This document shows positions 1 to 64,000 of a DNA stretch of 64,000 nucleotides, one piece after another. The DNA is from Pseudomonadota bacterium (GTDB lineage: Bacteria; Pseudomonadota; Alphaproteobacteria; Rhodobacterales; Rhodobacteraceae): the NCBI GenBank assembly GCA_020161615.1, contig JAIUPD010000010.1, positions 62,001 to 126,000 on the forward strand, written 5' to 3'. The stretch's first letter is position 1. Each line of letters begins with the position of its first letter. A program made the translations under genes and the position numbers. Below the pieces are notes generated by a model, which did no database searches, was not told where the DNA came from, and was given only the letters and a program-made list of their open reading frames with translations.

Positions 1-1
1 G

Positions 2-607
2 CCGTCGATCATGCTTCTTGACGAGCCGCTCTCGAATCTGGATGCCAAGCTGCGCGACGCGATGCGGGTGGAACTGCGCGACCTGGTCAAATCCATCGGT
101 ACGACGACGATCTATGTGACCCACGACCAGACCGAGGCGCTGTCGATGTCGGATCGCATCGCGCTTCTGAACAAGGGCCGTCTGGAGCAGCTCGGCACGC
201 CGGACCAGATCTATAACACGCCGCGCACGACGTTTGCCGCCGAATTCGTCGGCAGTTCGAACATACTCAAGGGTCAGGTCGTCGATGTCTCGGGGCAGCG
301 CTGCACCGTCCAGCTTGCCTTTGGCATGGTGACCTGCCCGGTGACGGGCTCGGTCGAAAAGGGGCAATCGGTCGGGGTGATGGTCCGCCCGCATGGAATC
401 GCGATCAATCCGGCCGAGCCGGACGGGGCCAATTGCTTTGCCGGCACGATACGGCAGATCAGCTTCATCGGCGAGTTTCTGGACATGCAGGTGGCGGTCG
501 GCGGCGAAATCCTGAGGGTCTTCGTCAATTCCTACAAGACCCACCGCACGGGCGAGGATGTGACGGTGCAACTGCCCGTCGATCTTTGCGTCGTCCTGCA
601 GGGATAG
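2..607 (+). CDS. ABC transporter ATP-binding protein, Fbp/Pot/Ugp type (5' end outside window)
   Basis: The last 201 residues of an importer ATPase are visible; the open frame runs off the left edge, so Walker A and most of the signature motif lie outside. The first codons already encode the Walker B and D-loop region (LLDEPLSNLDAKLR), followed by the H-loop (VTHDQTEA) and a TOBE-like C-terminal region (about residues 85-195) typical of CUT1, spermidine and iron importers. The stop is 9 bp before the permease start, so the two are co-transcribed. It energises uptake through the permease at 617-2395. The substrate cannot be read from this fragment; the fused permease and the binding protein at 4877 fit an iron- or small-organic-acid-type importer. 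Confidence 0.93.
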   Translation, partial: PSIMLLDEPLSNLDAKLRDAMRVELRDLVKSIGTTTIYVTHDQTEALSMSDRIALLNKGRLEQLGTPDQIYNTPRTTFAAEFVGSSNILKGQVVDVSGQRCTVQLAFGMVTCPVTGSVEKGQSVGVMVRPHGIAINPAEPDGANCFAGTIRQISFIGEFLDMQVAVGGEILRVFVNSYKTHRTGEDVTVQLPVDLCVVLQG

Positions 608-616
608 GAGCCAGAG

Positions 617-2395
617 ATGAGAAACCCTGTGAGTCAGCCCGCCGGCATGCTGCAGCGGATCCGCGCGGTTCCGGTCGTGACGATCGTTTCGATCCTGTTG
701 CTGGCGCTGCTGCTTGTTCTGGTGGTCGCGCCCCTGGTCCTGCTGTTTCGGACCAGCCTGGCGCCGCCCGGAGAGCTTCCGTTCAACACGGATGTCTATA
801 CGCTGGAGAATTATCGCAGCGCGCTGAACAACGCGCGCCTTCCCACGCTGATCGCGAATACGCTGAAATACGCGGCCGGCACGGTCTGCATCGGGGTCGG
901 CGTGGCCTTCACAATCGCCTGGCTGGTCGAGCGGACGGATCTGCCGTTCAAGGCACTGATCCGCACCATGATGTTTTCCTGGATGGCGGTGCCGCCGGTG
1001 GTCATGGCCTTCGGATGGATCCTGCTGGGCAATCCTGGCAACGGTATCTTCAATGTCCTGCTGCGCTGGCTGTTCGACGTCAGGGGGGCGGTGATCACGG
1101 TCTATTCGATGAAGGCGATGATCATCATCACCGGGCTGGCCATCGTGCCGACCGCCTTCACCATGATTGCCGGCTTGCTGCGCAACATGGACCCCCATCT
1201 GGAAAGCGCCGGCTCGGTGCATGGGGCAAGCGGCTTCGGCGTCTTCCGAACGGTGACCCTGCCGCTTCTGGTTCCTGGCCTGCTGTCCGTGGGTATCCTG
1301 CTGTTCATGGCGATGGTTCAGGCCTTCGATCTGCCGCTGGTGATCGGCCTGACCGCCCGGGCGCCGGTCTTGTCGACGCAGATCTTCCTGCTGGCCAATT
1401 CCGACATTTCGCGGCCCGATTATTCGCTGACCGCCACCTTCGGCACCTTCTTTCTGCTGTTGGCGGCCGTCCTGATGCTGGTCTACTTCCGGACCGTGCG
1501 CATGAGCGAACGGTTCCGCGTGGTCTCGGGCAAGGCTTTCCGGCCGTCCAAACGCCCGCTCGGCGGATGGCGCCTGCCTGCCATCGGGTTCGTGGCCGTC
1601 TATTTCCTCATCATGATGCTGCCCTTCCTGGTGCTGCTCTGGACCAGCTTCCAGCCCTTCTACGCCGTGCCCTCGGCCGAGGCTTTCGGGCGGATGACCC
1701 TGCAGAACTATGCCGATGTGTTCGGGCAGTCCTTCATCATCCGCGCCCTGGTGAACACGATCATCCTGGTGCTGTTCTCGGCTACCATCGTCATGGTTCT
1801 TTCGGTGATGATCGCCTGGATCTCCGTCCGGTCCAAGGGGCGGCTGGGCAAGGCGCTCGAGGTCATCTCGTTCCTGCCGATTGCCATCCCGCCGGTGGTC
1901 CTGGCCATCGCCGTCCTGCTGATCTACCTGCGGACGCCGCTTTACGGCACGGTCTGGATCATCGTGCTCGCGCATGTGACCGCCTATATCGCCTTTGGCA
2001 CACGCACCATGAATGCGGCCCTGCTCCAGATCCACAGCGAGCTGGAAAACGCCTCCTTCGTGTGCGGCGCCGGGTGGTTCACCATGTTGCGGCGGATCAT
2101 CTTCCCGCTGCTGCTGCCCCACATCCTCAACGGCTGGCTCTGGGTCGCAGGGCACAGCGCGCGCGACATCACCTTTCCGCTGTTCCTGATCACCTCGTCC
2201 AACGTCGTCGCCGCGTCGCAGCTCTATCTGCTGTGGACCACGCCCGAGATTCCGACGGCTTCGGCGCTTGCCGTCATCCTGGTGATGGGATTGCTGTCGG
2301 TTGTGGTGCCGGTTCAGCTTTATGCGGCGCGGCTGGAAAGCGGCCGTCACCGCAAGTCGCGGGCCAACGATCCCGCCTTGGCCCCGGCGGAATGA
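617..2395 (+). CDS. ABC transporter permease, fused double-domain (FbpB-like)
   Basis: A 592-residue inner-membrane protein with two homologous permease halves in one chain. Each half carries its cytoplasmic EAA-type loop that docks on the ATPase: one around residues 190-225 (ESAGSVHGASGFGVF then LPLLVP) and one around 475-505 (ELENASFVCGAGWF then FPLLLP). About a dozen hydrophobic segments are visible. Fused permeases of this length are usual in the ferric-iron and 2-aminoethylphosphonate/putrescine-like families. The start codon follows GGAG and lies 9 bp after the ATPase stop. The aldo/keto reductase begins 16 bp downstream, probably in the same transcript. Confidence 0.92.
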   Translation: MRNPVSQPAGMLQRIRAVPVVTIVSILLLALLLVLVVAPLVLLFRTSLAPPGELPFNTDVYTLENYRSALNNARLPTLIANTLKYAAGTVCIGVGVAFTIAWLVERTDLPFKALIRTMMFSWMAVPPVVMAFGWILLGNPGNGIFNVLLRWLFDVRGAVITVYSMKAMIIITGLAIVPTAFTMIAGLLRNMDPHLESAGSVHGASGFGVFRTVTLPLLVPGLLSVGILLFMAMVQAFDLPLVIGLTARAPVLSTQIFLLANSDISRPDYSLTATFGTFFLLLAAVLMLVYFRTVRMSERFRVVSGKAFRPSKRPLGGWRLPAIGFVAVYFLIMMLPFLVLLWTSFQPFYAVPSAEAFGRMTLQNYADVFGQSFIIRALVNTIILVLFSATIVMVLSVMIAWISVRSKGRLGKALEVISFLPIAIPPVVLAIAVLLIYLRTPLYGTVWIIVLAHVTAYIAFGTRTMNAALLQIHSELENASFVCGAGWFTMLRRIIFPLLLPHILNGWLWVAGHSARDITFPLFLITSSNVVAASQLYLLWTTPEIPTASALAVILVMGLLSVVVPVQLYAARLESGRHRKSRANDPALAPAE

Positions 2396-2411
2396 GGCGA
2401 GGATTTACACG

Positions 2412-3440
2412 ATGAACTATCGTTCCCTTGGCCGCAGCGGCTTCATGGTGGCGCCGCTCGCGCTTGGCACCTTCAATTTCGGCGGGCCGACAGACGAGGA
2501 GACGTCGATCCGCATCATGCTTCGCGCGCTCGACGCCGGGATCAACCTGTTCGACGTTGCCAATTCCTACAACGAGGGCCGCAGCGAGGAATTCGTCGGC
2601 AAGGCCATCGCCGAATGGGGCCGGCGCGACGACGTGGTGATCGCGACCAAGGTGCATTTCCCGGTGGGGCAGGGGCCCAACGACAGCGGCAATTCGCGCT
2701 ATCATATCCTGCGCGAATGCGACCGCAGCCTGGCCCGCATGAAGGTCGACCATATCGACCTTCTGCAGCTGCACCGGCCCGATTTCACCATTCCCGCGGA
2801 CGAGACCTTGCGGGCGCTCGACGATCTGGTGGCCGCGGGCAAGGTTCGATACATCGGCACGTCGTCCTTTCCGGCCTGGAAGGTGATGGAGGCCGTCGCC
2901 TTGGCCGACCGGCGGGGTTGGGCGCGGCCGATCGTCGAACAGCCGCCCTATAACCTGCTCGACCGGCGGGTCGAGAATGAACTGGTGCCGCTCTGCCTTG
3001 CCCACGGCCTGTCGCTGGTGCCCTATGCGCCGCTGGCGCAGGGCGTGCTGGCCGGGCGCTATGCGTCGACCGGCGACCTTCCGGCGGATTCGCGGGCGGT
3101 CACGCGGGGCGGTGTGTATTCGGACCGGGTGAACGACGCCGGTATCGCTGTCGGGCGGGAAGTTGCCCGGCTGGCGGCAGAGGTCGGCACAAGCGCCGCG
3201 CAACTCGCCATGGCCTGGGTGCGCGACCAGCCGGCGGTGGCGGCACCGCTTTTCGGCCCCCGGACGCTCGAGCAACTGGAGCATATGCTGCCCGTTCTGG
3301 ACCTGCCCTTTCCGCCCGAGCTGCGGGAGGCCTTCGACGATCTGGTCCCGCCGGGAAGCGCGGTCACCAATTTTCACAACGGGGCACGCTGGATGAAGCA
3401 GGTGCTCGCCGTGCCGCACCCCGAAAGGACGCCCCGATGA
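2412..3440 (+). CDS. Aldo/keto reductase
   Basis: A 342-residue NAD(P)H-dependent oxidoreductase with a TIM-barrel fold. The N-terminus has the usual MNYRSLGRSGFMVAPLALGT opening. The catalytic tetrad is intact by motif: Asp48, Tyr53, Lys80 (ATKVHF) and His121 (LQLHRPD). The cofactor-binding C-terminal part is present (VPYAPLAQGVLAG near residue 200). The start at 2412 was chosen because homology begins at this methionine; an upstream in-frame start would overlap the permease. It shares an ATGA junction with the next gene. Its position behind an importer suggests reduction of the imported carbonyl compound or a derivative, but the substrate is unknown. Confidence 0.92.
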   Translation: MNYRSLGRSGFMVAPLALGTFNFGGPTDEETSIRIMLRALDAGINLFDVANSYNEGRSEEFVGKAIAEWGRRDDVVIATKVHFPVGQGPNDSGNSRYHILRECDRSLARMKVDHIDLLQLHRPDFTIPADETLRALDDLVAAGKVRYIGTSSFPAWKVMEAVALADRRGWARPIVEQPPYNLLDRRVENELVPLCLAHGLSLVPYAPLAQGVLAGRYASTGDLPADSRAVTRGGVYSDRVNDAGIAVGREVARLAAEVGTSAAQLAMAWVRDQPAVAAPLFGPRTLEQLEHMLPVLDLPFPPELREAFDDLVPPGSAVTNFHNGARWMKQVLAVPHPERTPR

Positions 3441-3820
3441 CCGCGATGGACGCCCCGATTGCCCTGGCCGATGCCTATGCCCGCGCGTTTCATGCGGGCG
3501 ACGCGGACCGGCTGCGCGAGATCTTCCTGCCTGAGTGCAAACTGCAATTCGTCGATGGCGATGCGCTCAGGTGCTTCGAGGCCCGGGCCTGGATCGACCT
3601 CGTGGCGAGCCGCCCCTCGCAGGCAGCGCAAGGGCGGGCGCTGGATTATCGCCTGGTCTCGGCCCACATGGCCGGGCCCCATTGCGCGGCCGTCGCACTG
3701 GAGATGGCCGCGGAACCCGGCACCCGTTTCAGCGATGTGCTGCACCTGCTGTGCATCGGCGGCGTCTGGAAGATCGTCGCCAAGTCCTTTGCGGTGCTGC
3801 CGGTCGCTGCCGTTCCGTAA
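3437..3820 (+). CDS. NTF2-like / SnoaL-type small protein
   Basis: A 127-residue single-domain protein. Its opening (DAYARAFHAGDADRLREIF) and its later strand-rich part, with a conserved tryptophan in GGVWKIVAKSF, fit the NTF2/SnoaL cone fold, which is used by small isomerases, cyclases and steroid-like binding proteins. The start overlaps the aldo/keto reductase stop by 4 bp, so translation is coupled. No catalytic residues can be assigned, so enzyme and binding protein are equally possible. It closes the plus-strand operon and faces the GntR gene on the other strand. Confidence 0.8.
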   Translation: MTAMDAPIALADAYARAFHAGDADRLREIFLPECKLQFVDGDALRCFEARAWIDLVASRPSQAAQGRALDYRLVSAHMAGPHCAAVALEMAAEPGTRFSDVLHLLCIGGVWKIVAKSFAVLPVAAVP

Positions 3821-3843
3821 GGCACCCGAGCGGCCTGACCGTC

Positions 3844-4596
3844 TCAACTCATGCCGAGAAACTCGGCATAGGCGGTGACGTGCCGTTCCATGAGGCGCTT
3901 CGCCTCGGCCGGGTCCTGCTTTTCGATGGCATCGGTGATGCGCCCGTGGATTCGGACCACCTGCTGGCGGACCTCGGGCGGGTTCAGGGTCTCGTCATTC
4001 GTCACGTCATAGACCGCGTGCGAGATCGATTCCATGAAGGCGATCAGCAGGTCATTGTGGCTGGCGTGAACGATGGCCATGTGCCAGTCGAGGTTGCCGC
4101 GCAGAAACCTGTCCAGATCATCGATGCCCGCGACCATTGCCGAGTGTTTCTCCTGGATCCGGGCCAGATCCTCGTCCGTGCGGTGCTTGGCGGCCAGCAT
4201 CGCGGCGGTCGGTTCGATGGCGCCCCGGGCCTCGACCAGCGAAACGCGCCGGGTCCGCCGACTGGAAATGAACAGGCTGACGGTCTTGACGATGGTGTCG
4301 CGTCCCGGCTTGCAGACCCGCGAGCCCCCGTTGCGCCCCTGCTTGGTGGCGATAAGCCCCTCAAGCTCCAGCATGCGCAGGGCGTCCCGCACCGACGATC
4401 GCGACAACCCCGAAGATTCGGTCAATTCGCGTTCATTGGGCAGCATGTCGCCATCGGACAACCGGCCGCCGACGATCTCTTCGCGCAGCTGGTTTGCCAG
4501 GACTTCCGCGGCCCGGGGGATCTTCACCGGGCCGAGCTTGAGGCTGCTGGAGGCGGATGATTTCGAGGCTGCCATCTGTTCCCGGTGCTGCGCCAT
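3844..4596 (-). CDS. GntR-family transcriptional regulator, FadR subfamily
   Basis: A 250-residue regulator. The N-terminal winged helix (about residues 25-90) contains LPNERELTESSGLSRSSVRD and the wing glycine pair. The C-terminal FCD ligand domain has an all-helical pattern with the metal/ligand motif NLDWHMAIVHASHN, a later histidine in RIHGRITDA and another in MERHV. The start at 4596 is preferred over an in-frame start 42 bp upstream because GGAGG sits 5 bp before it. It is divergent from the binding-protein gene at 4877 and convergent with the upstream transporter operon, so it probably senses the transported compound and controls both. Confidence 0.92.
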   Translation of the reverse strand: MAQHREQMAASKSSASSSLKLGPVKIPRAAEVLANQLREEIVGGRLSDGDMLPNERELTESSGLSRSSVRDALRMLELEGLIATKQGRNGGSRVCKPGRDTIVKTVSLFISSRRTRRVSLVEARGAIEPTAAMLAAKHRTDEDLARIQEKHSAMVAGIDDLDRFLRGNLDWHMAIVHASHNDLLIAFMESISHAVYDVTNDETLNPPEVRQQVVRIHGRITDAIEKQDPAEAKRLMERHVTAYAEFLGMS

Positions 4597-4638
4597 GTGA
4601 CCTCCATCCGTTGTCGTACATTTGCCAACCGATAGCAA

Positions 4639-4876
4639 ACCTCAGTTGGTACTAAACATCCACCCTTGGCAATTCTGCCACGCATATCGGCAATCATATG
4701 TCATTTATGTATCGCATTTAGTTATCTGTTAACACAAGAAATTTCTTGAGAAATTCCACCAAAGTGCGCCGATACGGATTAAAGGTCTAATATTTAGTTG
4801 ACTCGCGGTTTAGGGCGCTGCATCCTCGGGTCGACGCATGCTGAGACTGTCACTATGCGCAACAAGGGAGGAAGAC
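4639..4876. promoter_or_regulatory. Divergent promoter region with candidate GntR operators
   Basis: An AT-rich gap between the GntR gene and the substrate-binding-protein gene. TGGTACTA at 4647-4654 fits the short FadR-subfamily pattern (T-N-GT/AC-N-A). A perfect inverted repeat TGGCA-ATTC-TGCCA lies at 4667-4680, and CATAT-N8-ATATG at 4683-4700. No single promoter hexamer pair stands out. Any of the three repeats could be the operator. Confidence 0.45.
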
Positions 4877-5950
4877 ATGCCGTTCCATTCGACGATGGCC
4901 CGTATGACGGGGGCCGCAGCCTTGGCAACGTTTCTTGCAACCGGGGCACTCGCCCAGACGGTCGAAGAGCTGGTGGCAGGCGCCCGGGAGGAGGGCGAGC
5001 TTGTGGTGCTGATGCTGCACCCGACCGACAGCGCCAACCGGAACCGACTGATCGAAGCGTTCCTCGAGGAATACGATCTGGACATCAACATCGAATGGGC
5101 ACCGACGCATCCGACCGCCCTGATGGCACGGCTGAATGCCGAAAGCGCCTCGGGCGTCTTCAGCGGGGACGTGGGGCAGGGCAGCGTCGACGACCTTTGG
5201 CCCTCGGTCCAGCGGGGCTATATCGCCTCGGTCGATTGGGCCGGGATCTTTGGCGAAAACCTTCCCGGCATCGAGGCCGCGGCCTCGGGCGTGCCGCCGG
5301 AAATGGAGGGGACGGTCCTCTCGATGTTCGACCTCGTTTACGGGCTGATCTGGAACCCTGAATTCGTCGAGGAAAGCGAGCTGCCGGTCACCGTGGCCGA
5401 TCTGACCGCGCCGGAATGGGCCGGCAGACTGGCGCTCAATTCCTACCATATCGCACCGGTCGACTACCTCAGCTACGCCATCGGCGAGGACGAGACCGTG
5501 GCGATCGTCGAGGGGCTGCTGGCCAATTCCCCGATCCTGAAGCCGGGAAGCGGTGCGGTGGGCGCGGCCGTCTCAGGCGGTGAGGCGGCGGTGGGAACCG
5601 GCATGTCCTACGCCACCGACCTGGCCATCGCCCGCGGCGAGCCCATCCGTTTCCGTCCCTTCGCCGATTACACGCCGGTTCTGGGCATGAAGACCTTCGT
5701 CCCGGAATTCGCGCCGCACCCGAATGCCGCACGCCTGTTTGCCGCCTGGTTCGCCACCCGGGGCATCGAAATGATCGGGGAAGAGGAGCATATCGGTCAG
5801 CTGGCCAATCCGAACTCGACCGTCGGCGCCGCGCTGCTGCAGCAGATCGAAGAAGCGGGTTCGACCATCGTGTCGGTCTCCTCGGTCGCGCAGTTCGACC
5901 AACTGGCGGAAACGCGCCGGATCATCGACGCCATGATCGCCGATCAGTAA
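4877..5950 (+). CDS. ABC transporter substrate-binding protein, iron/Fbp type
   Basis: A 357-residue periplasmic binding protein. The chosen start follows GGGAGGAAGAC; it gives a signal peptide with a hydrophobic core (ARMTGAAALATFLATGALAQ) cut near residue 26, whereas the earlier in-frame start has no ribosome-binding site. The mature part begins VEELVAGAREEGELVV, as in ferric-iron and spermidine/putrescine-like binding proteins. It has no permease or ATPase of its own downstream, so the most likely partner is the importer at 2-2395, from which it is separated by the divergent GntR gene. A strong hairpin follows the stop. Confidence 0.88.
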   Translation: MPFHSTMARMTGAAALATFLATGALAQTVEELVAGAREEGELVVLMLHPTDSANRNRLIEAFLEEYDLDINIEWAPTHPTALMARLNAESASGVFSGDVGQGSVDDLWPSVQRGYIASVDWAGIFGENLPGIEAAASGVPPEMEGTVLSMFDLVYGLIWNPEFVEESELPVTVADLTAPEWAGRLALNSYHIAPVDYLSYAIGEDETVAIVEGLLANSPILKPGSGAVGAAVSGGEAAVGTGMSYATDLAIARGEPIRFRPFADYTPVLGMKTFVPEFAPHPNAARLFAAWFATRGIEMIGEEEHIGQLANPNSTVGAALLQQIEEAGSTIVSVSSVAQFDQLAETRRIIDAMIADQ

Positions 5951-6022
5951 GCCGATTGCGCGCGCGGGTCAGTCCCGGCCGCTGAAAGTCGGCCGCGTTC
6001 CGGTCGGGAACCGCTTGCGTCG

Positions 6023-6054
6023 AACGATGCGCCTCCGTTGGATGGCGCATCGTT
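6023..6054 (+). terminator. Rho-independent-type terminator of the binding-protein gene
   Basis: An 11-bp perfect stem, AACGATGCGCC at 6023-6033 with GGCGCATCGTT at 6044-6054 and a 10-nt loop, is followed on the plus strand by a short T-rich run (TTTCTGTCT). It sits between the convergent ends of the binding-protein gene and cysG. No T-run follows it in the minus direction. Confidence 0.7.
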
Positions 6055-6060
6055 TCTGTC

Positions 6061-7467
6061 TCACGTCGCGTAATGCCGGTGCTGGACGAGAGCCTGGCTG
6101 CGCGCGGCGATGGGTGCCACCCGGCTGCGCCGCGCGACCGCCTTTGGCCAGCGCAACAGGATGATCGCCCCGCTGCCGAGGTCTGCTACCAGATCGGGCA
6201 AGCCGCCCAGCCGCCCGCTGAGATGCTGTTCCTCGGCCGATTGCGCGGCGACAATGACATCCACCTCAAGATCCTGCGGCGTCCCGGCCGCCAGCAGCCG
6301 GTCGCGAATCTGCGGCGCCGCGCCGACCGCCATGTAGAAGCAGGTGGTCGTCCCCGGCGAAACATGCGCGGCCCAATCCGGCGACGGGTCGCCGGGGCGG
6401 CAGCGGCCGGTGGTCAGCGCCAACGTATCGGTCTCGCCCCGCTCGGTGAGGGATCGCGTCAACGAGGCCGCGGCACCAGCAGCGGCCGTGACGCCCGGCA
6501 CGATCTCGACCGCGATACCAGCGGCGCGGGCGGCAGCGATTTCCTCGGTCGCGCGGCCAAAGACGCCGGGATCGCCGGATTTCAACCGTACCACCAGCTT
6601 GCCGGCGCGGGCCGCAGCGACGATCACGCCATTGATGCGGTCCTGCGGCCAGGCATTGCCGCCGACCTCTTTTCCGACGCTGATCCGTTCGGCATCGCGC
6701 CGGGCCAGGTCGAGGACGGCCGGATCGACCAGCCGGTCATAGAAGATCACATCCGCCTCCTGCAGACGGCGCAATCCGCGCAAGGTGAGCAGGTCGGCCG
6801 CCCCCGGTCCGGCGCCGATCAGGCTGATCCGGCCAGCGGGCGGCGGCGGGCCTCCGGCGGCGATGGCCGTCTTGATCTGCTGTGCCGCCGCGTCGATGCC
6901 ATCGGTCGGCTTGACCGCGCGAAACACCCAATTCCAGAAGGCCCGGCGCCGGTCATGGGGGATCCCCGCTTCCACCGCTCCGCGCAGGCGCCCGGCCAGG
7001 GCCGCCAGATCGCCCAGTCGCGGCTCCAGCAGCGTTTCGATCCGCGCCCGGATGTTGCGGCCCAGCACCGGGGCGGTGCCCTCGGTGCCGATGGCGACCA
7101 CGACCGGGTCACGGTCGACGATGGCCGGGGTAAAGGCGTCGCACAGCGCCGGGCGGTCGACGACATTCACCAGTGCCGCGCCCCGCGCCTTGGCCAGACG
7201 GTGCAACGCCCTGTCGCGCGCGGCATCGCCGGTAGCGACAAAGACCAGGCTGGCGCCGGCCCAGTCGGCCTCGGCGGGGTCGGTCAGGTGCCGGGCGCGA
7301 CCGGCGCCGACCAGGCCCGCCAGTTCGGGGTCAAGGACCGGCGCGACCAGCACCATCCCGGCGGTGGTCCGGGCGATCAGCCGCGCTTTCTGCGCGGCCT
7401 GTTCCCCGCCGCCGGCGATGATGACGGTGCGCTGGGTCATGGTCAGGAACATCGGGAAGGTTTGCAT
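6061..7467 (-). CDS. cysG: Siroheme synthase CysG (trifunctional)
   Basis: A 468-residue cytoplasmic enzyme making siroheme, the prosthetic group of NirB. The N-terminal half is the precorrin-2 dehydrogenase/ferrochelatase module, with an NAD-binding IIAGGGEQAAQKARL near residue 14. The C-terminal half, from about residue 215, is the SAM uroporphyrinogen-III C-methyltransferase: ISLIGAGPGAADLLTLRG, then VRLKSGDPGVFGR and VPGVTAA. The length matches the fused enzyme. The start is 9 bp after the nitrate reductase stop, so it is the last gene of the nitrate-assimilation operon and cofactor supply is co-expressed with its user. Confidence 0.95.
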   Translation of the reverse strand: MQTFPMFLTMTQRTVIIAGGGEQAAQKARLIARTTAGMVLVAPVLDPELAGLVGAGRARHLTDPAEADWAGASLVFVATGDAARDRALHRLAKARGAALVNVVDRPALCDAFTPAIVDRDPVVVAIGTEGTAPVLGRNIRARIETLLEPRLGDLAALAGRLRGAVEAGIPHDRRRAFWNWVFRAVKPTDGIDAAAQQIKTAIAAGGPPPPAGRISLIGAGPGAADLLTLRGLRRLQEADVIFYDRLVDPAVLDLARRDAERISVGKEVGGNAWPQDRINGVIVAAARAGKLVVRLKSGDPGVFGRATEEIAAARAAGIAVEIVPGVTAAAGAAASLTRSLTERGETDTLALTTGRCRPGDPSPDWAAHVSPGTTTCFYMAVGAAPQIRDRLLAAGTPQDLEVDVIVAAQSAEEQHLSGRLGGLPDLVADLGSGAIILLRWPKAVARRSRVAPIAARSQALVQHRHYAT

Positions 7468-7476
7468 GATCCGGTC

Positions 7477-10092
7477 CTATTCGGCGGCGAGGGCGGGTGA
7501 GGGCGTCGGGCTGGAAATGGCGGCCACCAACGCCGCGATCTCGGGGCGGCAGGCGCCGCAATTGCTGCCGGCACCGGTGGCCCGGGCGATGGCGGCGACA
7601 TCGCAGGCGCCGGCCTGCGCGGCGGCCGTGATCCGGTTGCGCCCGATTCCGGTGCAGGCGCAGACGACGGGGCCGTTGTCGGGCTGGTCAGCGCGCGCGC
7701 GGGGGGCAAGGCTGCCGGGCAGGACCGGTGCGCCGATCCGGGCGATGATCGCGTCGCGGGCCAGCGCGACCGGCGCGGGGCCCGAAAACAGCAGCGCGCC
7801 GATCCGGCCCCGGTCGACAAGGGCAAGCGTGGCCAAACCGCGCGCGGGATCGTCGGACCGGATGACCTGGGCATCGGGCAGGTCGAACAGGCGCCGCGCG
7901 AAGGCCTCGATATCCGGGGGGGCGGTCAGGTCTGCAAGTTCGGCGGCATAACCCGATTCGGTGACGCGCCGCGCCCAATAGGCACTGCCGGGCGTAAACT
8001 CGTGGGCTGAGGCGGCGAAAGCGAACCAGCGGGCGGGGAAGGGCACGACCGAGACCGTCGCCGCCTTGAGCTCGGGCTGGCCCGAGACCGGGTCGAGCGC
8101 GCCGGGCACCAGCGCATCCACGCGGCCGGTTGGCGCGGTCTCGCCGGACCAATGCATCGGCGCGAAGGCCTGCCCGCGACCGACCCGGTCGGTCAGGACG
8201 ACGCGCAGAACCGCGCGGCCATGGTCCGAGGTCACCTCGGCCAGCCCGAAGGGCGCAACGCCAAGCTGCAGCGCATCGGCGGGATGCAGGTCGATGAACG
8301 GCTCGCCCAGATGGCGATTCAGCCGGGCGGCGCGCTCGGTGCGGGTCATCGTGTGCCATTGGTCGCGGATGCGCCCGGTGTTCAGCCGCAAGGGCCGCTT
8401 TTCCGAAGGCATGGCCGCCGGGGGGCGGGATGTGACGGCCACCATCCGCCCGCGCCGGTCGGGCGTGAAGAACAGCCCATCGGCAAAGAACCGGCCCCCC
8501 TGTCGTTGGGCAGTGAAGGGCCAGCGGAAGGGGTCCATCACCTCATACGCGGCATCGCTGATCCGGGCTTTGCCCGAAATGTCGAAATCGCGGCCGAACC
8601 GCCCCGCGATGCCCGAAAGGGCAGCGTGTTCGCGGAAGATGGCGGCGGGGCCGGGCCAGTCAAAGCCGGCAAATCCCATACGCTGAGCGACCTGCGCCAG
8701 CATCCACCAATCGGGCCGGGCCTGACCGGGAGCGGCGATCACCTGCCGCTGGCGGCTGATCGTGCGGTCGGAATTGGTGACGGTGCCGGACTTTTCGGCC
8801 CAGGCGGCGGCTGGCAGCAGGACATGCGCCAGCCGCGCGGTATCGGTGGCACCGGCGACGTCGCTGACCACGACGAAATCGCATCCGGCAATCGCGGCGC
8901 GCACGGCGTCGGCCTCGGGCAGGGTCACGGCGGGGTTGGTGTGGATGATCCACAGCGCCTTGATCCGTCCATCACCCACGGCGCGGAACAGGTCGACGGC
9001 CTTCAACCCCGGGCGGTCGGCCATGCGGGTCGCGTTCCAGAACCGGCCCACCGCCCGGCGGTGATCGGGATTTTCCAGCGCCAGATGACAGGCGAGCTGG
9101 TTCGCCAGGCCGCCGACCTCACGCCCGCCCATCGCATTCGGCTGGCCGGTGACCGAAAACGGCCCCATGCCGGGGAGGCCGATGCGGCCCGTGGCCAGAT
9201 GGCAGTTGAGGATGGCATTGACCTTGTCGGTGCCCGAGGTCGACTGGTTTACCCCTTGGGAGAAAACCGTGACAACCCGCGGTGTCGCGCACCAGAGGTC
9301 GATGAACCGGTCGAGAAGGGCGGCAGCAACCCCGGTATCTGCCAAATCGGCGCGGGCGGCGGCGACGGCGGCCTCGGCACCCTCGACATGGGCGAGATAA
9401 CCGGCATCCGTCAGGCCCCGGTCGGCAATCGCCGCCAACAGCCGGTTGAACACCGCCACATCGGCGCCCGGCGACAGCGGCAGATGCAGGTCGGCGGAAT
9501 CGGCGGTGACGGACCGGCGCGGGTCGATGACGACAATCTTCGTACCGCGCGTGGTCCTTGCCGCCTCGACCCTCTGCCACAGCACCGGATGGCACCAGGC
9601 AAGGTTCGATCCGACCAGCACCACCAGATCGGCCTGGTCCAGATCCTCGTAGGTGCTAGGCACCGTATCGGCACCGAAGGCGCGGGTGTGGCCGGCGACG
9701 GTCGAGGCCATGCACAGGCGCGAATTGGTGTCGACATTGGCGCTTCCGATGAAGCCCTTCATCAGCTTGTTCGCCACGTAATAATCCTCGGTCAGCATCT
9801 GCCCGGACAGATAGAAGGCGACCGAGTCCGGCCCATGCCGGGCAATCGTGTCGCGGAACCGGGCGGCGACCAGATCCAGCGCGGCATCCCAGTTCGTTTC
9901 GACCCCCTTGACCAGCGGCGTGGTCAGCCGGCCGGACAGGCCGACCGTTTCGCCCAGAGCGGTGCCCTTGGAACAGAGCCGCCCGTGGTTCGCCGGGTGG
10001 TCGGGGTCGCCCTTGACCCTGATGCCGTTCGCAACCGGCGTCAGGATCACCCCGCAGCCGACCCCGCAATAGGGACAGGTGGACCGGGTCAT
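7477..10092 (-). CDS. nasA: Assimilatory nitrate reductase catalytic subunit
   Basis: An 871-residue molybdopterin (bis-MGD) enzyme reducing nitrate to nitrite in the cytoplasm; called NasC in Paracoccus. The N-terminal [4Fe-4S] ligands are Cys6, Cys9, Cys13 and Cys40. The central molybdopterin oxidoreductase and the C-terminal molydopterin-binding domain follow. The last ~60 residues add a BFD-type [2Fe-2S] domain with CACTG and NCGAC cysteine pairs, found in NADH-linked assimilatory reductases. It overlaps nirD by 4 bp. Established knowledge: in such systems electrons come from NADH through the nitrite reductase flavin and the Rieske-type small protein. Confidence 0.96.
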   Translation of the reverse strand: MTRSTCPYCGVGCGVILTPVANGIRVKGDPDHPANHGRLCSKGTALGETVGLSGRLTTPLVKGVETNWDAALDLVAARFRDTIARHGPDSVAFYLSGQMLTEDYYVANKLMKGFIGSANVDTNSRLCMASTVAGHTRAFGADTVPSTYEDLDQADLVVLVGSNLAWCHPVLWQRVEAARTTRGTKIVVIDPRRSVTADSADLHLPLSPGADVAVFNRLLAAIADRGLTDAGYLAHVEGAEAAVAAARADLADTGVAAALLDRFIDLWCATPRVVTVFSQGVNQSTSGTDKVNAILNCHLATGRIGLPGMGPFSVTGQPNAMGGREVGGLANQLACHLALENPDHRRAVGRFWNATRMADRPGLKAVDLFRAVGDGRIKALWIIHTNPAVTLPEADAVRAAIAGCDFVVVSDVAGATDTARLAHVLLPAAAWAEKSGTVTNSDRTISRQRQVIAAPGQARPDWWMLAQVAQRMGFAGFDWPGPAAIFREHAALSGIAGRFGRDFDISGKARISDAAYEVMDPFRWPFTAQRQGGRFFADGLFFTPDRRGRMVAVTSRPPAAMPSEKRPLRLNTGRIRDQWHTMTRTERAARLNRHLGEPFIDLHPADALQLGVAPFGLAEVTSDHGRAVLRVVLTDRVGRGQAFAPMHWSGETAPTGRVDALVPGALDPVSGQPELKAATVSVVPFPARWFAFAASAHEFTPGSAYWARRVTESGYAAELADLTAPPDIEAFARRLFDLPDAQVIRSDDPARGLATLALVDRGRIGALLFSGPAPVALARDAIIARIGAPVLPGSLAPRARADQPDNGPVVCACTGIGRNRITAAAQAGACDVAAIARATGAGSNCGACRPEIAALVAAISSPTPSPALAAE

Positions 10093-10424
10093 GCGACGCG
10101 CCAGGTTTGCAGCCGGGTCGCGTCGATCAGGACGCGGCCCTGTTCGACCCGCGCGGGATAGGTGGAAACGGACCCGTCGTCCTCTCCCAGCGCGAGCCCG
10201 GTCTCGAGGCTGAAAACCCAGGCATGCAGCGGGCAGGTCACGGCATGGCCGTGCACGATCCCGTCCGACAGCGGCCCGCCCTTGTGCGGGCAGCGGTCAT
10301 CGAGCGCGAACACCCGGTCGTCGAAGGTGCGGAAGACCGCGACGCAGCCTTGGGCTGTCTTCACCGTGCGCGCGCCCCGCGGCGGGATGTCGTCCAGCGC
10401 GGCAATGTCGATCCAGAGCGTCAT
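10089..10424 (-). CDS. nirD: Nitrite reductase small subunit / Rieske-type ferredoxin
   Basis: A 111-residue Rieske-fold protein of the NirD (NasG) family. Both ligand pairs are present: Cys45-x-His47 in RCPHKGG and Cys64-x2-His67 in TCPLHAW, so it should hold a real [2Fe-2S] cluster. It sits between nirB and the nitrate reductase with 4-bp overlaps on both sides, which fits a job as the electron carrier shared by the two reductases. Start codon and length are unambiguous. Confidence 0.94.
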   Translation of the reverse strand: MTLWIDIAALDDIPPRGARTVKTAQGCVAVFRTFDDRVFALDDRCPHKGGPLSDGIVHGHAVTCPLHAWVFSLETGLALGEDDGSVSTYPARVEQGRVLIDATRLQTWRVA

Positions 10425-12856
10425 TCGGCGGCCTCCAGCGACAGGTCGGCAAGGGGCTGGAACCGCCGCGCCGCATCGGGCTTGGCGTGTTCGGCCCAGG
10501 GATCTTTCTGGTAGATGGACTGGCTCAGATCAAAACGCGCGATCAAGGCGGCGCGGATCTCGGCATCCAGCACCTGCGACTTGATCCAGTCGAGCCCGAC
10601 CTTCCTGATCCATTTGTAGGGCCGGTCCAGGTATTTGGCATGTTCCCGGTAAAGCTGAACGAAGGCCACCGTGACGTCCATTGCCTCGGCCTCAGTCTCG
10701 ACCACGACAAGGCGCTGGGTTTCATGCAGGTCCATCCCCGCGGCACCGCCGACGCCGACCTGGTATCCGGAGTCGACGCAGACGATGCCGACATCCTTGC
10801 AGGTCGCCTCGGCGCAGTTGCGCGGACAGCCCGACACGGCCAGCTTGACCTTGTGCGGCGTCCACGATCCCCAGAGCCTTTGTTCCAGCTTGATGCCCAG
10901 GCCCGTCGAATCCTGGGTGCCGAACCGGCAGAACTCGGTCCCCACACAGGTTTTCACCGTGCGCAGGCCCTTGGAATAGGCATGGCCCGACACCAGACCG
11001 GCAGCGTTCAGATCGGCCCACATCGCCGGCAGGTCATCCTTGCGGACACCCAGCAAATCGATGCGCTGCCCGCCCGTAACCTTGACCATCGGCACGTTGT
11101 ACTTGTCGGCGGCATCGGCGATGGCGCGAAGTTCGCGGGCGTTGGTCACACCCCCCCACATGCGCGGCACCACGCTGAACGTCCCGTCCTTCTGGATATT
11201 GGCGTGCAGGCGTTCGTTGACGAATCGGCTTTGCGCATCGTCGCGATAGTCCAGCGGCCAGTCGGCCAGCAGATAGAAGTTCAGCGCCGGGCGGCAGGAA
11301 GGGCAGCCGCAGGAGGTGCGCCAGCCCAGTTCCTGCATGACGGCGGGCATCGATTTCAGTTCTTGCGCCTTGATCAGGCGCCGGACGTCTTCATGGGTCA
11401 GATCCGTGCAAGCGCACATCGGCTGGGCCGTGGGCATCTGGAAGGCATCGCCGAGGCTGAGCGCCAGCACCTGCTCAACCAAGCCGCTGCAGGTCCCGCA
11501 GGAGGCCGAGGCCTTGGTCCTGGCCCGCACCAGTTGCACGGTGGTGGCGCCCCCCTCGATGGCGGCGGCGATCTGGCCCTTGCATACGCCGTTGCATCCG
11601 CAGATCTCTGCCTCAGGCGGCAAGGCTGCAACGGCTGCAAGAGGGTCCGCGGCGACACCGCCGGCAAAGGCGGGGCCGAAGATCAGCGTCTCGCGCTCGC
11701 CCGAGATGTCGGCGCCATCCTTGATCTTCTGGAAGAACCAGTTTCCATCGGCGGTATCGCCATACATGACCGCGCCGATCAGCCGATCACCTTCGAGGAC
11801 GAGCCGCTTGTAGATGCCGCGACCGGGATCGCGGAACACGATTTCCTCACGCCCGGGCTTGTCGGCGAAATCGCCGGCGCTGAACAGGTCCACGCCCGTA
11901 ACCTTGAGCTTGGTCGCGGTCTGCACGGGGCGAAAGGCGGCATCGCCACCATTCAGGACCGAGGCCAGCACCCTTGCCTGATCGTAGAGGGGCGCCACCA
12001 GGCCGAACAACTGGCCGTCGAACTCGACGCATTCGCCGAGGGCGAAGATATCCGGGTCGGCCGTGCGCATTTGCGCATCGACGACGACACCCCGGTTCAC
12101 TTCCAGATGGGCATCGGTGGCAAGGCGGGTCTCGGGGCGGATGCCGACGGCCATGCAGACCAGATCGGCGCCGTAGACGGTGCCATCCTCCAGCAGCACG
12201 GCCTCGACCTTGTCCTCGCCAAGGATCGCCTTGGTCGCGCCCTTGCAATGCACACGGATGCCGCGCCGTTCCAGATCCTTCTGCAACAGGTAACCCGCCG
12301 CCGGATCCAGCTGGCGTTCCATCAGATGGCCCATCAGGTGGATGACGGTCACATCCGCGCCGCGCGCGGCCATCCCCGCCGCCGCTTCCAGCCCCAGCAG
12401 TCCGCCGCCGATGACGACGGCTTTCGCACCGGGGCGGCTGGCGGCGATCATCGCATTCGTGTCTTCAAGATCGCGATAGGTGACGACACCCGGCAGCGCC
12501 TTGCCTGCCACCGGGATGATGAAGGGCGCCGAGCCCGTGCCGATCACCAGCCGGTCATAGGGCGTGTCACCCTGCGCCGTGACCACGACCTTGGCCGCGC
12601 GGTCGATGCGGACCACCGGCTCGCCGAAGCGGCAGGTAATGCCCCGGTCGGCATAGAAGGCATCGTCATGGGTGATGATGTCCTCATAGGCCTTTTCGCC
12701 CGACAGGACCGGCGACAGCATCAGCCGGTTGTAATTGCCGCGCGGCTCGGCGTTGAACAGGGTCACATCCCATTGGTCCGGGGCGGCATCCAGCAGGTGT
12801 TCGATCAACCGGCCCGAGGCCATGCCGGCGCCGACGATGACGAGTCGTTTCTTCAT
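10421..12856 (-). CDS. nirB: NADH-dependent assimilatory nitrite reductase, large subunit
   Basis: An 811-residue enzyme reducing nitrite to ammonium. In order: an FAD domain opening VIVGAGMASGRLIEHLL, an NADH domain with VVIGGGLLGLEAAAG near 150, two BFD-type [2Fe-2S] segments (CGCNGVCKGQ...CGTCSG and CACTDLTHED...CGCPSC), then the sulfite/nitrite reductase halves with the siroheme-[4Fe-4S] ligands CVGTEFC and SGCPRNC. The start at 12856 is chosen because homology begins MKKRLVIVG and AGAGGAC precedes it. It lies 20 bp after the transporter gene and overlaps nirD by 4 bp. Its flavin module probably also feeds the nitrate reductase. Confidence 0.96.
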   Translation of the reverse strand: MKKRLVIVGAGMASGRLIEHLLDAAPDQWDVTLFNAEPRGNYNRLMLSPVLSGEKAYEDIITHDDAFYADRGITCRFGEPVVRIDRAAKVVVTAQGDTPYDRLVIGTGSAPFIIPVAGKALPGVVTYRDLEDTNAMIAASRPGAKAVVIGGGLLGLEAAAGMAARGADVTVIHLMGHLMERQLDPAAGYLLQKDLERRGIRVHCKGATKAILGEDKVEAVLLEDGTVYGADLVCMAVGIRPETRLATDAHLEVNRGVVVDAQMRTADPDIFALGECVEFDGQLFGLVAPLYDQARVLASVLNGGDAAFRPVQTATKLKVTGVDLFSAGDFADKPGREEIVFRDPGRGIYKRLVLEGDRLIGAVMYGDTADGNWFFQKIKDGADISGERETLIFGPAFAGGVAADPLAAVAALPPEAEICGCNGVCKGQIAAAIEGGATTVQLVRARTKASASCGTCSGLVEQVLALSLGDAFQMPTAQPMCACTDLTHEDVRRLIKAQELKSMPAVMQELGWRTSCGCPSCRPALNFYLLADWPLDYRDDAQSRFVNERLHANIQKDGTFSVVPRMWGGVTNARELRAIADAADKYNVPMVKVTGGQRIDLLGVRKDDLPAMWADLNAAGLVSGHAYSKGLRTVKTCVGTEFCRFGTQDSTGLGIKLEQRLWGSWTPHKVKLAVSGCPRNCAEATCKDVGIVCVDSGYQVGVGGAAGMDLHETQRLVVVETEAEAMDVTVAFVQLYREHAKYLDRPYKWIRKVGLDWIKSQVLDAEIRAALIARFDLSQSIYQKDPWAEHAKPDAARRFQPLADLSLEAAE

Positions 12857-12876
12857 GGAACTGTCCTCTCGCGATC

Positions 12877-14085
12877 TCAGGCGGGTTGTCCGGTGGGGGC
12901 GCCGTTCAGGCGGCGCACGGCGGCATGCATCCAGATCAGGCAGAGCGCGGCGATCACGAAGAGGGCCGCAAAGCAGGACGACCAAAGCCCGGTGACATCG
13001 CGCAGCCAGCCAAAGACCAGGGGCAGGACGAACCCGCCGAGACCGCCGATCATGCCGACCATGCCGCCGACCGCGCCGACATTCTCCGGGTAGTAGACGG
13101 GGATGTGCTTGAATACCGCGGCCTTGCCGATGGCCATGAACAGACCCAGCACGAAGACCACGGCGATGAATCCGGCGGGCGGCATGCCAAAGGGCAGTGC
13201 CAGGAGCAGGGTGGCAAGGGTCGAGACGGCGAAGGTCCAGTACAGCACCGCCCGCGCGCCATATTTGTCAGACAAGGCCCCGCCCCAGGCCCGGAAGATC
13301 GACCCTGGGATCGAATAGGCGGCACCGACCATCCCGGCCACGGCGACCTCGAACCCGTAGACGCCGATCAGATAGCGCGGCAGCCACAGGGCCAGCGCGA
13401 CGAAGGCGCCGAAGACAAAGAAATAATAGAGCGAGAAGCGAAGCACGCGGATATCGGCCAGGGGTGCGAACTCGGCCGCAAAGCTGCGCTCCGGGGTCTT
13501 GCCGCGCGCGGCGATGACCGGATCATCGTCGGACAGGAGCCAGAAGGCGACCGCCGTCAGGGCCAGCACGGCGGCATAGGCCTGCGCGGCGCCCTGCCAG
13601 CCCAGGGCCAGCATCAGGAACGGCGCCGCGAATTTGGTCACGGCCGAGCCGATGTTGCCCACGCCGAAGATGCCAAGCGCGGTGCCCTGGCGGTCGGCGG
13701 GATAGAAGCGCGACACATAGGCGACGCCGACGGCGAACGACCCGCCCGCGATGCCGACGCCCAGGGCGGCAATCAGGAATTGCCCGTAGGTCTGGGCATA
13801 GGACAGCAGGAAGGTGGCGAGCGCGGCCGCCAGCATGGTCAGGGTAAAGACCAGACGGCCGCCCAGACGGTCGGTCCAGACGCCAAGGATGACACGGACC
13901 AGCGATCCGGTCAGGATCGGCATGCCGACCAGCAGGCCGAACTGGGTCTCGGTCAGCGACAGCGTTTCGCGGATCTGCAGGCCGATGATCGAAAAGATCG
14001 TCCAGACGGCGAAACAGACGGTGAAAGCGCCGGTCGACAGGGTGAGGGCGCGGGTGGCATTGGGGGAAACGGCGGCAGAGGCCAT
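12877..14085 (-). CDS. Nitrate/nitrite transporter, MFS family (NarK/NasA type)
   Basis: A 402-residue inner-membrane protein with about 12 hydrophobic segments. The MFS motif GVWTDRLGGR follows the second segment, and two glycine-rich nitrate-signature regions are present (AGGSFAVGVAYVSRF and GGMVGMIGGLGGF). The start MASAAVSPN at 14085 is preceded by GGAG at a good distance, while upstream in-frame codons run into the leader. It is the first gene after the structured leader of the nas operon, and nirB starts 20 bp later. It brings nitrate, and perhaps nitrite, into the cell. Confidence 0.94.
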   Translation of the reverse strand: MASAAVSPNATRALTLSTGAFTVCFAVWTIFSIIGLQIRETLSLTETQFGLLVGMPILTGSLVRVILGVWTDRLGGRLVFTLTMLAAALATFLLSYAQTYGQFLIAALGVGIAGGSFAVGVAYVSRFYPADRQGTALGIFGVGNIGSAVTKFAAPFLMLALGWQGAAQAYAAVLALTAVAFWLLSDDDPVIAARGKTPERSFAAEFAPLADIRVLRFSLYYFFVFGAFVALALWLPRYLIGVYGFEVAVAGMVGAAYSIPGSIFRAWGGALSDKYGARAVLYWTFAVSTLATLLLALPFGMPPAGFIAVVFVLGLFMAIGKAAVFKHIPVYYPENVGAVGGMVGMIGGLGGFVLPLVFGWLRDVTGLWSSCFAALFVIAALCLIWMHAAVRRLNGAPTGQPA

Positions 14086-14329
14086 GGCAAGCTCCGGGCT
14101 GCAAGGCGTCAGGGGGGCGGCAGACGCAGGCCAATACCGGCCGCGTGTCGCCTGCGAATGTCGGGGGTCCGCGTCATCGCGGAGGGTGGCATCCGAATGA
14201 GATGCCGGAGGGCTGCGCCGTTGCAGGCCTGATGTCAGGTCACCACAATCGCCGCAGCGCCGCAACTTCGTGCTGCAACTGCGCGGGCCGGGGCGGGTTC
14301 CTGCCGAAATTTTAGGCGAAAATCAGGGC
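14086..14329 (-). promoter_or_regulatory. nas operon leader with tandem hairpins, candidate NasT antitermination target
   Basis: A 244-bp gap transcribed leftward between nasS and the transporter gene. In transcript order it can form five hairpins: CCTGA-CA-TCAGG (14239-14228), CTGC-AACGGC-GCAG (14226-14213), a 6-bp stem GGCATC/GATGCC (14206-14188), CCGCG-ATGA-CGCGG (14182-14169) and CGCAGGC/GCCTGCG (14156-14125). The second has a hexanucleotide loop with A1 and G4, the loop rule of ANTAR-protein RNA targets. Its GCCTGC flank could instead pair with GCAGGC of the last hairpin. No clear U-run follows any stem, so a classical terminator is not proven. Confidence 0.5.
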
Positions 14330-15442
14330 TCAGCCGTCGAGGGGATCAAAAATCCAGCCGTCGAAAAACCGGTCCGGCCCCAGAATCATGGTCCCGCGTT
14401 CCGAGGCGACCGCGGTGGGATGCGACAGGGTGCCTTCGATCTTCTGCGAGGCGCCCGGCAAATCGGCACCCGCCTCGCGCAGGTGAAGGCGATAGAGATC
14501 GGTGCGGAACACCGCCGATCCGGCCATCACCGCAGGGCCCTCGGGCAGGCCGTGACGGCGGGCGAGCAATGCGGCGATCAGCCCGCCGAGGCTTTTCCAC
14601 GGGAATGTCGCCGCGCCCTCGTGGAAGGTGACGAAGCGCCCGGCGCCGCCGAGGCCGCCGGTCAGCGCGCGGTCGATGACCTCGGGCGGGAGGGACAGGA
14701 ACTCCGGCCGGGCCAGGATCTCGGCCGCCATGCTGCGGTTCGCGGGCAGATCCAGCCAGCGCCCCGCCCGCCACACCGCCCGCATCAAGGCGCGCGCCGT
14801 ATCCGGGGCGGATTCGGCCCAGCCCGACCGGACGGCCAGGACCTTCTCCGCCGCCGCCGCCCAGATCGCCCGGCCCGGCAGCAGGATGCGGCCGAGGCCC
14901 TGCCGCTCGGCCACCGAGCCCCAGGGTTCACCCACGCAGAACAGGTCGATCTCCCCCGCCTCCAGGGCCTGCGCCATCAAGGGCGGCGGGACGGTGCGGA
15001 TGTCGATATCGTCGCCCAGCCAGCGGGTCATCAGCAGGGCATGGGTCGAAAACGGAAAGGGCACGCCGACGCGCAGGCGCGCAGGGCCGGCCGCACGGAT
15101 GGCGCGGGCCAGCGGCGCCGGCTCGGTCAGGCCGGCCACACGCTGCGCCAGCGCCTCGGCCGCGCCCACGGCCTGCCCGCCCTGCGACAGGATCATCAGC
15201 ACCTCGACCGGGGGCAAGGCCGGACCCAGCCCCATGGCGCGGGCCACCGCCATCGGCGCCAGCATATGCGCGGCATCGACCGCGCCCGCCGCCAGCAGAT
15301 CGCGCAACGAGGCCCAGGACCGTGCCTGCGCCAGATCCAGCACCAGCCCTTCGTCGGCGGCGAAGCCCAGTTCGCGTGCGACGATCAGCGGTGCCGCATC
15401 GACCAGCGGCACATAGGCCGCGCGGATCGCAAGCCCGCTCAT
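14330..15442 (-). CDS. nasS: NasS, nitrate/nitrite sensor of the NrtA/CmpA family
   Basis: A 370-residue protein of the nitrate-binding NrtA/CmpA family (opening IRAAYVPLVDAAPLIVARELG, with FCVGEPWGSVAE near 165). It has no signal peptide and starts almost directly at the binding domain, so it should be cytoplasmic, unlike transporter-associated NrtA. Its start overlaps the stop of nasT (ATGA). Established knowledge: in Paracoccus and Azotobacter NasS holds NasT inactive until nitrate or nitrite binds. No NrtB/NrtD permease or ATPase gene is nearby, which further favours the sensor role. Confidence 0.9.
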   Translation of the reverse strand: MSGLAIRAAYVPLVDAAPLIVARELGFAADEGLVLDLAQARSWASLRDLLAAGAVDAAHMLAPMAVARAMGLGPALPPVEVLMILSQGGQAVGAAEALAQRVAGLTEPAPLARAIRAAGPARLRVGVPFPFSTHALLMTRWLGDDIDIRTVPPPLMAQALEAGEIDLFCVGEPWGSVAERQGLGRILLPGRAIWAAAAEKVLAVRSGWAESAPDTARALMRAVWRAGRWLDLPANRSMAAEILARPEFLSLPPEVIDRALTGGLGGAGRFVTFHEGAATFPWKSLGGLIAALLARRHGLPEGPAVMAGSAVFRTDLYRLHLREAGADLPGASQKIEGTLSHPTAVASERGTMILGPDRFFDGWIFDPLDG

Positions 15443-16023
15443 CCCAGAAGGCCCGCCGCGGTGACCAGCGCCGCCGCGACCTCGGCCAGCCGTTTCTTCT
15501 GATCCATCGCGGTCTTGCGCAAGAGTGCATAGGCCTCGTCCTCGGACAGGCCCCGCGCCCGCATCAGGATTCCCTTGGCGCGGTCGATCAGCTTGCGCTC
15601 CTCAAGCGCGCGTCGCGTCGCCTCGAGTTCGGTCCGCAGGCGCTGCATCTGGCCAAACTGGGCGATGGCGAGGTCGATCACCGGGCGCAGCACCTCGGGG
15701 CGAACCCCCTCGGCCACATAGGCCGACACGCCCGCTTCGATGGCAGCGCGCATCAACGCCGTATCGCCGCCCGGGGCGAACAGGGCAACGGCCCGTTCCT
15801 TTGGCCCGGCGGCCAGCGACAGATCCTCGATCACGTCGCGCGACGGGTTTTCCATGTCGATCAGGACCACATCGGGATTCATCTCGGCGATGCGCCGCGC
15901 GAGTGACGAGACATCGGCCAGGATCACCACCCGGCAACCGCCATCGGCGGTGAGCGCATCCGCCACCGCCCGCGCCCGCGTCGGGTCGGGCTCAACGACA
16001 AGAATATCGATTCCTCGGGTCAT
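15439..16023 (-). CDS. nasT: NasT, ANTAR-domain transcription antiterminator
   Basis: A 194-residue response-regulator-like protein. A receiver-like domain (ILVVEPDPTRARAVADAL, with an acidic residue in NPDVVLIDMENPS) is followed by the RNA-binding ANTAR domain at about residues 130-190 (IDRAKGILMRARGLSEDEAY). The start at 16023 is where homology begins; the frame upstream is open by chance. It overlaps nasS by 4 bp. Established knowledge: free NasT binds a leader RNA to let RNA polymerase read through into nas genes; the 244-bp leader beyond nasS is the natural target here. Confidence 0.93.
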   Translation of the reverse strand: MTRGIDILVVEPDPTRARAVADALTADGGCRVVILADVSSLARRIAEMNPDVVLIDMENPSRDVIEDLSLAAGPKERAVALFAPGGDTALMRAAIEAGVSAYVAEGVRPEVLRPVIDLAIAQFGQMQRLRTELEATRRALEERKLIDRAKGILMRARGLSEDEAYALLRKTAMDQKKRLAEVAAALVTAAGLLG

Positions 16024-16218
16024 GGCTTCCGTGTCGCATAAAGCGGACGGAACGCAATGCCGGGTGCTGGGGCAATGACCGCAGAAAACGCGGCCAAACC
16101 AGAGTGCTGAAAATTTGTGCAATCCGGCGGGGGCAGGTCTGGGGTGGATCGACTTTCGCCCCCACCAGGATCATGTTGCGGCGCGGACCACGACCACCCT
16201 GCCGCCATCACCGGGCTG

Positions 16219-16238
16219 GACGGCGGCCCTGCCGTCCA
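16219..16238 (-). terminator. Possible terminator hairpin after the FAD oxidase gene
   Basis: A perfect 7-bp stem GGACGGC/GCCGTCC with a 6-nt loop sits about 20 bp past the oxidase stop and ahead of nasT. There is no T-run after it on the minus strand, so it is at best a weak terminator or a processing hairpin. Confidence 0.35.
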
Positions 16239-16259
16239 CGCTTGCCGTTGAGCGCGGCT

Positions 16260-17684
16260 TCAGGGGATGGTCTTGCCCGGGTTGAACAGATCGTCAGGAT
16301 CGAGCGCCCCTTTGATCGCCCGCATCGCCGCGAGTCGCGCCTTGCTGCGGTAGCGCGGCATGTAGGGCAGTTTCGCCTGGCCGATGCCGTGTTCTGCGCT
16401 GAACGACCCGCCGAGAGCGGCGACGCGATCCAGGATGCGGTCGATCTGCGCCGCCTGGGGCAGTGCGGCCCAGTCCCGGCCGGCCCCCGCCGCCAGCGTG
16501 TAATGCAGGTTCCCGTCGCCCAGATGCGCGACGGTATAGACCTCGAACCCCAGGGCGCGGGATTCGGCATCGGTCTGGACGACGAAATCCGGCACCGTGG
16601 CCAGCGGCAGCGAGAGGTCGAACATATAGCTGCCCTTCAGCGCATAGATCGCCTCGGCGGCACCCTCGCGCAGTTGCCAGAGCGCGTCGCGCTGCGCCTC
16701 CGAGGCGCAGATCACCGCGTCCGCGACCAGACCGTCCTCCATCAGCCCGGCCAGCACCTCGGTCACCAGCGCCTGCAGCCTCGGGGTGCCTTCGGGATCG
16801 GGCGCGGCATCGTCGCCCCGGGTCGAGGCGACTTCCAGCAGGATCCCGGTTTCGGGCGGCTCGGCCATCGGCGGGCGCTTGCCGTGATGGGCGCAGATCT
16901 GGCGCATCATCGACGCCGGCATGTATTCGAACGCTTCGACCAACCCGCCCGACGCATCCTGCAGCCGGTTCAGCACGCTCAGCGCCGAGGCCACGTCGGG
17001 CAGCGCCAGAAAGGCGGTGGCGCGGATGACCGGGGCGGGGAAGAGCCGCAGGCAGGCCGCCGTGATGATACCCAGGCTGCCTTCGGCGCCGATCATTAGG
17101 TCGCGCAGGTCATAGCCGGTGTTGTCCTTGCGCAGGCCGGACAGGTCGCTGACCACGCTGCCGTCGGCCATGACCGCCTCGATCCCCAGACACAGCGCGC
17201 GGGTATTGCCGTAGCGCAGGACGTTCGAGCCGCCGGCATTGGTCGACAGGTTCCCGCCGATGGTGCAGGAGCCGCGCGCGCCGAACATCAGCGGGAAGAT
17301 CAGGCCCTCGGGCGCGATGGCCTCCTGCAGGTTTTGCAGCACGCAACCGGCCTCGACCGTGACCGAACGCGCGGCGGGGTCGATCCGGCGGATCGCCTTC
17401 ATCCGGTCGAGCGAGAGCAGGATATGCGGCCGGTTGCCCAGCGGCACGGCGCCGCCCGCCACGCCGGTATTGCCCCCTTGCGGCGTGATCGCCACGCCCG
17501 CCGCCGCGCAGAGCCTGACGGCTGCCGCCACGGCCTCGGTCGAGGCGGGGCGGACCACGGCCAGGGCGGTGCCGGAATATTGGCCGGTCCAATCCGCAAG
17601 ATAGCGCGCGCAATCCACGGGATCGGTCAGCAGCGCCTCGGGGCCGAGGGCGCGGCGCAGGTCGTCGAGGAAGCTCGTATGCAT
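16260..17684 (-). CDS. FAD-linked oxidase, GlcD / D-2-hydroxyacid dehydrogenase type
   Basis: A 474-residue flavoprotein of the vanillyl-alcohol-oxidase superfamily. The N-terminal FAD domain shows ITPQGGNTGVAGGAVPLG (about 70-90) and the GARGSCTIGGNLSTNAGG loop. The C-terminal FAD-oxidase domain has the metal-site motif VAHLGDGNLHY and ends EHGIGQAKLPYM. This pattern fits D-lactate, glycolate or D-2-hydroxyglutarate dehydrogenases, which oxidise a 2-hydroxy acid to the 2-oxo acid. It starts 20 bp after tctA, so the imported carboxylate, or its product, is the likely substrate. Confidence 0.9.
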   Translation of the reverse strand: MHTSFLDDLRRALGPEALLTDPVDCARYLADWTGQYSGTALAVVRPASTEAVAAAVRLCAAAGVAITPQGGNTGVAGGAVPLGNRPHILLSLDRMKAIRRIDPAARSVTVEAGCVLQNLQEAIAPEGLIFPLMFGARGSCTIGGNLSTNAGGSNVLRYGNTRALCLGIEAVMADGSVVSDLSGLRKDNTGYDLRDLMIGAEGSLGIITAACLRLFPAPVIRATAFLALPDVASALSVLNRLQDASGGLVEAFEYMPASMMRQICAHHGKRPPMAEPPETGILLEVASTRGDDAAPDPEGTPRLQALVTEVLAGLMEDGLVADAVICASEAQRDALWQLREGAAEAIYALKGSYMFDLSLPLATVPDFVVQTDAESRALGFEVYTVAHLGDGNLHYTLAAGAGRDWAALPQAAQIDRILDRVAALGGSFSAEHGIGQAKLPYMPRYRSKARLAAMRAIKGALDPDDLFNPGKTIP

Positions 17685-17704
17685 GGAAAACTCCGGATCG
17701 GGGG

Positions 17705-19285
17705 TCAGCCGCGCCCCTCGCCCGGCGCACGGCCGGCGAGGAAGACCGTGGCGATCGCCATCAGCATGAAGGCGGTCGAGACCCAGGACGAGAACAGGAA
17801 GAACGGATCGCCGCCGGTTGCCGAGAACGCCTGCCGCGCGGCATTCTCGAGGCTGCCGGCGAGGATGAAGGCGATGACGAAGGGCAGGTGCGGGATGCGC
17901 AGGCAGCGGAACAGATAGCCCAGGACGCCGAAGCCGAAGGCGGTCCAGAGCGCGCCCAACCGCGGATCCTGCACATAGATCGCGGTCAGCGTGACCAGCA
18001 GCACGACCGGCAGCAGGTAACGGATCGGCACGCGTGACATGATCCCCATGCCGCGCATGAAAGCCCCGCCGATGGTCCAGTTCAGCAGGTTCCCCAGCGC
18101 CATCAGGGTGAAGATGCCGAAGGCCACCACCAGTTCCGGGTTGATCTGCGGATGGCTGAAGGTGAAGACCCCGGGCCCGGGGTTGAAGCCGCCGATGCTG
18201 TCGGCGGCGAGGATCAGGAACACCGCCGCCGCATTGCCGGGAATGCCCAGCGACAGCACGGGAATCAGGTTCGCGCCGCTGACCGCGCTGTTGGCGGCCT
18301 CGGTCGCGGCGATGCCCTCGGGCGCGCCTTCACCGAAATCGGCCTGCTCCGGCGTCTTGCGGCGGCCATGGACCTTGCGGCCCCAGGTGTAGCCCAGCGT
18401 CGCGGCCAGCGTGGAGCCCACGCCCGGCAATGCGCCGATCACGGTGCCGATCAGCGACGAGCGCAGGACATGCGGCAGGATCCGCTTCACGTCGCCCTTG
18501 CGCAGCCCGTCAGGGCCGGCGTCGGCGGTCTGGGCGGTGTCCCGGCTCACCCGCCCGCGCCAATGGTCGTCAAGCGTCCAGAAGATCTCGCCCAGGATCA
18601 GGATGCCCAGGACAGCCGAGACCATCGGAAAGCCCTGACCCAGGGCCTCTATCCCCAAGGTCAGCCGGGGATGGAAATCCTGGCCCGTCGCCACCATGGC
18701 CGCCAGCATCCCGAGGCCGATGGCGATCAGTCCCTTGCCGACCGAACTGCCCATCACCGCGGCGATGAAGGTCAGCGACAGCAGGATCAGCGCGGTCTTC
18801 TCGGGCAGGTCGAGAAAGCGCTCGACCAGAACGGCCAGAAAGGGCGCGCAGACGAAGAGCGCGATGTCGGACAGCGTGTCGCCGGTGACCGAGGACAGAT
18901 GCGCGATCTTCAGCGCCCGGCGCGGCATGCCGCGGCGGGTCATCGGATAGCCGTCGAGCGTGGTCATGAAAGCGTCGGGCGTGCCGGGGATGTTGAACAG
19001 CACGGCCGGCACAGCGCCGCCCACCGTCGCGCCCTTCATGATGCCGATCAGGAAGCCGAAGACCGGCAGCAGAGCATCCGGGCGCACGCCGAAGATCGAG
19101 ATCAGGATCGGCAGCGACACGGCCATGGCCATCGGCCCCGCCAGCCCGGGCGTCGCGCCCACGGCAATGCCGGTCAACAGGCCGAGGAACAGCATGGCCG
19201 GGGCGGCGGGGATGCCGATGCCGGCCAGCGAGAACAGCTCGGGCCCGCCGAACACCGCCCCGATGCCCATCAGGACATAATCCAT
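17705..19285 (-). CDS. tctA: Tripartite tricarboxylate transporter, large permease TctA
   Basis: A 526-residue membrane protein with about 12 hydrophobic segments. The family signatures are visible: GLLTGIAVGATPGLAGPMAM near residue 40, GATVGGAVPAVLFNIPGTPD near 105 and GVGSTLAATLGY near 325. The start at 19285 shares a TGATG junction with tctB; upstream in-frame codons lie inside tctB. The TctA family couples solute entry to an ion gradient and works with TctB and the periplasmic TctC. The FAD oxidase follows 20 bp downstream. Confidence 0.95.
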   Translation of the reverse strand: MDYVLMGIGAVFGGPELFSLAGIGIPAAPAMLFLGLLTGIAVGATPGLAGPMAMAVSLPILISIFGVRPDALLPVFGFLIGIMKGATVGGAVPAVLFNIPGTPDAFMTTLDGYPMTRRGMPRRALKIAHLSSVTGDTLSDIALFVCAPFLAVLVERFLDLPEKTALILLSLTFIAAVMGSSVGKGLIAIGLGMLAAMVATGQDFHPRLTLGIEALGQGFPMVSAVLGILILGEIFWTLDDHWRGRVSRDTAQTADAGPDGLRKGDVKRILPHVLRSSLIGTVIGALPGVGSTLAATLGYTWGRKVHGRRKTPEQADFGEGAPEGIAATEAANSAVSGANLIPVLSLGIPGNAAAVFLILAADSIGGFNPGPGVFTFSHPQINPELVVAFGIFTLMALGNLLNWTIGGAFMRGMGIMSRVPIRYLLPVVLLVTLTAIYVQDPRLGALWTAFGFGVLGYLFRCLRIPHLPFVIAFILAGSLENAARQAFSATGGDPFFLFSSWVSTAFMLMAIATVFLAGRAPGEGRG

Positions 19286-19845
19286 CACACGTCTCCGTTG
19301 GGCGGCAGCAGAAAGTCCTTGAACGGCAGGTCGTAGAACATCGCCAGCAGCAGGGCGGCAAGAAAACCGATGACGAAGGCCCTGACGCTCGGCCGACGTT
19401 CGGCCAGGGCGATCAGGCTGCCGACCAGGATCGTGCCGCCGGTGACATAGCCGAGGTATTTCCACGGCAGGCTCGCCCTGAGCGACCGGTAGCCGCCCTC
19501 GGTCAGCAGCGATGCCAGGGCAGGACCGGTCCAGCGCATGGCCAGCAGGCTGATCAGGAAAATCACGAAGAGGAGGAGGAGGAAGCCCAGCTGCGCACGA
19601 CCCAAGCCGCTGGGCCTCTGCCCCGAGACGGGTTTGAGCCAGGCCTCGATGGCCAGCACGAGACCCGCCAGGATGAGGATGCCGAAGGCGACGGCCGGTC
19701 CCATGGCATCCCCGATCCGGTACTGCCCGCGGATCCGCTCGACGATGCCGCTGCCGGTATCGGCGGGCAGCCAGAGCAGGAGCGCGGCCAGCGCCAGGGC
19801 CAGGGCGGCGAGCCCCAGCACAAGGTCGGCGGTCAGGCGTGGCAT
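19285..19845 (-). CDS. tctB: Tripartite tricarboxylate transporter, small permease TctB
   Basis: A 186-residue protein with four hydrophobic segments, the usual TctB architecture: LVLGLAALALALAALLLWL at the N-terminus, a second near residue 45, then two more near 90 and 150. The start at 19845 follows AGGGAGGAAGAC, a strong ribosome-binding site. It starts 31 bp after tctC and shares one base with the tctA start. Sequence conservation in TctB is low, so the call rests on topology and position between TctC and TctA. Confidence 0.9.
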   Translation of the reverse strand: MPRLTADLVLGLAALALALAALLLWLPADTGSGIVERIRGQYRIGDAMGPAVAFGILILAGLVLAIEAWLKPVSGQRPSGLGRAQLGFLLLLFVIFLISLLAMRWTGPALASLLTEGGYRSLRASLPWKYLGYVTGGTILVGSLIALAERRPSVRAFVIGFLAALLLAMFYDLPFKDFLLPPNGDV

Positions 19846-19876
19846 GGTGTCTTCCTCCCTCGCCGCCGGGCGCCGG

Positions 19877-20836
19877 TCAGCGCACGGTGTCGATGAGCCG
19901 CACGGAATCCTCGACCGCCGCCTGCAGATAGGCGTCAAGCGCCTCGCCCGTCAGAACCGAAGCGCCGCCGAAATTGCGCGCGATCAGCGCGCCGGCCTCG
20001 GTCTCGGGGTTCTGGACAACCGAGGCAATCGCCCCGGCCAGGGCCTCGCGGGCCTCGTCGGGGATACCGGCGGGCGCCACGAACATGAAGTAGCCGTCGA
20101 GATAGAAGTTGCTGCCCAGGTCGCGGATCGTCGGCGCATCGGGGCTTTCGGCCAGCGGGGTCGGGATGCCGCTGGCCACGTTGACCATCTCGCCGCCCGC
20201 GACGGCGCTGGCCTGTGCCCCGGCCACCCAGCCAAGATCCAGATCGCCCGCGCGCAGCCCGTTCATGATCTCGGACCCGCCCTGTACCTGCACGATGTTG
20301 AAGTCGATGCCCGAGCCGAGGCTCAGGTGATAGGCCATGTCCGCCTGCCGCTCGGTCGCGGCGCCGAGCCGGATCGGCCGGCCGGCCTCGTGCGCGGCCT
20401 CGACCGCCTCCCAGCTGGCGAAATCGCCGTTCGCCATGGCGACAAGGCCCAGCTGGAAGGCGGCGGTGGTGGCGAGCGGCGTGAAATTCGATGCCTGCAG
20501 ATCCGGGTTGCCGACGCGCACCGCGTTATAGGCCAGCGTTTCCGAGACGATCATGCCGATCACGCTGCCATCGGCGGGCGCATCGCGCAGTTGCTGCGTC
20601 AGGGTCAGGCCGCTGTTGCCGGTGACCTGCTGCGGCAGGATGGTCCAGCCGGTCGCATCCTCGATCCCCTGCGCGACGAGCCGCGCCTGGGTATCCGCGC
20701 CGCCGCCGGCGGCAAAGCCGATCATCAGAGTGATCGGACCCGGCGGCGTCCAGCCGGTCGATTGGGCGAAGGCGGGAAGGGTGAAGCAGGCGCCGGCCAG
20801 CAAGGCTGCCGCGCAGGTCGGGATGGCACGAATCAT
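19877..20836 (-). CDS. tctC: Tripartite tricarboxylate transporter substrate-binding protein (TctC/Bug)
   Basis: A 319-residue periplasmic receptor with a signal peptide (AALLAGACFTLPAFA, cut near residue 25). The Bug-family first loop is present: PITLMIGFAAGGGADTQARL, where the glycine-rich turn holds a substrate carboxylate. It is the first gene of the tctCBA-oxidase transcript. Bug proteins usually bind small di- or tricarboxylates or related acids; the ligand here cannot be read from sequence. The promoter region upstream is shared with marR. Confidence 0.94.
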   Translation of the reverse strand: MIRAIPTCAAALLAGACFTLPAFAQSTGWTPPGPITLMIGFAAGGGADTQARLVAQGIEDATGWTILPQQVTGNSGLTLTQQLRDAPADGSVIGMIVSETLAYNAVRVGNPDLQASNFTPLATTAAFQLGLVAMANGDFASWEAVEAAHEAGRPIRLGAATERQADMAYHLSLGSGIDFNIVQVQGGSEIMNGLRAGDLDLGWVAGAQASAVAGGEMVNVASGIPTPLAESPDAPTIRDLGSNFYLDGYFMFVAPAGIPDEAREALAGAIASVVQNPETEAGALIARNFGGASVLTGEALDAYLQAAVEDSVRLIDTVR

Positions 20837-20881
20837 CAGTCTCCTCCTCTGATGCCTCCAACGTCCGAAATGAAGGTAGAA

Positions 20882-20905
20882 AAGTCAACTTAATATTGTT
20901 GACTT
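20882..20905. promoter_or_regulatory. MarR operator: perfect 8-bp inverted repeat in the tctC-marR intergenic region
   Basis: AAGTCAAC at 20882-20889 and GTTGACTT at 20898-20905 are perfect inverted arms around the 8-bp AT-only spacer TTAATATT, which contains TAATAT, a possible -10. A third near-copy of the half-site (AGGTCAAC) lies at 20924-20931. The position between two divergent genes fits an autoregulating MarR dimer that shuts both promoters. Confidence 0.75.
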
Positions 20906-20951
20906 GTCCACCTTAATCCGGGAAGGTCAACATAGGGGAAGAGGAATTGTC

Positions 20952-21437
20952 ATGGCGAAGAGTGACATAGATTCAGCGATCGAACTGCGCCTGCCGCTGC
21001 CGTTGCTGGTGTTCCAGTTGCACAGCCTGCTCAACGCGCAGGCGCGGGCGCTGATCTCGAAACGCGGGGATCTGAGCCTCGCGCAATGGCGGGTTCTGCG
21101 GCTGATCAGCCTCGACGTGGCGCACACCAGCACGGCGCTGCGCAAGCTGATGGGCATCGACAAGAGCCAGTTCTCCAAGGAGATCAGCCAGTTGATCGCC
21201 GACGGCTATATCACCAGCGCGCCCTATGAGGCGGATCGCCGCCAGCAGCTTCTTGCCATGACCGACAAGGGCCGCGCCGCCTATGCCCGCATCGCCCCCG
21301 CGCTGGATGCGCGGCAGGCGCATCTGATGGGCGCCCTGACCGACAGCCAGCGCGACGTGATGTTCGAGGCCATCAAGGCCCTCGCCGAGGCCGCGCAGCG
21401 GCTCGATTTCGACACTGACGAGGAAGACAACGCATGA
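20952..21437 (+). CDS. MarR-family transcriptional regulator
   Basis: A 161-residue winged-helix regulator. The DNA-binding core (residues 45-110) reads LSLAQWRVLRLIS, STALRKLMGIDKSQFSKEIS as the recognition helix region, and the wing SAPYEADRRQQLLAMTDKG. The start at 20952 follows AGAGG. It overlaps the sulfatase start by 4 bp. It probably represses both its own operon and tctCBA until a phenolic or carboxylic ligand binds. The nearby perfect inverted repeat is its likely operator. Confidence 0.93.
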   Translation: MAKSDIDSAIELRLPLPLLVFQLHSLLNAQARALISKRGDLSLAQWRVLRLISLDVAHTSTALRKLMGIDKSQFSKEISQLIADGYITSAPYEADRRQQLLAMTDKGRAAYARIAPALDARQAHLMGALTDSQRDVMFEAIKALAEAAQRLDFDTDEEDNA

Positions 21438-22870
21438 GCCGTACCCCCAACCTGCTGGTGATCCTGTCCGACCAGCATCAGGCGCAGGCCCTGTCCTGCG
21501 CCGGCCATCCCGTCGTCCGCACGCCGAACCTCGATGCGCTGGCCGAACGCGGCACGAGGTTTACCGAGGCCTATACCCCCTCGCCGATCTGCGTCCCCGC
21601 GCGCGCGGCCTTCGCCACCGGCCGCTATGTCCATCAGCTCCGGCTTTGGGACAACGCCATGCCCTATACCGGCCAGCCGCGCGGCTGGGGTCACGCGCTG
21701 CAGGACAGGGGCATCCGCGTCGAATCCATCGGCAAACTGCATTACCGGCAGATCGGCGACGATACCGGCTTTGACGTGCAGCACATCCCGATGCATGTGG
21801 TGGACGGCAAGGGCATGGTCTGGGGCTCGATCCGCCGTGAAGACCAGCGCGTCTACAAGCGCGAGGTGCGGATGATGGGCGACGAGGTAGGCCCCGGCGA
21901 GAGCAGCTACACGATATACGACGCCGCGGTGACCCAACGCACCTGCGACTGGCTGGCCGAGGCCGAGGGGGCCGAGGCGCCCTGGTGCCTCTATGTCGGC
22001 CTCGTCGCGCCACATCACCCGCTGATCGCGCCGCCCGACTTCTACGAGATGTACCCGACCGACCAGCTGCCGGCCGACAAGATGCGAGGCCTGCCCCGGC
22101 ATCCCTGGATCGACAAGACCGCCGCCGCGATGGTCGGCGAGGAAGGCTGGAAGGACGAGGAAGAGCGCCGCGTCGCGATCGCCGCCTATTACGGGCTGAC
22201 CAGCTACATGGACCATAATGTCGGCCGCATCGTCGCCGCCTTGAAGGCGAGCGGCCAGTTCGAGAACACGACGATCATCTATTCCAGCGACCATGGCGAG
22301 AGCCTCGGCACCCGCAACCTCTGGGGCAAGATGACGATGTACGAGGAAAGCGCGAAGATCCCGCTGATCGTCGCCCCCGCCCCGTCGCTGGCGGCCTCGG
22401 TCCCGGCGCGTTGCGCGACGCCTGCCAGCCTGCTTGATGTGTCCGAGACGATCCTCGACCATTTCAAGGCGCCACTGGAGGGCGAGCGGCCGGGACAGTC
22501 GCTCTATGACCTCGCCGCCGCGCCGGTCGACGCAGAGCGCGCCGTCTTCAGCGAATATCACGCAGTCGGCGCGGTCTCGGGCGCCTTCATGCTGCGCCAG
22601 GGCCGTTGGAAGCTGATCCATTACGTCGGCTTCCCGCCCGAGCTTTTCGACCTTGCGGCTGATCCCGAGGAAGCGGTGAACCGCGCCACCGATCCCACCT
22701 GCGCCGAGGCGCTGGCCGCGATGCAGGCCGCCCTGCGCGCGATCTGCGATCCCGAAGCGGTCGATGCCCAGGCCTTCGCCGATCAGGACGCGATGATTGA
22801 AAGCTATGGCGGGACGGCCATTGCCGCCTCGATCGGTGCGCCGTCGTCGACCCCGCCGCCGAAGCACTGA
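21434..22870 (+). CDS. Cytoplasmic sulfatase (arylsulfatase/choline-sulfatase-like)
   Basis: A 478-residue member of the formylglycine sulfatase family. The maturation motif is C53-V-P-A-R, so Cys53 is the residue to be oxidised. The metal-binding start SDQHQAQALS and the central SSDHGESLGTRNLWGK motif resemble choline-sulfatase and phosphonate monoester hydrolase relatives. There is no signal peptide, so it acts in the cytoplasm, which requires that the sulfate ester be imported first; the TTT system next door could do this. It is coupled to marR by an ATGA overlap. The sulfatase-maturating enzyme is not in the window. Phosphoester hydrolysis is the main alternative. Confidence 0.9.
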   Translation: MSRTPNLLVILSDQHQAQALSCAGHPVVRTPNLDALAERGTRFTEAYTPSPICVPARAAFATGRYVHQLRLWDNAMPYTGQPRGWGHALQDRGIRVESIGKLHYRQIGDDTGFDVQHIPMHVVDGKGMVWGSIRREDQRVYKREVRMMGDEVGPGESSYTIYDAAVTQRTCDWLAEAEGAEAPWCLYVGLVAPHHPLIAPPDFYEMYPTDQLPADKMRGLPRHPWIDKTAAAMVGEEGWKDEEERRVAIAAYYGLTSYMDHNVGRIVAALKASGQFENTTIIYSSDHGESLGTRNLWGKMTMYEESAKIPLIVAPAPSLAASVPARCATPASLLDVSETILDHFKAPLEGERPGQSLYDLAAAPVDAERAVFSEYHAVGAVSGAFMLRQGRWKLIHYVGFPPELFDLAADPEEAVNRATDPTCAEALAAMQAALRAICDPEAVDAQAFADQDAMIESYGGTAIAASIGAPSSTPPPKH

Positions 22871-22937
22871 GGCCTCGGACGGCGACGCCCGCCGATGGGT
22901 GGGCATGCCCGCGAACTGGTCCGCACCCTGGAGCCCG

Positions 22938-23834
22938 TCAGCGGGGTAGCTGCATCTGATTGCGCAGCCGGAACAGGATAGCGGTAAAATCCCGCACCAA
23001 CCCGGCGCGCTGGGTGTCGGGGCGGAAAACCAGAAGCGAGCGGAAGGTCACCTTGGGTGCGAAGGGTCTGAGCACGAGGCCGCGCTCGCTGTAGCCCTCG
23101 GCCGAGATCGGATTCACGAATCCTACTGCATCCCCGGACAGGGCCAGCGCGCAGATCGTCGCCGATGACGGCGTCTCGAGGATGTAATCGGCCCGGTGGC
23201 CCGCCTCCCTCAGCGCGGCATCCAGCCGGTGGCGGGCTCGGTCCTCGGGCGACAGGCCGATCAGCGGCCAGGCCACCAGATCCGCGGGGGTCACCACCTC
23301 CTTGCGCGCCAGGGGATGATCCGGCGCCATCGCGATCACCCCGGCCACGCTGAGGAAGGATTGGGTGTCGACGCCGGACTGGTCGATCTCGTCCGCGGCC
23401 AGCCCGACATCGATCTGGCCATCCGCCACCAGATTGCGCACCTGGGCTGACGAGGTGACCTGCAGCAGGATGCGGATCTTGGGGTGATCCATGCGGAAAT
23501 GCTGGATCGCGCGCGCTACCAGCGTCGGCCCCAGAACCGACAGGCTGGCGACACGCAAAAGGCCCGAGCCATATTCGCGGATCGAGGCCGCCGCGGACCT
23601 CAGCCGGTCCAGCCCCTTGTAGCTTTCGGTCACCTCGCGAAAAAAGAGCTGCCCCTCGGGCGTCGGCACCAGCCGCCCGCGCACCCGGTCGAACAGGGCA
23701 AAGCCCAGCGACGCCTCCAGCTCGGCGATGGTGCGGCTGACCGCCGGCTGGGTGACCTGCAGCAATTCCGCCGCGCGCACCGTCGAGCCCGAGATCATCA
23801 CCGAGCGGAAGGCCTCCAGCTGCCGGAAGTTCAT
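22938..23834 (-). CDS. LysR-family transcriptional regulator
   Basis: A 298-residue regulator. The N-terminal helix-turn-helix (FRQLEAFRSVMISGSTVRAA, then LQVTQPAVSRTIAELE) is followed by the usual linker helix and a two-lobed effector domain from about residue 90. The start at 23834 is where LysR homology begins. It is divergent from the cystathionine beta-lyase-like gene, the normal layout for a LysR activator and its target. The amino-acid importer downstream of that target suggests it senses an amino acid or sulfur compound. Confidence 0.93.
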   Translation of the reverse strand: MNFRQLEAFRSVMISGSTVRAAELLQVTQPAVSRTIAELEASLGFALFDRVRGRLVPTPEGQLFFREVTESYKGLDRLRSAAASIREYGSGLLRVASLSVLGPTLVARAIQHFRMDHPKIRILLQVTSSAQVRNLVADGQIDVGLAADEIDQSGVDTQSFLSVAGVIAMAPDHPLARKEVVTPADLVAWPLIGLSPEDRARHRLDAALREAGHRADYILETPSSATICALALSGDAVGFVNPISAEGYSERGLVLRPFAPKVTFRSLLVFRPDTQRAGLVRDFTAILFRLRNQMQLPR

Positions 23835-23934
23835 CGCCCATCCTATAAGGTTTCCGCATAGAGCTATGCAGTCCAATCAGTAGTATTACTAGCCTGAACG
23901 CGCTTTGATCAAGCCATTCAGAACAGGACATCCC
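23835..23934. promoter_or_regulatory. Divergent promoter region with LysR-type palindromes
   Basis: A 100-bp gap between the LysR gene and the lyase gene. It holds a perfect palindrome GCATAG-AG-CTATGC at 23856-23869 and a second one, TAGTA-T-TACTA, at 23881-23891. The two centres are about 23 bp apart, close to two helical turns, as in LysR recognition and activation sites. Confidence 0.55.
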
Positions 23935-25122
23935 ATGAAAGACGCCACGCGATGCATCATCCACCCCGCGGTCTCGACCGAGGGTTTCGACAGTCTCGCG
24001 GTCCCGGTGCATCGGGCCTCGACCATCCTCTTCAAGGATGCGGCCGCCTATGCCGCCCGCACCCAGCGCGATCTGGACGGCTATTCCTATGGCCTGCACG
24101 GCACACCCACCACCCGCACGCTTGAGGCGCAGCTGACCGCGCTGGAGGGCGGGCTGCGCACGGTTCTGGTGCCCTCGGGTCAGGCGGCGCTGGCGATGGT
24201 GCTGCTGACAGTGCTGATGCCCGGCGATTGCGTGCTGATCCCCGACACCGCCTATCCGCCGCTGACCGGGCTGTGCCGCCACTACCTTGAACCGCGCGGC
24301 GTGGCCTGGCGGATCTATCCGGCCGATGGCGCGGGTCTTGAGGCGATGATCGACGCCTCGGTGAAGCTGATCTGGATGGAGAGCCCCGGCTCGACCACGA
24401 TGGAGGTGCAGGACGTGCCCGCCATCGTGGCGCTGGCGCGGCGGCATGGCGTGCTGACCGGCATCGACAATACCTGGGCCACGCCGCTGCTGTTCAAGCC
24501 GCTGGAACACGGCGTCGATTTCTCGATGCAGGCGTTGAGCAAATATGTCGGCGGGCATTCCGACCTGCTTCTCGGTTCGATCACCGTGTCGGATCTGGAG
24601 CTGCGCCGCCGCCTGCGCGACACGATGCGGATGCTCGGCCTGGGGGTTTCGCCCGACGACGCGGCGCTGGCGCTGCGTGGGTTGGAGACGATGGCGGTGC
24701 GTCTGGCGCATGTGGGCAGGGTCGGGCTGGATTTTGCGCGACGGCTGCAGGGAATGCCCGGCACCGGCGAAATCCTGCACCCGGCCCTGCCCGGCGCGCC
24801 CGGCCATGCCCTGTGGCAGCGTGATTTCAAGGGCGCCAGCGGATTGTTCAGCGTGGTTCTGGACGAAGCGGCCGAGCCCCTTCTGGAGACGGCGCTGAAC
24901 CGGCTGAAGACCTTTCGCATCGGGTCGAGCTGGGGTGGCACGCGCAGCCTGATCGCGCCGATGAGCGTGAAGTCGAACCGGATCTTCCCCCATCCCCGGA
25001 ACGACCGGACCATCCTGCGGATCTGTATCGGGCTCGAAGACCCGGCCGATCTGTGGGCCGACCTTGAAACGTTGTTCGCAGCGCTTCAGCCCCATCCCCA
25101 AGCGGTAGAACAGGAAGGATAA
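23935..25122 (+). CDS. metC: Cystathionine beta-lyase-like PLP enzyme
   Basis: A 395-residue enzyme of the Cys/Met-metabolism PLP family. The N-terminal SYGLHGTPTTRTLEAQLTAL is the conserved substrate/cofactor entry region. The PLP lysine lies in QALSKYVGGHSD. The GSSWGGTRSL motif near 335 and the late arginine motif LRICIGLED fit MetC. It cleaves cystathionine or cystine-like thioethers to pyruvate, ammonia and a thiol. The start at 23935 has AGGA upstream. aapJ starts 3 bp after its stop, so uptake and cleavage are linked; cystine, cystathionine or a sulfur amino acid is the likely imported compound. Confidence 0.9.
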   Translation: MKDATRCIIHPAVSTEGFDSLAVPVHRASTILFKDAAAYAARTQRDLDGYSYGLHGTPTTRTLEAQLTALEGGLRTVLVPSGQAALAMVLLTVLMPGDCVLIPDTAYPPLTGLCRHYLEPRGVAWRIYPADGAGLEAMIDASVKLIWMESPGSTTMEVQDVPAIVALARRHGVLTGIDNTWATPLLFKPLEHGVDFSMQALSKYVGGHSDLLLGSITVSDLELRRRLRDTMRMLGLGVSPDDAALALRGLETMAVRLAHVGRVGLDFARRLQGMPGTGEILHPALPGAPGHALWQRDFKGASGLFSVVLDEAAEPLLETALNRLKTFRIGSSWGGTRSLIAPMSVKSNRIFPHPRNDRTILRICIGLEDPADLWADLETLFAALQPHPQAVEQEG

Positions 25123-25125
25123 GAC

Positions 25126-26148
25126 ATGCATTTCGGACTTCGTTCCCTCCCCCTTGTCGCGGCGGCCCTGACGCTGCTGCCGGTCGCCGGACAGGCGCAA
25201 TCCACGCTGGAAACCGTGCGCGAACGGGGGCGGCTGATCTGCGGCTCCAGCCGGGGCGCGGTCGGCTTCGGCGCACCTGACAGCAACGGCTACTGGCGCG
25301 GCCTGGATGTCGAGACGTGCCGGGCGGTCGCCGTGGCGGTGCTGGGCGACCGTGACGCCGTGGAATTCGTGCCGCTGACCGGCCAGCAGCGCATCCCCGC
25401 GCTGCAGACCGGTGAGATCGACATCCTGCCGCGCACGCTGACCTGGACGCTGCAGCGCGATGGCAACGGCCTCAATTTCACCACGCCCAATTACTACGAA
25501 TACACCGGCTTCATGATGCCGCGCGCACTGGGCATCGAGCGGGTCGAGGACATGGCCGGCGCCTCGGTCTGCGTGCAGACCGGCTCGACCACCGAAGTCG
25601 TGGTCACCGACGTGTCGACCGAGCACGACCTGGGCCTGAACGTGGTGGTCTTCGACAACACGGCGGCGACGCGGCAGGCCTTCTTCTCGGGGCGCTGCGA
25701 TGCGCTGATCACCGATGCCGCCGGGCTGGCCTCGATCCGCGCCACCGAGGCGCCGAACCCAGACGATTACGTGATCTTCCCCGCCACGCGACACATGGAT
25801 GCGCTGACCCCGGCGGTGCGGCATGGGGACGATCAATGGCTGGATATCGTCACCTGGTCGATCCAGGCGCTGATCGCCGCCGAGCAATTCGGCATCACCC
25901 AGGACAATATCGACAGTTTCGCCGAGACCACCGACCCGCGGATCCGCCGTTTCCTGGGCCTCGATCCCGGTAACGGGCAGGCCCTGGGGCTGGGCGAGGA
26001 CTTCGCCTATCAGATCATCCGGGCGATGGGCAATTATGGCGAGATGTTCGAGCGCAATCTGGGCATGGACAGCCCGCTGCGGCTGGAGCGGGGATCGAAC
26101 CGGCTTTACAGCGATGGCGGATTGATGTTCCCGCTGGCGTTCCAGTGA
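25126..26148 (+). CDS. aapJ: General L-amino-acid ABC transporter substrate-binding protein
   Basis: A 340-residue periplasmic protein with a signal peptide (AAALTLLPVAGQAQ, cut near 25). The mature chain begins STLETVRERGRLICGSSRG and contains GFGAPDSNGYWRGLDVETCRAVAVAVLGD, as in AapJ/BztA. Paired cysteines fit a disulfide. It sits 3 bp after metC and 3 bp before aapQ. The C-terminal RRFLGLDPGNGQALGLG segment is the one that recurs in the decayed copy near 41484. Confidence 0.94.
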   Translation: MHFGLRSLPLVAAALTLLPVAGQAQSTLETVRERGRLICGSSRGAVGFGAPDSNGYWRGLDVETCRAVAVAVLGDRDAVEFVPLTGQQRIPALQTGEIDILPRTLTWTLQRDGNGLNFTTPNYYEYTGFMMPRALGIERVEDMAGASVCVQTGSTTEVVVTDVSTEHDLGLNVVVFDNTAATRQAFFSGRCDALITDAAGLASIRATEAPNPDDYVIFPATRHMDALTPAVRHGDDQWLDIVTWSIQALIAAEQFGITQDNIDSFAETTDPRIRRFLGLDPGNGQALGLGEDFAYQIIRAMGNYGEMFERNLGMDSPLRLERGSNRLYSDGGLMFPLAFQ

Positions 26149-26151
26149 GGC

Positions 26152-27288
26152 ATGGACCGGATGCTCCGCACCCTCTGGTACAGCACCCGGGTCAGGAACT
26201 GGCTGTTCCAGATCGCCCTTCTGGGCGGTCTGGCGGCGCTGGTCGCCTGGATCGTCGGCAACACGCTCACCAATCTGGCGGCGCGGGGCATCCGTACCGG
26301 GTTCGAATTCCTCAGCCGCCCGGCCCGGTTCCCGATCTCGGAAAGCGTGCTGGCCTATGATTCGGCGGATACCTACGGCTGGGCCTTTGCCGTCGGGATC
26401 GGCAACACGGTCTTTGTCTCGGCGCTGACCATCCTCCTGGCCAGCCTGCTGGGGTTCGCGGTGGCGCTGGCCCGGGGCATGGGCAATCCACTGCTGTCGG
26501 CGCTGGCGGGGGCCTATGTCACGCTGATGCGCAACATGCCGCTGATCGTGCAATTGCTGTTCTGGTACGCGCTGGCCACCACGGCCTTTCCGCCGGCACG
26601 GCAGGCGTTGAATCCCCTGCCCGGCGTCTATCTCTCGCAGCGCGGCATCCATCTGCCGGCGCTGGCCTTCGAGGGGACGGCGGTTCTGGTCCTGATCGCG
26701 CTGGCGGCCGGGGTCGCGGCGGCCCTGGGTCGGCGCCGGTTTCTGGGTCGCGGCGGGCTGCTCTGGCCCCTGGGTGCGGCGCTGGCCGCCGGATTGCTCC
26801 TGATCCTGCTGCGCGGATCGGCGCCCGAGCTGGACATGCCGCTGCTGGTCGGGCTGAACTTCCGCGGCGGGCTGCATCTGACGCCGGAATTCGCCGCGCT
26901 GATGATCGGTCTGGTCCTCTATACCGCGGCCTTCATCAGCGAGATCATCCGCGGCGGGATCGAGGCGATCGCCCGAGGTCAGTGGGAAGCCGGGCGCGCC
27001 CTGGGCCTGACCCGGCGCCAGATCCTTCGCCATATCATCGTGCCGCAGGCGCTGCGCATCATCATCCCGCCCCTGACCTCGCAATATCTCTCGACCGTCA
27101 AGAACACCACGCTGGCGCTGGCCGTCGGCTATCCCGAACTTGGGCTGGTGGTGGGCACGGTCATCAACCAGAGCGGTCAGGCCATCGAGAGCATTCTCAT
27201 CATGCTGGCTGTCTTCCTGTCGATCTCGGTCTCGGTGTCGCTGTTCATGAACTGGTACAACGCCCGCGTGGCGCTGGTGGTGCGGTGA
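26152..27288 (+). CDS. aapQ: General L-amino-acid ABC transporter permease AapQ
   Basis: A 378-residue membrane protein, longer than ordinary polar-amino-acid permeases because of the extra central segment typical of AapQ/BztB (about residues 140-235). The permease core has [14 protein letters not shown] and the cytoplasmic docking loop [15 protein letters not shown] near 280. It pairs with AapM, with which it shares a TGATG junction. Confidence 0.94.
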
Positions 27289-28369
27289 TGAGCGTGACCG
27301 AACACCCCCCGCTTGCCGCCCGGACCCCGCCGGCAAAGGCCCGGACCCCGCTGGTCCGGCTGCTGTTCGGCGACGTCCTGTCGGCCCTGCTGACCCTGCT
27401 GGCCCTCGGCCTGATCCTTGCCCTGCTGCCGGCGTTGAACTGGGCGGTTCTGGATGCCGTCTGGAGCACCGAGGATCCCGATACCTGCCGTCAGGGCGGC
27501 GCCTGTTGGGCCTATGTCCAGGACAAGGCGCGGCTGATCCTGTTCGGCATCTATCCGCCCGAGCAGCATTGGCGTCCTCTGTTGGTGATCGGGCTGATCC
27601 TGGCCATGGTGCTGGCCTCGCTGTCGCCCCGGCTGTGGGGCGCGCGCCTGCTGGCGATCTGGGGCCTGTCGCTGCTGGCCATGCTGGGGCTGATGCGGGG
27701 CGGCTTCCTGGGTCTGCCGCTGGTGCCGACCTCGCAATGGGGCGGGTTGCCCGTCACCCTGCTGCTCGCGGTGCTGTCGCTGGGGATCGGCTTTCCCTTC
27801 GCGGTCGCGCTGGCGCTGGGGCGGCGCTCGGCCCTGCCGGTGCCGCGGCTGGTCTCGGTCGGCCTGATCGAGCTGGTGCGGGGGCTGCCCCTGGTCGGCG
27901 TGCTCTTCGTGGCCTCGATCCTGCTGCCGCTGCTGTTGCCCGAGGGCTGGACCATCGACAAGCTGGGCCGGACGCTGGCCGCGCTGACCGTCTTCGCCGC
28001 CGCCTATCTGGCCGAGGTGATCCGCGGCGGCCTGCAGGGCGTGGACAAGGGACAGGGCGAGGCGGCGCAGGCCCTGGGCATCCCGTTCTGGAAGACGATC
28101 TGGCACATCATCCTGCCGCAGGCGATCCAGAAGGTGATCCCGCCCCTGACCAATACCGCGATCATCATGGTCAAGAACACCTCGCTGGTAATGATCGTCG
28201 GCGTCTTCGACATGCTGGGGGCTGGCCGCGCGGCGGCCGCCGATCCCGCCTGGCCAGCGCCCTATACCGAAACCTATCTGTTCGTCGCCCTGATGTATTT
28301 CCTCATCTGCATCGCGATCTCGCTCTATTCGCGCTGGCTGGAACAGACCGTCAAGAACCGGAGTCACTC

Positions 28370-28373
<4 letters not shown>
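27288..28373 (+). CDS. aapM: General L-amino-acid ABC transporter permease AapM
   Basis: A 361-residue inner-membrane permease. It carries the AapM-specific periplasmic insertion with a cysteine pair ([11 protein letters not shown] near 63-75) and the docking loop [16 protein letters not shown] near 255. The start at 27288 is set by the TGATG junction with aapQ; a longer in-frame reading extends far into aapQ and is not real. The final residues overlap the aapP start by 4 bp. Confidence 0.94.
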
Positions 28374-29101
<728 letters not shown>

Positions 29102-29327
29102 CTCTGCTCTCATCGGCCGGGTGCCGGACCAATCAGCCGATCATTCCGTGGTGCGCCTTCATGCGCTCATGGCATGGTTCGGTGCTGCGGGACTGGTCGC
29201 CGCCTAATACATTCATGCGGACGCGTCGGTCCCCAGAAGCGGCCGGTTCCGCCCCCCGCTCGATCCGATGCTCAGGGAACAGCTTCGGCAGTGAGAGAGC
29301 GGCCGACCTGTCTCGCAAGGGCCGATA

Positions 29328-30404
29328 TCACTCCTTCCTCAGGGCTCTGACCAGACCGAAATGCAGGTCGGTGACCGACAGGCCAAGCGCGTCGGCGAGG
29401 TCCTGCATCGTGATCTCCGTCCCGCCGTCCAGACCGACGAGCGTGACGGGATCGCCGTCCCTGGCCTCGGCGATGTCGCTGAGATCGACCATTGATGCCA
29501 AGAGCGTTCGCGCGACAACCGGCGCCGCTTGCCCCCGGATCAGCACCTGTCCGAACGGCGGTCGAGCCGGGAGCCCGTCGAAATGGCCGATGGGAATGGT
29601 TCCGACCCGCGATGGCGCGGGGCCTGCCGCGGCCCCATAGCCGAGCGCGCCCGCCTGCCGAACGGCGCGGCTGTCGAGGAGCACGGACCGGATCGAACGG
29701 ACCACGGGCCTGAAAGCGGCGCTGCCCGGCGGCTGCATCATGCCATAGAGCGCCCGGCCGGGATCGACCTGTTCATGGCGCAGATCGGGCCGTGCCAGCA
29801 GCAGGGGGCTGGCCGCGAACATGCTTGGGATCGCCCGCCTGCAGGCCGCGCGGATCGAGGTCACTTGCCGGTCAAAGGCAGCCAGCGCGGCCTCGGTCGC
29901 ACCGCGCGCCGAGGATTGACTGAAATGGGTATAGACCCCGGCGATACCGCGGAGGTGCCCCGTGTCGAGCGCAGACAGGACGGGCGCCAGGTCGGGCTCG
30001 GTAAAGCCATAGCGGTGCAGGCCGCAATCGAGCTTCAGCCAGAAGCGCGCCTCAGGGGCGTCCATCAGGATCGCCTCCAGACTGGCCCGATTATGCACAG
30101 ACACCAGGATCCCTGCCGCGGCCAGGGCTGGCAGATCGGCCGACAAAGCCGAGGGGAACATCAGGATCTGGGCGTCAGGCAAGGCGGCGCGCAACGCCAG
30201 CGCCTCGTCGGGCGTTCCGACGCAGAAGTGGCCGAGCCCGCAGGCCGCTCCCATCCGCGCGGCGCGGACCGTGCCCAGCCCGTAGCCGTCGCCCTTGCAG
30301 ACCTGCCAGATCACCGGATCGCCGGGCAGCATCCCGCGCAGCAGCGCGAGGTTGTGGCGCAGCGCGTCGGGGTCTAGCTCGACACGATTGGGGCGCGCGA
30401 TCAT
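29328..30404 (-). CDS. Alanine racemase-like PLP enzyme, divergent
   Basis: A 358-residue fold-type III PLP protein. The PLP lysine is Lys37 in QVCKGDGYGLG (standard KADAYGHG), and Tyr256 in GYG matches the catalytic tyrosine. Two other usual active-site tyrosines are absent: the GYADG motif reads GHFDG (His274) and the C-terminal SYE motif reads SVTDL. The substrate entrance therefore differs from housekeeping Alr. The start at 30404 overlaps hyuB by 4 bp; a longer upstream reading is only overlap with hyuB. It is the last gene of the LacI-controlled cluster and may racemise an amino acid released from the imported compound. Confidence 0.82.
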   Translation of the reverse strand: MIARPNRVELDPDALRHNLALLRGMLPGDPVIWQVCKGDGYGLGTVRAARMGAACGLGHFCVGTPDEALALRAALPDAQILMFPSALSADLPALAAAGILVSVHNRASLEAILMDAPEARFWLKLDCGLHRYGFTEPDLAPVLSALDTGHLRGIAGVYTHFSQSSARGATEAALAAFDRQVTSIRAACRRAIPSMFAASPLLLARPDLRHEQVDPGRALYGMMQPPGSAAFRPVVRSIRSVLLDSRAVRQAGALGYGAAAGPAPSRVGTIPIGHFDGLPARPPFGQVLIRGQAAPVVARTLLASMVDLSDIAEARDGDPVTLVGLDGGTEITMQDLADALGLSVTDLHFGLVRALRKE

Positions 30405-32245
30405 GGGCGGTTGCCGATCCCCGGACCGGCTCCGATCGTGGTCAGGAAATGGGCCTGCTGCCTGACCGCGAGTTCTCCCGCTTCCAGCCGCGATAACTCG
30501 CGACGCAGGGCGTCGGTCGCAACCGGATCCGGCGCCCCATCGGCAGCCAGCACAACGCCATAGACCGTGCGGGCGTGCTCGGCATCCAGAAGGCCATCGC
30601 GGCAATCCTCGGCGACGGCCTCGGGTAGACGGGTAAGGGGGTCGCCATAACCGGCGCCGCCCGCGGCGATATGCATCACGCGGTCGCCCCGTTGCAGCTG
30701 CCGCGGTCCCATGTTCATGGTCGGCAGCAGGCTGCGCTGGCCATCGGCATGTTGCAGCGTCGTCACCGAGGGCGAACCCGGCAATCCGCCATCCATCGCC
30801 AGCGGCAGATTGCGCCGTCGATCCGAACGCAGGGTCATGGAGGCAGTCTCGGCCTCGATCACATAGGTGCGCTGCATCGCCAGCCCGCCGCGCCGGCGCC
30901 CGGCCCCCCCGGAATTCGGCGCGAAGCCATAGCTTTCCACGCGCAGCGGCAGGCGGGCCTCCATCAACTCGATCGGTTGGTTCGAGAGGTTGGCGCCGGG
31001 GCTGGAGATGCCCTCGACCCCGTCATGGTCGCGCCGGCCGCCCCAACTGCCGAGAATACCGTCCGTGACCAGCCATTGCACCTGACGCGGGCCCTGCCGC
31101 CCCGAGAAGGTGATTGCCGTCGGTCCGCCCTCGCCGCCGGCGGGCACCAGCCCCGGCATCAACGGGCCGAAGGCGGCGAAACAGGTGTCGAGCATCCGAT
31201 AGGCGATCACACCGCGCGCAGCGCAGGCCGCTCCGTCGCGCGGGTTGACGATCGAGCCCTCGGGGGCACGCAGATGGATCGGCCGCATGTAGCCCTCGCA
31301 ATTCGGAATCCCCGGTCCCAGGGCATTGCGCAAGGCGGCATAGGCCAGCGACCAGGTGGTCGTGATCGGACAGTTGATCGCGCCGGCAACCTGACCCGAG
31401 GTCCCTTCCCAGTCGAAGATGATCTCGCTGCCCTTGACCGTGATCGCGACATGAAACTCGATCCGCGCGCCGGATTCGCCAAGCCCGTCGATGTAGTCGA
31501 CCGCGCGCATCACCCCATCCGGGATCTCGGCAATGCGCTGGCGCACCAGCCGCTCGGCGTAATCGTGCAACTCGTCGATCAGCATCGGGAAGGCCGCGCC
31601 GTGCTTGGCCGCCAGCGCCGCGAAGGACCGCGCGACGGTATCGCAGGCCGAGATCTGCGCGCGCAGATCGCCCATCACCTCGCCCGGCATCCGGGAATTG
31701 GCGCGCAGCATGTCGAACACCGCGGCATTGGGCCGCCCGGCCTCGAACAGCCGCACCAGCGGGATGCGCAGACCCTCCTGATGGATTTCCTCGGCGTTCA
31801 GCGCCATCGAGCCGGGGGCGAGGCCGCCGATATCGGTATGGTGCACCAGCGAGGATGTGAAACCGACCCGCCGACCGGCGTCGAACACCGGGCGGATGAA
31901 GAAGATGTCCGGCAGATGCATCCCCCCGGCGGCATAGGGATCGTTGACGAGGAAGCCGTCGCCCTCGGCAATCGTCTCGCCGAAGGTTTCCAGCAGCCGC
32001 GTCATCACGCGCGGGAAGGACCCCAGGTGAATCGGGTTCGTCAGCCCCTGCGCCACCAGCCGCCCCTCGGCATCGAAGATCGCGGTGGAGTAATCCATCG
32101 AGTCGCGCACGATCGGGCTGTAGGCCGAGCGCAGGATGATCAGCGCCATCTCGTCGGCCAGCGATTCCAGCGCGTTCTTCAGGATTTCCAGGGTCACGGG
32201 GTCCGAACGCGTGGCGGTGATCTCGGGTCGGGGGGCGAGCGACAT
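30401..32245 (-). CDS. hyuB: Hydantoinase B / oxoprolinase family protein
   Basis: A 614-residue protein of the HyuB family (opening DPVTLEILKNALESLADEMA, then RSAYSPIVRDSMDYSTAIFD and VNDPYAAGGMHLPD). These partner HyuA in ATP-dependent opening of cyclic amides such as 5-oxoproline or N-methylhydantoin; acetone carboxylase subunits are related. Start 32245 is chosen because AAGG lies 9 bp upstream and it directly follows the hyuA stop; an alternative start at 32254 is possible. The end overlaps the racemase-like gene by 4 bp. Confidence 0.92.
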   Translation of the reverse strand: MSLAPRPEITATRSDPVTLEILKNALESLADEMALIILRSAYSPIVRDSMDYSTAIFDAEGRLVAQGLTNPIHLGSFPRVMTRLLETFGETIAEGDGFLVNDPYAAGGMHLPDIFFIRPVFDAGRRVGFTSSLVHHTDIGGLAPGSMALNAEEIHQEGLRIPLVRLFEAGRPNAAVFDMLRANSRMPGEVMGDLRAQISACDTVARSFAALAAKHGAAFPMLIDELHDYAERLVRQRIAEIPDGVMRAVDYIDGLGESGARIEFHVAITVKGSEIIFDWEGTSGQVAGAINCPITTTWSLAYAALRNALGPGIPNCEGYMRPIHLRAPEGSIVNPRDGAACAARGVIAYRMLDTCFAAFGPLMPGLVPAGGEGGPTAITFSGRQGPRQVQWLVTDGILGSWGGRRDHDGVEGISSPGANLSNQPIELMEARLPLRVESYGFAPNSGGAGRRRGGLAMQRTYVIEAETASMTLRSDRRRNLPLAMDGGLPGSPSVTTLQHADGQRSLLPTMNMGPRQLQRGDRVMHIAAGGAGYGDPLTRLPEAVAEDCRDGLLDAEHARTVYGVVLAADGAPDPVATDALRRELSRLEAGELAVRQQAHFLTTIGAGPGIGNRP

Positions 32246-32246
32246 C

Positions 32247-34337
32247 TCAGGCATCCTTGGTGATGACGATATTGGTAAAGGCGTCGAGTTCGGCGCCCCA
32301 GCCGGGCGGCACGACGGTGGTACTGTCGTATTCCTCGACGATGAGCGGCCCGACACGGCGGCCGCCGGCCAGATCGGCGCGGGTCAGGATCGGCGTGGCG
32401 ACGCGGGCATCGAGCGCCGCGAAATGGACCTTGCGATGATGCGTGCCGCGCGCGGGCGTGCCCAGCGGCGGGGCGCGGAAGGCCCGGTCGCCGCTGTCGG
32501 CGCGCAGGCCGATCAGTCGCAGGTTCACCAGTTCGACCGCATCCTCTTCCGAGGCATGGCCATAGGTGCGGGCGTGTTCGTCGTGGAAAGCCGTACCGAG
32601 GGCATCCAGGATCCTCTCAGGCACCTCGGCGGTGACAGGAACCGTCAGTTCGTAGGCCTGACCGACATAGCGCAGGTCGGCCTCGATCTGGAACAGCATG
32701 GCTTCGGGCGCGCAGCCCTCGTCAGCCAGCGCTCGCGCGACACCCGCGCGCAGGGCGTCGAGGCTGTGCTGAAGCGCCTCGGGCGTCAGCGCGGCCAAGG
32801 GGCGATAGACGGTGCGCGTCAGCTCGCGCCTGGTCTGCGAATGCAGGAGGCCCAGGGCCGAAAACACGCCCGGGCTGGGCGGCACCACCACGCGGCCCAT
32901 GTCCAGCAGGTCCGCCACCTGTACCGCGACCAGCGGGCCGTTTCCCCCAAAGGCAAAGAGCGCAAAGTCGCGCGGGTCGCGGCCGCGATAGGTCGAGACC
33001 GCCTTGACCGCCCGCATCATCGTCGCCGCAGCAATGGCATAGACGCCGCTCGCAGCCTGATCGAGCGTCAGCCCGGCCGGACCCGCCACACGCGCCTGCA
33101 AGGCGTCGCGCGCCTTCGCGGCGTTCAGCGCCACGGCACCGCCTGCCAGATGCTCAGGGTTCAGATACCCCAGCACCACCGCGGCGTCGGTGAAGGTCGG
33201 ATCTTCGCCGCCGAGGTCATAGCAGGCGGGCCCCGGAGAGGATCCGGCACTGTCCGGGCCCACCCGCAGCGCCCCGCCCGCGTCGAGCCGCACGATCGAG
33301 CCCCCGCCCGCGCCGATCTCGGACACGTCGATGAAAGGCATCTTGACCGAATGCCCGCCACCCTTGACCAGTTTGGAGCTGAGGTTGATCCCCGCCCCCA
33401 CCTCGTATTCGGTGGTGCGCGTGGGCTCGCCGCCTTCGATCATCGCCGCCTTGGCCGTGGTGCCGCCCATGTCGAAGGTGATGATCTCGCCATAACCCGC
33501 CGCGCGGCCGAGATTCGCCGCCGCGATCACCCCTGCCGCCGGCCCGCTTTCGATGATCGCCGCCGGAATCTCGGCCGCAGCACGCGCGCTCATCGCCCCG
33601 CCCGAGGATTGGACGATGGACAGGGGCGCCCCCAACCCCGCACCGGCCAGACGGCGTTCCAGCGAAAGCAGGTAGCGTTTCACCACCGGTCCCAGATAGG
33701 CGTTAACCACCACGGTGCTGGTGCGTTCGTATTCGCGGATCTCGGGCAGGACTTCGGTCGAGCGAGTGAGGTAGATGTCCGGCCCCAGCGCCTCGGCCAA
33801 AAGGGCGAAGGCGCGGGCTTCGTGATCGGGGTTGGCATAGGAATGCAGGAAACTGATCGCCACCGCCTCGATCCCGGCGGCGCGGATCTCGGCGGCGATT
33901 GTCGTCAGCTCCGCCTCGGCCAGCGGCACCAGGACCGAGCCATCGGCAAGCATACGCTCGCTGACCTCATAGCGGTGACGTCGACGGGCCAGCGGCACCG
34001 GCTTGACATAGTTCAGGTCATAAAGTTGCGGCACGCGCAGCCGCCCGATCTCGACCACATCGCGAAAGCCGCGCGTCGTCACCAGCGCCGTTTTCGCGCC
34101 CTTGCCTTCCAGCACGGTGTTGGTGGCGACGGTCGTCGCATGGATGATCTCGGACACCTGCGCCGGATCGGCACCCACGCGGGTCAGCAATTCCTGCGCA
34201 CCGTTCAGGATGCCCAGCGAATAATCCGCCGGCGTGGACGAGACCTTGCATTGATGAATCGTTTCATCGTCACCGCGCAGAACAACATCGGTGAAGGTGC
34301 CGCCGATGTCGGCACCCAGTCGGTAGGTGGTGGTCAC
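32247..34337 (-). CDS. hyuA: Hydantoinase A / oxoprolinase family protein
   Basis: A 696-residue ATPase-fold protein. The N-terminal GADIGGTFTDVVL is the sugar-kinase/Hsp70-like phosphate loop of the family. The Hydantoinase_A core follows with ATTVATNTVLEGKGAKTALVT and FDMGGTTAKAAMIEGG near 285. With HyuB it should open a lactam or hydantoin ring at the cost of ATP. It follows the transporter ATPase gene by 16 bp and precedes hyuB by about one base. Its first ~30 codons contain a near-perfect copy of the cluster's LacI operator (34252-34269). Confidence 0.93.
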   Translation of the reverse strand: MTTTYRLGADIGGTFTDVVLRGDDETIHQCKVSSTPADYSLGILNGAQELLTRVGADPAQVSEIIHATTVATNTVLEGKGAKTALVTTRGFRDVVEIGRLRVPQLYDLNYVKPVPLARRRHRYEVSERMLADGSVLVPLAEAELTTIAAEIRAAGIEAVAISFLHSYANPDHEARAFALLAEALGPDIYLTRSTEVLPEIREYERTSTVVVNAYLGPVVKRYLLSLERRLAGAGLGAPLSIVQSSGGAMSARAAAEIPAAIIESGPAAGVIAAANLGRAAGYGEIITFDMGGTTAKAAMIEGGEPTRTTEYEVGAGINLSSKLVKGGGHSVKMPFIDVSEIGAGGGSIVRLDAGGALRVGPDSAGSSPGPACYDLGGEDPTFTDAAVVLGYLNPEHLAGGAVALNAAKARDALQARVAGPAGLTLDQAASGVYAIAAATMMRAVKAVSTYRGRDPRDFALFAFGGNGPLVAVQVADLLDMGRVVVPPSPGVFSALGLLHSQTRRELTRTVYRPLAALTPEALQHSLDALRAGVARALADEGCAPEAMLFQIEADLRYVGQAYELTVPVTAEVPERILDALGTAFHDEHARTYGHASEEDAVELVNLRLIGLRADSGDRAFRAPPLGTPARGTHHRKVHFAALDARVATPILTRADLAGGRRVGPLIVEEYDSTTVVPPGWGAELDAFTNIVITKDA
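34252..34269. promoter_or_regulatory. Intragenic LacI-type operator inside hyuA
   Basis: TGATGAATCGTTTCATCG matches the 18-bp operator at 40061-40078 at 17 of 18 bases, differing only in the last one. It lies about 70-85 bp inside hyuA, encoding part of the segment DDETIHQ. It could act as a transcription roadblock or a loop partner for the LacI protein bound 5.8 kb upstream. Confidence 0.65.
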
Positions 34338-34353
34338 GTCTCTCTCCTGTGGT

Positions 34354-35964
34354 TCAGGCGGGGCTGGCGAAACGGGCGCGGCCGGCCAGCCCCTTGGGCA
34401 GGGAAGCCAGCAGCGCGCGGGTATAGTCGGTGGCCGGATGGGTCAGGACCTGCCGGGCCTCGCCGGTCTCGACAACGGCGCCGGCGCGCATCACGAGAAC
34501 CCGGTCGCAGATCGTGCCGATCAGCCCGAGGTCGTGGCTGATGACGATCAGCGTCATGCCGAGATCGCGCTGCAGCGCTTGCAGGAGGTCGATGATCTCC
34601 TTCTGCACCGAAACGTCGAGCGCCGAGGTCGGCTCGTCGGCGATCAGGATGTCGGGGCTGGTCGCCAGCGCCCGGGCGATGCCGACGCGCTGACGCTGAC
34701 CGCCCGACAATTGGTGAGGATAGCGATCCAGCAACGCGGGATCGAGGCGCACAAGCTCCATCAGCGCCCCGGGGCTGCGGCGTTCGGCGCGAGGCAGCGC
34801 CTGCATTGCCTCGGACAGAGCCCGCCGGATGGTCTTGCGCGGGTTGAGCGAGGCCTGACTGCCCTGAAACACCAGTTGGATCCGGCGCGACAGCGCGCGG
34901 CGCTCGTCACGGTCGCGGGGCTTCAGCGGGACGCCCTGCAACAGCACGCTGCCGCTGGTTGGCTGGTCGAGCCCGATCAGCAGCCGCGCCAGTGTCGACT
35001 TGCCCGAGCCGCTCTCACCGACGATGCCCAGCACCTGCCCGGCATGGACCCGCAGATCCGACGGGCTGAGCGCCTGCACCTGCCGCCGATCCCAGAGCCT
35101 TGCCACGGCCGAGCGCGCACGCGGATAGGCGCGACTGACCGCGCGGGTCTCGAGCACCACGGGCGTGTCGGGTATCCGGCCCGCGCCCGGCAGGCCGATG
35201 CGGGGGATCGCCGCCAAGAGCTTCCTCGTATACTCGGCCCGCGGCGCACCCATGACCTGCGCCGCCTCGCCCATCTCGACAATCCGGCCCTCGTGCATCA
35301 CCGCGATGCGGTCGGCGAACTCCCCGACCAGATCAAGGTTGTGCGAGATGAACAGCAGCCCGATGCCCCGCGCCCGGCACAGATCGACCAGCAAACGCGT
35401 GATCTGCTCCTGCACGGTCACATCCAGCGCCGTGGTCGGCTCGTCCGCGATAAGCAAGGCGGGATCGCAGGCGATCGCCAGCGCGATCATCACCCGCTGC
35501 CGCATCCCCCCGGACAATTCATGCGGATAGAGGGTGAGGCAACGCTCGGCCTCGCGGATGCCGACCTGCGTCAGCAGTTCCACCGCCCGGGCGCGGCGCG
35601 CGGCGCGGGGCAGGTCGGTATGCGCGGCCAGCACATCGCCGAGCTGCCGCCCGACCGGAAACACCGGGTTGAGCGAGGTCATCGGGTCCTGGAAGACCAT
35701 CGCCACCCGCCGCCCGCGCATCTGTCGCAGCGCCGAGGCGGACAGCGAGAGCACGTCCTCGCCCTGCAGCAGGACCCGCCCCGCGGTCCGCGCCGCGCCG
35801 TCCAGCAGCCGCATCACCGACAGGGCGGTCACGCTCTTGCCCGAGCCGCTTTCGCCGATGATCGCCAGCTTCTCGCCCCGCGCCAGATGCAGCGAAACCC
35901 CGCGCACCGCGTGAAAGGTGCCGAAGCGGACATCCAGGTCCTCGATCTGCAACAGCGCATCCAT
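34354..35964 (-). CDS. Fused dipeptide-type ABC transporter ATPase (DppD-DppF)
   Basis: A 536-residue protein with two complete ATPase domains. The first has Walker [14 protein letters not shown] near residue 37, [14 protein letters not shown] and [14 protein letters not shown]. The second, from about 265, has [29 protein letters not shown] and [14 protein letters not shown]. In most oligopeptide importers these are separate DppD and DppF subunits. It overlaps the DppC-like permease by one base (TGATG) and powers the importer encoded just upstream. Confidence 0.94.
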
Positions 35965-36842
35965 CAGGCGGTTTCCTTCGGCAGGCGGGTCCGGCGGCGC
36001 GGGTCGAAAAGGTCACGCAGGCCGTCGCCCAAGAGGTTGAAGCCGATCACCGACAGGAAGATCGCCAGCCCCGGGAACAGCGACAGCCAGTATTCGCCGC
36101 TGAAGACCGTCTGCTTGCTATCCGCCAGCATCGAGCCCCAGCTGGGCATCGGCGGCTGCACGCCCAGCCCGACGAAGGACAATGAGGCCTCGATGATGAT
36201 GCCGATGCCCACCAGCACGCTGGCCTGCACCAGAAGTGGCGACAGGATATTGGGCAGCACATCCCCGAACAGGATCGCCGCGCTGCCGGTGCCCTGCAGG
36301 CGGCGGGCGTCGACATATTCCTGCTTCAGTTCGGCCAGCGCCAGGCCATAGGTGATGCGCGCGATGCCGGGGAAGAACAGGATGCCGACCAGCAGCACCA
36401 GCTTCGCCTCGTTCGACAGGCTCACCGGGCCGATCTGCGTGGCGCCGGTGCCGACGATGCCGACCACGGCGATGGCCCAGATCAGCACCGGGATCGCGGC
36501 GAAGATGTCGACAAGGCGCATGGCCAGCTCCTCGAACAGGCTACCGGCGGCCTCGGCGGCGGCAAGGCCCAGCGAAACGCCCAGCATCATGCCGATGACC
36601 ACGATCCCCAGGCCGATCGCCAGGGACGAGCGCGCGCCCCAGAGAGTGCGCGCCAGCACGTCGCGCCCCAACGCATCGGTGCCGAACCAATGGTCGGCCG
36701 AGGGCGGCAGATAGGTATCGAGGATGCTGGTAGCGGTCGGCGAGGGCAGCGGCAGAACCGGAGCCAGCAGCGCGATCAGCCCCATGGCCAGGACCAGCGC
36801 CAGGCCCAGAAGGGCGACGGGAGAGCGGGCGAGCGCGAACAT
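35964..36842 (-). CDS. Dipeptide-type ABC transporter permease (DppC-like)
   Basis: A 292-residue membrane protein of the DppC/OppC type: an N-terminal membrane anchor (ALLGLALVLAMGLIALLAPVL), then the DLR-type sequence HWFGTDALGRDVLARTLWGAR that marks this subunit, and the docking loop EYVDARRLQGTGSAAILF near 175. It pairs with the DppB-like subunit, 9 bp upstream. The substrate may be a peptide but members of this family also carry nickel, opines and other small molecules. Confidence 0.93.
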   Translation of the reverse strand: MFALARSPVALLGLALVLAMGLIALLAPVLPLPSPTATSILDTYLPPSADHWFGTDALGRDVLARTLWGARSSLAIGLGIVVIGMMLGVSLGLAAAEAAGSLFEELAMRLVDIFAAIPVLIWAIAVVGIVGTGATQIGPVSLSNEAKLVLLVGILFFPGIARITYGLALAELKQEYVDARRLQGTGSAAILFGDVLPNILSPLLVQASVLVGIGIIIEASLSFVGLGVQPPMPSWGSMLADSKQTVFSGEYWLSLFPGLAIFLSVIGFNLLGDGLRDLFDPRRRTRLPKETA

Positions 36843-36851
36843 GATCCCTCC

Positions 36852-37784
36852 TCAGGTCGCGAGGCGCGGATTCAGCGCGCGCTGGATCAGGTCGGCAGCG
36901 GTCGAGGCCAGCACGAACACCAGGGTGATCAGCAGCACGATGGCCTGTATCATCGGATAATCGCGCTGGAAGATCGCGGTCAGCAGCGCATTGGCAAGTC
37001 CGGGCAGATTGAACACCATCTCGACAATGACGGCCCAGCCGAACATGTAGCCATAGGACATGGCAGCCATCGAGACGAAGGGCGGCAGAGCGTCGCGCAG
37101 CGTATAGGCATAGCGGGTGCGCGCCGACAGCCCCAGCGCCACGCCGGTACGGGTGTAATCCTGCCCCAGCACGTCGATCAGGCTGGCGCGCATCAGCCGA
37201 GACATGGCGCCGATGTAATAGATCGCAATCGCCAGCGCCGGCAGCAGGAGCGAGGACAGATGCGGCCAGACCCCGCGCGCCCAGGGGATCACGCCCACCG
37301 GTGGCAGCCAGCCCAGTTGCACGCCCACCAGCCACATCAGCAGGAGGCCCAGCCAGAACCCCGGCACCGATAGCGCCGCCATGGCGAGGATGCGCACGGC
37401 ATGATCGGGCCAGCGGTTCTCGCCATAGGCCGAGGCCGATCCCAGCGCGATCGACCCGACCACCGCCAGCACGAAGGCCAACGTCACCAGTTCCAGCGTC
37501 AGCGGCAGAGTCTCGGCCAGCCGCTGGTTCACCGATTGGCCGGTGACATACGAGCGGGCAAAGCCCTCTGCCGGCAGCGCGCGCAGCCAGGCCAGGTATT
37601 GCACGGCGATGGGCCGGTCCAGGCCGTGCTCGGCCTCGAAGGCGGCGATGCTTTCGGCAGGCGCGTCGGCGCCCAGCACCAGCCGCGCGGGCGAAACGCC
37701 GCCCAGCCGGGTCAGCGCGAAGATCATCGCGCTGACCACGAAAAGCACCATCAGGGCGCTGGCGAGGCGGGTCAGAACCTGCAT
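36852..37784 (-). CDS. Dipeptide-type ABC transporter permease (DppB-like)
   Basis: A 310-residue permease with about six membrane segments. The N-terminal helix (LASALMVLFVVSAMIFALTRL) is followed by the DppB signature LGLDRPIAVQYLAWL-like region (here HGLDRPIAVQYLAWLRAL) and the docking loop LGQDYTRTGVALGLSARTR near 205. The start is 1 bp past the end of the binding-protein gene, so translation is coupled. Confidence 0.93.
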   Translation of the reverse strand: MQVLTRLASALMVLFVVSAMIFALTRLGGVSPARLVLGADAPAESIAAFEAEHGLDRPIAVQYLAWLRALPAEGFARSYVTGQSVNQRLAETLPLTLELVTLAFVLAVVGSIALGSASAYGENRWPDHAVRILAMAALSVPGFWLGLLLMWLVGVQLGWLPPVGVIPWARGVWPHLSSLLLPALAIAIYYIGAMSRLMRASLIDVLGQDYTRTGVALGLSARTRYAYTLRDALPPFVSMAAMSYGYMFGWAVIVEMVFNLPGLANALLTAIFQRDYPMIQAIVLLITLVFVLASTAADLIQRALNPRLAT

Positions 37785-37785
37785 C

Positions 37786-39330
37786 TCAGGCCGCGAGCTT
37801 CACGTCGCGAAGCCGCAGGGTGATCCCGGTGTTCACCGGCATCTCGGTCACGTCGGCGCCCCAGAGATTGAAGGCCTTGGGCGTGCCGATGAAGGCGGCC
37901 GGTGCCTCGTCGGCCAGGATTGCCTGCGCACGGGCCAGGATCGGGGCAAGGTCCTCGTCGCGGGCCGCGAAACTCTCTTCGATGGCCGCGGTCAGCGCCT
38001 CCGAGCTGAAGCCGGTGCCGACATTGAGCGACTGGCCCGGCATGAACAGGGCGTTCATGATGAAGGTCGGATCGGTCGTCCCCACCACGGCCCAGAGAAC
38101 AGACTGGTGGTTGCCGCCGAAGATGTCCCCGAACATCTGCCCGGTCTCCAGCGGCTTCAACGTGACCGTGATCCCCACCTCGGCCAGGGCCGCCTGGATA
38201 TAGAGCGCGGTGTCGCGCACATCGAGCAGATAGGCGTCGGTCGGATAGGTCAGTTCGAAGGCGGCGTTCCCGGCATAGGCACTGTCGGCGAGCGCGGCGC
38301 GGGCTGCCTCCAGATCCATCGACAGCCGCGCATCGGCCTCGGCGGAATGCAGCGCCGAAGCCGTCGGCACCAGGACCGAGGTCTCCTCGAGCAATCCGCC
38401 ATAGATCCGCTCGGCAATCGCGGCGCGGTCGAAGGCGCGGGCCACGGCGACGCGGAAATTCCGGTCGTCGAACGGGGCCTTGGCGCAGTTATGCATGAGC
38501 ATCATCGCCGCCCCAAGCGCCGGCTTCGACGCACCCGAAAAGCCGCCGCCCTCGGCCGTCAGGCGCAGGAAATCGCGCGCCGCGGGTCCGCCGACCACAT
38601 CTGCCGTGCCGCTCATCAGCGCGGCGAGACGGGCGTTCGCCTCGCCCGCGATCTCGAAGCGGACGACATCCCAATCGGGCGCCTCACCCCAGTAATCGGG
38701 ATTGCGCACCAGTTCGACATAAGCGCCGGTCTGTGCCTCGGAGAAGATCGCAGGCCCGGTGCCCAGACCCGCGGGCGCGCTCTGAAACGCGTCTGCCGCC
38801 TCCTCGCGCGAGCCCTGGGGGAAGATGCCCATGTATTTGGTCATCGACGAGAGAAGCGGGCGGTAGGGCCGCGAAAGGTGGAAGCGAACCTCGTAGTCGG
38901 AAAGAACCTCGACGCGCTCGATCGCCGTCCAATAGGACCGGCGCAGCGCCTCGTTGGCCGGATCGAGCATGTAATCATAGGAATATTTCACATCCGCCGC
39001 GGTGAAGGGCGCACCGTTGTGGAACCGCACCCCCTCACGCAGACGGAAGGTATAGGTCAGTCGATCCTCGGAGATCTCGGGCAGGTCGACAGCCAGCTGC
39101 GGCACCAGATTGCCGTCCACATCCACCTCCAGAAGATTCTGGTAGATCAGCTGGCTGACCGCCATTGCGTCATGGTTGCTCTGGTTCAGCGGATCCAGTG
39201 TCGAGGGGTTCGACGGGATCGTCGCGACCAGCACCTTGCGCCCCTGCGCGTCGACGCGGGTGGCGAAGCCCCCGGCGAGGCTGGCGGTCAGGCTGGCGGC
39301 AGTAGCGAGGAAATGTCGGCGGGACAGCAT
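37786..39330 (-). CDS. Dipeptide-type ABC transporter substrate-binding protein, Tat-exported
   Basis: A 514-residue SBP family 5 protein. The start at 39330 follows AAAGGAAA and gives a twin-arginine signal (SRRHFLATAASLTASLAGG), implying folded export. The mature part contains STLDPLNQSNHDAMAVSQLIY and the family hallmark LAVDLPEISEDRLTYTFRLR followed by GVRFHNGAPFTAADVKYSYD. It is the second gene of the LacI-controlled operon, 25 bp after the isochorismatase-like gene. Confidence 0.93.
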   Translation of the reverse strand: MLSRRHFLATAASLTASLAGGFATRVDAQGRKVLVATIPSNPSTLDPLNQSNHDAMAVSQLIYQNLLEVDVDGNLVPQLAVDLPEISEDRLTYTFRLREGVRFHNGAPFTAADVKYSYDYMLDPANEALRRSYWTAIERVEVLSDYEVRFHLSRPYRPLLSSMTKYMGIFPQGSREEAADAFQSAPAGLGTGPAIFSEAQTGAYVELVRNPDYWGEAPDWDVVRFEIAGEANARLAALMSGTADVVGGPAARDFLRLTAEGGGFSGASKPALGAAMMLMHNCAKAPFDDRNFRVAVARAFDRAAIAERIYGGLLEETSVLVPTASALHSAEADARLSMDLEAARAALADSAYAGNAAFELTYPTDAYLLDVRDTALYIQAALAEVGITVTLKPLETGQMFGDIFGGNHQSVLWAVVGTTDPTFIMNALFMPGQSLNVGTGFSSEALTAAIEESFAARDEDLAPILARAQAILADEAPAAFIGTPKAFNLWGADVTEMPVNTGITLRLRDVKLAA

Positions 39331-39355
39331 GGCAGTTTCCTTTCGGACGAAGGTG

Positions 39356-40048
39356 TCAGAGCTGGGCAAGCAGAGCGTCGGTAGTGGTAATCTCGGCCCG
39401 CGTGGCAAAAGGCACGCGCAGCAGGGCTTCCTGCGCCGCGGCGTCCGGCTCGAAACAGCCGTCGGCGATCAACAGGATGCGGTAGTCGAGGTCGCTGGCC
39501 TCAGCCAGGGTCGAGACCACCACACCCGAGGTGGTGATCCCGGCCATCATCAGCGTGTCGATGCCCCGCGCCCGCAGCGAGAGGTCCAGATCGGTGCCCT
39601 TGAAGGCGCTGACGCGATGGGCGGTGATCTCGGTATCGCCGCTCCCTCGGAGGACATCCGGGATCGCGTCATTGGTAAACAGACCGAAACTGCGGATCAT
39701 CTGGCCATTCTGGTTGTTCGCGCTGATCTCGCGGTAATCCGCGCTGAAACCGATCCGCACCAGGTAGACCGGCACCCCGGCCCCCCGCGCAGTCCCCGCG
39801 AGCCGAGCCATGCGCTGGACATAGGCGTCGATACCGGCCTCGGCGAAGAGGGCGAGGATGTCGGTCTGGTAGTGCAGCAGGACAAGCGCGCTACGGCGGG
39901 GGTCGATCGGCATGGAACTCTCCTCGGTGGGCTGGCTGCGCGCGCTTTGGGGCAGGCTCTGAAAGAAGCCCAACGACAGGGCGCCGGCAATCATCGCACG
40001 CCGTGTCGGCCCTGTCCCCTCGCCTATCCTGTCGCCCGCGTCTCTCAT
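39356..40048 (-). CDS. Isochorismatase-like hydrolase lacking the usual cysteine, possible Tat signal
   Basis: A 230-residue reading with the isochorismatase/cysteine-hydrolase fold (SALVLLHYQTDIL with Asp63; SAFKGTDLDLSLRARG with Lys150). The nucleophile position in AGITTSGVVVSTL is Val176, where N-carbamoylsarcosine amidase and nicotinamidase have cysteine. From start 40048 (AGGTGA upstream) the N-terminus is TRRAMIAGALSLGFF, a plausible twin-arginine signal. A second start at 39913 (MPIDPRRS, preceded by GAGGAG) would give a 185-residue cytoplasmic protein; I cannot decide between them. It is the first gene after the tandem LacI operators. Confidence 0.8.
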   Translation of the reverse strand: MRDAGDRIGEGTGPTRRAMIAGALSLGFFQSLPQSARSQPTEESSMPIDPRRSALVLLHYQTDILALFAEAGIDAYVQRMARLAGTARGAGVPVYLVRIGFSADYREISANNQNGQMIRSFGLFTNDAIPDVLRGSGDTEITAHRVSAFKGTDLDLSLRARGIDTLMMAGITTSGVVVSTLAEASDLDYRILLIADGCFEPDAAAQEALLRVPFATRAEITTTDALLAQL

Positions 40049-40060
40049 ATTGGAATCACC

Positions 40061-40100
40061 TGATGAATCGTTTCATCAACACTAATGAAACGATTCATCA
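40061..40100. promoter_or_regulatory. Tandem LacI-type operators upstream of the hydantoinase/importer operon
   Basis: Two 18-bp inverted repeats: TGATGAATCGTTTCATCA at 40061-40078 (perfect 7-bp arms) and TAATGAAACGATTCATCA at 40083-40100 (one arm mismatch). Their centres are 22 bp apart, about two helical turns. They fill the gap between the lacI-family gene's stop and the first structural gene, so they control leftward transcription of the whole cluster. Confidence 0.85.
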
Positions 40101-40116
40101 GTCGTCTAGTGTTTTC

Positions 40117-41103
40117 TTACACGGATTTGCGATCAATGAACCCGGGCGCCAGCGGGACCGCCGAGGCCGGGGCGGAACGGGCTTTGGGATCAAGGCGTTG
40201 CAGCAAAAGCTCGGCGGCTTCGGACGCGACGCGCCGGCTCGGCAGCACCACCGCCGAAACGGCCGGCCGGCATATGGACAGGAACGGATCGTCGCCGATG
40301 GAGATCACCGAAAGATCCCCCGGGCAGGCAAGACCGACTTCCTCCACCGCACCCAACACCGCGGGAATGTCATGGACATTGGCCACGACCGCATCGACGG
40401 GATCCTTGTCCTGCAGCGCGGCGCGGAAGGCGGCGGGGTCGAAGCGGCCGGTATGCACCACCTCAAGCCTCGCCCCGGATCCGAGGCCTTCCCGCATTCC
40501 GGCCACTTGCTCGCGCCCGGTCCAGGTGTGTTCGTGTCCCGCAATCAGCAGCACCCGGTCCCGCCCGCGCCGCCGCAACGCCTCGGCCGCCATCCGCGCG
40601 CCGGCACGATGATCGGTGCGCACCGAGGGGAAACGCCCGCCGGTGTCACGCTCCCACAGCACCACGGGAATCCCCATCGCTTCGAGCCGGTCGAGCAGCG
40701 CGGCATCCTCGTCCGAGCTGATGGTCAGCACGAGTCCGTCCACGCTGCGCTCCGCCATGAAGCTCAGCAGACGATCCTCGGCCGCGGCGTCGTTCTGGAA
40801 ATCCCCGACGATGGGCGCGAAGCCATGGCGGCGGGCGATTTCGGAGGCCTGGGCCACCAGCGTGGCGGCGACAGGCTGGCGGAGGTCGGTGACGATGATG
40901 CCGATCGCATGGGTGCGCCGCGTGCGCATGGTCCGGGCCGAGACATTGGGGCGATAGCCCAGCTCGCGGATCACCGCCTCGACATGGCGGCGCAGCTCGG
41001 GCGCGACGGTGGCATTGCTGTTGACGATGCGCGAGACGGTGCCGAGCGAGACATTGGCGCGCCGCGCAACGTCCTTCATCGTCGGTGTTCGATCAGACCC
41101 CAT
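40117..41103 (-). CDS. LacI-family transcriptional repressor
   Basis: A 328-residue repressor. The DNA-binding head reads PTMKDVARRANVSLGTVSRI (residues 7-26), followed by the hinge helix region PNVSARTMRTRRTHAIGI. The periplasmic-binding-protein-like effector domain runs from about residue 65 to the end. The ATG at 41103 is preferred; an in-frame TTG lies three codons upstream. It lies directly upstream of the operon it should repress, with its own stop 17 bp from the tandem operators. Confidence 0.94.
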   Translation of the reverse strand: MGSDRTPTMKDVARRANVSLGTVSRIVNSNATVAPELRRHVEAVIRELGYRPNVSARTMRTRRTHAIGIIVTDLRQPVAATLVAQASEIARRHGFAPIVGDFQNDAAAEDRLLSFMAERSVDGLVLTISSDEDAALLDRLEAMGIPVVLWERDTGGRFPSVRTDHRAGARMAAEALRRRGRDRVLLIAGHEHTWTGREQVAGMREGLGSGARLEVVHTGRFDPAAFRAALQDKDPVDAVVANVHDIPAVLGAVEEVGLACPGDLSVISIGDDPFLSICRPAVSAVVLPSRRVASEAAELLLQRLDPKARSAPASAVPLAPGFIDRKSV

Positions 41104-41442
41104 CGTGAACAAGCTCGTCTTTGTCGTTTCCGGATGATAACCGCCGACTTGCGCCGGATCGAGAGGGCTCGTGCGTCGGCCTGTGACTGAACGCCCTTAA
41201 GGGCTCAGAACTCCGCCGATTTCCAGGCCTAATTCACCCCCCGACGAAGAGCCACCTGCGGACGGCGTCGTCAAGTCGCCGGTCAGGTCTGGTTTGGCCC
41301 GGTCGGTCCTTGGCATCGCTGCACTACGGGCAGCGTCGGGCCACGAATATCAGGAAATTTCGAGCCTTGGCCATCATGAACGTTCACGACAAGACCGGGC
41401 CGCGGCCAGCATCAGGCCCCCCGGCGCCCCCGCCCGATCCGA
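41104..41442. other. Non-coding gap between the LacI gene and the aapJ remnant
   Basis: No convincing gene is seen; short open frames here are proline/arginine-rich chance readings. It must hold the lacI promoter, for which no clear hexamer pair is visible. The one obvious element is the 12-bp palindrome GCCCTTAAGGGC at 41193-41204. Confidence 0.5.
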
Positions 41443-41666
41443 GGCATTCCGGGCGCCGTCGAGGACATGGCTGCGATGCCGGCGGTTTCTGGGCCTCGAT
41501 CCGGGCGGCGGTCAGGCCCTGGCGCCGGGCGCGGACCTCAGCCGTCGGATCGGGCGGTCCAATCGGCAACATCAGTGCCGGTGAGCCCCTTCCGACCGGC
41601 GCCGGGCGGCGACTTCCGGCCGGGTGGCGTGGAACCATACGGAAACGGTCGGGTTCCCTTAGCGGG
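41443..41666 (+). pseudogene. Decayed 3' fragment of an aapJ-like amino-acid-binding-protein gene
   Basis: Between 41480 and 41539 the plus strand encodes RRFLGLDPGGGQALAPGADL, 15 of 20 residues identical to the C-terminal part of AapJ in this window (RRFLGLDPGNGQALGLGEDF) and 48 of 60 bases by hand alignment. Just before it, in another frame, GIPGAVEDMAA resembles the preceding AapJ segment (GITQDNIDSFAE). Weaker, frame-shifted similarity continues towards 41666. There is no start, signal peptide or N-terminal domain, and frameshifts break the rest. It ends next to the fadE ribosome-binding site, so the fadE promoter may lie within it. Confidence 0.6.
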
Positions 41667-41677
41667 AGGACTTCCGC

Positions 41678-43915
41678 ATGAGCTTTCGCCGCGACCATCT
41701 CAGCCGACGCATCTTTGACTGGGCGCAGACCGCGCTTCCCAGCCTGTCCAAGACCGAATCCGAGGCCATTGCGGCGGGTGAGGTGCATTTCGAGGCCGAG
41801 CTTTTCACCGGCAATCCCGATTGGTCGGTGCTGCGCAGCGTCCCCGCGCCCCGGCTTACGCCCGAGGAACAGGCCTTTATCGACGGCCCCTGCCGGCAGT
41901 TCTGCAACCTCATCGACACCTGGCAAATCGACCGGATCGACGCGGACCTGCCGCCCGAGGCCTGGGATTTCCTGCGTCGGCACGGCTTCTTCGGAATGAT
42001 CATTCCCAAGGAACACGGCGGCCTCGGCTTCTCGGCCTATGCCCATTCCGAGGTCGTGCGCTACATTTCCAGCCATTCGGTCGTCGGCGCGGTCACGGTA
42101 ATGGTGCCCAATTCGCTTGGCCCGGGCGAACTGATCCTGCAATTCGGCACCGAGGCGCAGAAGACCCACTGGCTGCCCCGGCTGGCGAAGGGCGAAGAGC
42201 TGCCCGCCTTCGGCCTGACCAGCGAACAGGCGGGCTCGGACGCCTCGGCCATGGTCGATGAGGGCGTGGTCTGCCGTGGTCCGTGGCAGGGGGAGGAGGT
42301 GCTGGGCATCCGCCTGACCTGGGCCAAACGCTACATCACCCTGGCGCCGGTCTGCACCGTTCTGGGCCTCGCCTTCAAGCTGCGCGATCCCGAGGGGCTG
42401 CTGGGCGATGATCCCGAACCCGGCATCACCTGCGCGCTGGTCCCCACCGACCTGCCGGGGGTCGAGACGGGGCGGCGGCACCTGGCCTCGGGGACCATGT
42501 TCATGAACGGCCCGACGGAAGGGCACGACGTCTTCATCCCGCTGGAAAACATCATCGGCGGCCCCGACTATGCCGGGCGCGGCTGGATGATGCTGATGAG
42601 CGCGCTCGCGGCGGGGCGGGGCATCTCGCTGCCCTCGCTGTCTGCGGCCGCCACCGCGCTTTCGGCCCATACGACCGGCGCCTATGCCCGCATCCGCACC
42701 CAGTTCAACCTGCCCATCGGCCTGTTCGGCGGCGTGCAGGAGCCTTTGGCGCGCATCGCCTCGAACGCTTATGCCATCGACTCGGGGCGCCGGCTGACCA
42801 CTGCGATCCTCGACCAGGGCAAGAAGCTGGCGGTGATCTCGGCGATCATGAAATACCACGCGACCGAGCGCATGCGCACCAGCGTGAACGATGCGATGGA
42901 CGTGCATTCCGGCAAGGCGGTGATCGACGGGCCGCTGAACTACCTGCAGCCCGCCTATCGCGCCATTCCCATCGGCATCACGGTCGAGGGCGCCAATATC
43001 GTCACCCGCAACTTGATCATCTTCGGCCAGGGGGCAATCCGCGCCCATCCCTATCTGCTGGACGAGATGACCGCCTTGCAGGATCCCGACCGCGAGAAGG
43101 CGCTCGACGATTTCGACCGGCTCTTCTGGGCCCATGCCGGGCATTCCACGAAAACGGCGTTCCGTGCCTTTGGCCGCTCGCTGACCGGCAGGGGTCCGGC
43201 CCCGCGCGAGGCGGGCAAGGCGCGCGACCTGTACGGCCGCCTGTCGCGCTGGTCGGCCGCCTTCGCCCTCACCGCCGATCTGGCTTTCCTCACGCTGGGC
43301 GGTGCGTTGAAGCGCAAGGAAATGATCTCGGCCCGGCTGGGCGACGCGCTGTCCCAGATGTTCCTCGTCGCCGCGGCGCTGAAGCGCTGGGAGGACGATG
43401 GCCGCCCCGAGGCCGATCTGCCGCTGGTCCGCCATGTGGCCGAGAGCTCGTTTCAGGCCATCGGCGAGGCGCTGGATGCGGTCATCGCGAATTTCCCCGC
43501 CACCTGGGCGCGCTGGCTGTTGCGGATCGTCACCCAGCCCCGGGCCCATGCGCGCGGCCCCTCGCATGCGCTGATCGAGAAGGTGGCGATGCTGGTCTAT
43601 CACCCGTCCGAAACCCGCGACCGGCTGGTCGGCCGGCTGCATCCCGGCGCGGCCGGTAGCGGGCTGGGCCTGCTGGAGCACGCCTATCGGCTGGTGCTGG
43701 ATACGGAGCCGCTGCGCAAGCGCCTGCGCGACCTGAAGAAAACCCCCGATGCCGCGCGCAATGCCGGGGTGCTGTCCGATGCCGACCTCGCCCGCCTGGC
43801 CGAGGCCGACGAGGCGGTGCGCCGCGTCGTCGCGGTGGACGATTTCTCGCCCGAAGCGCTGGCGAGGCTTTACCCTGACCGCACCACCCCGCAGCATCGC
43901 GAGGCCGCGGAATGA
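41678..43915 (+). CDS. fadE: Acyl-CoA dehydrogenase, FadE type
   Basis: A 745-residue flavoprotein of the FadE family, longer than ordinary acyl-CoA dehydrogenases because of a C-terminal extension. The core has GFFGMIIPKEHGGLGFSAYA (about residues 105-125), FGLTSEQAGSDASAMVD with the FAD/substrate contact region, and VHSGKAVIDGPLNYLQPAYR near 410. It catalyses the first step of fatty-acyl-CoA beta-oxidation. The start follows GGGAGGA. Its end overlaps the thiolase gene by 4 bp. Confidence 0.94.
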   Translation: MSFRRDHLSRRIFDWAQTALPSLSKTESEAIAAGEVHFEAELFTGNPDWSVLRSVPAPRLTPEEQAFIDGPCRQFCNLIDTWQIDRIDADLPPEAWDFLRRHGFFGMIIPKEHGGLGFSAYAHSEVVRYISSHSVVGAVTVMVPNSLGPGELILQFGTEAQKTHWLPRLAKGEELPAFGLTSEQAGSDASAMVDEGVVCRGPWQGEEVLGIRLTWAKRYITLAPVCTVLGLAFKLRDPEGLLGDDPEPGITCALVPTDLPGVETGRRHLASGTMFMNGPTEGHDVFIPLENIIGGPDYAGRGWMMLMSALAAGRGISLPSLSAAATALSAHTTGAYARIRTQFNLPIGLFGGVQEPLARIASNAYAIDSGRRLTTAILDQGKKLAVISAIMKYHATERMRTSVNDAMDVHSGKAVIDGPLNYLQPAYRAIPIGITVEGANIVTRNLIIFGQGAIRAHPYLLDEMTALQDPDREKALDDFDRLFWAHAGHSTKTAFRAFGRSLTGRGPAPREAGKARDLYGRLSRWSAAFALTADLAFLTLGGALKRKEMISARLGDALSQMFLVAAALKRWEDDGRPEADLPLVRHVAESSFQAIGEALDAVIANFPATWARWLLRIVTQPRAHARGPSHALIEKVAMLVYHPSETRDRLVGRLHPGAAGSGLGLLEHAYRLVLDTEPLRKRLRDLKKTPDAARNAGVLSDADLARLAEADEAVRRVVAVDDFSPEALARLYPDRTTPQHREAAE

Positions 43916-45195
43916 GCCGCCCGGTCTATATCGTCGACGGCGCCCGAACCCCCTTTCTGAAGGCCCGCGGCAGGCCCGGGCCCTTCACGCCGGTGGATCT
44001 GGCCGTGCAATGCGGCCGCCCGTTGCTGGCGCGCCAGCCCTTCGTCCCCGAGGCCATCGAGCTGGTGATCCTGGGCTGCGTCAATGTCATCCAGGACGAG
44101 ATGAACCCGGCCCGCGTCGCCGCGTTGCGCCTTGGATTGGGCGAGCAGACCGTGGCCTTCACCGTGCAGATCAACTGCGGTTCGGGCATGCAAAGCATCG
44201 ACACCGCCTATCGCTACATCCGCGACGGCAGCCATCAGATGATCCTGGCCGGCGGGGCCGAGGCGCTGAGCCACGCGCCGCTGGTCTATCGCCAAGAAGC
44301 GACGGAATGGTTCGGCGAACTGGCCCGGGCCAAGTCGCCGGTCGCCAAGATGAAGGCGCTGAGCGAGGTGCGGCCCAATTTCTTCTCGCCCGTCATCGGG
44401 CTGGAACGCGGGCTGACCGATCCGATTACCGCCCTCAACATGGGCCAGACGGCCGAGGTTCTGGCGCATCGCTTCCACATCGACCGGGCCAGCGCCGATG
44501 CCTATGCCGTCGACAGCCACAAGCGGCTGGCCGCCGCGCAGGCCAGCGGCGCCTTGAAGGGCGAGGTCATGCCCGCTTTCGACCGCGAGGGCGGGGTGCA
44601 TGAGGCCGATGATGGCGTCCGGCCCGACAGCTCGCTCGCCAAGCTCGCCAAGCTCTCGCCGGTCTTCGAGCCGCCCTTTGGCAAGGTGACGGCGGGCAAT
44701 TCCAGCCAGATCACCGACGGCGCCTCCTGGGTGCTGCTGGCCTCGGAAACGGCTATCGAGGCGCATGGACTGACGCCGCTGGCCCGGATCGTGGACAGCG
44801 AATGGGCCGCACTCGATCCCGCGATCATGGGGCTGGGGCCGGTCCTGGCCTCGACGCCGCTGGCGCAGCGGCACGGGCTGGCGGTGGGCGACATCGACCT
44901 TTGGGAATTGAACGAGGCCTTCGCCGCGCAGGTCCTCTCCTGCCTCGCCGCTTGGCAGGATGACGAGTTCTGCCGCGAGGTGCTGGGCTATGACGCCGCC
45001 TTCGGGCGGATTGACCGCGACAGGCTCAATGTCGATGGCGGGGCGATCAGCCTTGGCCATCCGGTCGGCACCAGCGGCAACCGCATCGTGCTGCACCTCG
45101 CCAAGGCCCTGAAGGCCCGCAACCTGCGCCGCGGCATCGCCACCGAATGCATCGGCGGTGGGCTGGGCGGCGCGATGCTGCTGGAGGCCGCATGA
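43912..45195 (+). CDS. fadI: Acetyl-CoA C-acyltransferase (thiolase, FadI type)
   Basis: A 427-residue thiolase for the last step of beta-oxidation. The acyl-accepting nucleophile is Cys89 in QINCGSGMQ; the second conserved motif NEAFAAQV, the histidine motif SLGHPVGTSGNR and the C-terminal cysteine in ATECIGGGLGGAM are all present. The length fits the FadI subunit that works with FadJ. The ends overlap fadE and fadJ by 4 bp each, so the three enzymes are made together. Confidence 0.95.
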   Translation: MSRPVYIVDGARTPFLKARGRPGPFTPVDLAVQCGRPLLARQPFVPEAIELVILGCVNVIQDEMNPARVAALRLGLGEQTVAFTVQINCGSGMQSIDTAYRYIRDGSHQMILAGGAEALSHAPLVYRQEATEWFGELARAKSPVAKMKALSEVRPNFFSPVIGLERGLTDPITALNMGQTAEVLAHRFHIDRASADAYAVDSHKRLAAAQASGALKGEVMPAFDREGGVHEADDGVRPDSSLAKLAKLSPVFEPPFGKVTAGNSSQITDGASWVLLASETAIEAHGLTPLARIVDSEWAALDPAIMGLGPVLASTPLAQRHGLAVGDIDLWELNEAFAAQVLSCLAAWQDDEFCREVLGYDAAFGRIDRDRLNVDGGAISLGHPVGTSGNRIVLHLAKALKARNLRRGIATECIGGGLGGAMLLEAA

Positions 45196-47261
45196 CCGAT
45201 CCCATCGACACTCTGACCGCCGATCCCCCCGCCGAGGCGGGCGCCGATGCCCCGCGTGCCGCCGGTCTGACCTGCTGGCGGCGGAGCGATTCTGTGGACG
45301 TCGTGACCCTCTGGCTCGATTGCCCGGGGACCGGCACCAATGTCATTTCGGAAACCGTGCTGCGGGAGCTGGACGCCTTGCTGGGCGATCTGGCGGACGC
45401 CAGGGCGCTGGTGATCCGCTCGGCCAAGCCCTCGGGCTTCGCGGCTGGCGCGGACATCGACGGTTTCGCAGGCCTCGACCGCGACGCGGCGCTGAGCCTG
45501 CTGCACCAGGGGCATGCGGTGCTGGACCGGCTGGCGGCGCTGGAGCTCCCGACCGTCGCAGTGATCCATGGCCATACGCTGGGCGGCGGGCTGGAACTGG
45601 CGCTGGCCTGCGACCGGCGCATCGGCCTCGACGGTGTGAAGGCGGGCTTCCCCGAGGTTCAGCTGGGCCTCCATCCCGGCCTCGGCGGCACGTTCCGCCT
45701 GACGCAACTGATCGACCCCATCGAGGCGATGCAGGCCATGCTGACCGGCAAGACGATCCACGACCGCAAGGCCAAGCGGCTGGGCCTGCTGGATGCGCTG
45801 GTCCCCGGACGCCATGTCGAGGCGGCTATCGAGGCAGCGGTGGCGGGCAGGCTGAAACCCCATGACACGGGCCTGAAGGCGGGCGCGCTGCGGCTGGCCC
45901 CCGCCCGCAGCCTCGCCGCGACCCGCATGCGGCAGGAAGCCGAGAAATCCGCGCCCCGCCGCCATTACCCCGCGCCCTATGCGCTGATCGACCTCTGGCA
46001 CGACCACGGCGGCGACCCGGAGGCGATGCAGAAGGCCGAGATCGCCTCCTTCGCGACGCTTCTGGAAAGCGCCACGGCGCAGGCCCTGATCCGCGTCTTC
46101 TTTCTGCGCCAGCAGCTGAAGGCGGGGGCGAAGGGCGCCTCGGGCATCGCCCATGTCCATGTGATCGGCGCCGGTACCATGGGGGCCGAGATCGCCGCCT
46201 GGGCCGCGCTGCGCGCCAAGCGCGTGACGCTGGAAGACGTGGCGTTGCCGCCGCTGGGCAAGGCCGTTAGCCGCGCCGCGACGCTCTACGAGCGCCGCCA
46301 CCTCTCGGGGATCGAGGCGCGCGATGCCCTCGACCGGTTGATGCCCGACCCCGAGGGGCTGGGCCGCGCCCGCGCCGATCTGGTGATCGAGGCGGCGCCG
46401 GAGCGTCCCGACCTCAAGGAAAAGATCTATGCCGGGCTGGTCGATGTGCTGAAACCGGGCGCGATCCTGGCCAGCAACACCTCCAGCCTGCGCCTGACGG
46501 ATCTGGTCGATGCCGCCCCAGATCCCGCGCGCTTCGCCGGGCTGCATTTCTTCAACCCCGTCTCGCGCATGCTGCTGATCGAGGTAGTGGCGCATGAGGC
46601 GGTGGCGCCCGAGGTTCTCGACAGCCTTTGCGCCTTTGCCGGCGAGCTGGATCGCCTGCCGGTGCGGGTGCGCGATTATCCCGGCTTCGTCGTGAACCGG
46701 GTCCTCGCACCCTATATGCTGGAAGCCATGCTGATGCTCGACGAAGGGCTGGACAAGGCCCGCATCGACCGCGCCGCGCTGGCCTTCGGCATGCCGATGG
46801 GACCGGTGACGCTGGCCGATCAGGTCGGGCTCGACATCTGCCTCGAAGTGGTGCGCTCGCTCGCCTCGGGCGTGGCGCAGCCCTTGCCCGAGCCGCCCGC
46901 CTGGCTGTTGGAGAAGGTCGAAAAAGGCGAGACCGGCAAGAAGGCCGGCAAGGGACTCTATGACCACGCCAGGGAATCGCCGCCCGAGACGGCCGGCGAG
47001 GATGACGAGGATCCGGCGATCGTCGACCGGCTGATCCTGCCGATGTGCAACGCCGGGATGGAATGCCTGCGTCAGGGCGTCGTGAAGGATGCCGACACGC
47101 TGGACGCGGCGTTGATCTTCGGGGCGGGCTGGGCGCCGTTCCGGGGCGGGCCGATGCACTATGCCAAGGTCCGGGGTAACGTGCCCGAGCGGCTGCGCGC
47201 GCTGGAACAGCAGCTGGGTCCTCGCTTCGCCCCCGACGCCGGGTGGGACAGCCTTGGCTGA
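45192..47261 (+). CDS. fadJ: Bifunctional enoyl-CoA hydratase / 3-hydroxyacyl-CoA dehydrogenase
   Basis: A 689-residue fusion. The N-terminal crotonase half contains the oxyanion loop (SAKPSGFAAGADIDGF) and IHGHTLGGGLELALACDRRIG. The central NAD-binding half starts with HVIGAGTMGAEIAAWAA near 320 and contains the HFFNPVSRMLLIEVV motif; the C-terminal dehydrogenase repeats follow. It hydrates enoyl-CoA and oxidises the hydroxyacyl-CoA. The start at 45192 is fixed by the ATGA overlap with the thiolase gene. Confidence 0.95.
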   Translation: MTDPIDTLTADPPAEAGADAPRAAGLTCWRRSDSVDVVTLWLDCPGTGTNVISETVLRELDALLGDLADARALVIRSAKPSGFAAGADIDGFAGLDRDAALSLLHQGHAVLDRLAALELPTVAVIHGHTLGGGLELALACDRRIGLDGVKAGFPEVQLGLHPGLGGTFRLTQLIDPIEAMQAMLTGKTIHDRKAKRLGLLDALVPGRHVEAAIEAAVAGRLKPHDTGLKAGALRLAPARSLAATRMRQEAEKSAPRRHYPAPYALIDLWHDHGGDPEAMQKAEIASFATLLESATAQALIRVFFLRQQLKAGAKGASGIAHVHVIGAGTMGAEIAAWAALRAKRVTLEDVALPPLGKAVSRAATLYERRHLSGIEARDALDRLMPDPEGLGRARADLVIEAAPERPDLKEKIYAGLVDVLKPGAILASNTSSLRLTDLVDAAPDPARFAGLHFFNPVSRMLLIEVVAHEAVAPEVLDSLCAFAGELDRLPVRVRDYPGFVVNRVLAPYMLEAMLMLDEGLDKARIDRAALAFGMPMGPVTLADQVGLDICLEVVRSLASGVAQPLPEPPAWLLEKVEKGETGKKAGKGLYDHARESPPETAGEDDEDPAIVDRLILPMCNAGMECLRQGVVKDADTLDAALIFGAGWAPFRGGPMHYAKVRGNVPERLRALEQQLGPRFAPDAGWDSLG

Positions 47262-49119
47262 AGCGGCGCCGACCATCGCCCCGGCCGAGGAGATCGCCGA
47301 AGCCCTCATTGCCCGATGCGGGCCAGAGATACGGCTCGCCCTGCCGCTGGGTCTGGGCAAGCCGGTCACGCTGCTGGACGCGCTGACCCGCGCCGTGGCC
47401 CGGCGGCCCGACGTGCGGCTCTCGATCCTGACCGCGCTGACGCTGGAGCCGCCCGAGGCCGACAGCGGCATGGCCAAGCGCTTCCTCGGCCCGGCGCGCG
47501 AGCGGCTGTTCGGCGCCTATCCGGTGCCCGAGTATGCGAAACGGCTGCGCGACGGCAGCCTGCCCGCGAATATCGAGGTGGCGGAGTTCTTCATGCTCGC
47601 CGGGCGCTGGCTGGGAGTCGAGGCCGCCCAACGCCACTACATCGCCGCGAACTACACGCATGCGCTGGATGTGGTGCGGCGCTGGCGGCCCAATCTGGTG
47701 TTGCAGCTGCTGGGGCAGGATGCGGAGGGCAGGCTCACCCTGTCCTGCAACACCGACATCACCGCAGACCTGTTGCGCGACAGGCAGGCGGGGCGGCTCG
47801 ACTTCCTGATGGCGGGCGAGACGAACAGCCGCCTCCCCGCCCTGCCCGGGCCCGACGCCAGCCTGCCGCGCGAGGCGCTGGCCTTCCTGCTGCAGGATCC
47901 CCCGGATTTCGACCTCTTCTCGGTCGTGAAGCGCCCGGTCGGTGCGGTCGAACATGCCATCGCCCTGCAGGTCGCCGGGATGATCCGCGACGGCGGGACG
48001 CTGCAGATCGGCATCGGCGCCATCGGCGACGCGGTGGCCCATGCGCTGATCGCCCGGCACGAGGGGCGCCTTGCCGCACTGCAGCAGGATCGCCCCTTCG
48101 CCGCCCCCCTGCCCCGCGATCTGGTCAGCGACGGGCCGTTCCGGCAAGGCCTCTATTGCGCGACCGAAATGCTGGTCGACGGGCTCCTCCACCTCTTCGA
48201 GGCCGGGATCATCACGCGTGAGGTCGAGGGCGCCGCAATCCACGCGGGATTTTTCGTGGATTGTCGAAATTTCTACGAAAGACTCCGCGCCCTGCCCCCT
48301 GAGCAGCGCGCCCGCATCCAGATGGTGCCCGTCTCCTTCACCAACCAGCTCTATGGCGACGAGGCCGCCAAGCGCGCGGCCCGGCGCGACGCGCGGTTCG
48401 TCAATTCGGCGATGAAAGCCACGTTGCTGGGCGGGATCGTCAGCGATGCCACGGCCGGGGGGCAGGAAGTCAGCGGCATTGGCGGGCAATTCAACTTCAT
48501 CGAACAGGCCTTCGCGCTGGAGGGCGCCCGCGCCATCATCACCCTGCCCGCGACGCGGCAGAGCAAGGGCGAGCTGCACTCAAACATCCTTTGGGAGCAT
48601 CCGCATGAAAGCGTGCCGCGCGCCTATCGCGATCTGGTCGTCACCGAATACGGCGTGGCCGATCTGCGCGGCAAGCGGGACGAGGACGTGGTGAAAGCCA
48701 TGTTGCGGATCGCCGACAGCCGGTTCCAGCCCGGCCTGGTGGCCAAGGCGCAGAAGGCCGGAAAACTGGCGCGCGATTTCACCCTGCCCCCGGAGTGGCG
48801 GCGTAACACGCCCGAGGCGCTGGACGGCTGGATGCGCCCCAAGGCGCTGCCGGATTTCCCCTTCGGCACGGATTTCACCCCGGTCGAGCAGCGGCTGCTG
48901 CCGGCGCTGGACCTGCTGTCACAGGCGCAGGCCGACAAAAGGGCGCTTGCCGGGCTGATCTGGCAGGGAATCAGGGGCGGTGCCGGGGCGCGGGCCCGCC
49001 ATGTCGCGGCGATGCAGCGCATGGACCTCGATGAGGCCGCGACGCTGGGCGAGCGGCTGGAGGGCTGGGCGCTGCTGGGGGCGCTGGAGGCCAGCGAGCG
49101 GGGTCAGGCGGCGCCCTGA
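47254..49119 (+). CDS. Acetyl-CoA hydrolase/transferase family protein (CoA-transferase)
   Basis: A 621-residue protein. The C-terminal acetyl-CoA hydrolase/transferase domain has RFVNSAMKATLLGGIVSDAT, GIGGQFNFIEQAF and TLPATRQSKGELHSNI, as in butyrate/4-hydroxybutyrate CoA-transferases. The proposed TTG start at 47254 has GGTGGG upstream and shares 8 bp with the fadJ end; the first in-frame ATG (47161) would overlap fadJ by 100 bp. Being last in the beta-oxidation operon, it may activate short acids by CoA transfer or recycle CoA. Donor and acceptor are unknown. Confidence 0.85.
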   Translation: MAEAAPTIAPAEEIAEALIARCGPEIRLALPLGLGKPVTLLDALTRAVARRPDVRLSILTALTLEPPEADSGMAKRFLGPARERLFGAYPVPEYAKRLRDGSLPANIEVAEFFMLAGRWLGVEAAQRHYIAANYTHALDVVRRWRPNLVLQLLGQDAEGRLTLSCNTDITADLLRDRQAGRLDFLMAGETNSRLPALPGPDASLPREALAFLLQDPPDFDLFSVVKRPVGAVEHAIALQVAGMIRDGGTLQIGIGAIGDAVAHALIARHEGRLAALQQDRPFAAPLPRDLVSDGPFRQGLYCATEMLVDGLLHLFEAGIITREVEGAAIHAGFFVDCRNFYERLRALPPEQRARIQMVPVSFTNQLYGDEAAKRAARRDARFVNSAMKATLLGGIVSDATAGGQEVSGIGGQFNFIEQAFALEGARAIITLPATRQSKGELHSNILWEHPHESVPRAYRDLVVTEYGVADLRGKRDEDVVKAMLRIADSRFQPGLVAKAQKAGKLARDFTLPPEWRRNTPEALDGWMRPKALPDFPFGTDFTPVEQRLLPALDLLSQAQADKRALAGLIWQGIRGGAGARARHVAAMQRMDLDEAATLGERLEGWALLGALEASERGQAAP

Positions 49120-49130
49120 CAGGAAGGGTC

Positions 49131-49154
49131 GGGATTCGGGAGGGAACCAATCCC
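49131..49154 (+). terminator. Possible terminator hairpin after the beta-oxidation operon
   Basis: A 6-bp stem GGGATT/AATCCC with a 12-nt loop starts 11 bp after the CoA-transferase stop. It has no T-run. A second hairpin, GGTCGCG-GATCG-CGCGACC at 49219-49237, lies just ahead of the MFS gene. Confidence 0.3.
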
Positions 49155-49258
49155 GCCCCCGGCCGTTGACCCGAAGCGGACAGGCGCCCCGCCGCTTTGA
49201 ACCCAGGTCCGAAATTATGGTCGCGGATCGCGCGACCCAGCCCTAGACGAAGCCCTAC

Positions 49259-50503
49259 GTGTCACGGAACATCCTCCCCCTCACCGCCCTTTTCGCGGGC
49301 ACCGCCCTCCTGCTTTTTGCGGGAGGTATCAACGGGTTGATCCTGCCGGTGCGCGGCACCGCCGAAGGCTTCAGCGCCACCTCTCTGGGACTTCTGGGAA
49401 CCGGCTGGGCCGTGGGCTATATCGCCGGCTGCCTGCTTACGCCCTGGCTGGTGGCGCGGGTCGGGCATATCCGGTCCTTTGGCGCCATGTGCGCGCTGGC
49501 CGCGGTCGCCATCCTCGTCTCGCTGCTGATCATCTCGCCCACGGTCTGGATCCCGGTGCGGGCGCTCTCGGGCTTTTGTTTCGCGGGCTCGGCCATGATC
49601 GCCGAGAGCTGGCTGAACGAGAAGGCCGACGCGGGCTCGCGCGGGCGGATCTTCGGTATTTACACCATGGTCAACCTGGCCGCGACCACGGCCGGGCAGA
49701 TGATCCTGACCTTGGGCGAGGCCTCGGGGATCTTCTTCTTCGTGCTGGCGGCCATCGTTTATTGCCTGGCCCTGCTGCCGACCGCGGTCGGCGCCACCAC
49801 CAGCCCGACGCCGCTGACAGTGGTGAAGCTGGACGTGCCGGCGCTCTGGCGCAATTCGCCGGTGGCGGTCTTTGCCGTGCTGATGGTCGGCATCTCCAAT
49901 TCGGCTTTCGGCACGCTCGCCGCGGTCTATGCCGATTGGGCCGGATTCTCGCTGACCGACATCGCGCTTTTCGCCAGTATCCCGATTCTGGCCGGGGCGC
50001 TGTCGCAGATCCCGGTCGGCGCGGCCTCGGACCGGTTCGACCGGCGGCTGGTGTTGCTGGGCATTTCGGTGCTGGCGCTGGCGACCGATCTGGCCTTCAT
50101 CGTCTCCGGCAGCGTGGACCCCGCGTTCCTGCTGGGGCTTTCGGCCTGCTTCGGTGCGACGGTTTTCGTGATGTATCCCGTGATCGTCGCCCATGCCAAT
50201 GACCACGCCGCGCCCGGCACCTTCATCCAGGTCAGTGGCGGGCTCTTGCTGATCTCGGGCATCGGATCGGTGATCGGGCCGACAATCGCCGGGCTGGCGA
50301 TGGGGGCTTTCGACCCCTCGGCCATGTTCCTCGTCACCGGGCTCTGCCATCTGAGCGTGATCCTCTTCACGCTCTGGCGGCTGCGCCAGCGGTCCTCCAT
50401 CGCGCCATCCCTGAAAACCGTGTTCCAGGCCGCGCCCATGGCCCGGATGTCGACGCCCGAGACGGTCGCCTTCGCTTCGGACGAGGCACCTGCGGCGCGG
50501 TAA
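49259..50503 (+). CDS. MFS transporter
   Basis: A 414-residue, 12-segment membrane protein. It opens ILPLTALFAGTALLLFAGG, has the ALSGFCFAGSAMIAESWLNE segment near residue 105 that marks the YcaD/sugar-efflux-like MFS branch, and the charged loop GAASDRFDRRLVLLGI near 260. The start is GTG with only a weak ribosome-binding site. It stands alone between two operons (139-bp gap upstream), so there is no context for its substrate. Confidence 0.88.
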   Translation: MSRNILPLTALFAGTALLLFAGGINGLILPVRGTAEGFSATSLGLLGTGWAVGYIAGCLLTPWLVARVGHIRSFGAMCALAAVAILVSLLIISPTVWIPVRALSGFCFAGSAMIAESWLNEKADAGSRGRIFGIYTMVNLAATTAGQMILTLGEASGIFFFVLAAIVYCLALLPTAVGATTSPTPLTVVKLDVPALWRNSPVAVFAVLMVGISNSAFGTLAAVYADWAGFSLTDIALFASIPILAGALSQIPVGAASDRFDRRLVLLGISVLALATDLAFIVSGSVDPAFLLGLSACFGATVFVMYPVIVAHANDHAAPGTFIQVSGGLLLISGIGSVIGPTIAGLAMGAFDPSAMFLVTGLCHLSVILFTLWRLRQRSSIAPSLKTVFQAAPMARMSTPETVAFASDEAPAAR

Positions 50504-50557
50504 CGTCCAGGTATCGCCCTCGTGGGACTAAAGGCATAAGAGCGCCTACAACTAATT

Positions 50558-50616
50558 TTATAACATAGTTATAACTACATAAATATATTGACCAAATCGG
50601 CTCGGCTTCCTAACGT
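50558..50616 (+). promoter_or_regulatory. Promoter of the E1-IclR operon with an AT-rich palindrome
   Basis: A perfect 7-bp inverted repeat TTATAAC-ATA-GTTATAA lies at 50558-50574. A sigma70-like promoter follows: TTGACC at 50588-50593, a 17-bp spacer, and TAACGT at 50611-50616. The palindrome lies about 57 bp ahead of the expected start of transcription, a normal site for an activator; the operon encodes an IclR regulator. Confidence 0.6.
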
Positions 50617-50652
50617 CCCCCTGACACGATGCAAGGCGCAGGGGGAAAAGAA

Positions 50653-52680
50653 TTGCCCGCCTCTCTCACCGATACCGACATTGATTTCCTGCTTCATTCT
50701 TACGAGCGGATGTACCGCATTCGTCAGTTCGAGCAGTCCGCACTCGATCACAGCACCAGCAAGGAAGCCCTGATCGCCGGATCCGTGCATCTCTGCGCCG
50801 GTCAGGAGGCGGTCCCGGTCGGCGCCATGGCTGCGTTGGGCCCCGAAGATCGCGTGATTGCCACCTATCGTGGCCATGGCTGGGCCCTAGAAACGGGCGT
50901 TCCGGCGCAGGAATTCTTCGCCGAACTCTGCCACCGCCGGCCGGGCGTGAACGGGGGGCGGAGCGGCTCTGCCCTGATCACGGCGCCGAATGCGCGGTTT
51001 GTCGGTGAAAACTCCATCGTCGGCGCAGGGGGACCGATTGCCTGCGGCATCGCCCTGGCGGCCAGAATGGAGGGGGCAGACAGGATCTGCGTCGTGACAT
51101 TCGGCGATGGAGCCACCAGCCAGGGCGCCCTGCACGAGGCCTTTGTCTTTGCCGCAGCCTATAAGCTGCCGGTGATCTTCGTGTGCGAGAACAATGGCTG
51201 GTCAGAGATGACCCCCACGCCGTCGATCACCGGCCTGGAGCGCCTGGCCCGGCGCGCGAATGGCTACGGCATGCAATCCGCCACGATCGACGGTACCGAT
51301 CCGCTGGCGGTCAGGGACACTTTTGCCCTGGCGCGCGCTGCGGTGCTTGCCGGCAAGGGGCCTGCCCTGATCGAGTGCCGTGTCCCCCGGCTTTGGGGGC
51401 ATTACAACCGCGACATCGAACATTACCGGCCGAAATCCGACCGTCAGGAAAGCCTGGCCCGCGACCCGCTGGCCTTGATGGAGGCCCGGCTCTGCACGCT
51501 CGGGGTAAGCAGCGCGGATGAGCTCGCCATCCTGCGGAACCGTCTTGACCGAGACTGGAGCGCCGTTCTTGATGCCGTGCGCGCCATGCCTCTCCCTGAT
51601 CCCGATACCGCCGCGGAGCATGTTGTTGCCCCGATTCCGGCCGCGAAGGCCCAGGACAACCCACAGGGCGCGGGGAAGGAGATCACCTACATCCAGGCGG
51701 TGAACGAGGCGCTGAAGCGCGAGCTGGCAGAGCGGCCCGAGGTGCTGATCTTCGGCGAGGATGTCGGTCACGCGGGCGGCATCTTTGGAGCAACCCGCTA
51801 TCTGCAAAGGGATTTCGGCGCCGACAGGGTCTTCGACACCCCGATTGCCGAAGCCGCCATTCTGGGCTCGGCGGTCGGTCTGGCGCTGGAAGGCAAACGC
51901 CCGGTGGTCGAGATCATGTGGGCCGATTTCCTGCTGGTGGCGATGGATCAGATCATCAACCAGGCGGCGAATATCCGCTATCTGACGCGCGGCACCCGCA
52001 CGGCGCCGATGGTCGTTCGCGTCCAGCAGGGGGCGACGCCCGGCTCGACCGCGCAGCACTCGCAATCTCTGGAGGCAATGCTGGCCCATGTGCCGGGGCT
52101 GCGGGTGGGTCTCCCCTCGACCGCCGATGATGCCTATCACATGCTGCGCGCGGCGATGCATGGCGACGATCCGACGGTGATCATCGAATCCCGCGCGCTT
52201 TATCAGCGCCCTGGCCCCGTCTGGCCCGATGCGGCGCGGCAGGTCACTGCCGGGGCAGCCCTGCGCCGCAGCGGGTCGAGCCTGACGTTGCTCGGCTGGG
52301 GTGCGGTCATGCCCGCCGTGGAGGCGGCCGCCGAGGCGCTGGACGAGGAGGGCACGGATGTATCGGTCCTGGACCTGCGCTGGCTATCACCCGTGGATTG
52401 GGACCGGGTGTGTGCCACGGTTGCTGCGACCGGCGGCCGGGTCGTCGTGGTCCATGAAGCCAATCTGACCGGCGGGTTCGGAGCGGAAATCGTGACCGGG
52501 CTGGCAGAGCGGCTGGGACCTGCAGCGCTGTCCTTCCGCAGGGTCGCCACGCCGGATGTCCGGATGCCGGCCTCTCCGGTCCTGCAAGCGGCGCTCTTGC
52601 CGGATGCGGCAAAGATCGTCGAGGCGGCGCGCGAATTGTTGCTGTCAAACGCCCAACCCCGAAGCGAGGAATATGTCTGA
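50653..52680 (+). CDS. Fused E1 alpha-beta 2-oxoacid (pyruvate/acetoin-type) dehydrogenase
   Basis: A 675-residue thiamine-diphosphate enzyme. The alpha half (to about residue 320) has the TPP-Mg motif GDGATSQGALHEA...CENN and the AGQEAVPVG and YRGHGWAL segments. The beta half (from about 345) has EVLIFGEDVGHAGGIFG and WADFLLVAMDQIINQAANIR. The subunits are normally separate genes. Start TTG at 50653 is preferred: AGGGGGA precedes it, and the promoter at 50588-50616 would leave an ATG at 50629 almost no leader. No E2 or E3 gene is near, so it either borrows another complex's E2 or works differently. Confidence 0.9.
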   Translation: MPASLTDTDIDFLLHSYERMYRIRQFEQSALDHSTSKEALIAGSVHLCAGQEAVPVGAMAALGPEDRVIATYRGHGWALETGVPAQEFFAELCHRRPGVNGGRSGSALITAPNARFVGENSIVGAGGPIACGIALAARMEGADRICVVTFGDGATSQGALHEAFVFAAAYKLPVIFVCENNGWSEMTPTPSITGLERLARRANGYGMQSATIDGTDPLAVRDTFALARAAVLAGKGPALIECRVPRLWGHYNRDIEHYRPKSDRQESLARDPLALMEARLCTLGVSSADELAILRNRLDRDWSAVLDAVRAMPLPDPDTAAEHVVAPIPAAKAQDNPQGAGKEITYIQAVNEALKRELAERPEVLIFGEDVGHAGGIFGATRYLQRDFGADRVFDTPIAEAAILGSAVGLALEGKRPVVEIMWADFLLVAMDQIINQAANIRYLTRGTRTAPMVVRVQQGATPGSTAQHSQSLEAMLAHVPGLRVGLPSTADDAYHMLRAAMHGDDPTVIIESRALYQRPGPVWPDAARQVTAGAALRRSGSSLTLLGWGAVMPAVEAAAEALDEEGTDVSVLDLRWLSPVDWDRVCATVAATGGRVVVVHEANLTGGFGAEIVTGLAERLGPAALSFRRVATPDVRMPASPVLQAALLPDAAKIVEAARELLLSNAQPRSEEYV

Positions 52681-53435
52681 TGACCGGAAGCAAAGAGAAG
52701 AGCGGACGCCTTCAGATCAATTCCGTGGTGCGCGGCGTCAATATCCTGACCGCCATCGCGCGCAGCGATCAGGGGCTGACCGTGCGCGAGATCGCCGAGG
52801 CGATCGGGGTCGAGCGGCAGACGGCCTATCATCTGGTCCATACGCTTGAGGACACGGGTTTCATTGCCCGCGACGATCAGCGCAATTACCGCTTGGGCCT
52901 ACGGGTCGGCGCGCTGGCCGAGGCCTTTGGCCGGCAGTTCTCTGCCCCGGATTACATGCTGCCCCTGGTGCGCGGCCTGGCGAAGGAGACCGGAGAGACC
53001 TGCTATGTCGTCGGTTGGTGGCGCGGCGAGATCGTGATCATCGAGGTTGCCGCCGGTGCCAATGCGATCCGCGCGGCCGAAATGCCGCATGGCCAGTATG
53101 AACACGCCCATGCCCGGGCGGCGGGCAAGGTGCTGCTGGCCTATGCCGCCACGGCGCGGATGGCGGAATACCTGCTCAACCATCAGCCCCTCGCCAAGCT
53201 GACCGAGAAAACGATCACCGATTTCAAATCCCTGCAGGCCGAGTTTGCCCGGATCCGGGCCGAGGGTATCGGCTATGACAACGAGGAATTTGCCCCCGGC
53301 ATTTCCTGCATGGCGATGCCGCTGGAAGCAGGCACCGCCCCCTATGCCCTGGCCTTGTCCGCGCCGTCCGAGCGGTTTCACGCCTTCCGTGAAACCTATC
53401 AGCAAAAACTGGCCGCGCTGGTTCAGCACAACTGA
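52680..53435 (+). CDS. IclR-family transcriptional regulator
   Basis: A 251-residue regulator. The N-terminal winged helix (residues 10-75) includes LTVREIAEAIGVERQTAYHL as the recognition region and GFIARDDQRNYRLGL as the wing. The C-terminal IclR effector domain follows from about residue 85 with HARAAGKVLLAYA and GISCMAMPLEAG. Its start shares a base with the stop of the E1 gene (TGATG). It probably controls this 12-kb operon; the AT-rich palindrome at 50558 is a candidate site. Confidence 0.93.
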   Translation: MTGSKEKSGRLQINSVVRGVNILTAIARSDQGLTVREIAEAIGVERQTAYHLVHTLEDTGFIARDDQRNYRLGLRVGALAEAFGRQFSAPDYMLPLVRGLAKETGETCYVVGWWRGEIVIIEVAAGANAIRAAEMPHGQYEHAHARAAGKVLLAYAATARMAEYLLNHQPLAKLTEKTITDFKSLQAEFARIRAEGIGYDNEEFAPGISCMAMPLEAGTAPYALALSAPSERFHAFRETYQQKLAALVQHN

Positions 53436-53447
53436 GGGACAGAAATC

Positions 53448-53846
53448 ATGACCGTCACGCTTTTTGACTGCACGGATGTCGCCGCCGCCTTCGGGAATTA
53501 TTCACATGGGGTGGTCATTCCTCCGGGCGCAACGACGCTCCATCTGGCCGGGCAGGTCGGTGTGCGGCCCGATGGCTCGATCCCCGACGATGCCGGCGAA
53601 CAGACCCGGATCATCTTCGAGAATTTCAGGATCATCCTGGAAAGCCGGGGCTTCGCTTTCACGGATATCGTCAAGATGACCTATTTCGTCGTCGCAGCCG
53701 AAGACCTTCCCGCGATCCGCGCGGTACGCGACACCCTGATTGCCGCACCCTTTCCCGCTGCCTCGCTGGTTCTGGTCAAGGCGCTGGGTCGGCCCGAGTG
53801 GAAGCTGGAAATCGAATGCATCGCGGCAAGGATCGGGGCGGCATGA
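53448..53846 (+). CDS. RidA/YjgF-family deaminase
   Basis: A 132-residue RidA-family protein. The middle contains VGVRPDGSIPDDAGEQTRII and the FENFRIILESRGFAFTDIVKMT segment; the late IEC(I)AA stretch is where RidA has the IEVEAIA motif. The family removes reactive enamine/imine intermediates from PLP enzymes, or acts as a specific aminoacrylate-like deaminase in catabolic operons. Its neighbour is an aminotransferase whose start overlaps its stop by 4 bp, which fits that role. Confidence 0.92.
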   Translation: MTVTLFDCTDVAAAFGNYSHGVVIPPGATTLHLAGQVGVRPDGSIPDDAGEQTRIIFENFRIILESRGFAFTDIVKMTYFVVAAEDLPAIRAVRDTLIAAPFPAASLVLVKALGRPEWKLEIECIAARIGAA

Positions 53847-55228
53847 TGCGCAATTCCCTTGCCCAGACGGATCTGGCCTTTGTCCTGCATCCCCAGACCG
53901 ACCCCGCCCTGCTCGAGGCCGAAGGGCCGCTGATCCTGGACCGCGGGAACGGCGTCTTTGTCACCGACAGCAGCGGGCGCAGCTATCTGGAGGGCATGTC
54001 AAGCCTGTGGTGCGCAGCCCTCGGCTTCAACGAGCCGCGACTGGCCCGCGCCGCGGCGGAACAGATCGCCCGCCTTGGCACCTATCATACCTTCAACCGG
54101 CGCTCGAATCCGGCGGTAATCGAACTGGCAGAGCGGCTTCTGGCCCTGTCGCCGATGCCGGATGGCAAGGCAATCTTCGCCAATTCCGGCTCGGAAGCGG
54201 TCGATACGATGATCAAGCTGGCCTGGCTTTACCACGCTGGCCAGGGCGCGCCCGCCCGGCGCAAGATCATCAGCCGCCGTCGCGCCTATCACGGCAGCAC
54301 GGTCCTGGGCGCGACGCTCAGCGGTATTGCCTCGATGCGGGGGGCCTTTGCCTGGCCGGATCCCGGTGTCCTTTTTGCCGAGGCCCCGCATTTCTCCACC
54401 GGCAGCAAGCCGGGCGAAAGCGAAGAGGAATTTGCGGACCGGCTTGTCGGCGACATCGCGGCGATGATCGAGACCGAGGGGGCGGAGAGCATTGCGGCGA
54501 TGATCGCCGAACCGGTGATGGGCGCCGGCGGCGTCATCATTCCACCCGCCAGCTATTTCCCGAAGCTGGCCGATCTGCTGCGACACCACGGTATCCTGCT
54601 GCTCAGTGATGAGGTGATCTGCGGATTCGGCCGCACCGGCGAATGGTTCGGCTGCCAGACCTTCGGCTTCCGACCCGACATGATGAGCGTCGCCAAGGCG
54701 TTGTCCTCGGGCTACCAGCCGATCGGCGCAACCCTGCTCAGCGCCGAGGTTCACGCGGTGGTCCGGGCCGAGGCCAGCCGCCTGGGCGTCCTGGGCCATG
54801 GTTTCACCTATGCCGGACACCCGGTAACCAGCGCCGTCGCGCTCGAGACGCTGAAGATCTACGAGGAGATGGACCTGCTGGCCCGGGTCAGGGAACTGGC
54901 GCCGCTCTTTCGCGCGCATGTCGGCGCGCTGGCCGCTCATCCGCTGGTGGGTGACGCCCGCGCTGTCGGGCTGATCGGCGCGTTGGAGCTGGTCGCGGAT
55001 CGCGCCACCCGTCGGCCCTTTGCCGCTTCCGATGGCGTGGGGGCCAAACTCATCGCTTTGGCGCTGGACCAAGGCCTGATCCTGCGCAACCTCGGGGACA
55101 CGATCGCCATCTGCCCGCCTCTGGTCATTGCGCCAGCCGAGCTGGACCTGCTGTTCACCCGCCTGCGGCAGGCACTTGACGCCCTGTCCGATACGCTGGC
55201 CGCAATCCCGCAGGAGAAAACGGCATGA
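53843..55228 (+). CDS. Class III aminotransferase (omega-amino acid/diamine type)
   Basis: A 461-residue PLP enzyme. It has the N-terminal GNGVFVTDSSGRSYLEGMSS, the cofactor loop FANSGSEAVDTMIKLAW, the LLSDEVICGFGRTGEWFG aspartate motif and the PLP lysine in SVAKALSSGYQPIGA. This profile fits beta-alanine, taurine, putrescine or other omega-amine:pyruvate aminotransferases, giving an aldehyde or semialdehyde. It overlaps ridA and the amidase by 4 bp each. The amine donor probably comes from the imported amide after the amidases act. Confidence 0.93.
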   Translation: MMRNSLAQTDLAFVLHPQTDPALLEAEGPLILDRGNGVFVTDSSGRSYLEGMSSLWCAALGFNEPRLARAAAEQIARLGTYHTFNRRSNPAVIELAERLLALSPMPDGKAIFANSGSEAVDTMIKLAWLYHAGQGAPARRKIISRRRAYHGSTVLGATLSGIASMRGAFAWPDPGVLFAEAPHFSTGSKPGESEEEFADRLVGDIAAMIETEGAESIAAMIAEPVMGAGGVIIPPASYFPKLADLLRHHGILLLSDEVICGFGRTGEWFGCQTFGFRPDMMSVAKALSSGYQPIGATLLSAEVHAVVRAEASRLGVLGHGFTYAGHPVTSAVALETLKIYEEMDLLARVRELAPLFRAHVGALAAHPLVGDARAVGLIGALELVADRATRRPFAASDGVGAKLIALALDQGLILRNLGDTIAICPPLVIAPAELDLLFTRLRQALDALSDTLAAIPQEKTA

Positions 55229-56652
55229 TCGAGGATATCCTTGACCGCGATGCAATCGCGCAAGCCGAGGCCGTGGCCAAAGGCGAGGTCAGCGCGACCG
55301 AACTGACGCAGGCCGCCATCGCCCGGATCGAGGCTGGCGAGCCCGCCCTGAACGCCGTGACGCAGCGCTTCTTCGCCGAGGCTCTGACACAGGCGGCGGC
55401 CGACCTGCCGGCGGGGCCGTTCCGCGGCGTGCCCTTCCTGGTGAAGGACTTCTATTGCCACATGGCGGGCACCCCCACGACGGGCAGCGCCCGCCTGTTG
55501 GCCCAGAACGTGATCGACCATGACAGCGCGCTCATGGCGCGGTATCGCCAAGCCGGGTTCGTCACCCTGGGCAAGACCAACGTACCGGAAATGGTCACGA
55601 TGGGCACGACCGAGCCGGTCTGGCGCGGTCCCACCCGCAACCCCTGGAATACCGGCCATACACCCGGCGGCTCGTCGGGCGGCGCGGCAGCGGCGGTTGC
55701 GGCGGGCTATGTCGCGGTGGCCCATGCCAATGACGGCGCAGGCTCGATCCGCATTCCGGCCTCATGCTGCGGGCTCTTCGGGCTGAAACCGTCACGGGCG
55801 CGGATCACGCTGGGGCCCGATGTCGGCGAGGCCATCGGCGGCATCACGGCGGAACATGTCGTGTCACGATCCGTGCGTGACAGCGCGGCGGTGCTCGATG
55901 CCACCGCCGGGTCGCTGCCGGGAGACCCTTACGTCGCGCCCGAACCGGCGGAGAGCTTCCTCTCGTCGATCGCCGCGCCTCGCCGGGGGTTGCGGATCGG
56001 GGTGACCTTTGACGCGCCGGACGGCACGAAAGCGGCGCCGGAATGTCGTGCGGCGGTCTCGCAGGCGGTCGAAATCCTGCGTGGTCTTGGCCATCAGGTC
56101 GAGGAGATCGCGCTTCCCTTCGACGGAGCGGCCTTTCGGGCGGCGCTTGCCACCTTCTGGCCGATGACGGTCACCCGTGGGCTGAGCGCGATTGCGGCGG
56201 CCCGGGGCGCCGATCCCGAGGTTCTGGTGCGCGAGCTTGAGCCCTTCAACCAGCATCTCTTTGCCCTGGGCATCTCGCGCCGGGCGGTGGATTACCTCCG
56301 CGATCTGGTGTTCTTCCAGGGCATGGCGCGGGCGATGGGGCAGTTCTTCGCCACGCAAGACATCTGGCTTTCACCGGTGCTGCCTTTCGCCCCGCCCCGG
56401 CTCGGCTATTTCGACGCGGCGGCTGTGGGATGTGACACGGCCTGGAGCCGTGTGCTCGATTCCTTCATGTTCACCGCGCCCGCCAATGTCACCGGCCTGC
56501 CGTCGGCCAGCGTTCCGATGACCGTGACGGCAGAGGGGCTGCCGGTGGGCATCCAGCTCACCGCGAGACTGAACGACGAAGCCACAATCCTCAACCTTGC
56601 GGCCCAACTTGAAACGGCGAACCCCTGGGTGATGCCCGGGCGCAAGTTCTAG
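55225..56652 (+). CDS. Amidase, amidase-signature family (first of two)
   Basis: A 475-residue enzyme with the Ser-cisSer-Lys triad layout: the lysine in [12 protein letters not shown], the glycine/serine-rich [18 protein letters not shown], and the nucleophile region [20 protein letters not shown]. It hydrolyses an amide in the cytoplasm. Its end is 31 bp ahead of the importer's binding-protein gene, and its start overlaps the aminotransferase by 4 bp. The family also includes GatA, but no gatB or gatC is near and the operon is catabolic. Confidence 0.93.
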
Positions 56653-56683
56653 ACCACAACCAACCACAACAGGGAGTTACGAC

Positions 56684-57991
56684 ATGGGTCATCGCATCCA
56701 TCGGAGAAGCATGCTCAAAGGGTCGGCCTGGCTGGCCGGGACGTCGGCTGTGCTGTCGGGCGCGAACGGCGCCCGGGCAGAGGCATCCGGCGAGCCGATC
56801 CCCGTCGGTCAGGCCGCACCGCTGACCGATTTCGCCGCCGCTGACGGGGTGGAGTTCCGCAACGGGCTGATCATGGCCTGTGATGAAATCAACGCCCTCG
56901 GCGGCATCCTCGGCCGCCCGCTGGAGCCGCATTTCGTCGATACGCGGCAGATGGGCGACGCGACCAACGTGCAGGCGGTGCAACGCCTGATCGACCGCTA
57001 TGGCGTTCATGCGGTCATCAACGGCTACAACACGGGCTCGGGTTCGGCCGTGCAGGACGCGATTGCCGATGCCGGCATCATCTACCTGCATAACGACACG
57101 TCCAGCGGGCATGGCGTGCTGATCGGCTCGGACCCGGACCGCTACTTCGGTTCTTTCCAGACCGACCCTTCGGAAACCTGGTATGGGTCGGGCCTGCTGA
57201 AATTCCTGTCCTCGCTGACCGAGGGCGGCGCTTTCACCCCCGCCAATCGCCGGCTGGCGATCATTCTGTCGGCGGGAACCTATTCCTCGAACATCGCCAA
57301 TGTGGTCCGCGAGGGCGCCGCCACGCTGGGCTGGGAGGTCAGCCTCTACGAGACCGTCAACGTGCCGATCTCGGAATGGGGTCCGACCCTCTCGAAGCTG
57401 CGGCAGGACCCGCCCGGGGTGATCGTGGTGACGCATTACTTCCCGGCTGATCTGGCGCAGTTCATGGTTCAGTTCATGACCAATCCGACGCCGAGCCTGA
57501 TCTACATGCAATACGGCCCCTCGGTGAAATCCTTCCGCGACATCGCCGGCCCGGCGGCGGCTGGCGTCGTCTTCTCGACCGTCATCGGCGCGCTGCAGGA
57601 CGAGATCGGCCTCGATTTCGAAACCCGCTACAAGGCGCGCTTCGGCGAGGACGCGGGTCATAATTCCGGGGTCCAATCCTATAACGCGGCCTGGATCTGG
57701 GCGACGGCGGCGGCGTTGGCCGGAGGCTCGGGCGGCCCGGGCGAGGAGGCGCAGAACCGCAAGGTGGCCGAGCGGATCCGGGCGATGATCCACCGCGGCC
57801 CGAACGGGACCACCCGCTTCATCGCCGGGGAACAGGCTGCGGCCTCCTATCCCGGGGGCACCGACGACCCCTCGCTCGGCATGCCGCACCAGTTTCTGCA
57901 AATCCAGGATCACGAGGCCGAGCCGGTCCTGATCGCCCCGTGGCCCTATGCCAAGGCCGAGTTTGTCACCCCGCCGTGGATCGCGGACTGA
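56684..57991 (+). CDS. Branched-chain/amide-type ABC transporter substrate-binding protein, Tat-exported
   Basis: A 435-residue binding protein. The N-terminus HRRSMLKGSAWLAGTSAVLS is a twin-arginine signal. The mature part reads IPVGQAAPLTDFAAADGVEF and NGLIMACDEINALGGILGRP, the Peripla_BP_6 pattern shared by LivJ, the urea receptor UrtA and the amide receptor FmdD. Two amidase genes in the same operon favour an amide over a branched-chain amino acid. The importer ATPase begins 3 bp after its stop. Confidence 0.92.
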   Translation: MGHRIHRRSMLKGSAWLAGTSAVLSGANGARAEASGEPIPVGQAAPLTDFAAADGVEFRNGLIMACDEINALGGILGRPLEPHFVDTRQMGDATNVQAVQRLIDRYGVHAVINGYNTGSGSAVQDAIADAGIIYLHNDTSSGHGVLIGSDPDRYFGSFQTDPSETWYGSGLLKFLSSLTEGGAFTPANRRLAIILSAGTYSSNIANVVREGAATLGWEVSLYETVNVPISEWGPTLSKLRQDPPGVIVVTHYFPADLAQFMVQFMTNPTPSLIYMQYGPSVKSFRDIAGPAAAGVVFSTVIGALQDEIGLDFETRYKARFGEDAGHNSGVQSYNAAWIWATAAALAGGSGGPGEEAQNRKVAERIRAMIHRGPNGTTRFIAGEQAAASYPGGTDDPSLGMPHQFLQIQDHEAEPVLIAPWPYAKAEFVTPPWIAD

Positions 57992-57994
57992 CCG

Positions 57995-58807
57995 ATGGCT
58001 CAGGCACGGGAAACCCCTCTCCTGTCCTGCCGCAATGTCACGAAGACGTTCGGGTCGCTGACGGCTGTCAGCGACCTGAGCTTCGAGCTTGCCGCAGGTG
58101 AGGTCCTCGGTATCGGCGGACCGAACGGCGCCGGAAAGACCACGCTCTTTGAAATGATCTCGGGACAGACGGGCCTCACATCCGGGACGATCACGCTGGA
58201 AGGGCGGGATATCACGACGCTCTCGCCGGTCGGGCGCTGCCATGCGGGGCTTGCCCGTGTCTTTCAGCTGAACACCGGATTCGACAGCCTGACCGTGCGC
58301 GAAAATGTGCTGGTCGCGGCCTATTACGGGCGGGCCCCGCGGCGGATGCCGGGCCTTCGCGTCCCCTCCGGGGTCGACGATCAGGTGCAGGACGCGCTGC
58401 GCCGGGTCGGGCTTGAGGCCCGCGCCGAGCGTCCGGCGGCAACGCTGCCGGTCATCGACCGCAAGCTATTGATGATCGCCGGTGCGCTGGCGATGTCCCC
58501 GAAACTGCTGTTGCTGGACGAACCCGTCGGCGGGCTGACGCAAAGGGAAATCGACCAGGTGGCCGAGGTCGTCGGTCAGGTCGCGGCTGACGGGGTGACG
58601 GTTGTCCTGATCGAGCACGTCATGCGCTTTCTGGTGCAATTGTCGAACCGGGTGATGATCCTGCACCACGGCAAGAAACTCTATGAGGGTGATGCGACCG
58701 GCCTTTCCCGGGACCGCGATGTGGTCGAGGTCTATCTCGGCCACGGAGCGGGGAAAGAGGTCGCGCGCATGGCCGCGGATCGGGCGGAGGTGCGCCATGT
58801 CGGATGA
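57995..58807 (+). CDS. ABC transporter ATP-binding protein, LivG type
   Basis: A 270-residue ATPase. Walker A GPNGAGKTTLFEM is near residue 45, Walker B LLLLDEPVGGLTQREIDQ near 165 and the H-loop VVLIEHVMRFLVQLSNRV near 200. The signature segment reads ATLPVIDRKLLMIAGALA, which lacks the canonical LSxG(Q) core; the LivG family normally keeps a version of LSYGEQR here. That makes it a degenerate signature. The other half of the dimer, LivF, keeps a full one. It overlaps livF by 11 bp. Confidence 0.91.
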   Translation: MAQARETPLLSCRNVTKTFGSLTAVSDLSFELAAGEVLGIGGPNGAGKTTLFEMISGQTGLTSGTITLEGRDITTLSPVGRCHAGLARVFQLNTGFDSLTVRENVLVAAYYGRAPRRMPGLRVPSGVDDQVQDALRRVGLEARAERPAATLPVIDRKLLMIAGALAMSPKLLLLDEPVGGLTQREIDQVAEVVGQVAADGVTVVLIEHVMRFLVQLSNRVMILHHGKKLYEGDATGLSRDRDVVEVYLGHGAGKEVARMAADRAEVRHVG

Positions 58808-59510
58808 CCTCGTGATCTCGGATCTTGCGGCCGGTTACGGTCATCAGTCCGTTCTGCACGATCTGACACTGCGGGCAGAGGCCGGCAGGCTCACCGCGAT
58901 CATCGGGCCGAACGGTCATGGCAAGACCACGCTGCTACGGGCGATCTCTGGGCTCATCGCAGCCAGGACGGGCGAAATCCGGCTGGGGGCGGAACGGATT
59001 TCCGGGCTTCCTGCCGAAGCCGTCGTGGCGCGCGGGATTGTCCATGTGCCGCAGGGGGATCTGCTGTTTCCCGACATGACCGTGCTGGAGAACCTGCGCA
59101 TGGGGGCCTTCCTTCCCGCCGCCGCGCGGCAGGAAAGGACCGTGCTGGAGGAGGTCTATACCCTCTTGCCCAAACTGCGGGACCGCGAAAACCAGATCGC
59201 GCGCACCTTGTCGGGGGGCGAGCGGCGGATGGTCGGCATCGGTCGCGGGCTGATGGCCTCGGGCCGGGTACTGATGCTCGATGAGCCATCGCTGGGTCTG
59301 GCGCCCATCGTGATCGAACAGATCTATGAGGTGATCGCGGGCTTGCGCCGCGCCGGGCGCAGCATCCTGTTGGTCGAGGAAAACGCCATGCGGGCCGCCG
59401 CAATCGCCGATCAGGTGCATCTGCTGGACCACGGCACCCTCGCCTGGAGCGGCACCGGCGCGGAGCTTTCGGGCCGCCCCGAGCTTCTTGAAACCTATCT
59501 GGGGGTATGA
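58797..59510 (+). CDS. ABC transporter ATP-binding protein, LivF type
   Basis: A 237-residue ATPase. Walker A GPNGHGKTTLLRA is near residue 38, the signature TLSGGERRMVGIGRGL near 140, Walker B VLMLDEPSLGLAP near 160 and the H-loop ILLVEENAMRAAAIAD near 195. The GHGKTT variant and the SLGLAP segment are typical of LivF. The start at 58797 is set by homology and overlaps livG by 11 bp. Confidence 0.93.
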   Translation: MSDDLVISDLAAGYGHQSVLHDLTLRAEAGRLTAIIGPNGHGKTTLLRAISGLIAARTGEIRLGAERISGLPAEAVVARGIVHVPQGDLLFPDMTVLENLRMGAFLPAAARQERTVLEEVYTLLPKLRDRENQIARTLSGGERRMVGIGRGLMASGRVLMLDEPSLGLAPIVIEQIYEVIAGLRRAGRSILLVEENAMRAAAIADQVHLLDHGTLAWSGTGAELSGRPELLETYLGV

Positions 59511-59513
59511 GCG

Positions 59514-60392
59514 ATGGATGTCTTCTTCCAGATCCTCGCCTCGGGCCTGACGCTGGGCGCGGTCTATGCGATTTCCACCGTCGGGCTGGCGCTGGTTTTC
59601 GGCGCGATGAACATGCTCAACATGAGCCATGGCGCGCTCATGGCACTGGGCGGATACATGGCCTGGTTCACCATGACCGGCCTCGGCCTGCCGCCGGTTG
59701 CGGGAATGCTGGTCGCCGTGCTGGTCTGTGCCGGCGTGGGCGTCATGATCTATCTGCTGATCGCCGGACCCATGCTGCATTCGGAAGGGTTCGAGACCCG
59801 CGTCTTCATCGCGACCATCGGCTTCGGTGCCATGCTGGAAAGCGTGATCCTGATGGCTTTCGGGCCGCAGCCGAAGCCGCAGCCGCTGGCGGTGCAGGGC
59901 GGGCTTTCCGTTGCCGAAGTGCATCTGCCGGTTCAGAACCTGCTGATCCTGGTGCTGGCGATGATGCTCATGGCCGCGCTGGCGCTGCTCTTGCAAAAGA
60001 GCCGCATCGGCCGCGCGATTCGGGCAACGGCGCAGAACCGAGATGCCGCAAGGCTGATGGGCGTGCGGGTCGGCATGGTCTATGCGCTGGTGCTGGCGAT
60101 CTCGGGCGGGCTCGCGGCGGTTTCCGGGATCACCGTGTCTTCGCTGTCCAGCCTGCTGCCGAACATGGGGGGTGATCCGATGCTGAAAGCCTTCATCATC
60201 TGCGTCGTCGCCGGGCTGGGCCGTGTGCCGGGCAGCGTGATTGCCGCCCTGTTCATCGGCCTCTTCGAGGCGGTGGTCCAATACACCGTCGGGGTGCGCT
60301 TCAGCTTCGCCTCGCTGCTTCTTCTCGTCATTGTGGTGCTGATCTGGAAGCCTCAGGGCGTGTTCGGGCGCCATCAGGGGGTTCGTCTATGA
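59514..60392 (+). CDS. ABC transporter permease, LivH type
   Basis: A 292-residue inner-membrane permease with about eight hydrophobic segments. The N-terminus ILASGLTLGAVYAISTVGLAL and the MNMLNMSHGALMALGGYMA motif are the LivH hallmark; the docking loop reads GRAIRATAQNRDAARLMGV near 175. It begins 3 bp after livF and overlaps the LivM gene by 4 bp. Confidence 0.94.
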   Translation: MDVFFQILASGLTLGAVYAISTVGLALVFGAMNMLNMSHGALMALGGYMAWFTMTGLGLPPVAGMLVAVLVCAGVGVMIYLLIAGPMLHSEGFETRVFIATIGFGAMLESVILMAFGPQPKPQPLAVQGGLSVAEVHLPVQNLLILVLAMMLMAALALLLQKSRIGRAIRATAQNRDAARLMGVRVGMVYALVLAISGGLAAVSGITVSSLSSLLPNMGGDPMLKAFIICVVAGLGRVPGSVIAALFIGLFEAVVQYTVGVRFSFASLLLLVIVVLIWKPQGVFGRHQGVRL

Positions 60393-61393
60393 CTGCCATG
60401 CGTCGTGATCTTCTTCTCTGCGGCCTCTTCGCCTGTGCCGCCCTGGTCTGGCCCATGATCTCGGACATGCGCTATTCCGTCACCCAGACCACCTTCTTCT
60501 TCATCTGGGCGACGGTGGTGGTGCAGTGGAACCTGGTCTTCGGCATCGGCGGGATCTTCTCGCTGGCCCAAGTCGCGATCTTCGCCATCGGCGCCTATGT
60601 GACCGCGATGCTGGGCTATTACCTCGGCACCTCGATGCTGCTGGCCATGCCGGCGGGCGCGGTGGCGGCGGTGGCGGCAAGCCTGATCCTGGGCATCGCC
60701 TGCCTCAGGCTTTACGGACCTTATGTCGCCCTGCTGACGATCTGCGTGTCGCAGGTTCTCTATGTGCTCATCGTGAATGACACCGATTGCTTCACCAATC
60801 CCCCGTCCGGCTGCATGCCGCTGATGGGCGGGGTGCGCGGCTTCTCGCGCTTCGGCGATCTGGGATTCCGCGACTGGCTTGGCGCGGGTTTCTACATCGG
60901 CAATTACTATGTCGGGCTCTTGCTGCTGACCGCCGCGATCCTGTTCTCGATCGTGATCATCCATAGCCCTATGGGGCTGGCCTTCCGGGCCCTGCGCGAC
61001 AACCCGGTCTACGCCGCCGCCCGGGGCGTCGACCGCTTCCGCTATCAGCTGTGGATCTTCGGCCTGTCGGCCTTCTTCACCGGCCTTTCAGGCGCCTTCT
61101 ATGCGGTCAATACCGGGGTGGTCGGCCCGGTGGTGTTTTCCTTCCAGCATCTGCTCTTCCTGCTGTCGATGATCGTGATCGGCGGGGTCGGCACGGTCTG
61201 GGGACCGGTGATCGGGGCGGCCGTGCTGATGCTGGCGGATGAAGCCATGCGCGAACTCGGCGACTTCCGCGACATCGGGATGGGCTTGCTGCTGGTTGCC
61301 TGTGTCGTGCTGATGCCCCGGGGCCTGACAGGGCTATTCCAGGACATTTCCCGGCGGCTTGCGAAACCGGCCGGCACCGAAGGAGCGAGGTGA
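60389..61393 (+). CDS. ABC transporter permease, LivM type
   Basis: A 334-residue inner-membrane permease with about nine hydrophobic segments. VVVQWNLVFGIGGIFSLAQV near residue 45 and IGAYVTAMLGYY are the LivM signature, with the docking loop SPMGLAFRALRDNPVYAAAR near 195. A stretch with two cysteines (DTDCFTNPPSGCMPLMGG) faces the periplasm. Its stop shares one base with the start of the second amidase. Confidence 0.94.
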   Translation: MTAMRRDLLLCGLFACAALVWPMISDMRYSVTQTTFFFIWATVVVQWNLVFGIGGIFSLAQVAIFAIGAYVTAMLGYYLGTSMLLAMPAGAVAAVAASLILGIACLRLYGPYVALLTICVSQVLYVLIVNDTDCFTNPPSGCMPLMGGVRGFSRFGDLGFRDWLGAGFYIGNYYVGLLLLTAAILFSIVIIHSPMGLAFRALRDNPVYAAARGVDRFRYQLWIFGLSAFFTGLSGAFYAVNTGVVGPVVFSFQHLLFLLSMIVIGGVGTVWGPVIGAAVLMLADEAMRELGDFRDIGMGLLLVACVVLMPRGLTGLFQDISRRLAKPAGTEGAR

Positions 61394-62835
61394 TGTCCGA
61401 ACCGACGCTTATGACGATGACAGAGCAGCTACGCCAGTTGCGCAGCGGCGAGACGAGTGCCGAAGCCCTGATGTCCCGGGCGATCCGAAGGGCTGAAGAC
61501 CTCGGTCATCTCAACGCGTTCCTGTGCCTGGAACCGGAAAAGGCGCTGGAACAGGCGCGTTTGGTCGATCTGGCCCGAAGACGCGGCGCGGCCTTGCCGA
61601 TGCTGGCCGGACTGCCGGTCGCTGTGAAAGACAATATCGACATCGCGGGCTGGATTACGTCAGGGGCCACGCCCGCTCTGGCGCAGCTACGCGCAAGGCA
61701 GACCGGGCCCGTCGCACAGCGTCTGCTGGATGCCGGGGCGATTGTGTTGGGAAAGACCAATCTGCACGAACTGGCCTTCGGCGTCACGAATACGAATTTC
61801 GCGCCGATCCCGATGGCGCGGAATCCGCATGATCCGGGCCGGATCACCGGCGGCTCGTCCGGCGGGACGGCCGCCGCGATTGCCGCGGGGATCGTCGGCG
61901 CCGGGCTGGGCACCGATACCTCGGGTTCGATCCGGATCCCGGCGGCGCTGTGCGGCATTGCCGGTTTGCGGCCATCGGTCGGAACCAGGGGGGCCGGACG
62001 CAGATACCTCACGGCAGGAGTGCTGCCGATCAGCCATACCAACGATACGGTCGGGCCGATGGCGGTCTCGGTCGCGGATCTGGCCCTGCTCGACGCGGTG
62101 CTGACCAGAGAGGACCCTGTCACCCCCGCCCCCCTGAAAGGGGTGCGCCTTGGCCTGCCCGCATGCTTCTGGGTCGATATCGACGACGAGGTTGCGCGCC
62201 TTTGCCGGGCGGCGTGCGAGCACCTGACCCAGGCGGGGGCAGAGTTGATTCCGCTCAGTCTGCCCGGCCTTCGCGAGGCCTGGCGGCAGGTCTCGGCCCC
62301 GGTCGTCCTGAATGAGCCGCGCGAGGATATTCCTGCCTGGCTTGCGGCGAACGGGCGGGCCGATATCACGCTTTCCGCGATCGTCGACCGGATCGCCAAC
62401 CCCGATGTGCGCGCGGCTTTCGGCGTGGTCATGTCAGAAAGCACCGCAGGCAGCTACCGCCCGGCGATAGAGACTCACCGCCCCGAATTGTGCCGGATCT
62501 ATGCGGCCGCCTTCCGCGAACACGGCCTTGCGGCGCTGATCTTTCCCACCGTCCCCGTTCCGGCACCCCAGGTCCAGCCTGCCGATGCCTTCGGCCGGGT
62601 AAGCATCAATGGTCGCGATCACGCGGTTTTCGAGACACTCATCCGCAACACGGATCCCGGGGCAAACGCCGGATTGCCCGGCCTGAGCTTGCCGGTCGGC
62701 TTTACCCGCGATGGCTTGCCGGTCGGCCTGGAGATGGACGGGCACGTCGGCTCGGATCGCGATCTGCTGCGCCTTGGCATGACGATCGAGATGATCCTCT
62801 CGGAAGTCGGGCGCCATGGCGCCCTCAGCCGCTGA
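61393..62835 (+). CDS. Amidase, amidase-signature family (second of two)
   Basis: A 480-residue enzyme. Lysine in PVAVKDNIDIAGW, RITGGSSGGTAAAIAAGI, and the nucleophile loop LGTDTSGSIRIPAALCGIAG give the full catalytic triad. Its layout is close to AtzF/allophanate-hydrolase and indole-acetamide-like amidases. The ATG at 61393 is used (TGATG with the permease); a GTG one codon earlier is also open. It differs strongly from the first amidase, so the two likely act on different amides, perhaps in sequence. Confidence 0.93.
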   Translation: MSEPTLMTMTEQLRQLRSGETSAEALMSRAIRRAEDLGHLNAFLCLEPEKALEQARLVDLARRRGAALPMLAGLPVAVKDNIDIAGWITSGATPALAQLRARQTGPVAQRLLDAGAIVLGKTNLHELAFGVTNTNFAPIPMARNPHDPGRITGGSSGGTAAAIAAGIVGAGLGTDTSGSIRIPAALCGIAGLRPSVGTRGAGRRYLTAGVLPISHTNDTVGPMAVSVADLALLDAVLTREDPVTPAPLKGVRLGLPACFWVDIDDEVARLCRAACEHLTQAGAELIPLSLPGLREAWRQVSAPVVLNEPREDIPAWLAANGRADITLSAIVDRIANPDVRAAFGVVMSESTAGSYRPAIETHRPELCRIYAAAFREHGLAALIFPTVPVPAPQVQPADAFGRVSINGRDHAVFETLIRNTDPGANAGLPGLSLPVGFTRDGLPVGLEMDGHVGSDRDLLRLGMTIEMILSEVGRHGALSR

Positions 62836-63110
62836 CATCGAAACCGGCGCGGTCGCGGCAGACGGTATGGCAGCGGGCTTGTTGCCGCTGACCTCTGCCC
62901 CGCCATCGCGTTGACCCTCGCCCCAACTTTGTGGCGCGCCGCTTGGGCCCGGGAAAGGAGCGTTGCGCCCTTCCCGCTTCCTGACCGCCTGCGCAGCCGC
63001 CGCCTGTCGCGGGCGGCCCCGGACAGGCCAGGACATCAGGCTTGACCGAAGCCGGACATTTGCGCATAATTGAATAAACTGTTCATTATTGCACAAATGG
63101 GAGAAGGCCG
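62836..63110. promoter_or_regulatory. Intergenic region with candidate operator upstream of the monooxygenase
   Basis: The 275-bp gap has no clear plus-strand gene. Near its right end, TGAA-N7-TTCA at 63071-63085 is an inverted repeat inside a larger imperfect one (TTGCGCATAAT at 63060-63070 with ATTATTGCACAA at 63085-63096). An AT-rich patch here should contain the promoter. On the minus strand a short segment resembles a TetR-family N-terminus (see findings). Confidence 0.5.
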
Positions 63111-64000
63111 ATGCTGGATATCGCGATCTGTGGCGGGGGTGTGGGCGGGCTTTGTGCCGCTATCGCCCTGCGCAGCATGGGTCATACCGTCACCGTCTAC
63201 GAACAGGCCCGACAATTCGGGCGGGTCGGCGCGGATATCAACCTGACGCCGAACGCCGTGCATGCGCTGGACCGCCTCGGCGCCAGCGAGGACTTGCGCC
63301 GGAACGCCGCGCGCCCGACCCATCGCATCAGCCGGACCTGGGACAGCGGCGAGGAAACCTCGCGCCTGCCGATGTCCGAGGCCGCCGAAGCCCGCTATGG
63401 CGCCCCGCAGCTCACTGTTCACCGCGCCGATCTGCTGGCGGCGCTGGAGGCCCTGCTGCCCGAGGGAACGCTGCGCTTCGGCGCCACGGTGAAAACGGTC
63501 GGCCAGGACGACACGGGCGCCTGGGCCGAGCTGTCCGACGGCGAGACGATCCGCGCCGATGTGGTGATCGGCGCCGATGGCATCCATTCGCCCGTGCGCG
63601 AGGCCGTCTTCGGCCCGGACCATCCGCACTTCACCGGCCTGGTCTCGTGGCGCGCGGTCTTTCCCCGGGAAAAGGGCGGCGCCCTGCCCGACCTCGACGC
63701 CTTCACCAAATGGTGGGGACCCACGGCCGACCGGCAGATCGTCACCTTCCCGCTGACCCGGGGGGAAGAGGTCTTCGTCTTCGCCACCCACAAGCAGGAG
63801 GGTTGGGCCGAGGAAGGCTGGACCCTGCCCGGCGACATCACGGAACTGCGCGGCCATTACGCCGATTTCCACCCCCATGCCCGTGCGCTGCTCGATGCCT
63901 GCGAGACGGTCACGCGTTCGGCGCTGCATGTGCGCGAACCGATGGCGCATTGGTCACAGGGGCGGATCACGCTGCTGGGCGATGCCGCGCATCCGATGGT
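63111..64000 (+). CDS. FAD-dependent aromatic monooxygenase (3' end outside window)
   Basis: The first ~296 residues of a flavoprotein hydroxylase of the salicylate/6-hydroxynicotinate/p-hydroxybenzoate type. The dinucleotide fold opens IAICGGGVGGLCAAIALRSM, followed by an acidic VYEQ, the DG motif VVIGADGIHSPVR near 160 and the GD motif LLGDAAHPM at the window edge. The start follows GGGAGAAGG. These enzymes use NAD(P)H and O2 to hydroxylate a ring. The gene begins a new transcription unit after a 275-bp gap; the substrate is unknown. Confidence 0.93.
   Translation, partial: MLDIAICGGGVGGLCAAIALRSMGHTVTVYEQARQFGRVGADINLTPNAVHALDRLGASEDLRRNAARPTHRISRTWDSGEETSRLPMSEAAEARYGAPQLTVHRADLLAALEALLPEGTLRFGATVKTVGQDDTGAWAELSDGETIRADVVIGADGIHSPVREAVFGPDHPHFTGLVSWRAVFPREKGGALPDLDAFTKWWGPTADRQIVTFPLTRGEEVFVFATHKQEGWAEEGWTLPGDITELRGHYADFHPHARALLDACETVTRSALHVREPMAHWSQGRITLLGDAAHPM

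Follow-up and report, generated by a model that had tools for sequence, protein, structure and literature searches.

A 64,000-nucleotide stretch of a Rhodobacteraceae genome, here called the window, carries a hydantoinase-type operon that appears to be controlled by its own, probably dimeric repressor of the LacI/PurR type. We propose, with a probability of about 0.6, that two tandem operators (O1 and O2) ahead of this predicted catabolic operon block the initiation of transcription and that a third (O3), inside the hyuA coding sequence, acts as a roadblock to elongation. Intragenic LacI-family operators, as in lacZ and purB, and tandem sites 22 bp apart are already known; what is new is the system itself, the placing of an operator at the module border of one operon, and its recurrence in Burkholderiaceae. 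For such hydantoinase clusters, searches of the open-licence PMC literature turned up no report of a LacI-type regulator, and the analysis suggests for this cluster a regulator, its operators, and a likely substrate class (hydantoin- or lactam-type amides). If O3 works, a single repressor would adjust the importer and the enzymes of one operon to separate levels.

Three operators with a shared asymmetric centre

The operators are 18-bp sites on the minus strand: O1 at 40061..40078 (TGATGAATCGTTTCATCA), O2 at 40083..40100 (TAATGAAACGATTCATCA), and O3 at 34252..34269 (TGATGAATCGTTTCATCG). O2 repeats O1 in inverted orientation with one difference, and O3 is identical to O1 at 17 of 18 positions. 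Their centres, at 40069.5, 40091.5, and 34260.5, lie 22 bp (O1–O2), 5809 bp (O1–O3), and 5831 bp (O2–O3) apart. All three are even palindromes with a central CG, symmetric at 16/18 positions in O1 and 14/18 in each of O2 and O3, and all share one asymmetric centre (AAACGA). PMC4052901 describes LacI-family operators as even palindromes with a central CG and gives 22 bp as a preferred inter-site distance in the family. Direct reading of the sequence confirms what a preliminary description had noted, namely two tandem 18-bp operators with centres 22 bp apart and a third copy inside hyuA with a 17/18 match to O1, and the sequence features support its assignment of these sites to a LacI-type repressor.

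O3 spans hyuA codons 23-29 (gene nucleotides 69-86). The conserved DIGGTFTD motif stands upstream of O3 in HyuA, matching the homologue alignment, so O3 is truly intragenic; a misassigned hyuA start that would leave O3 outside the gene is ruled out by the same alignment. The similarity between O1 and O3 is confined to the motif, with none past its edges, which also rules out O3 as a copy of a longer DNA segment.

The lacI gene is found (E ≤ 1e-60) in 3 of the 18 genomes of the genus, counting the genome under study, with 97% identity in genome G001, probably Pararhodobacter aggregans D1-19 (locus L005), and 84% in genome G005, probably Pararhodobacter sp. CCB-MM2 (locus L006). These three genomes are close relatives of one another. 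O1, O2, and O3 are each kept in both loci, at spacings across the three genomes of 22 bp, within one intergenic region, and 5803-5809 bp, and the hyuA site of CCB-MM2 has no mismatch to the consensus. Gene order is the same as far as the loci extend, into the racemase gene. Loss of O3 from relatives that keep O1 and O2, the outcome by which the preliminary description proposed to judge its own claim, was not seen: all three sites are present in 3/3 Pararhodobacter. All nine operators keep the asymmetric centre GAAACGATTC, and besides the three sites no match to the 14-bp core at ≤1 mismatch was found in any of the three genomes.

An operon of importer and hydantoinase-type genes

The cluster runs along the minus strand in the order lacI, hydrolase, solute-binding protein, two permeases, double ATPase, hyuA, hyuB, and racemase-family gene. 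The lacI-family repressor gene (40117..41112, minus strand; 331 residues) ends 16 bp from O2. From lacI (41112-40117) to the hydrolase's first possible ATG (40048) is 68 bp, and O1 ends 12 bp ahead of that ATG. The first gene past the operators encodes a hydrolase of the isochorismatase superfamily (39356..40048, minus strand; PF00857). It is followed by the family-5 solute-binding protein of a dipeptide/nickel-type ABC importer (37786..39408, minus strand; PF00496), two ABC permeases (36852..37784 and 35964..36842, both minus strand and PF00528), and an ABC double ATPase of the fused DppD/DppF type (34354..35964, minus strand; two stretches of PF00005). After a gap of 16 bp comes hyuA (32247..34337, minus strand; 696 residues, PF05378 and PF01968), the subunit A gene of the hydantoinase/oxoprolinase family that carries O3. 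The hydantoinase B family gene hyuB (PF02538) lies in an open reading frame at 30401..32356 on the minus strand; since this frame overlaps the end of hyuA and the domain begins at residue 52, the true start should lie downstream of 32356, where two in-frame stops in the leading part of the CCB-MM2 gene (91% identical by tblastn, with an ungapped check) also place it. The last gene belongs to the alanine racemase family (29328..30605, minus strand; PF01168 and PF00842).

The Hydant_A_N, Hydantoinase_A, and Hydantoinase_B domains are all present in HyuA and HyuB, which by their sequences are classed as an enzyme of the ATP-dependent hydantoinase/oxoprolinase/lactamase type; the caprolactamase equivalog models score below their cut-offs (508 vs 1000 and 250 vs 1000). 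Together with the isochorismatase-fold amidohydrolase and the racemase, HyuA/HyuB suggest that a hydantoin- or lactam-like amide is broken down to an amino acid, a substrate class that we take, partly from general background, to follow from the gene families.

The N-terminal segment of the hydrolase reads R-R-A-[MF]-I and then a hydrophobic stretch in 3/3 Pararhodobacter (R-R-A-M-I in the genome under study), and R-R-A-[MF]-I also occurs in a Paraburkholderia homolog, in frame upstream of the annotated start (window 40048-39914, minus strand; Paraburkholderia locus L059 3698-3890; L005 11065; L006 11050). Such a segment resembles a twin-arginine export signal, and the hydrolase may therefore act in the periplasm. 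Heading towards the racemase end of the cluster, at 26982-29101 on the plus strand, are permease and ATPase reading frames of a polar-amino-acid-type ABC importer, named by eye; this region holds no operator match at ≤3 mismatches.

A tentative promoter and a predicted roadblock in hyuA

Conserved non-coding bases allowed us to place, by eye, a weak, tentative promoter at 40079..40108 on the minus strand. Its −35 element is TAGACG at 40103-40108 (TGGACG in both relatives), its −10 element is TAGTGT at 40079-40084, between the operators, and the 18-nt spacer overlies O2. The non-coding bases immediately upstream of O2 and between O1 and O2 are nearly unchanged in the three genomes; a consensus scan of the operator region found no promoter.

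From these sequence features we infer where the promoter lies, how the repressor would bind, what would induce the operon, and how a roadblock would make repression unequal. Lying 22 bp apart on about the same helix face, O1 and O2 would cover a promoter located in the gap that separates lacI from the first gene of the operon. Two dimers would be expected to cooperate at the tandem sites, following the family rule for 22-bp spacing, and without inducer their occupancy would block initiation. A hydantoin- or lactam-like amide, or the product of one, is the probable inducer. Situated some 77 bp into hyuA, where the importer genes give way to the hydantoinase genes, O3 most likely acts as a roadblock to elongation: polymerase that escapes the block at O1 and O2, or initiates at partial occupancy of these sites, would still yield importer mRNA, and repressor bound at O3 would stop it before hyuA-hyuB-racemase until the repressor leaves. 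The expected outcome is importer first, enzymes later. If repression at O1 and O2 were already complete, the roadblock would matter little.

According to PMC4132739, roadblocking by LacI reaches 73-96% when the operator is ideal and LacI is at its highest level; PurR at purB, cited in PMC10310618, is a further precedent. O3 likewise lies within a coding region, downstream of the putative promoter and in the presumed path of transcription. Because the gap between the ATPase gene and hyuA is 16 bp and a scan of 34200-36000, limited to the sigma-70 consensus, shows no promoter-like site, polymerase probably enters hyuA from the genes upstream.

Operators at the hydantoinase genes of other lineages

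A tblastn search with the repressor against 72,556 plasmid records returned four at E ≤ 1e-40, and all four carry importer and hydantoinase genes near lacI. Two are from Burkholderiaceae. In Paraburkholderia 22B1P (lacI 39% and hyuA 62% identical), exact operators occupy four gaps: lacI to hydrolase gene, chemotaxis gene to solute-binding gene, ATPase gene to porin gene, and porin gene to hyuA. The last of these gaps measures 169 bp, and its operator is 115 bp ahead of the annotated start of hyuA. The Caballeronia NK8 record (lacI 40%, hyuA 61%) bears no annotation, and its genes were placed by tblastn and open reading frames; two exact operators separate lacI from the solute-binding gene, a third precedes a porin gene whose product is 85% identical to the Paraburkholderia porin, and the fourth lies between porin and hyuA. 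Exact matches are concentrated in the clusters, with 4/4 on the 1.68-Mb Caballeronia replicon and 4/5 on the Paraburkholderia plasmid falling inside. Weaker matches directly upstream of lacI in the two clusters (1 and 2 mismatches) may mediate autoregulation.

Compared with the genes of the window, the Burkholderiaceae cluster has in addition a porin gene served by an operator of its own; the Paraburkholderia one also includes a chemotaxis receptor gene (L059 4486-6009 and 11451-12620). The repressor may thus have sensing, entry through the outer membrane, import, and breakdown under its control.

The other two records are Bosea plasmids (lacI 44-45%, hyuA 59% identical). In both clusters the solute-binding gene is preceded by two tandem sites at a distance of 21 bp; their core differs slightly (GAAACGTTTC), and each site is near-palindromic in itself. 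Neither cluster has an operator at hyuA, where the closest approach to the motif, with 3 mismatches, falls on the homologous codons G-E-T-V-H.

Two of three lineages thus have an operator where the hydantoinase genes begin, in one of them inside hyuA and in the other upstream of it. Since the two Burkholderiaceae plasmids carry exact sites between porin and hyuA, the boundary operator recurs, and these plasmids are the best new, independent evidence for separate importer and hydantoinase operators. Their hyuA operator, being upstream of the gene, fits promoter repression as well as it fits a roadblock. It is on this ground that one might take O3 for a true operator whose target is a promoter of hyuA's own, located within the 3′ end of the ABC ATPase gene, in keeping with the Paraburkholderia site 115 bp ahead of hyuA and the Caballeronia site in the gap directly before it. 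We regard this, the main rival reading, as unlikely, given the outcome of the sigma-70 scan described above and the location of O3, which at 69-86 nt into the gene is past the usual place for blocking initiation.

To the preferred reading, initiation block at O1/O2 with a roadblock at O3, a broader proposal can be attached, which we hold tentatively and are inclined to doubt: the border operator arose separately in two lineages, giving one repressor a two-step switch-on, importer first and enzymes at full induction, with no second regulator or promoter. In the version of this proposal that specifies the route, equally tentative, the site came to lie upstream of hyuA in Burkholderiaceae, and in Pararhodobacter synonymous codons made the E-T-[IV]-H stretch an operator. 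If O3 works, it may exemplify coding sequence turned into an operator, for which Bosea HyuA offers a non-operator comparison.

Chance matches and codon choice at O3

Within the window, matches to the operator at ≤3 mismatches number 7 when counted strand-wise, vs 0.03 expected from shuffles, and only one, at 12838 with 3 mismatches, lies away from the three sites. The degenerate 14-bp core occurs three times, vs 0.002 expected under a first-order Markov model. Across the whole genome (4,866,760 bases), the degenerate 18-mer is matched with 0-1 mismatch by O1, O2, and O3 only and with exactly 2 mismatches nowhere; 8 further places match with 3 mismatches. The exact 16-bp form GATGAAACGATTCATC is present in 2 of the 394 genomes of the family sample, the genome under study and one congener. 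The earlier judgement that a 17/18 match by chance is very unlikely therefore holds, in that O3 is not readily explained by chance.

A motif inside a gene may still be spelled by the protein, and O3 could be a coding coincidence in which the residues D-E-T-I-H-Q happen to produce it. The similar G-E-T-V-H at the same place in Bosea HyuA indicates that the motif partly follows from the protein, and conservation says little against coincidence. The core codons GAT GAA ACG ATT CAT are identical in 3/3 Pararhodobacter, as expected if bases and not only residues were conserved at the site; the excess over expectation is only modest, with a chance of about 0.025 that the five codons stay unchanged in these close genomes. 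This estimate uses per-codon retention rates from six genes. It leaves out hyuB, whose codons most likely fell out of register at the two stops in CCB-MM2, lacI, which was not codon-aligned, and hyuA codons 23-29. Equally or more surprising five-codon windows number 13 of 2574 (overlapping, at 7 places, O3 among them), and hyuA has 24 runs of at least five identical codons, the run at O3 counted. Codon conservation was accordingly set aside as proof of O3, being too weak. Codon choice speaks against coincidence: given D-E-T-I-H and local codon usage, just these codons would be drawn with a probability of about 0.002, a figure computed after the site was seen. The lack of any other genomic match at ≤2 mismatches, the absence of the exact 16-mer from the 392 other family-sample genomes, and the retention by O3 of the asymmetric centre of O1 and O2 point the same way, and leave coincidence improbable.

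A PurR-like repressor

The repressor has the helix-turn-helix and effector domains of the LacI family (PF00356, 62.7 bits; PF13377, 70.5 bits; both above cutoff). None of the 18 matching NCBIfam models for named equivalogs reaches its cut-off, the best scores being 141 bits vs 382 for RbsR and 127 vs 501 for PurR. The closest solved structures are 3bil, a probable LacI-family regulator, and PurR. The protein is of PurR-like length and aligns with PurR 2-330, ending there. In E. coli LacI, the tetramer segment comprises about residues 340-360; the alignment with that protein stops at LacI residue 308, and no LacI-type C-terminal tetramer segment was seen. The recognition helices are similar across lineages (SLGTVSR, SVGSVSR, and GLGTVSR). 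We read the repressor as a dedicated local regulator, presumably a PurR-like dimer.

This architecture bears on the suggestion, made in the preliminary description, that O3 might loop with the main sites. As a helper site, O3 would be joined to O1 and O2 over 5.8 kb by a tetrameric repressor. LacI-type tetramers do form loops in E. coli, and the distance from O3 to O1/O2 is constant within 6 bp in the three genomes; constant gene lengths account for that constancy, however, and without a counterpart of the LacI tetramer tail, looping over this distance is unsupported and in our judgement very improbable. We give next to no weight to the idea that O1 and O2 act as RNA, their 40-bp inverted repeat forming a strong hairpin in a lacI-operon transcript (−31.3 kcal/mol vs a shuffle mean of −15.2, z −5.5), since any inverted operator pair would fold likewise, the Burkholderiaceae operators are single or 133 bp apart, the Bosea sites are each near-palindromic in themselves, and O3 has no adjacent partner.

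Relation to known LacI-family systems

The proposed roadblock most resembles that of PurR at purB: He and Zalkin are said to have described in 1992 a PurR operator inside E. coli purB that acts in this way. Both systems would combine a LacI-family repressor of tail-less length with an intragenic operator downstream of a promoter. Unlike purB, one target in a PurR regulon of many genes, the present cluster appears to have a repressor dedicated to it, and O3 divides a single operon into an importer part and an enzyme part, alongside a tandem pair at the promoter. Like the E. coli lac operon, the system has operator sites at the promoter and a further one within one of the operon's structural genes (lacZ in lac). 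The lac O2 site, however, is about 400 bp away and works through tetramer looping; in the present system 5.8 kb separate the sites, and the repressor shows no tetramer segment.

RafR and ScrR are, according to PMC4052901, local LacI-family regulators with double sites 21-22 bp apart. The present system is like theirs in its 22-bp tandem pair, even palindrome, and central CG. It differs in its third, intragenic site and in its targets, which are hydantoinase-type genes rather than the sugar genes of RafR and ScrR. Sites in coding regions, with purB and lacZ as examples, make up under 1% of predicted LacI-family sites in the same survey.

Distribution of the repressor and its operators

Related lacI genes (E ≤ 1e-60) occur in 3/394 family genomes and 1/388 phylum genomes, the latter being the genome under study. 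In genome G250, with a 64% identical LacI, neither the motif nor hyuA was found in the stretches taken, and genome G602 was rejected as a further lineage because its LacI is a different one (27%). In six genomes whose hyuA is 47-53% identical, the 18-19 kb taken around that gene hold no related lacI. Matches to hyuA were present in 186 plasmid records, of which the first five listed were examined. Bosea NBC_00550 (54% identical hyuA) has a LysR gene listed, no lacI, and no core motif at ≤2 mismatches. The 31 loci of more distant hyuA (37-53% identity) gave no match to the degenerate core at ≤1 mismatch and three with 2 mismatches, one of them lying 113 bp before a hyuA paralogue of CCB-MM2 (locus L045) and having no central CG. 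The loop at the position of O3 is variable in sequence among these loci.

The central bases of the sites are symmetric in Burkholderiaceae (GAATCGATTC) and in Bosea, unlike the asymmetric Pararhodobacter centre, which looks like half of the Burkholderiaceae form joined to half of the Bosea form.
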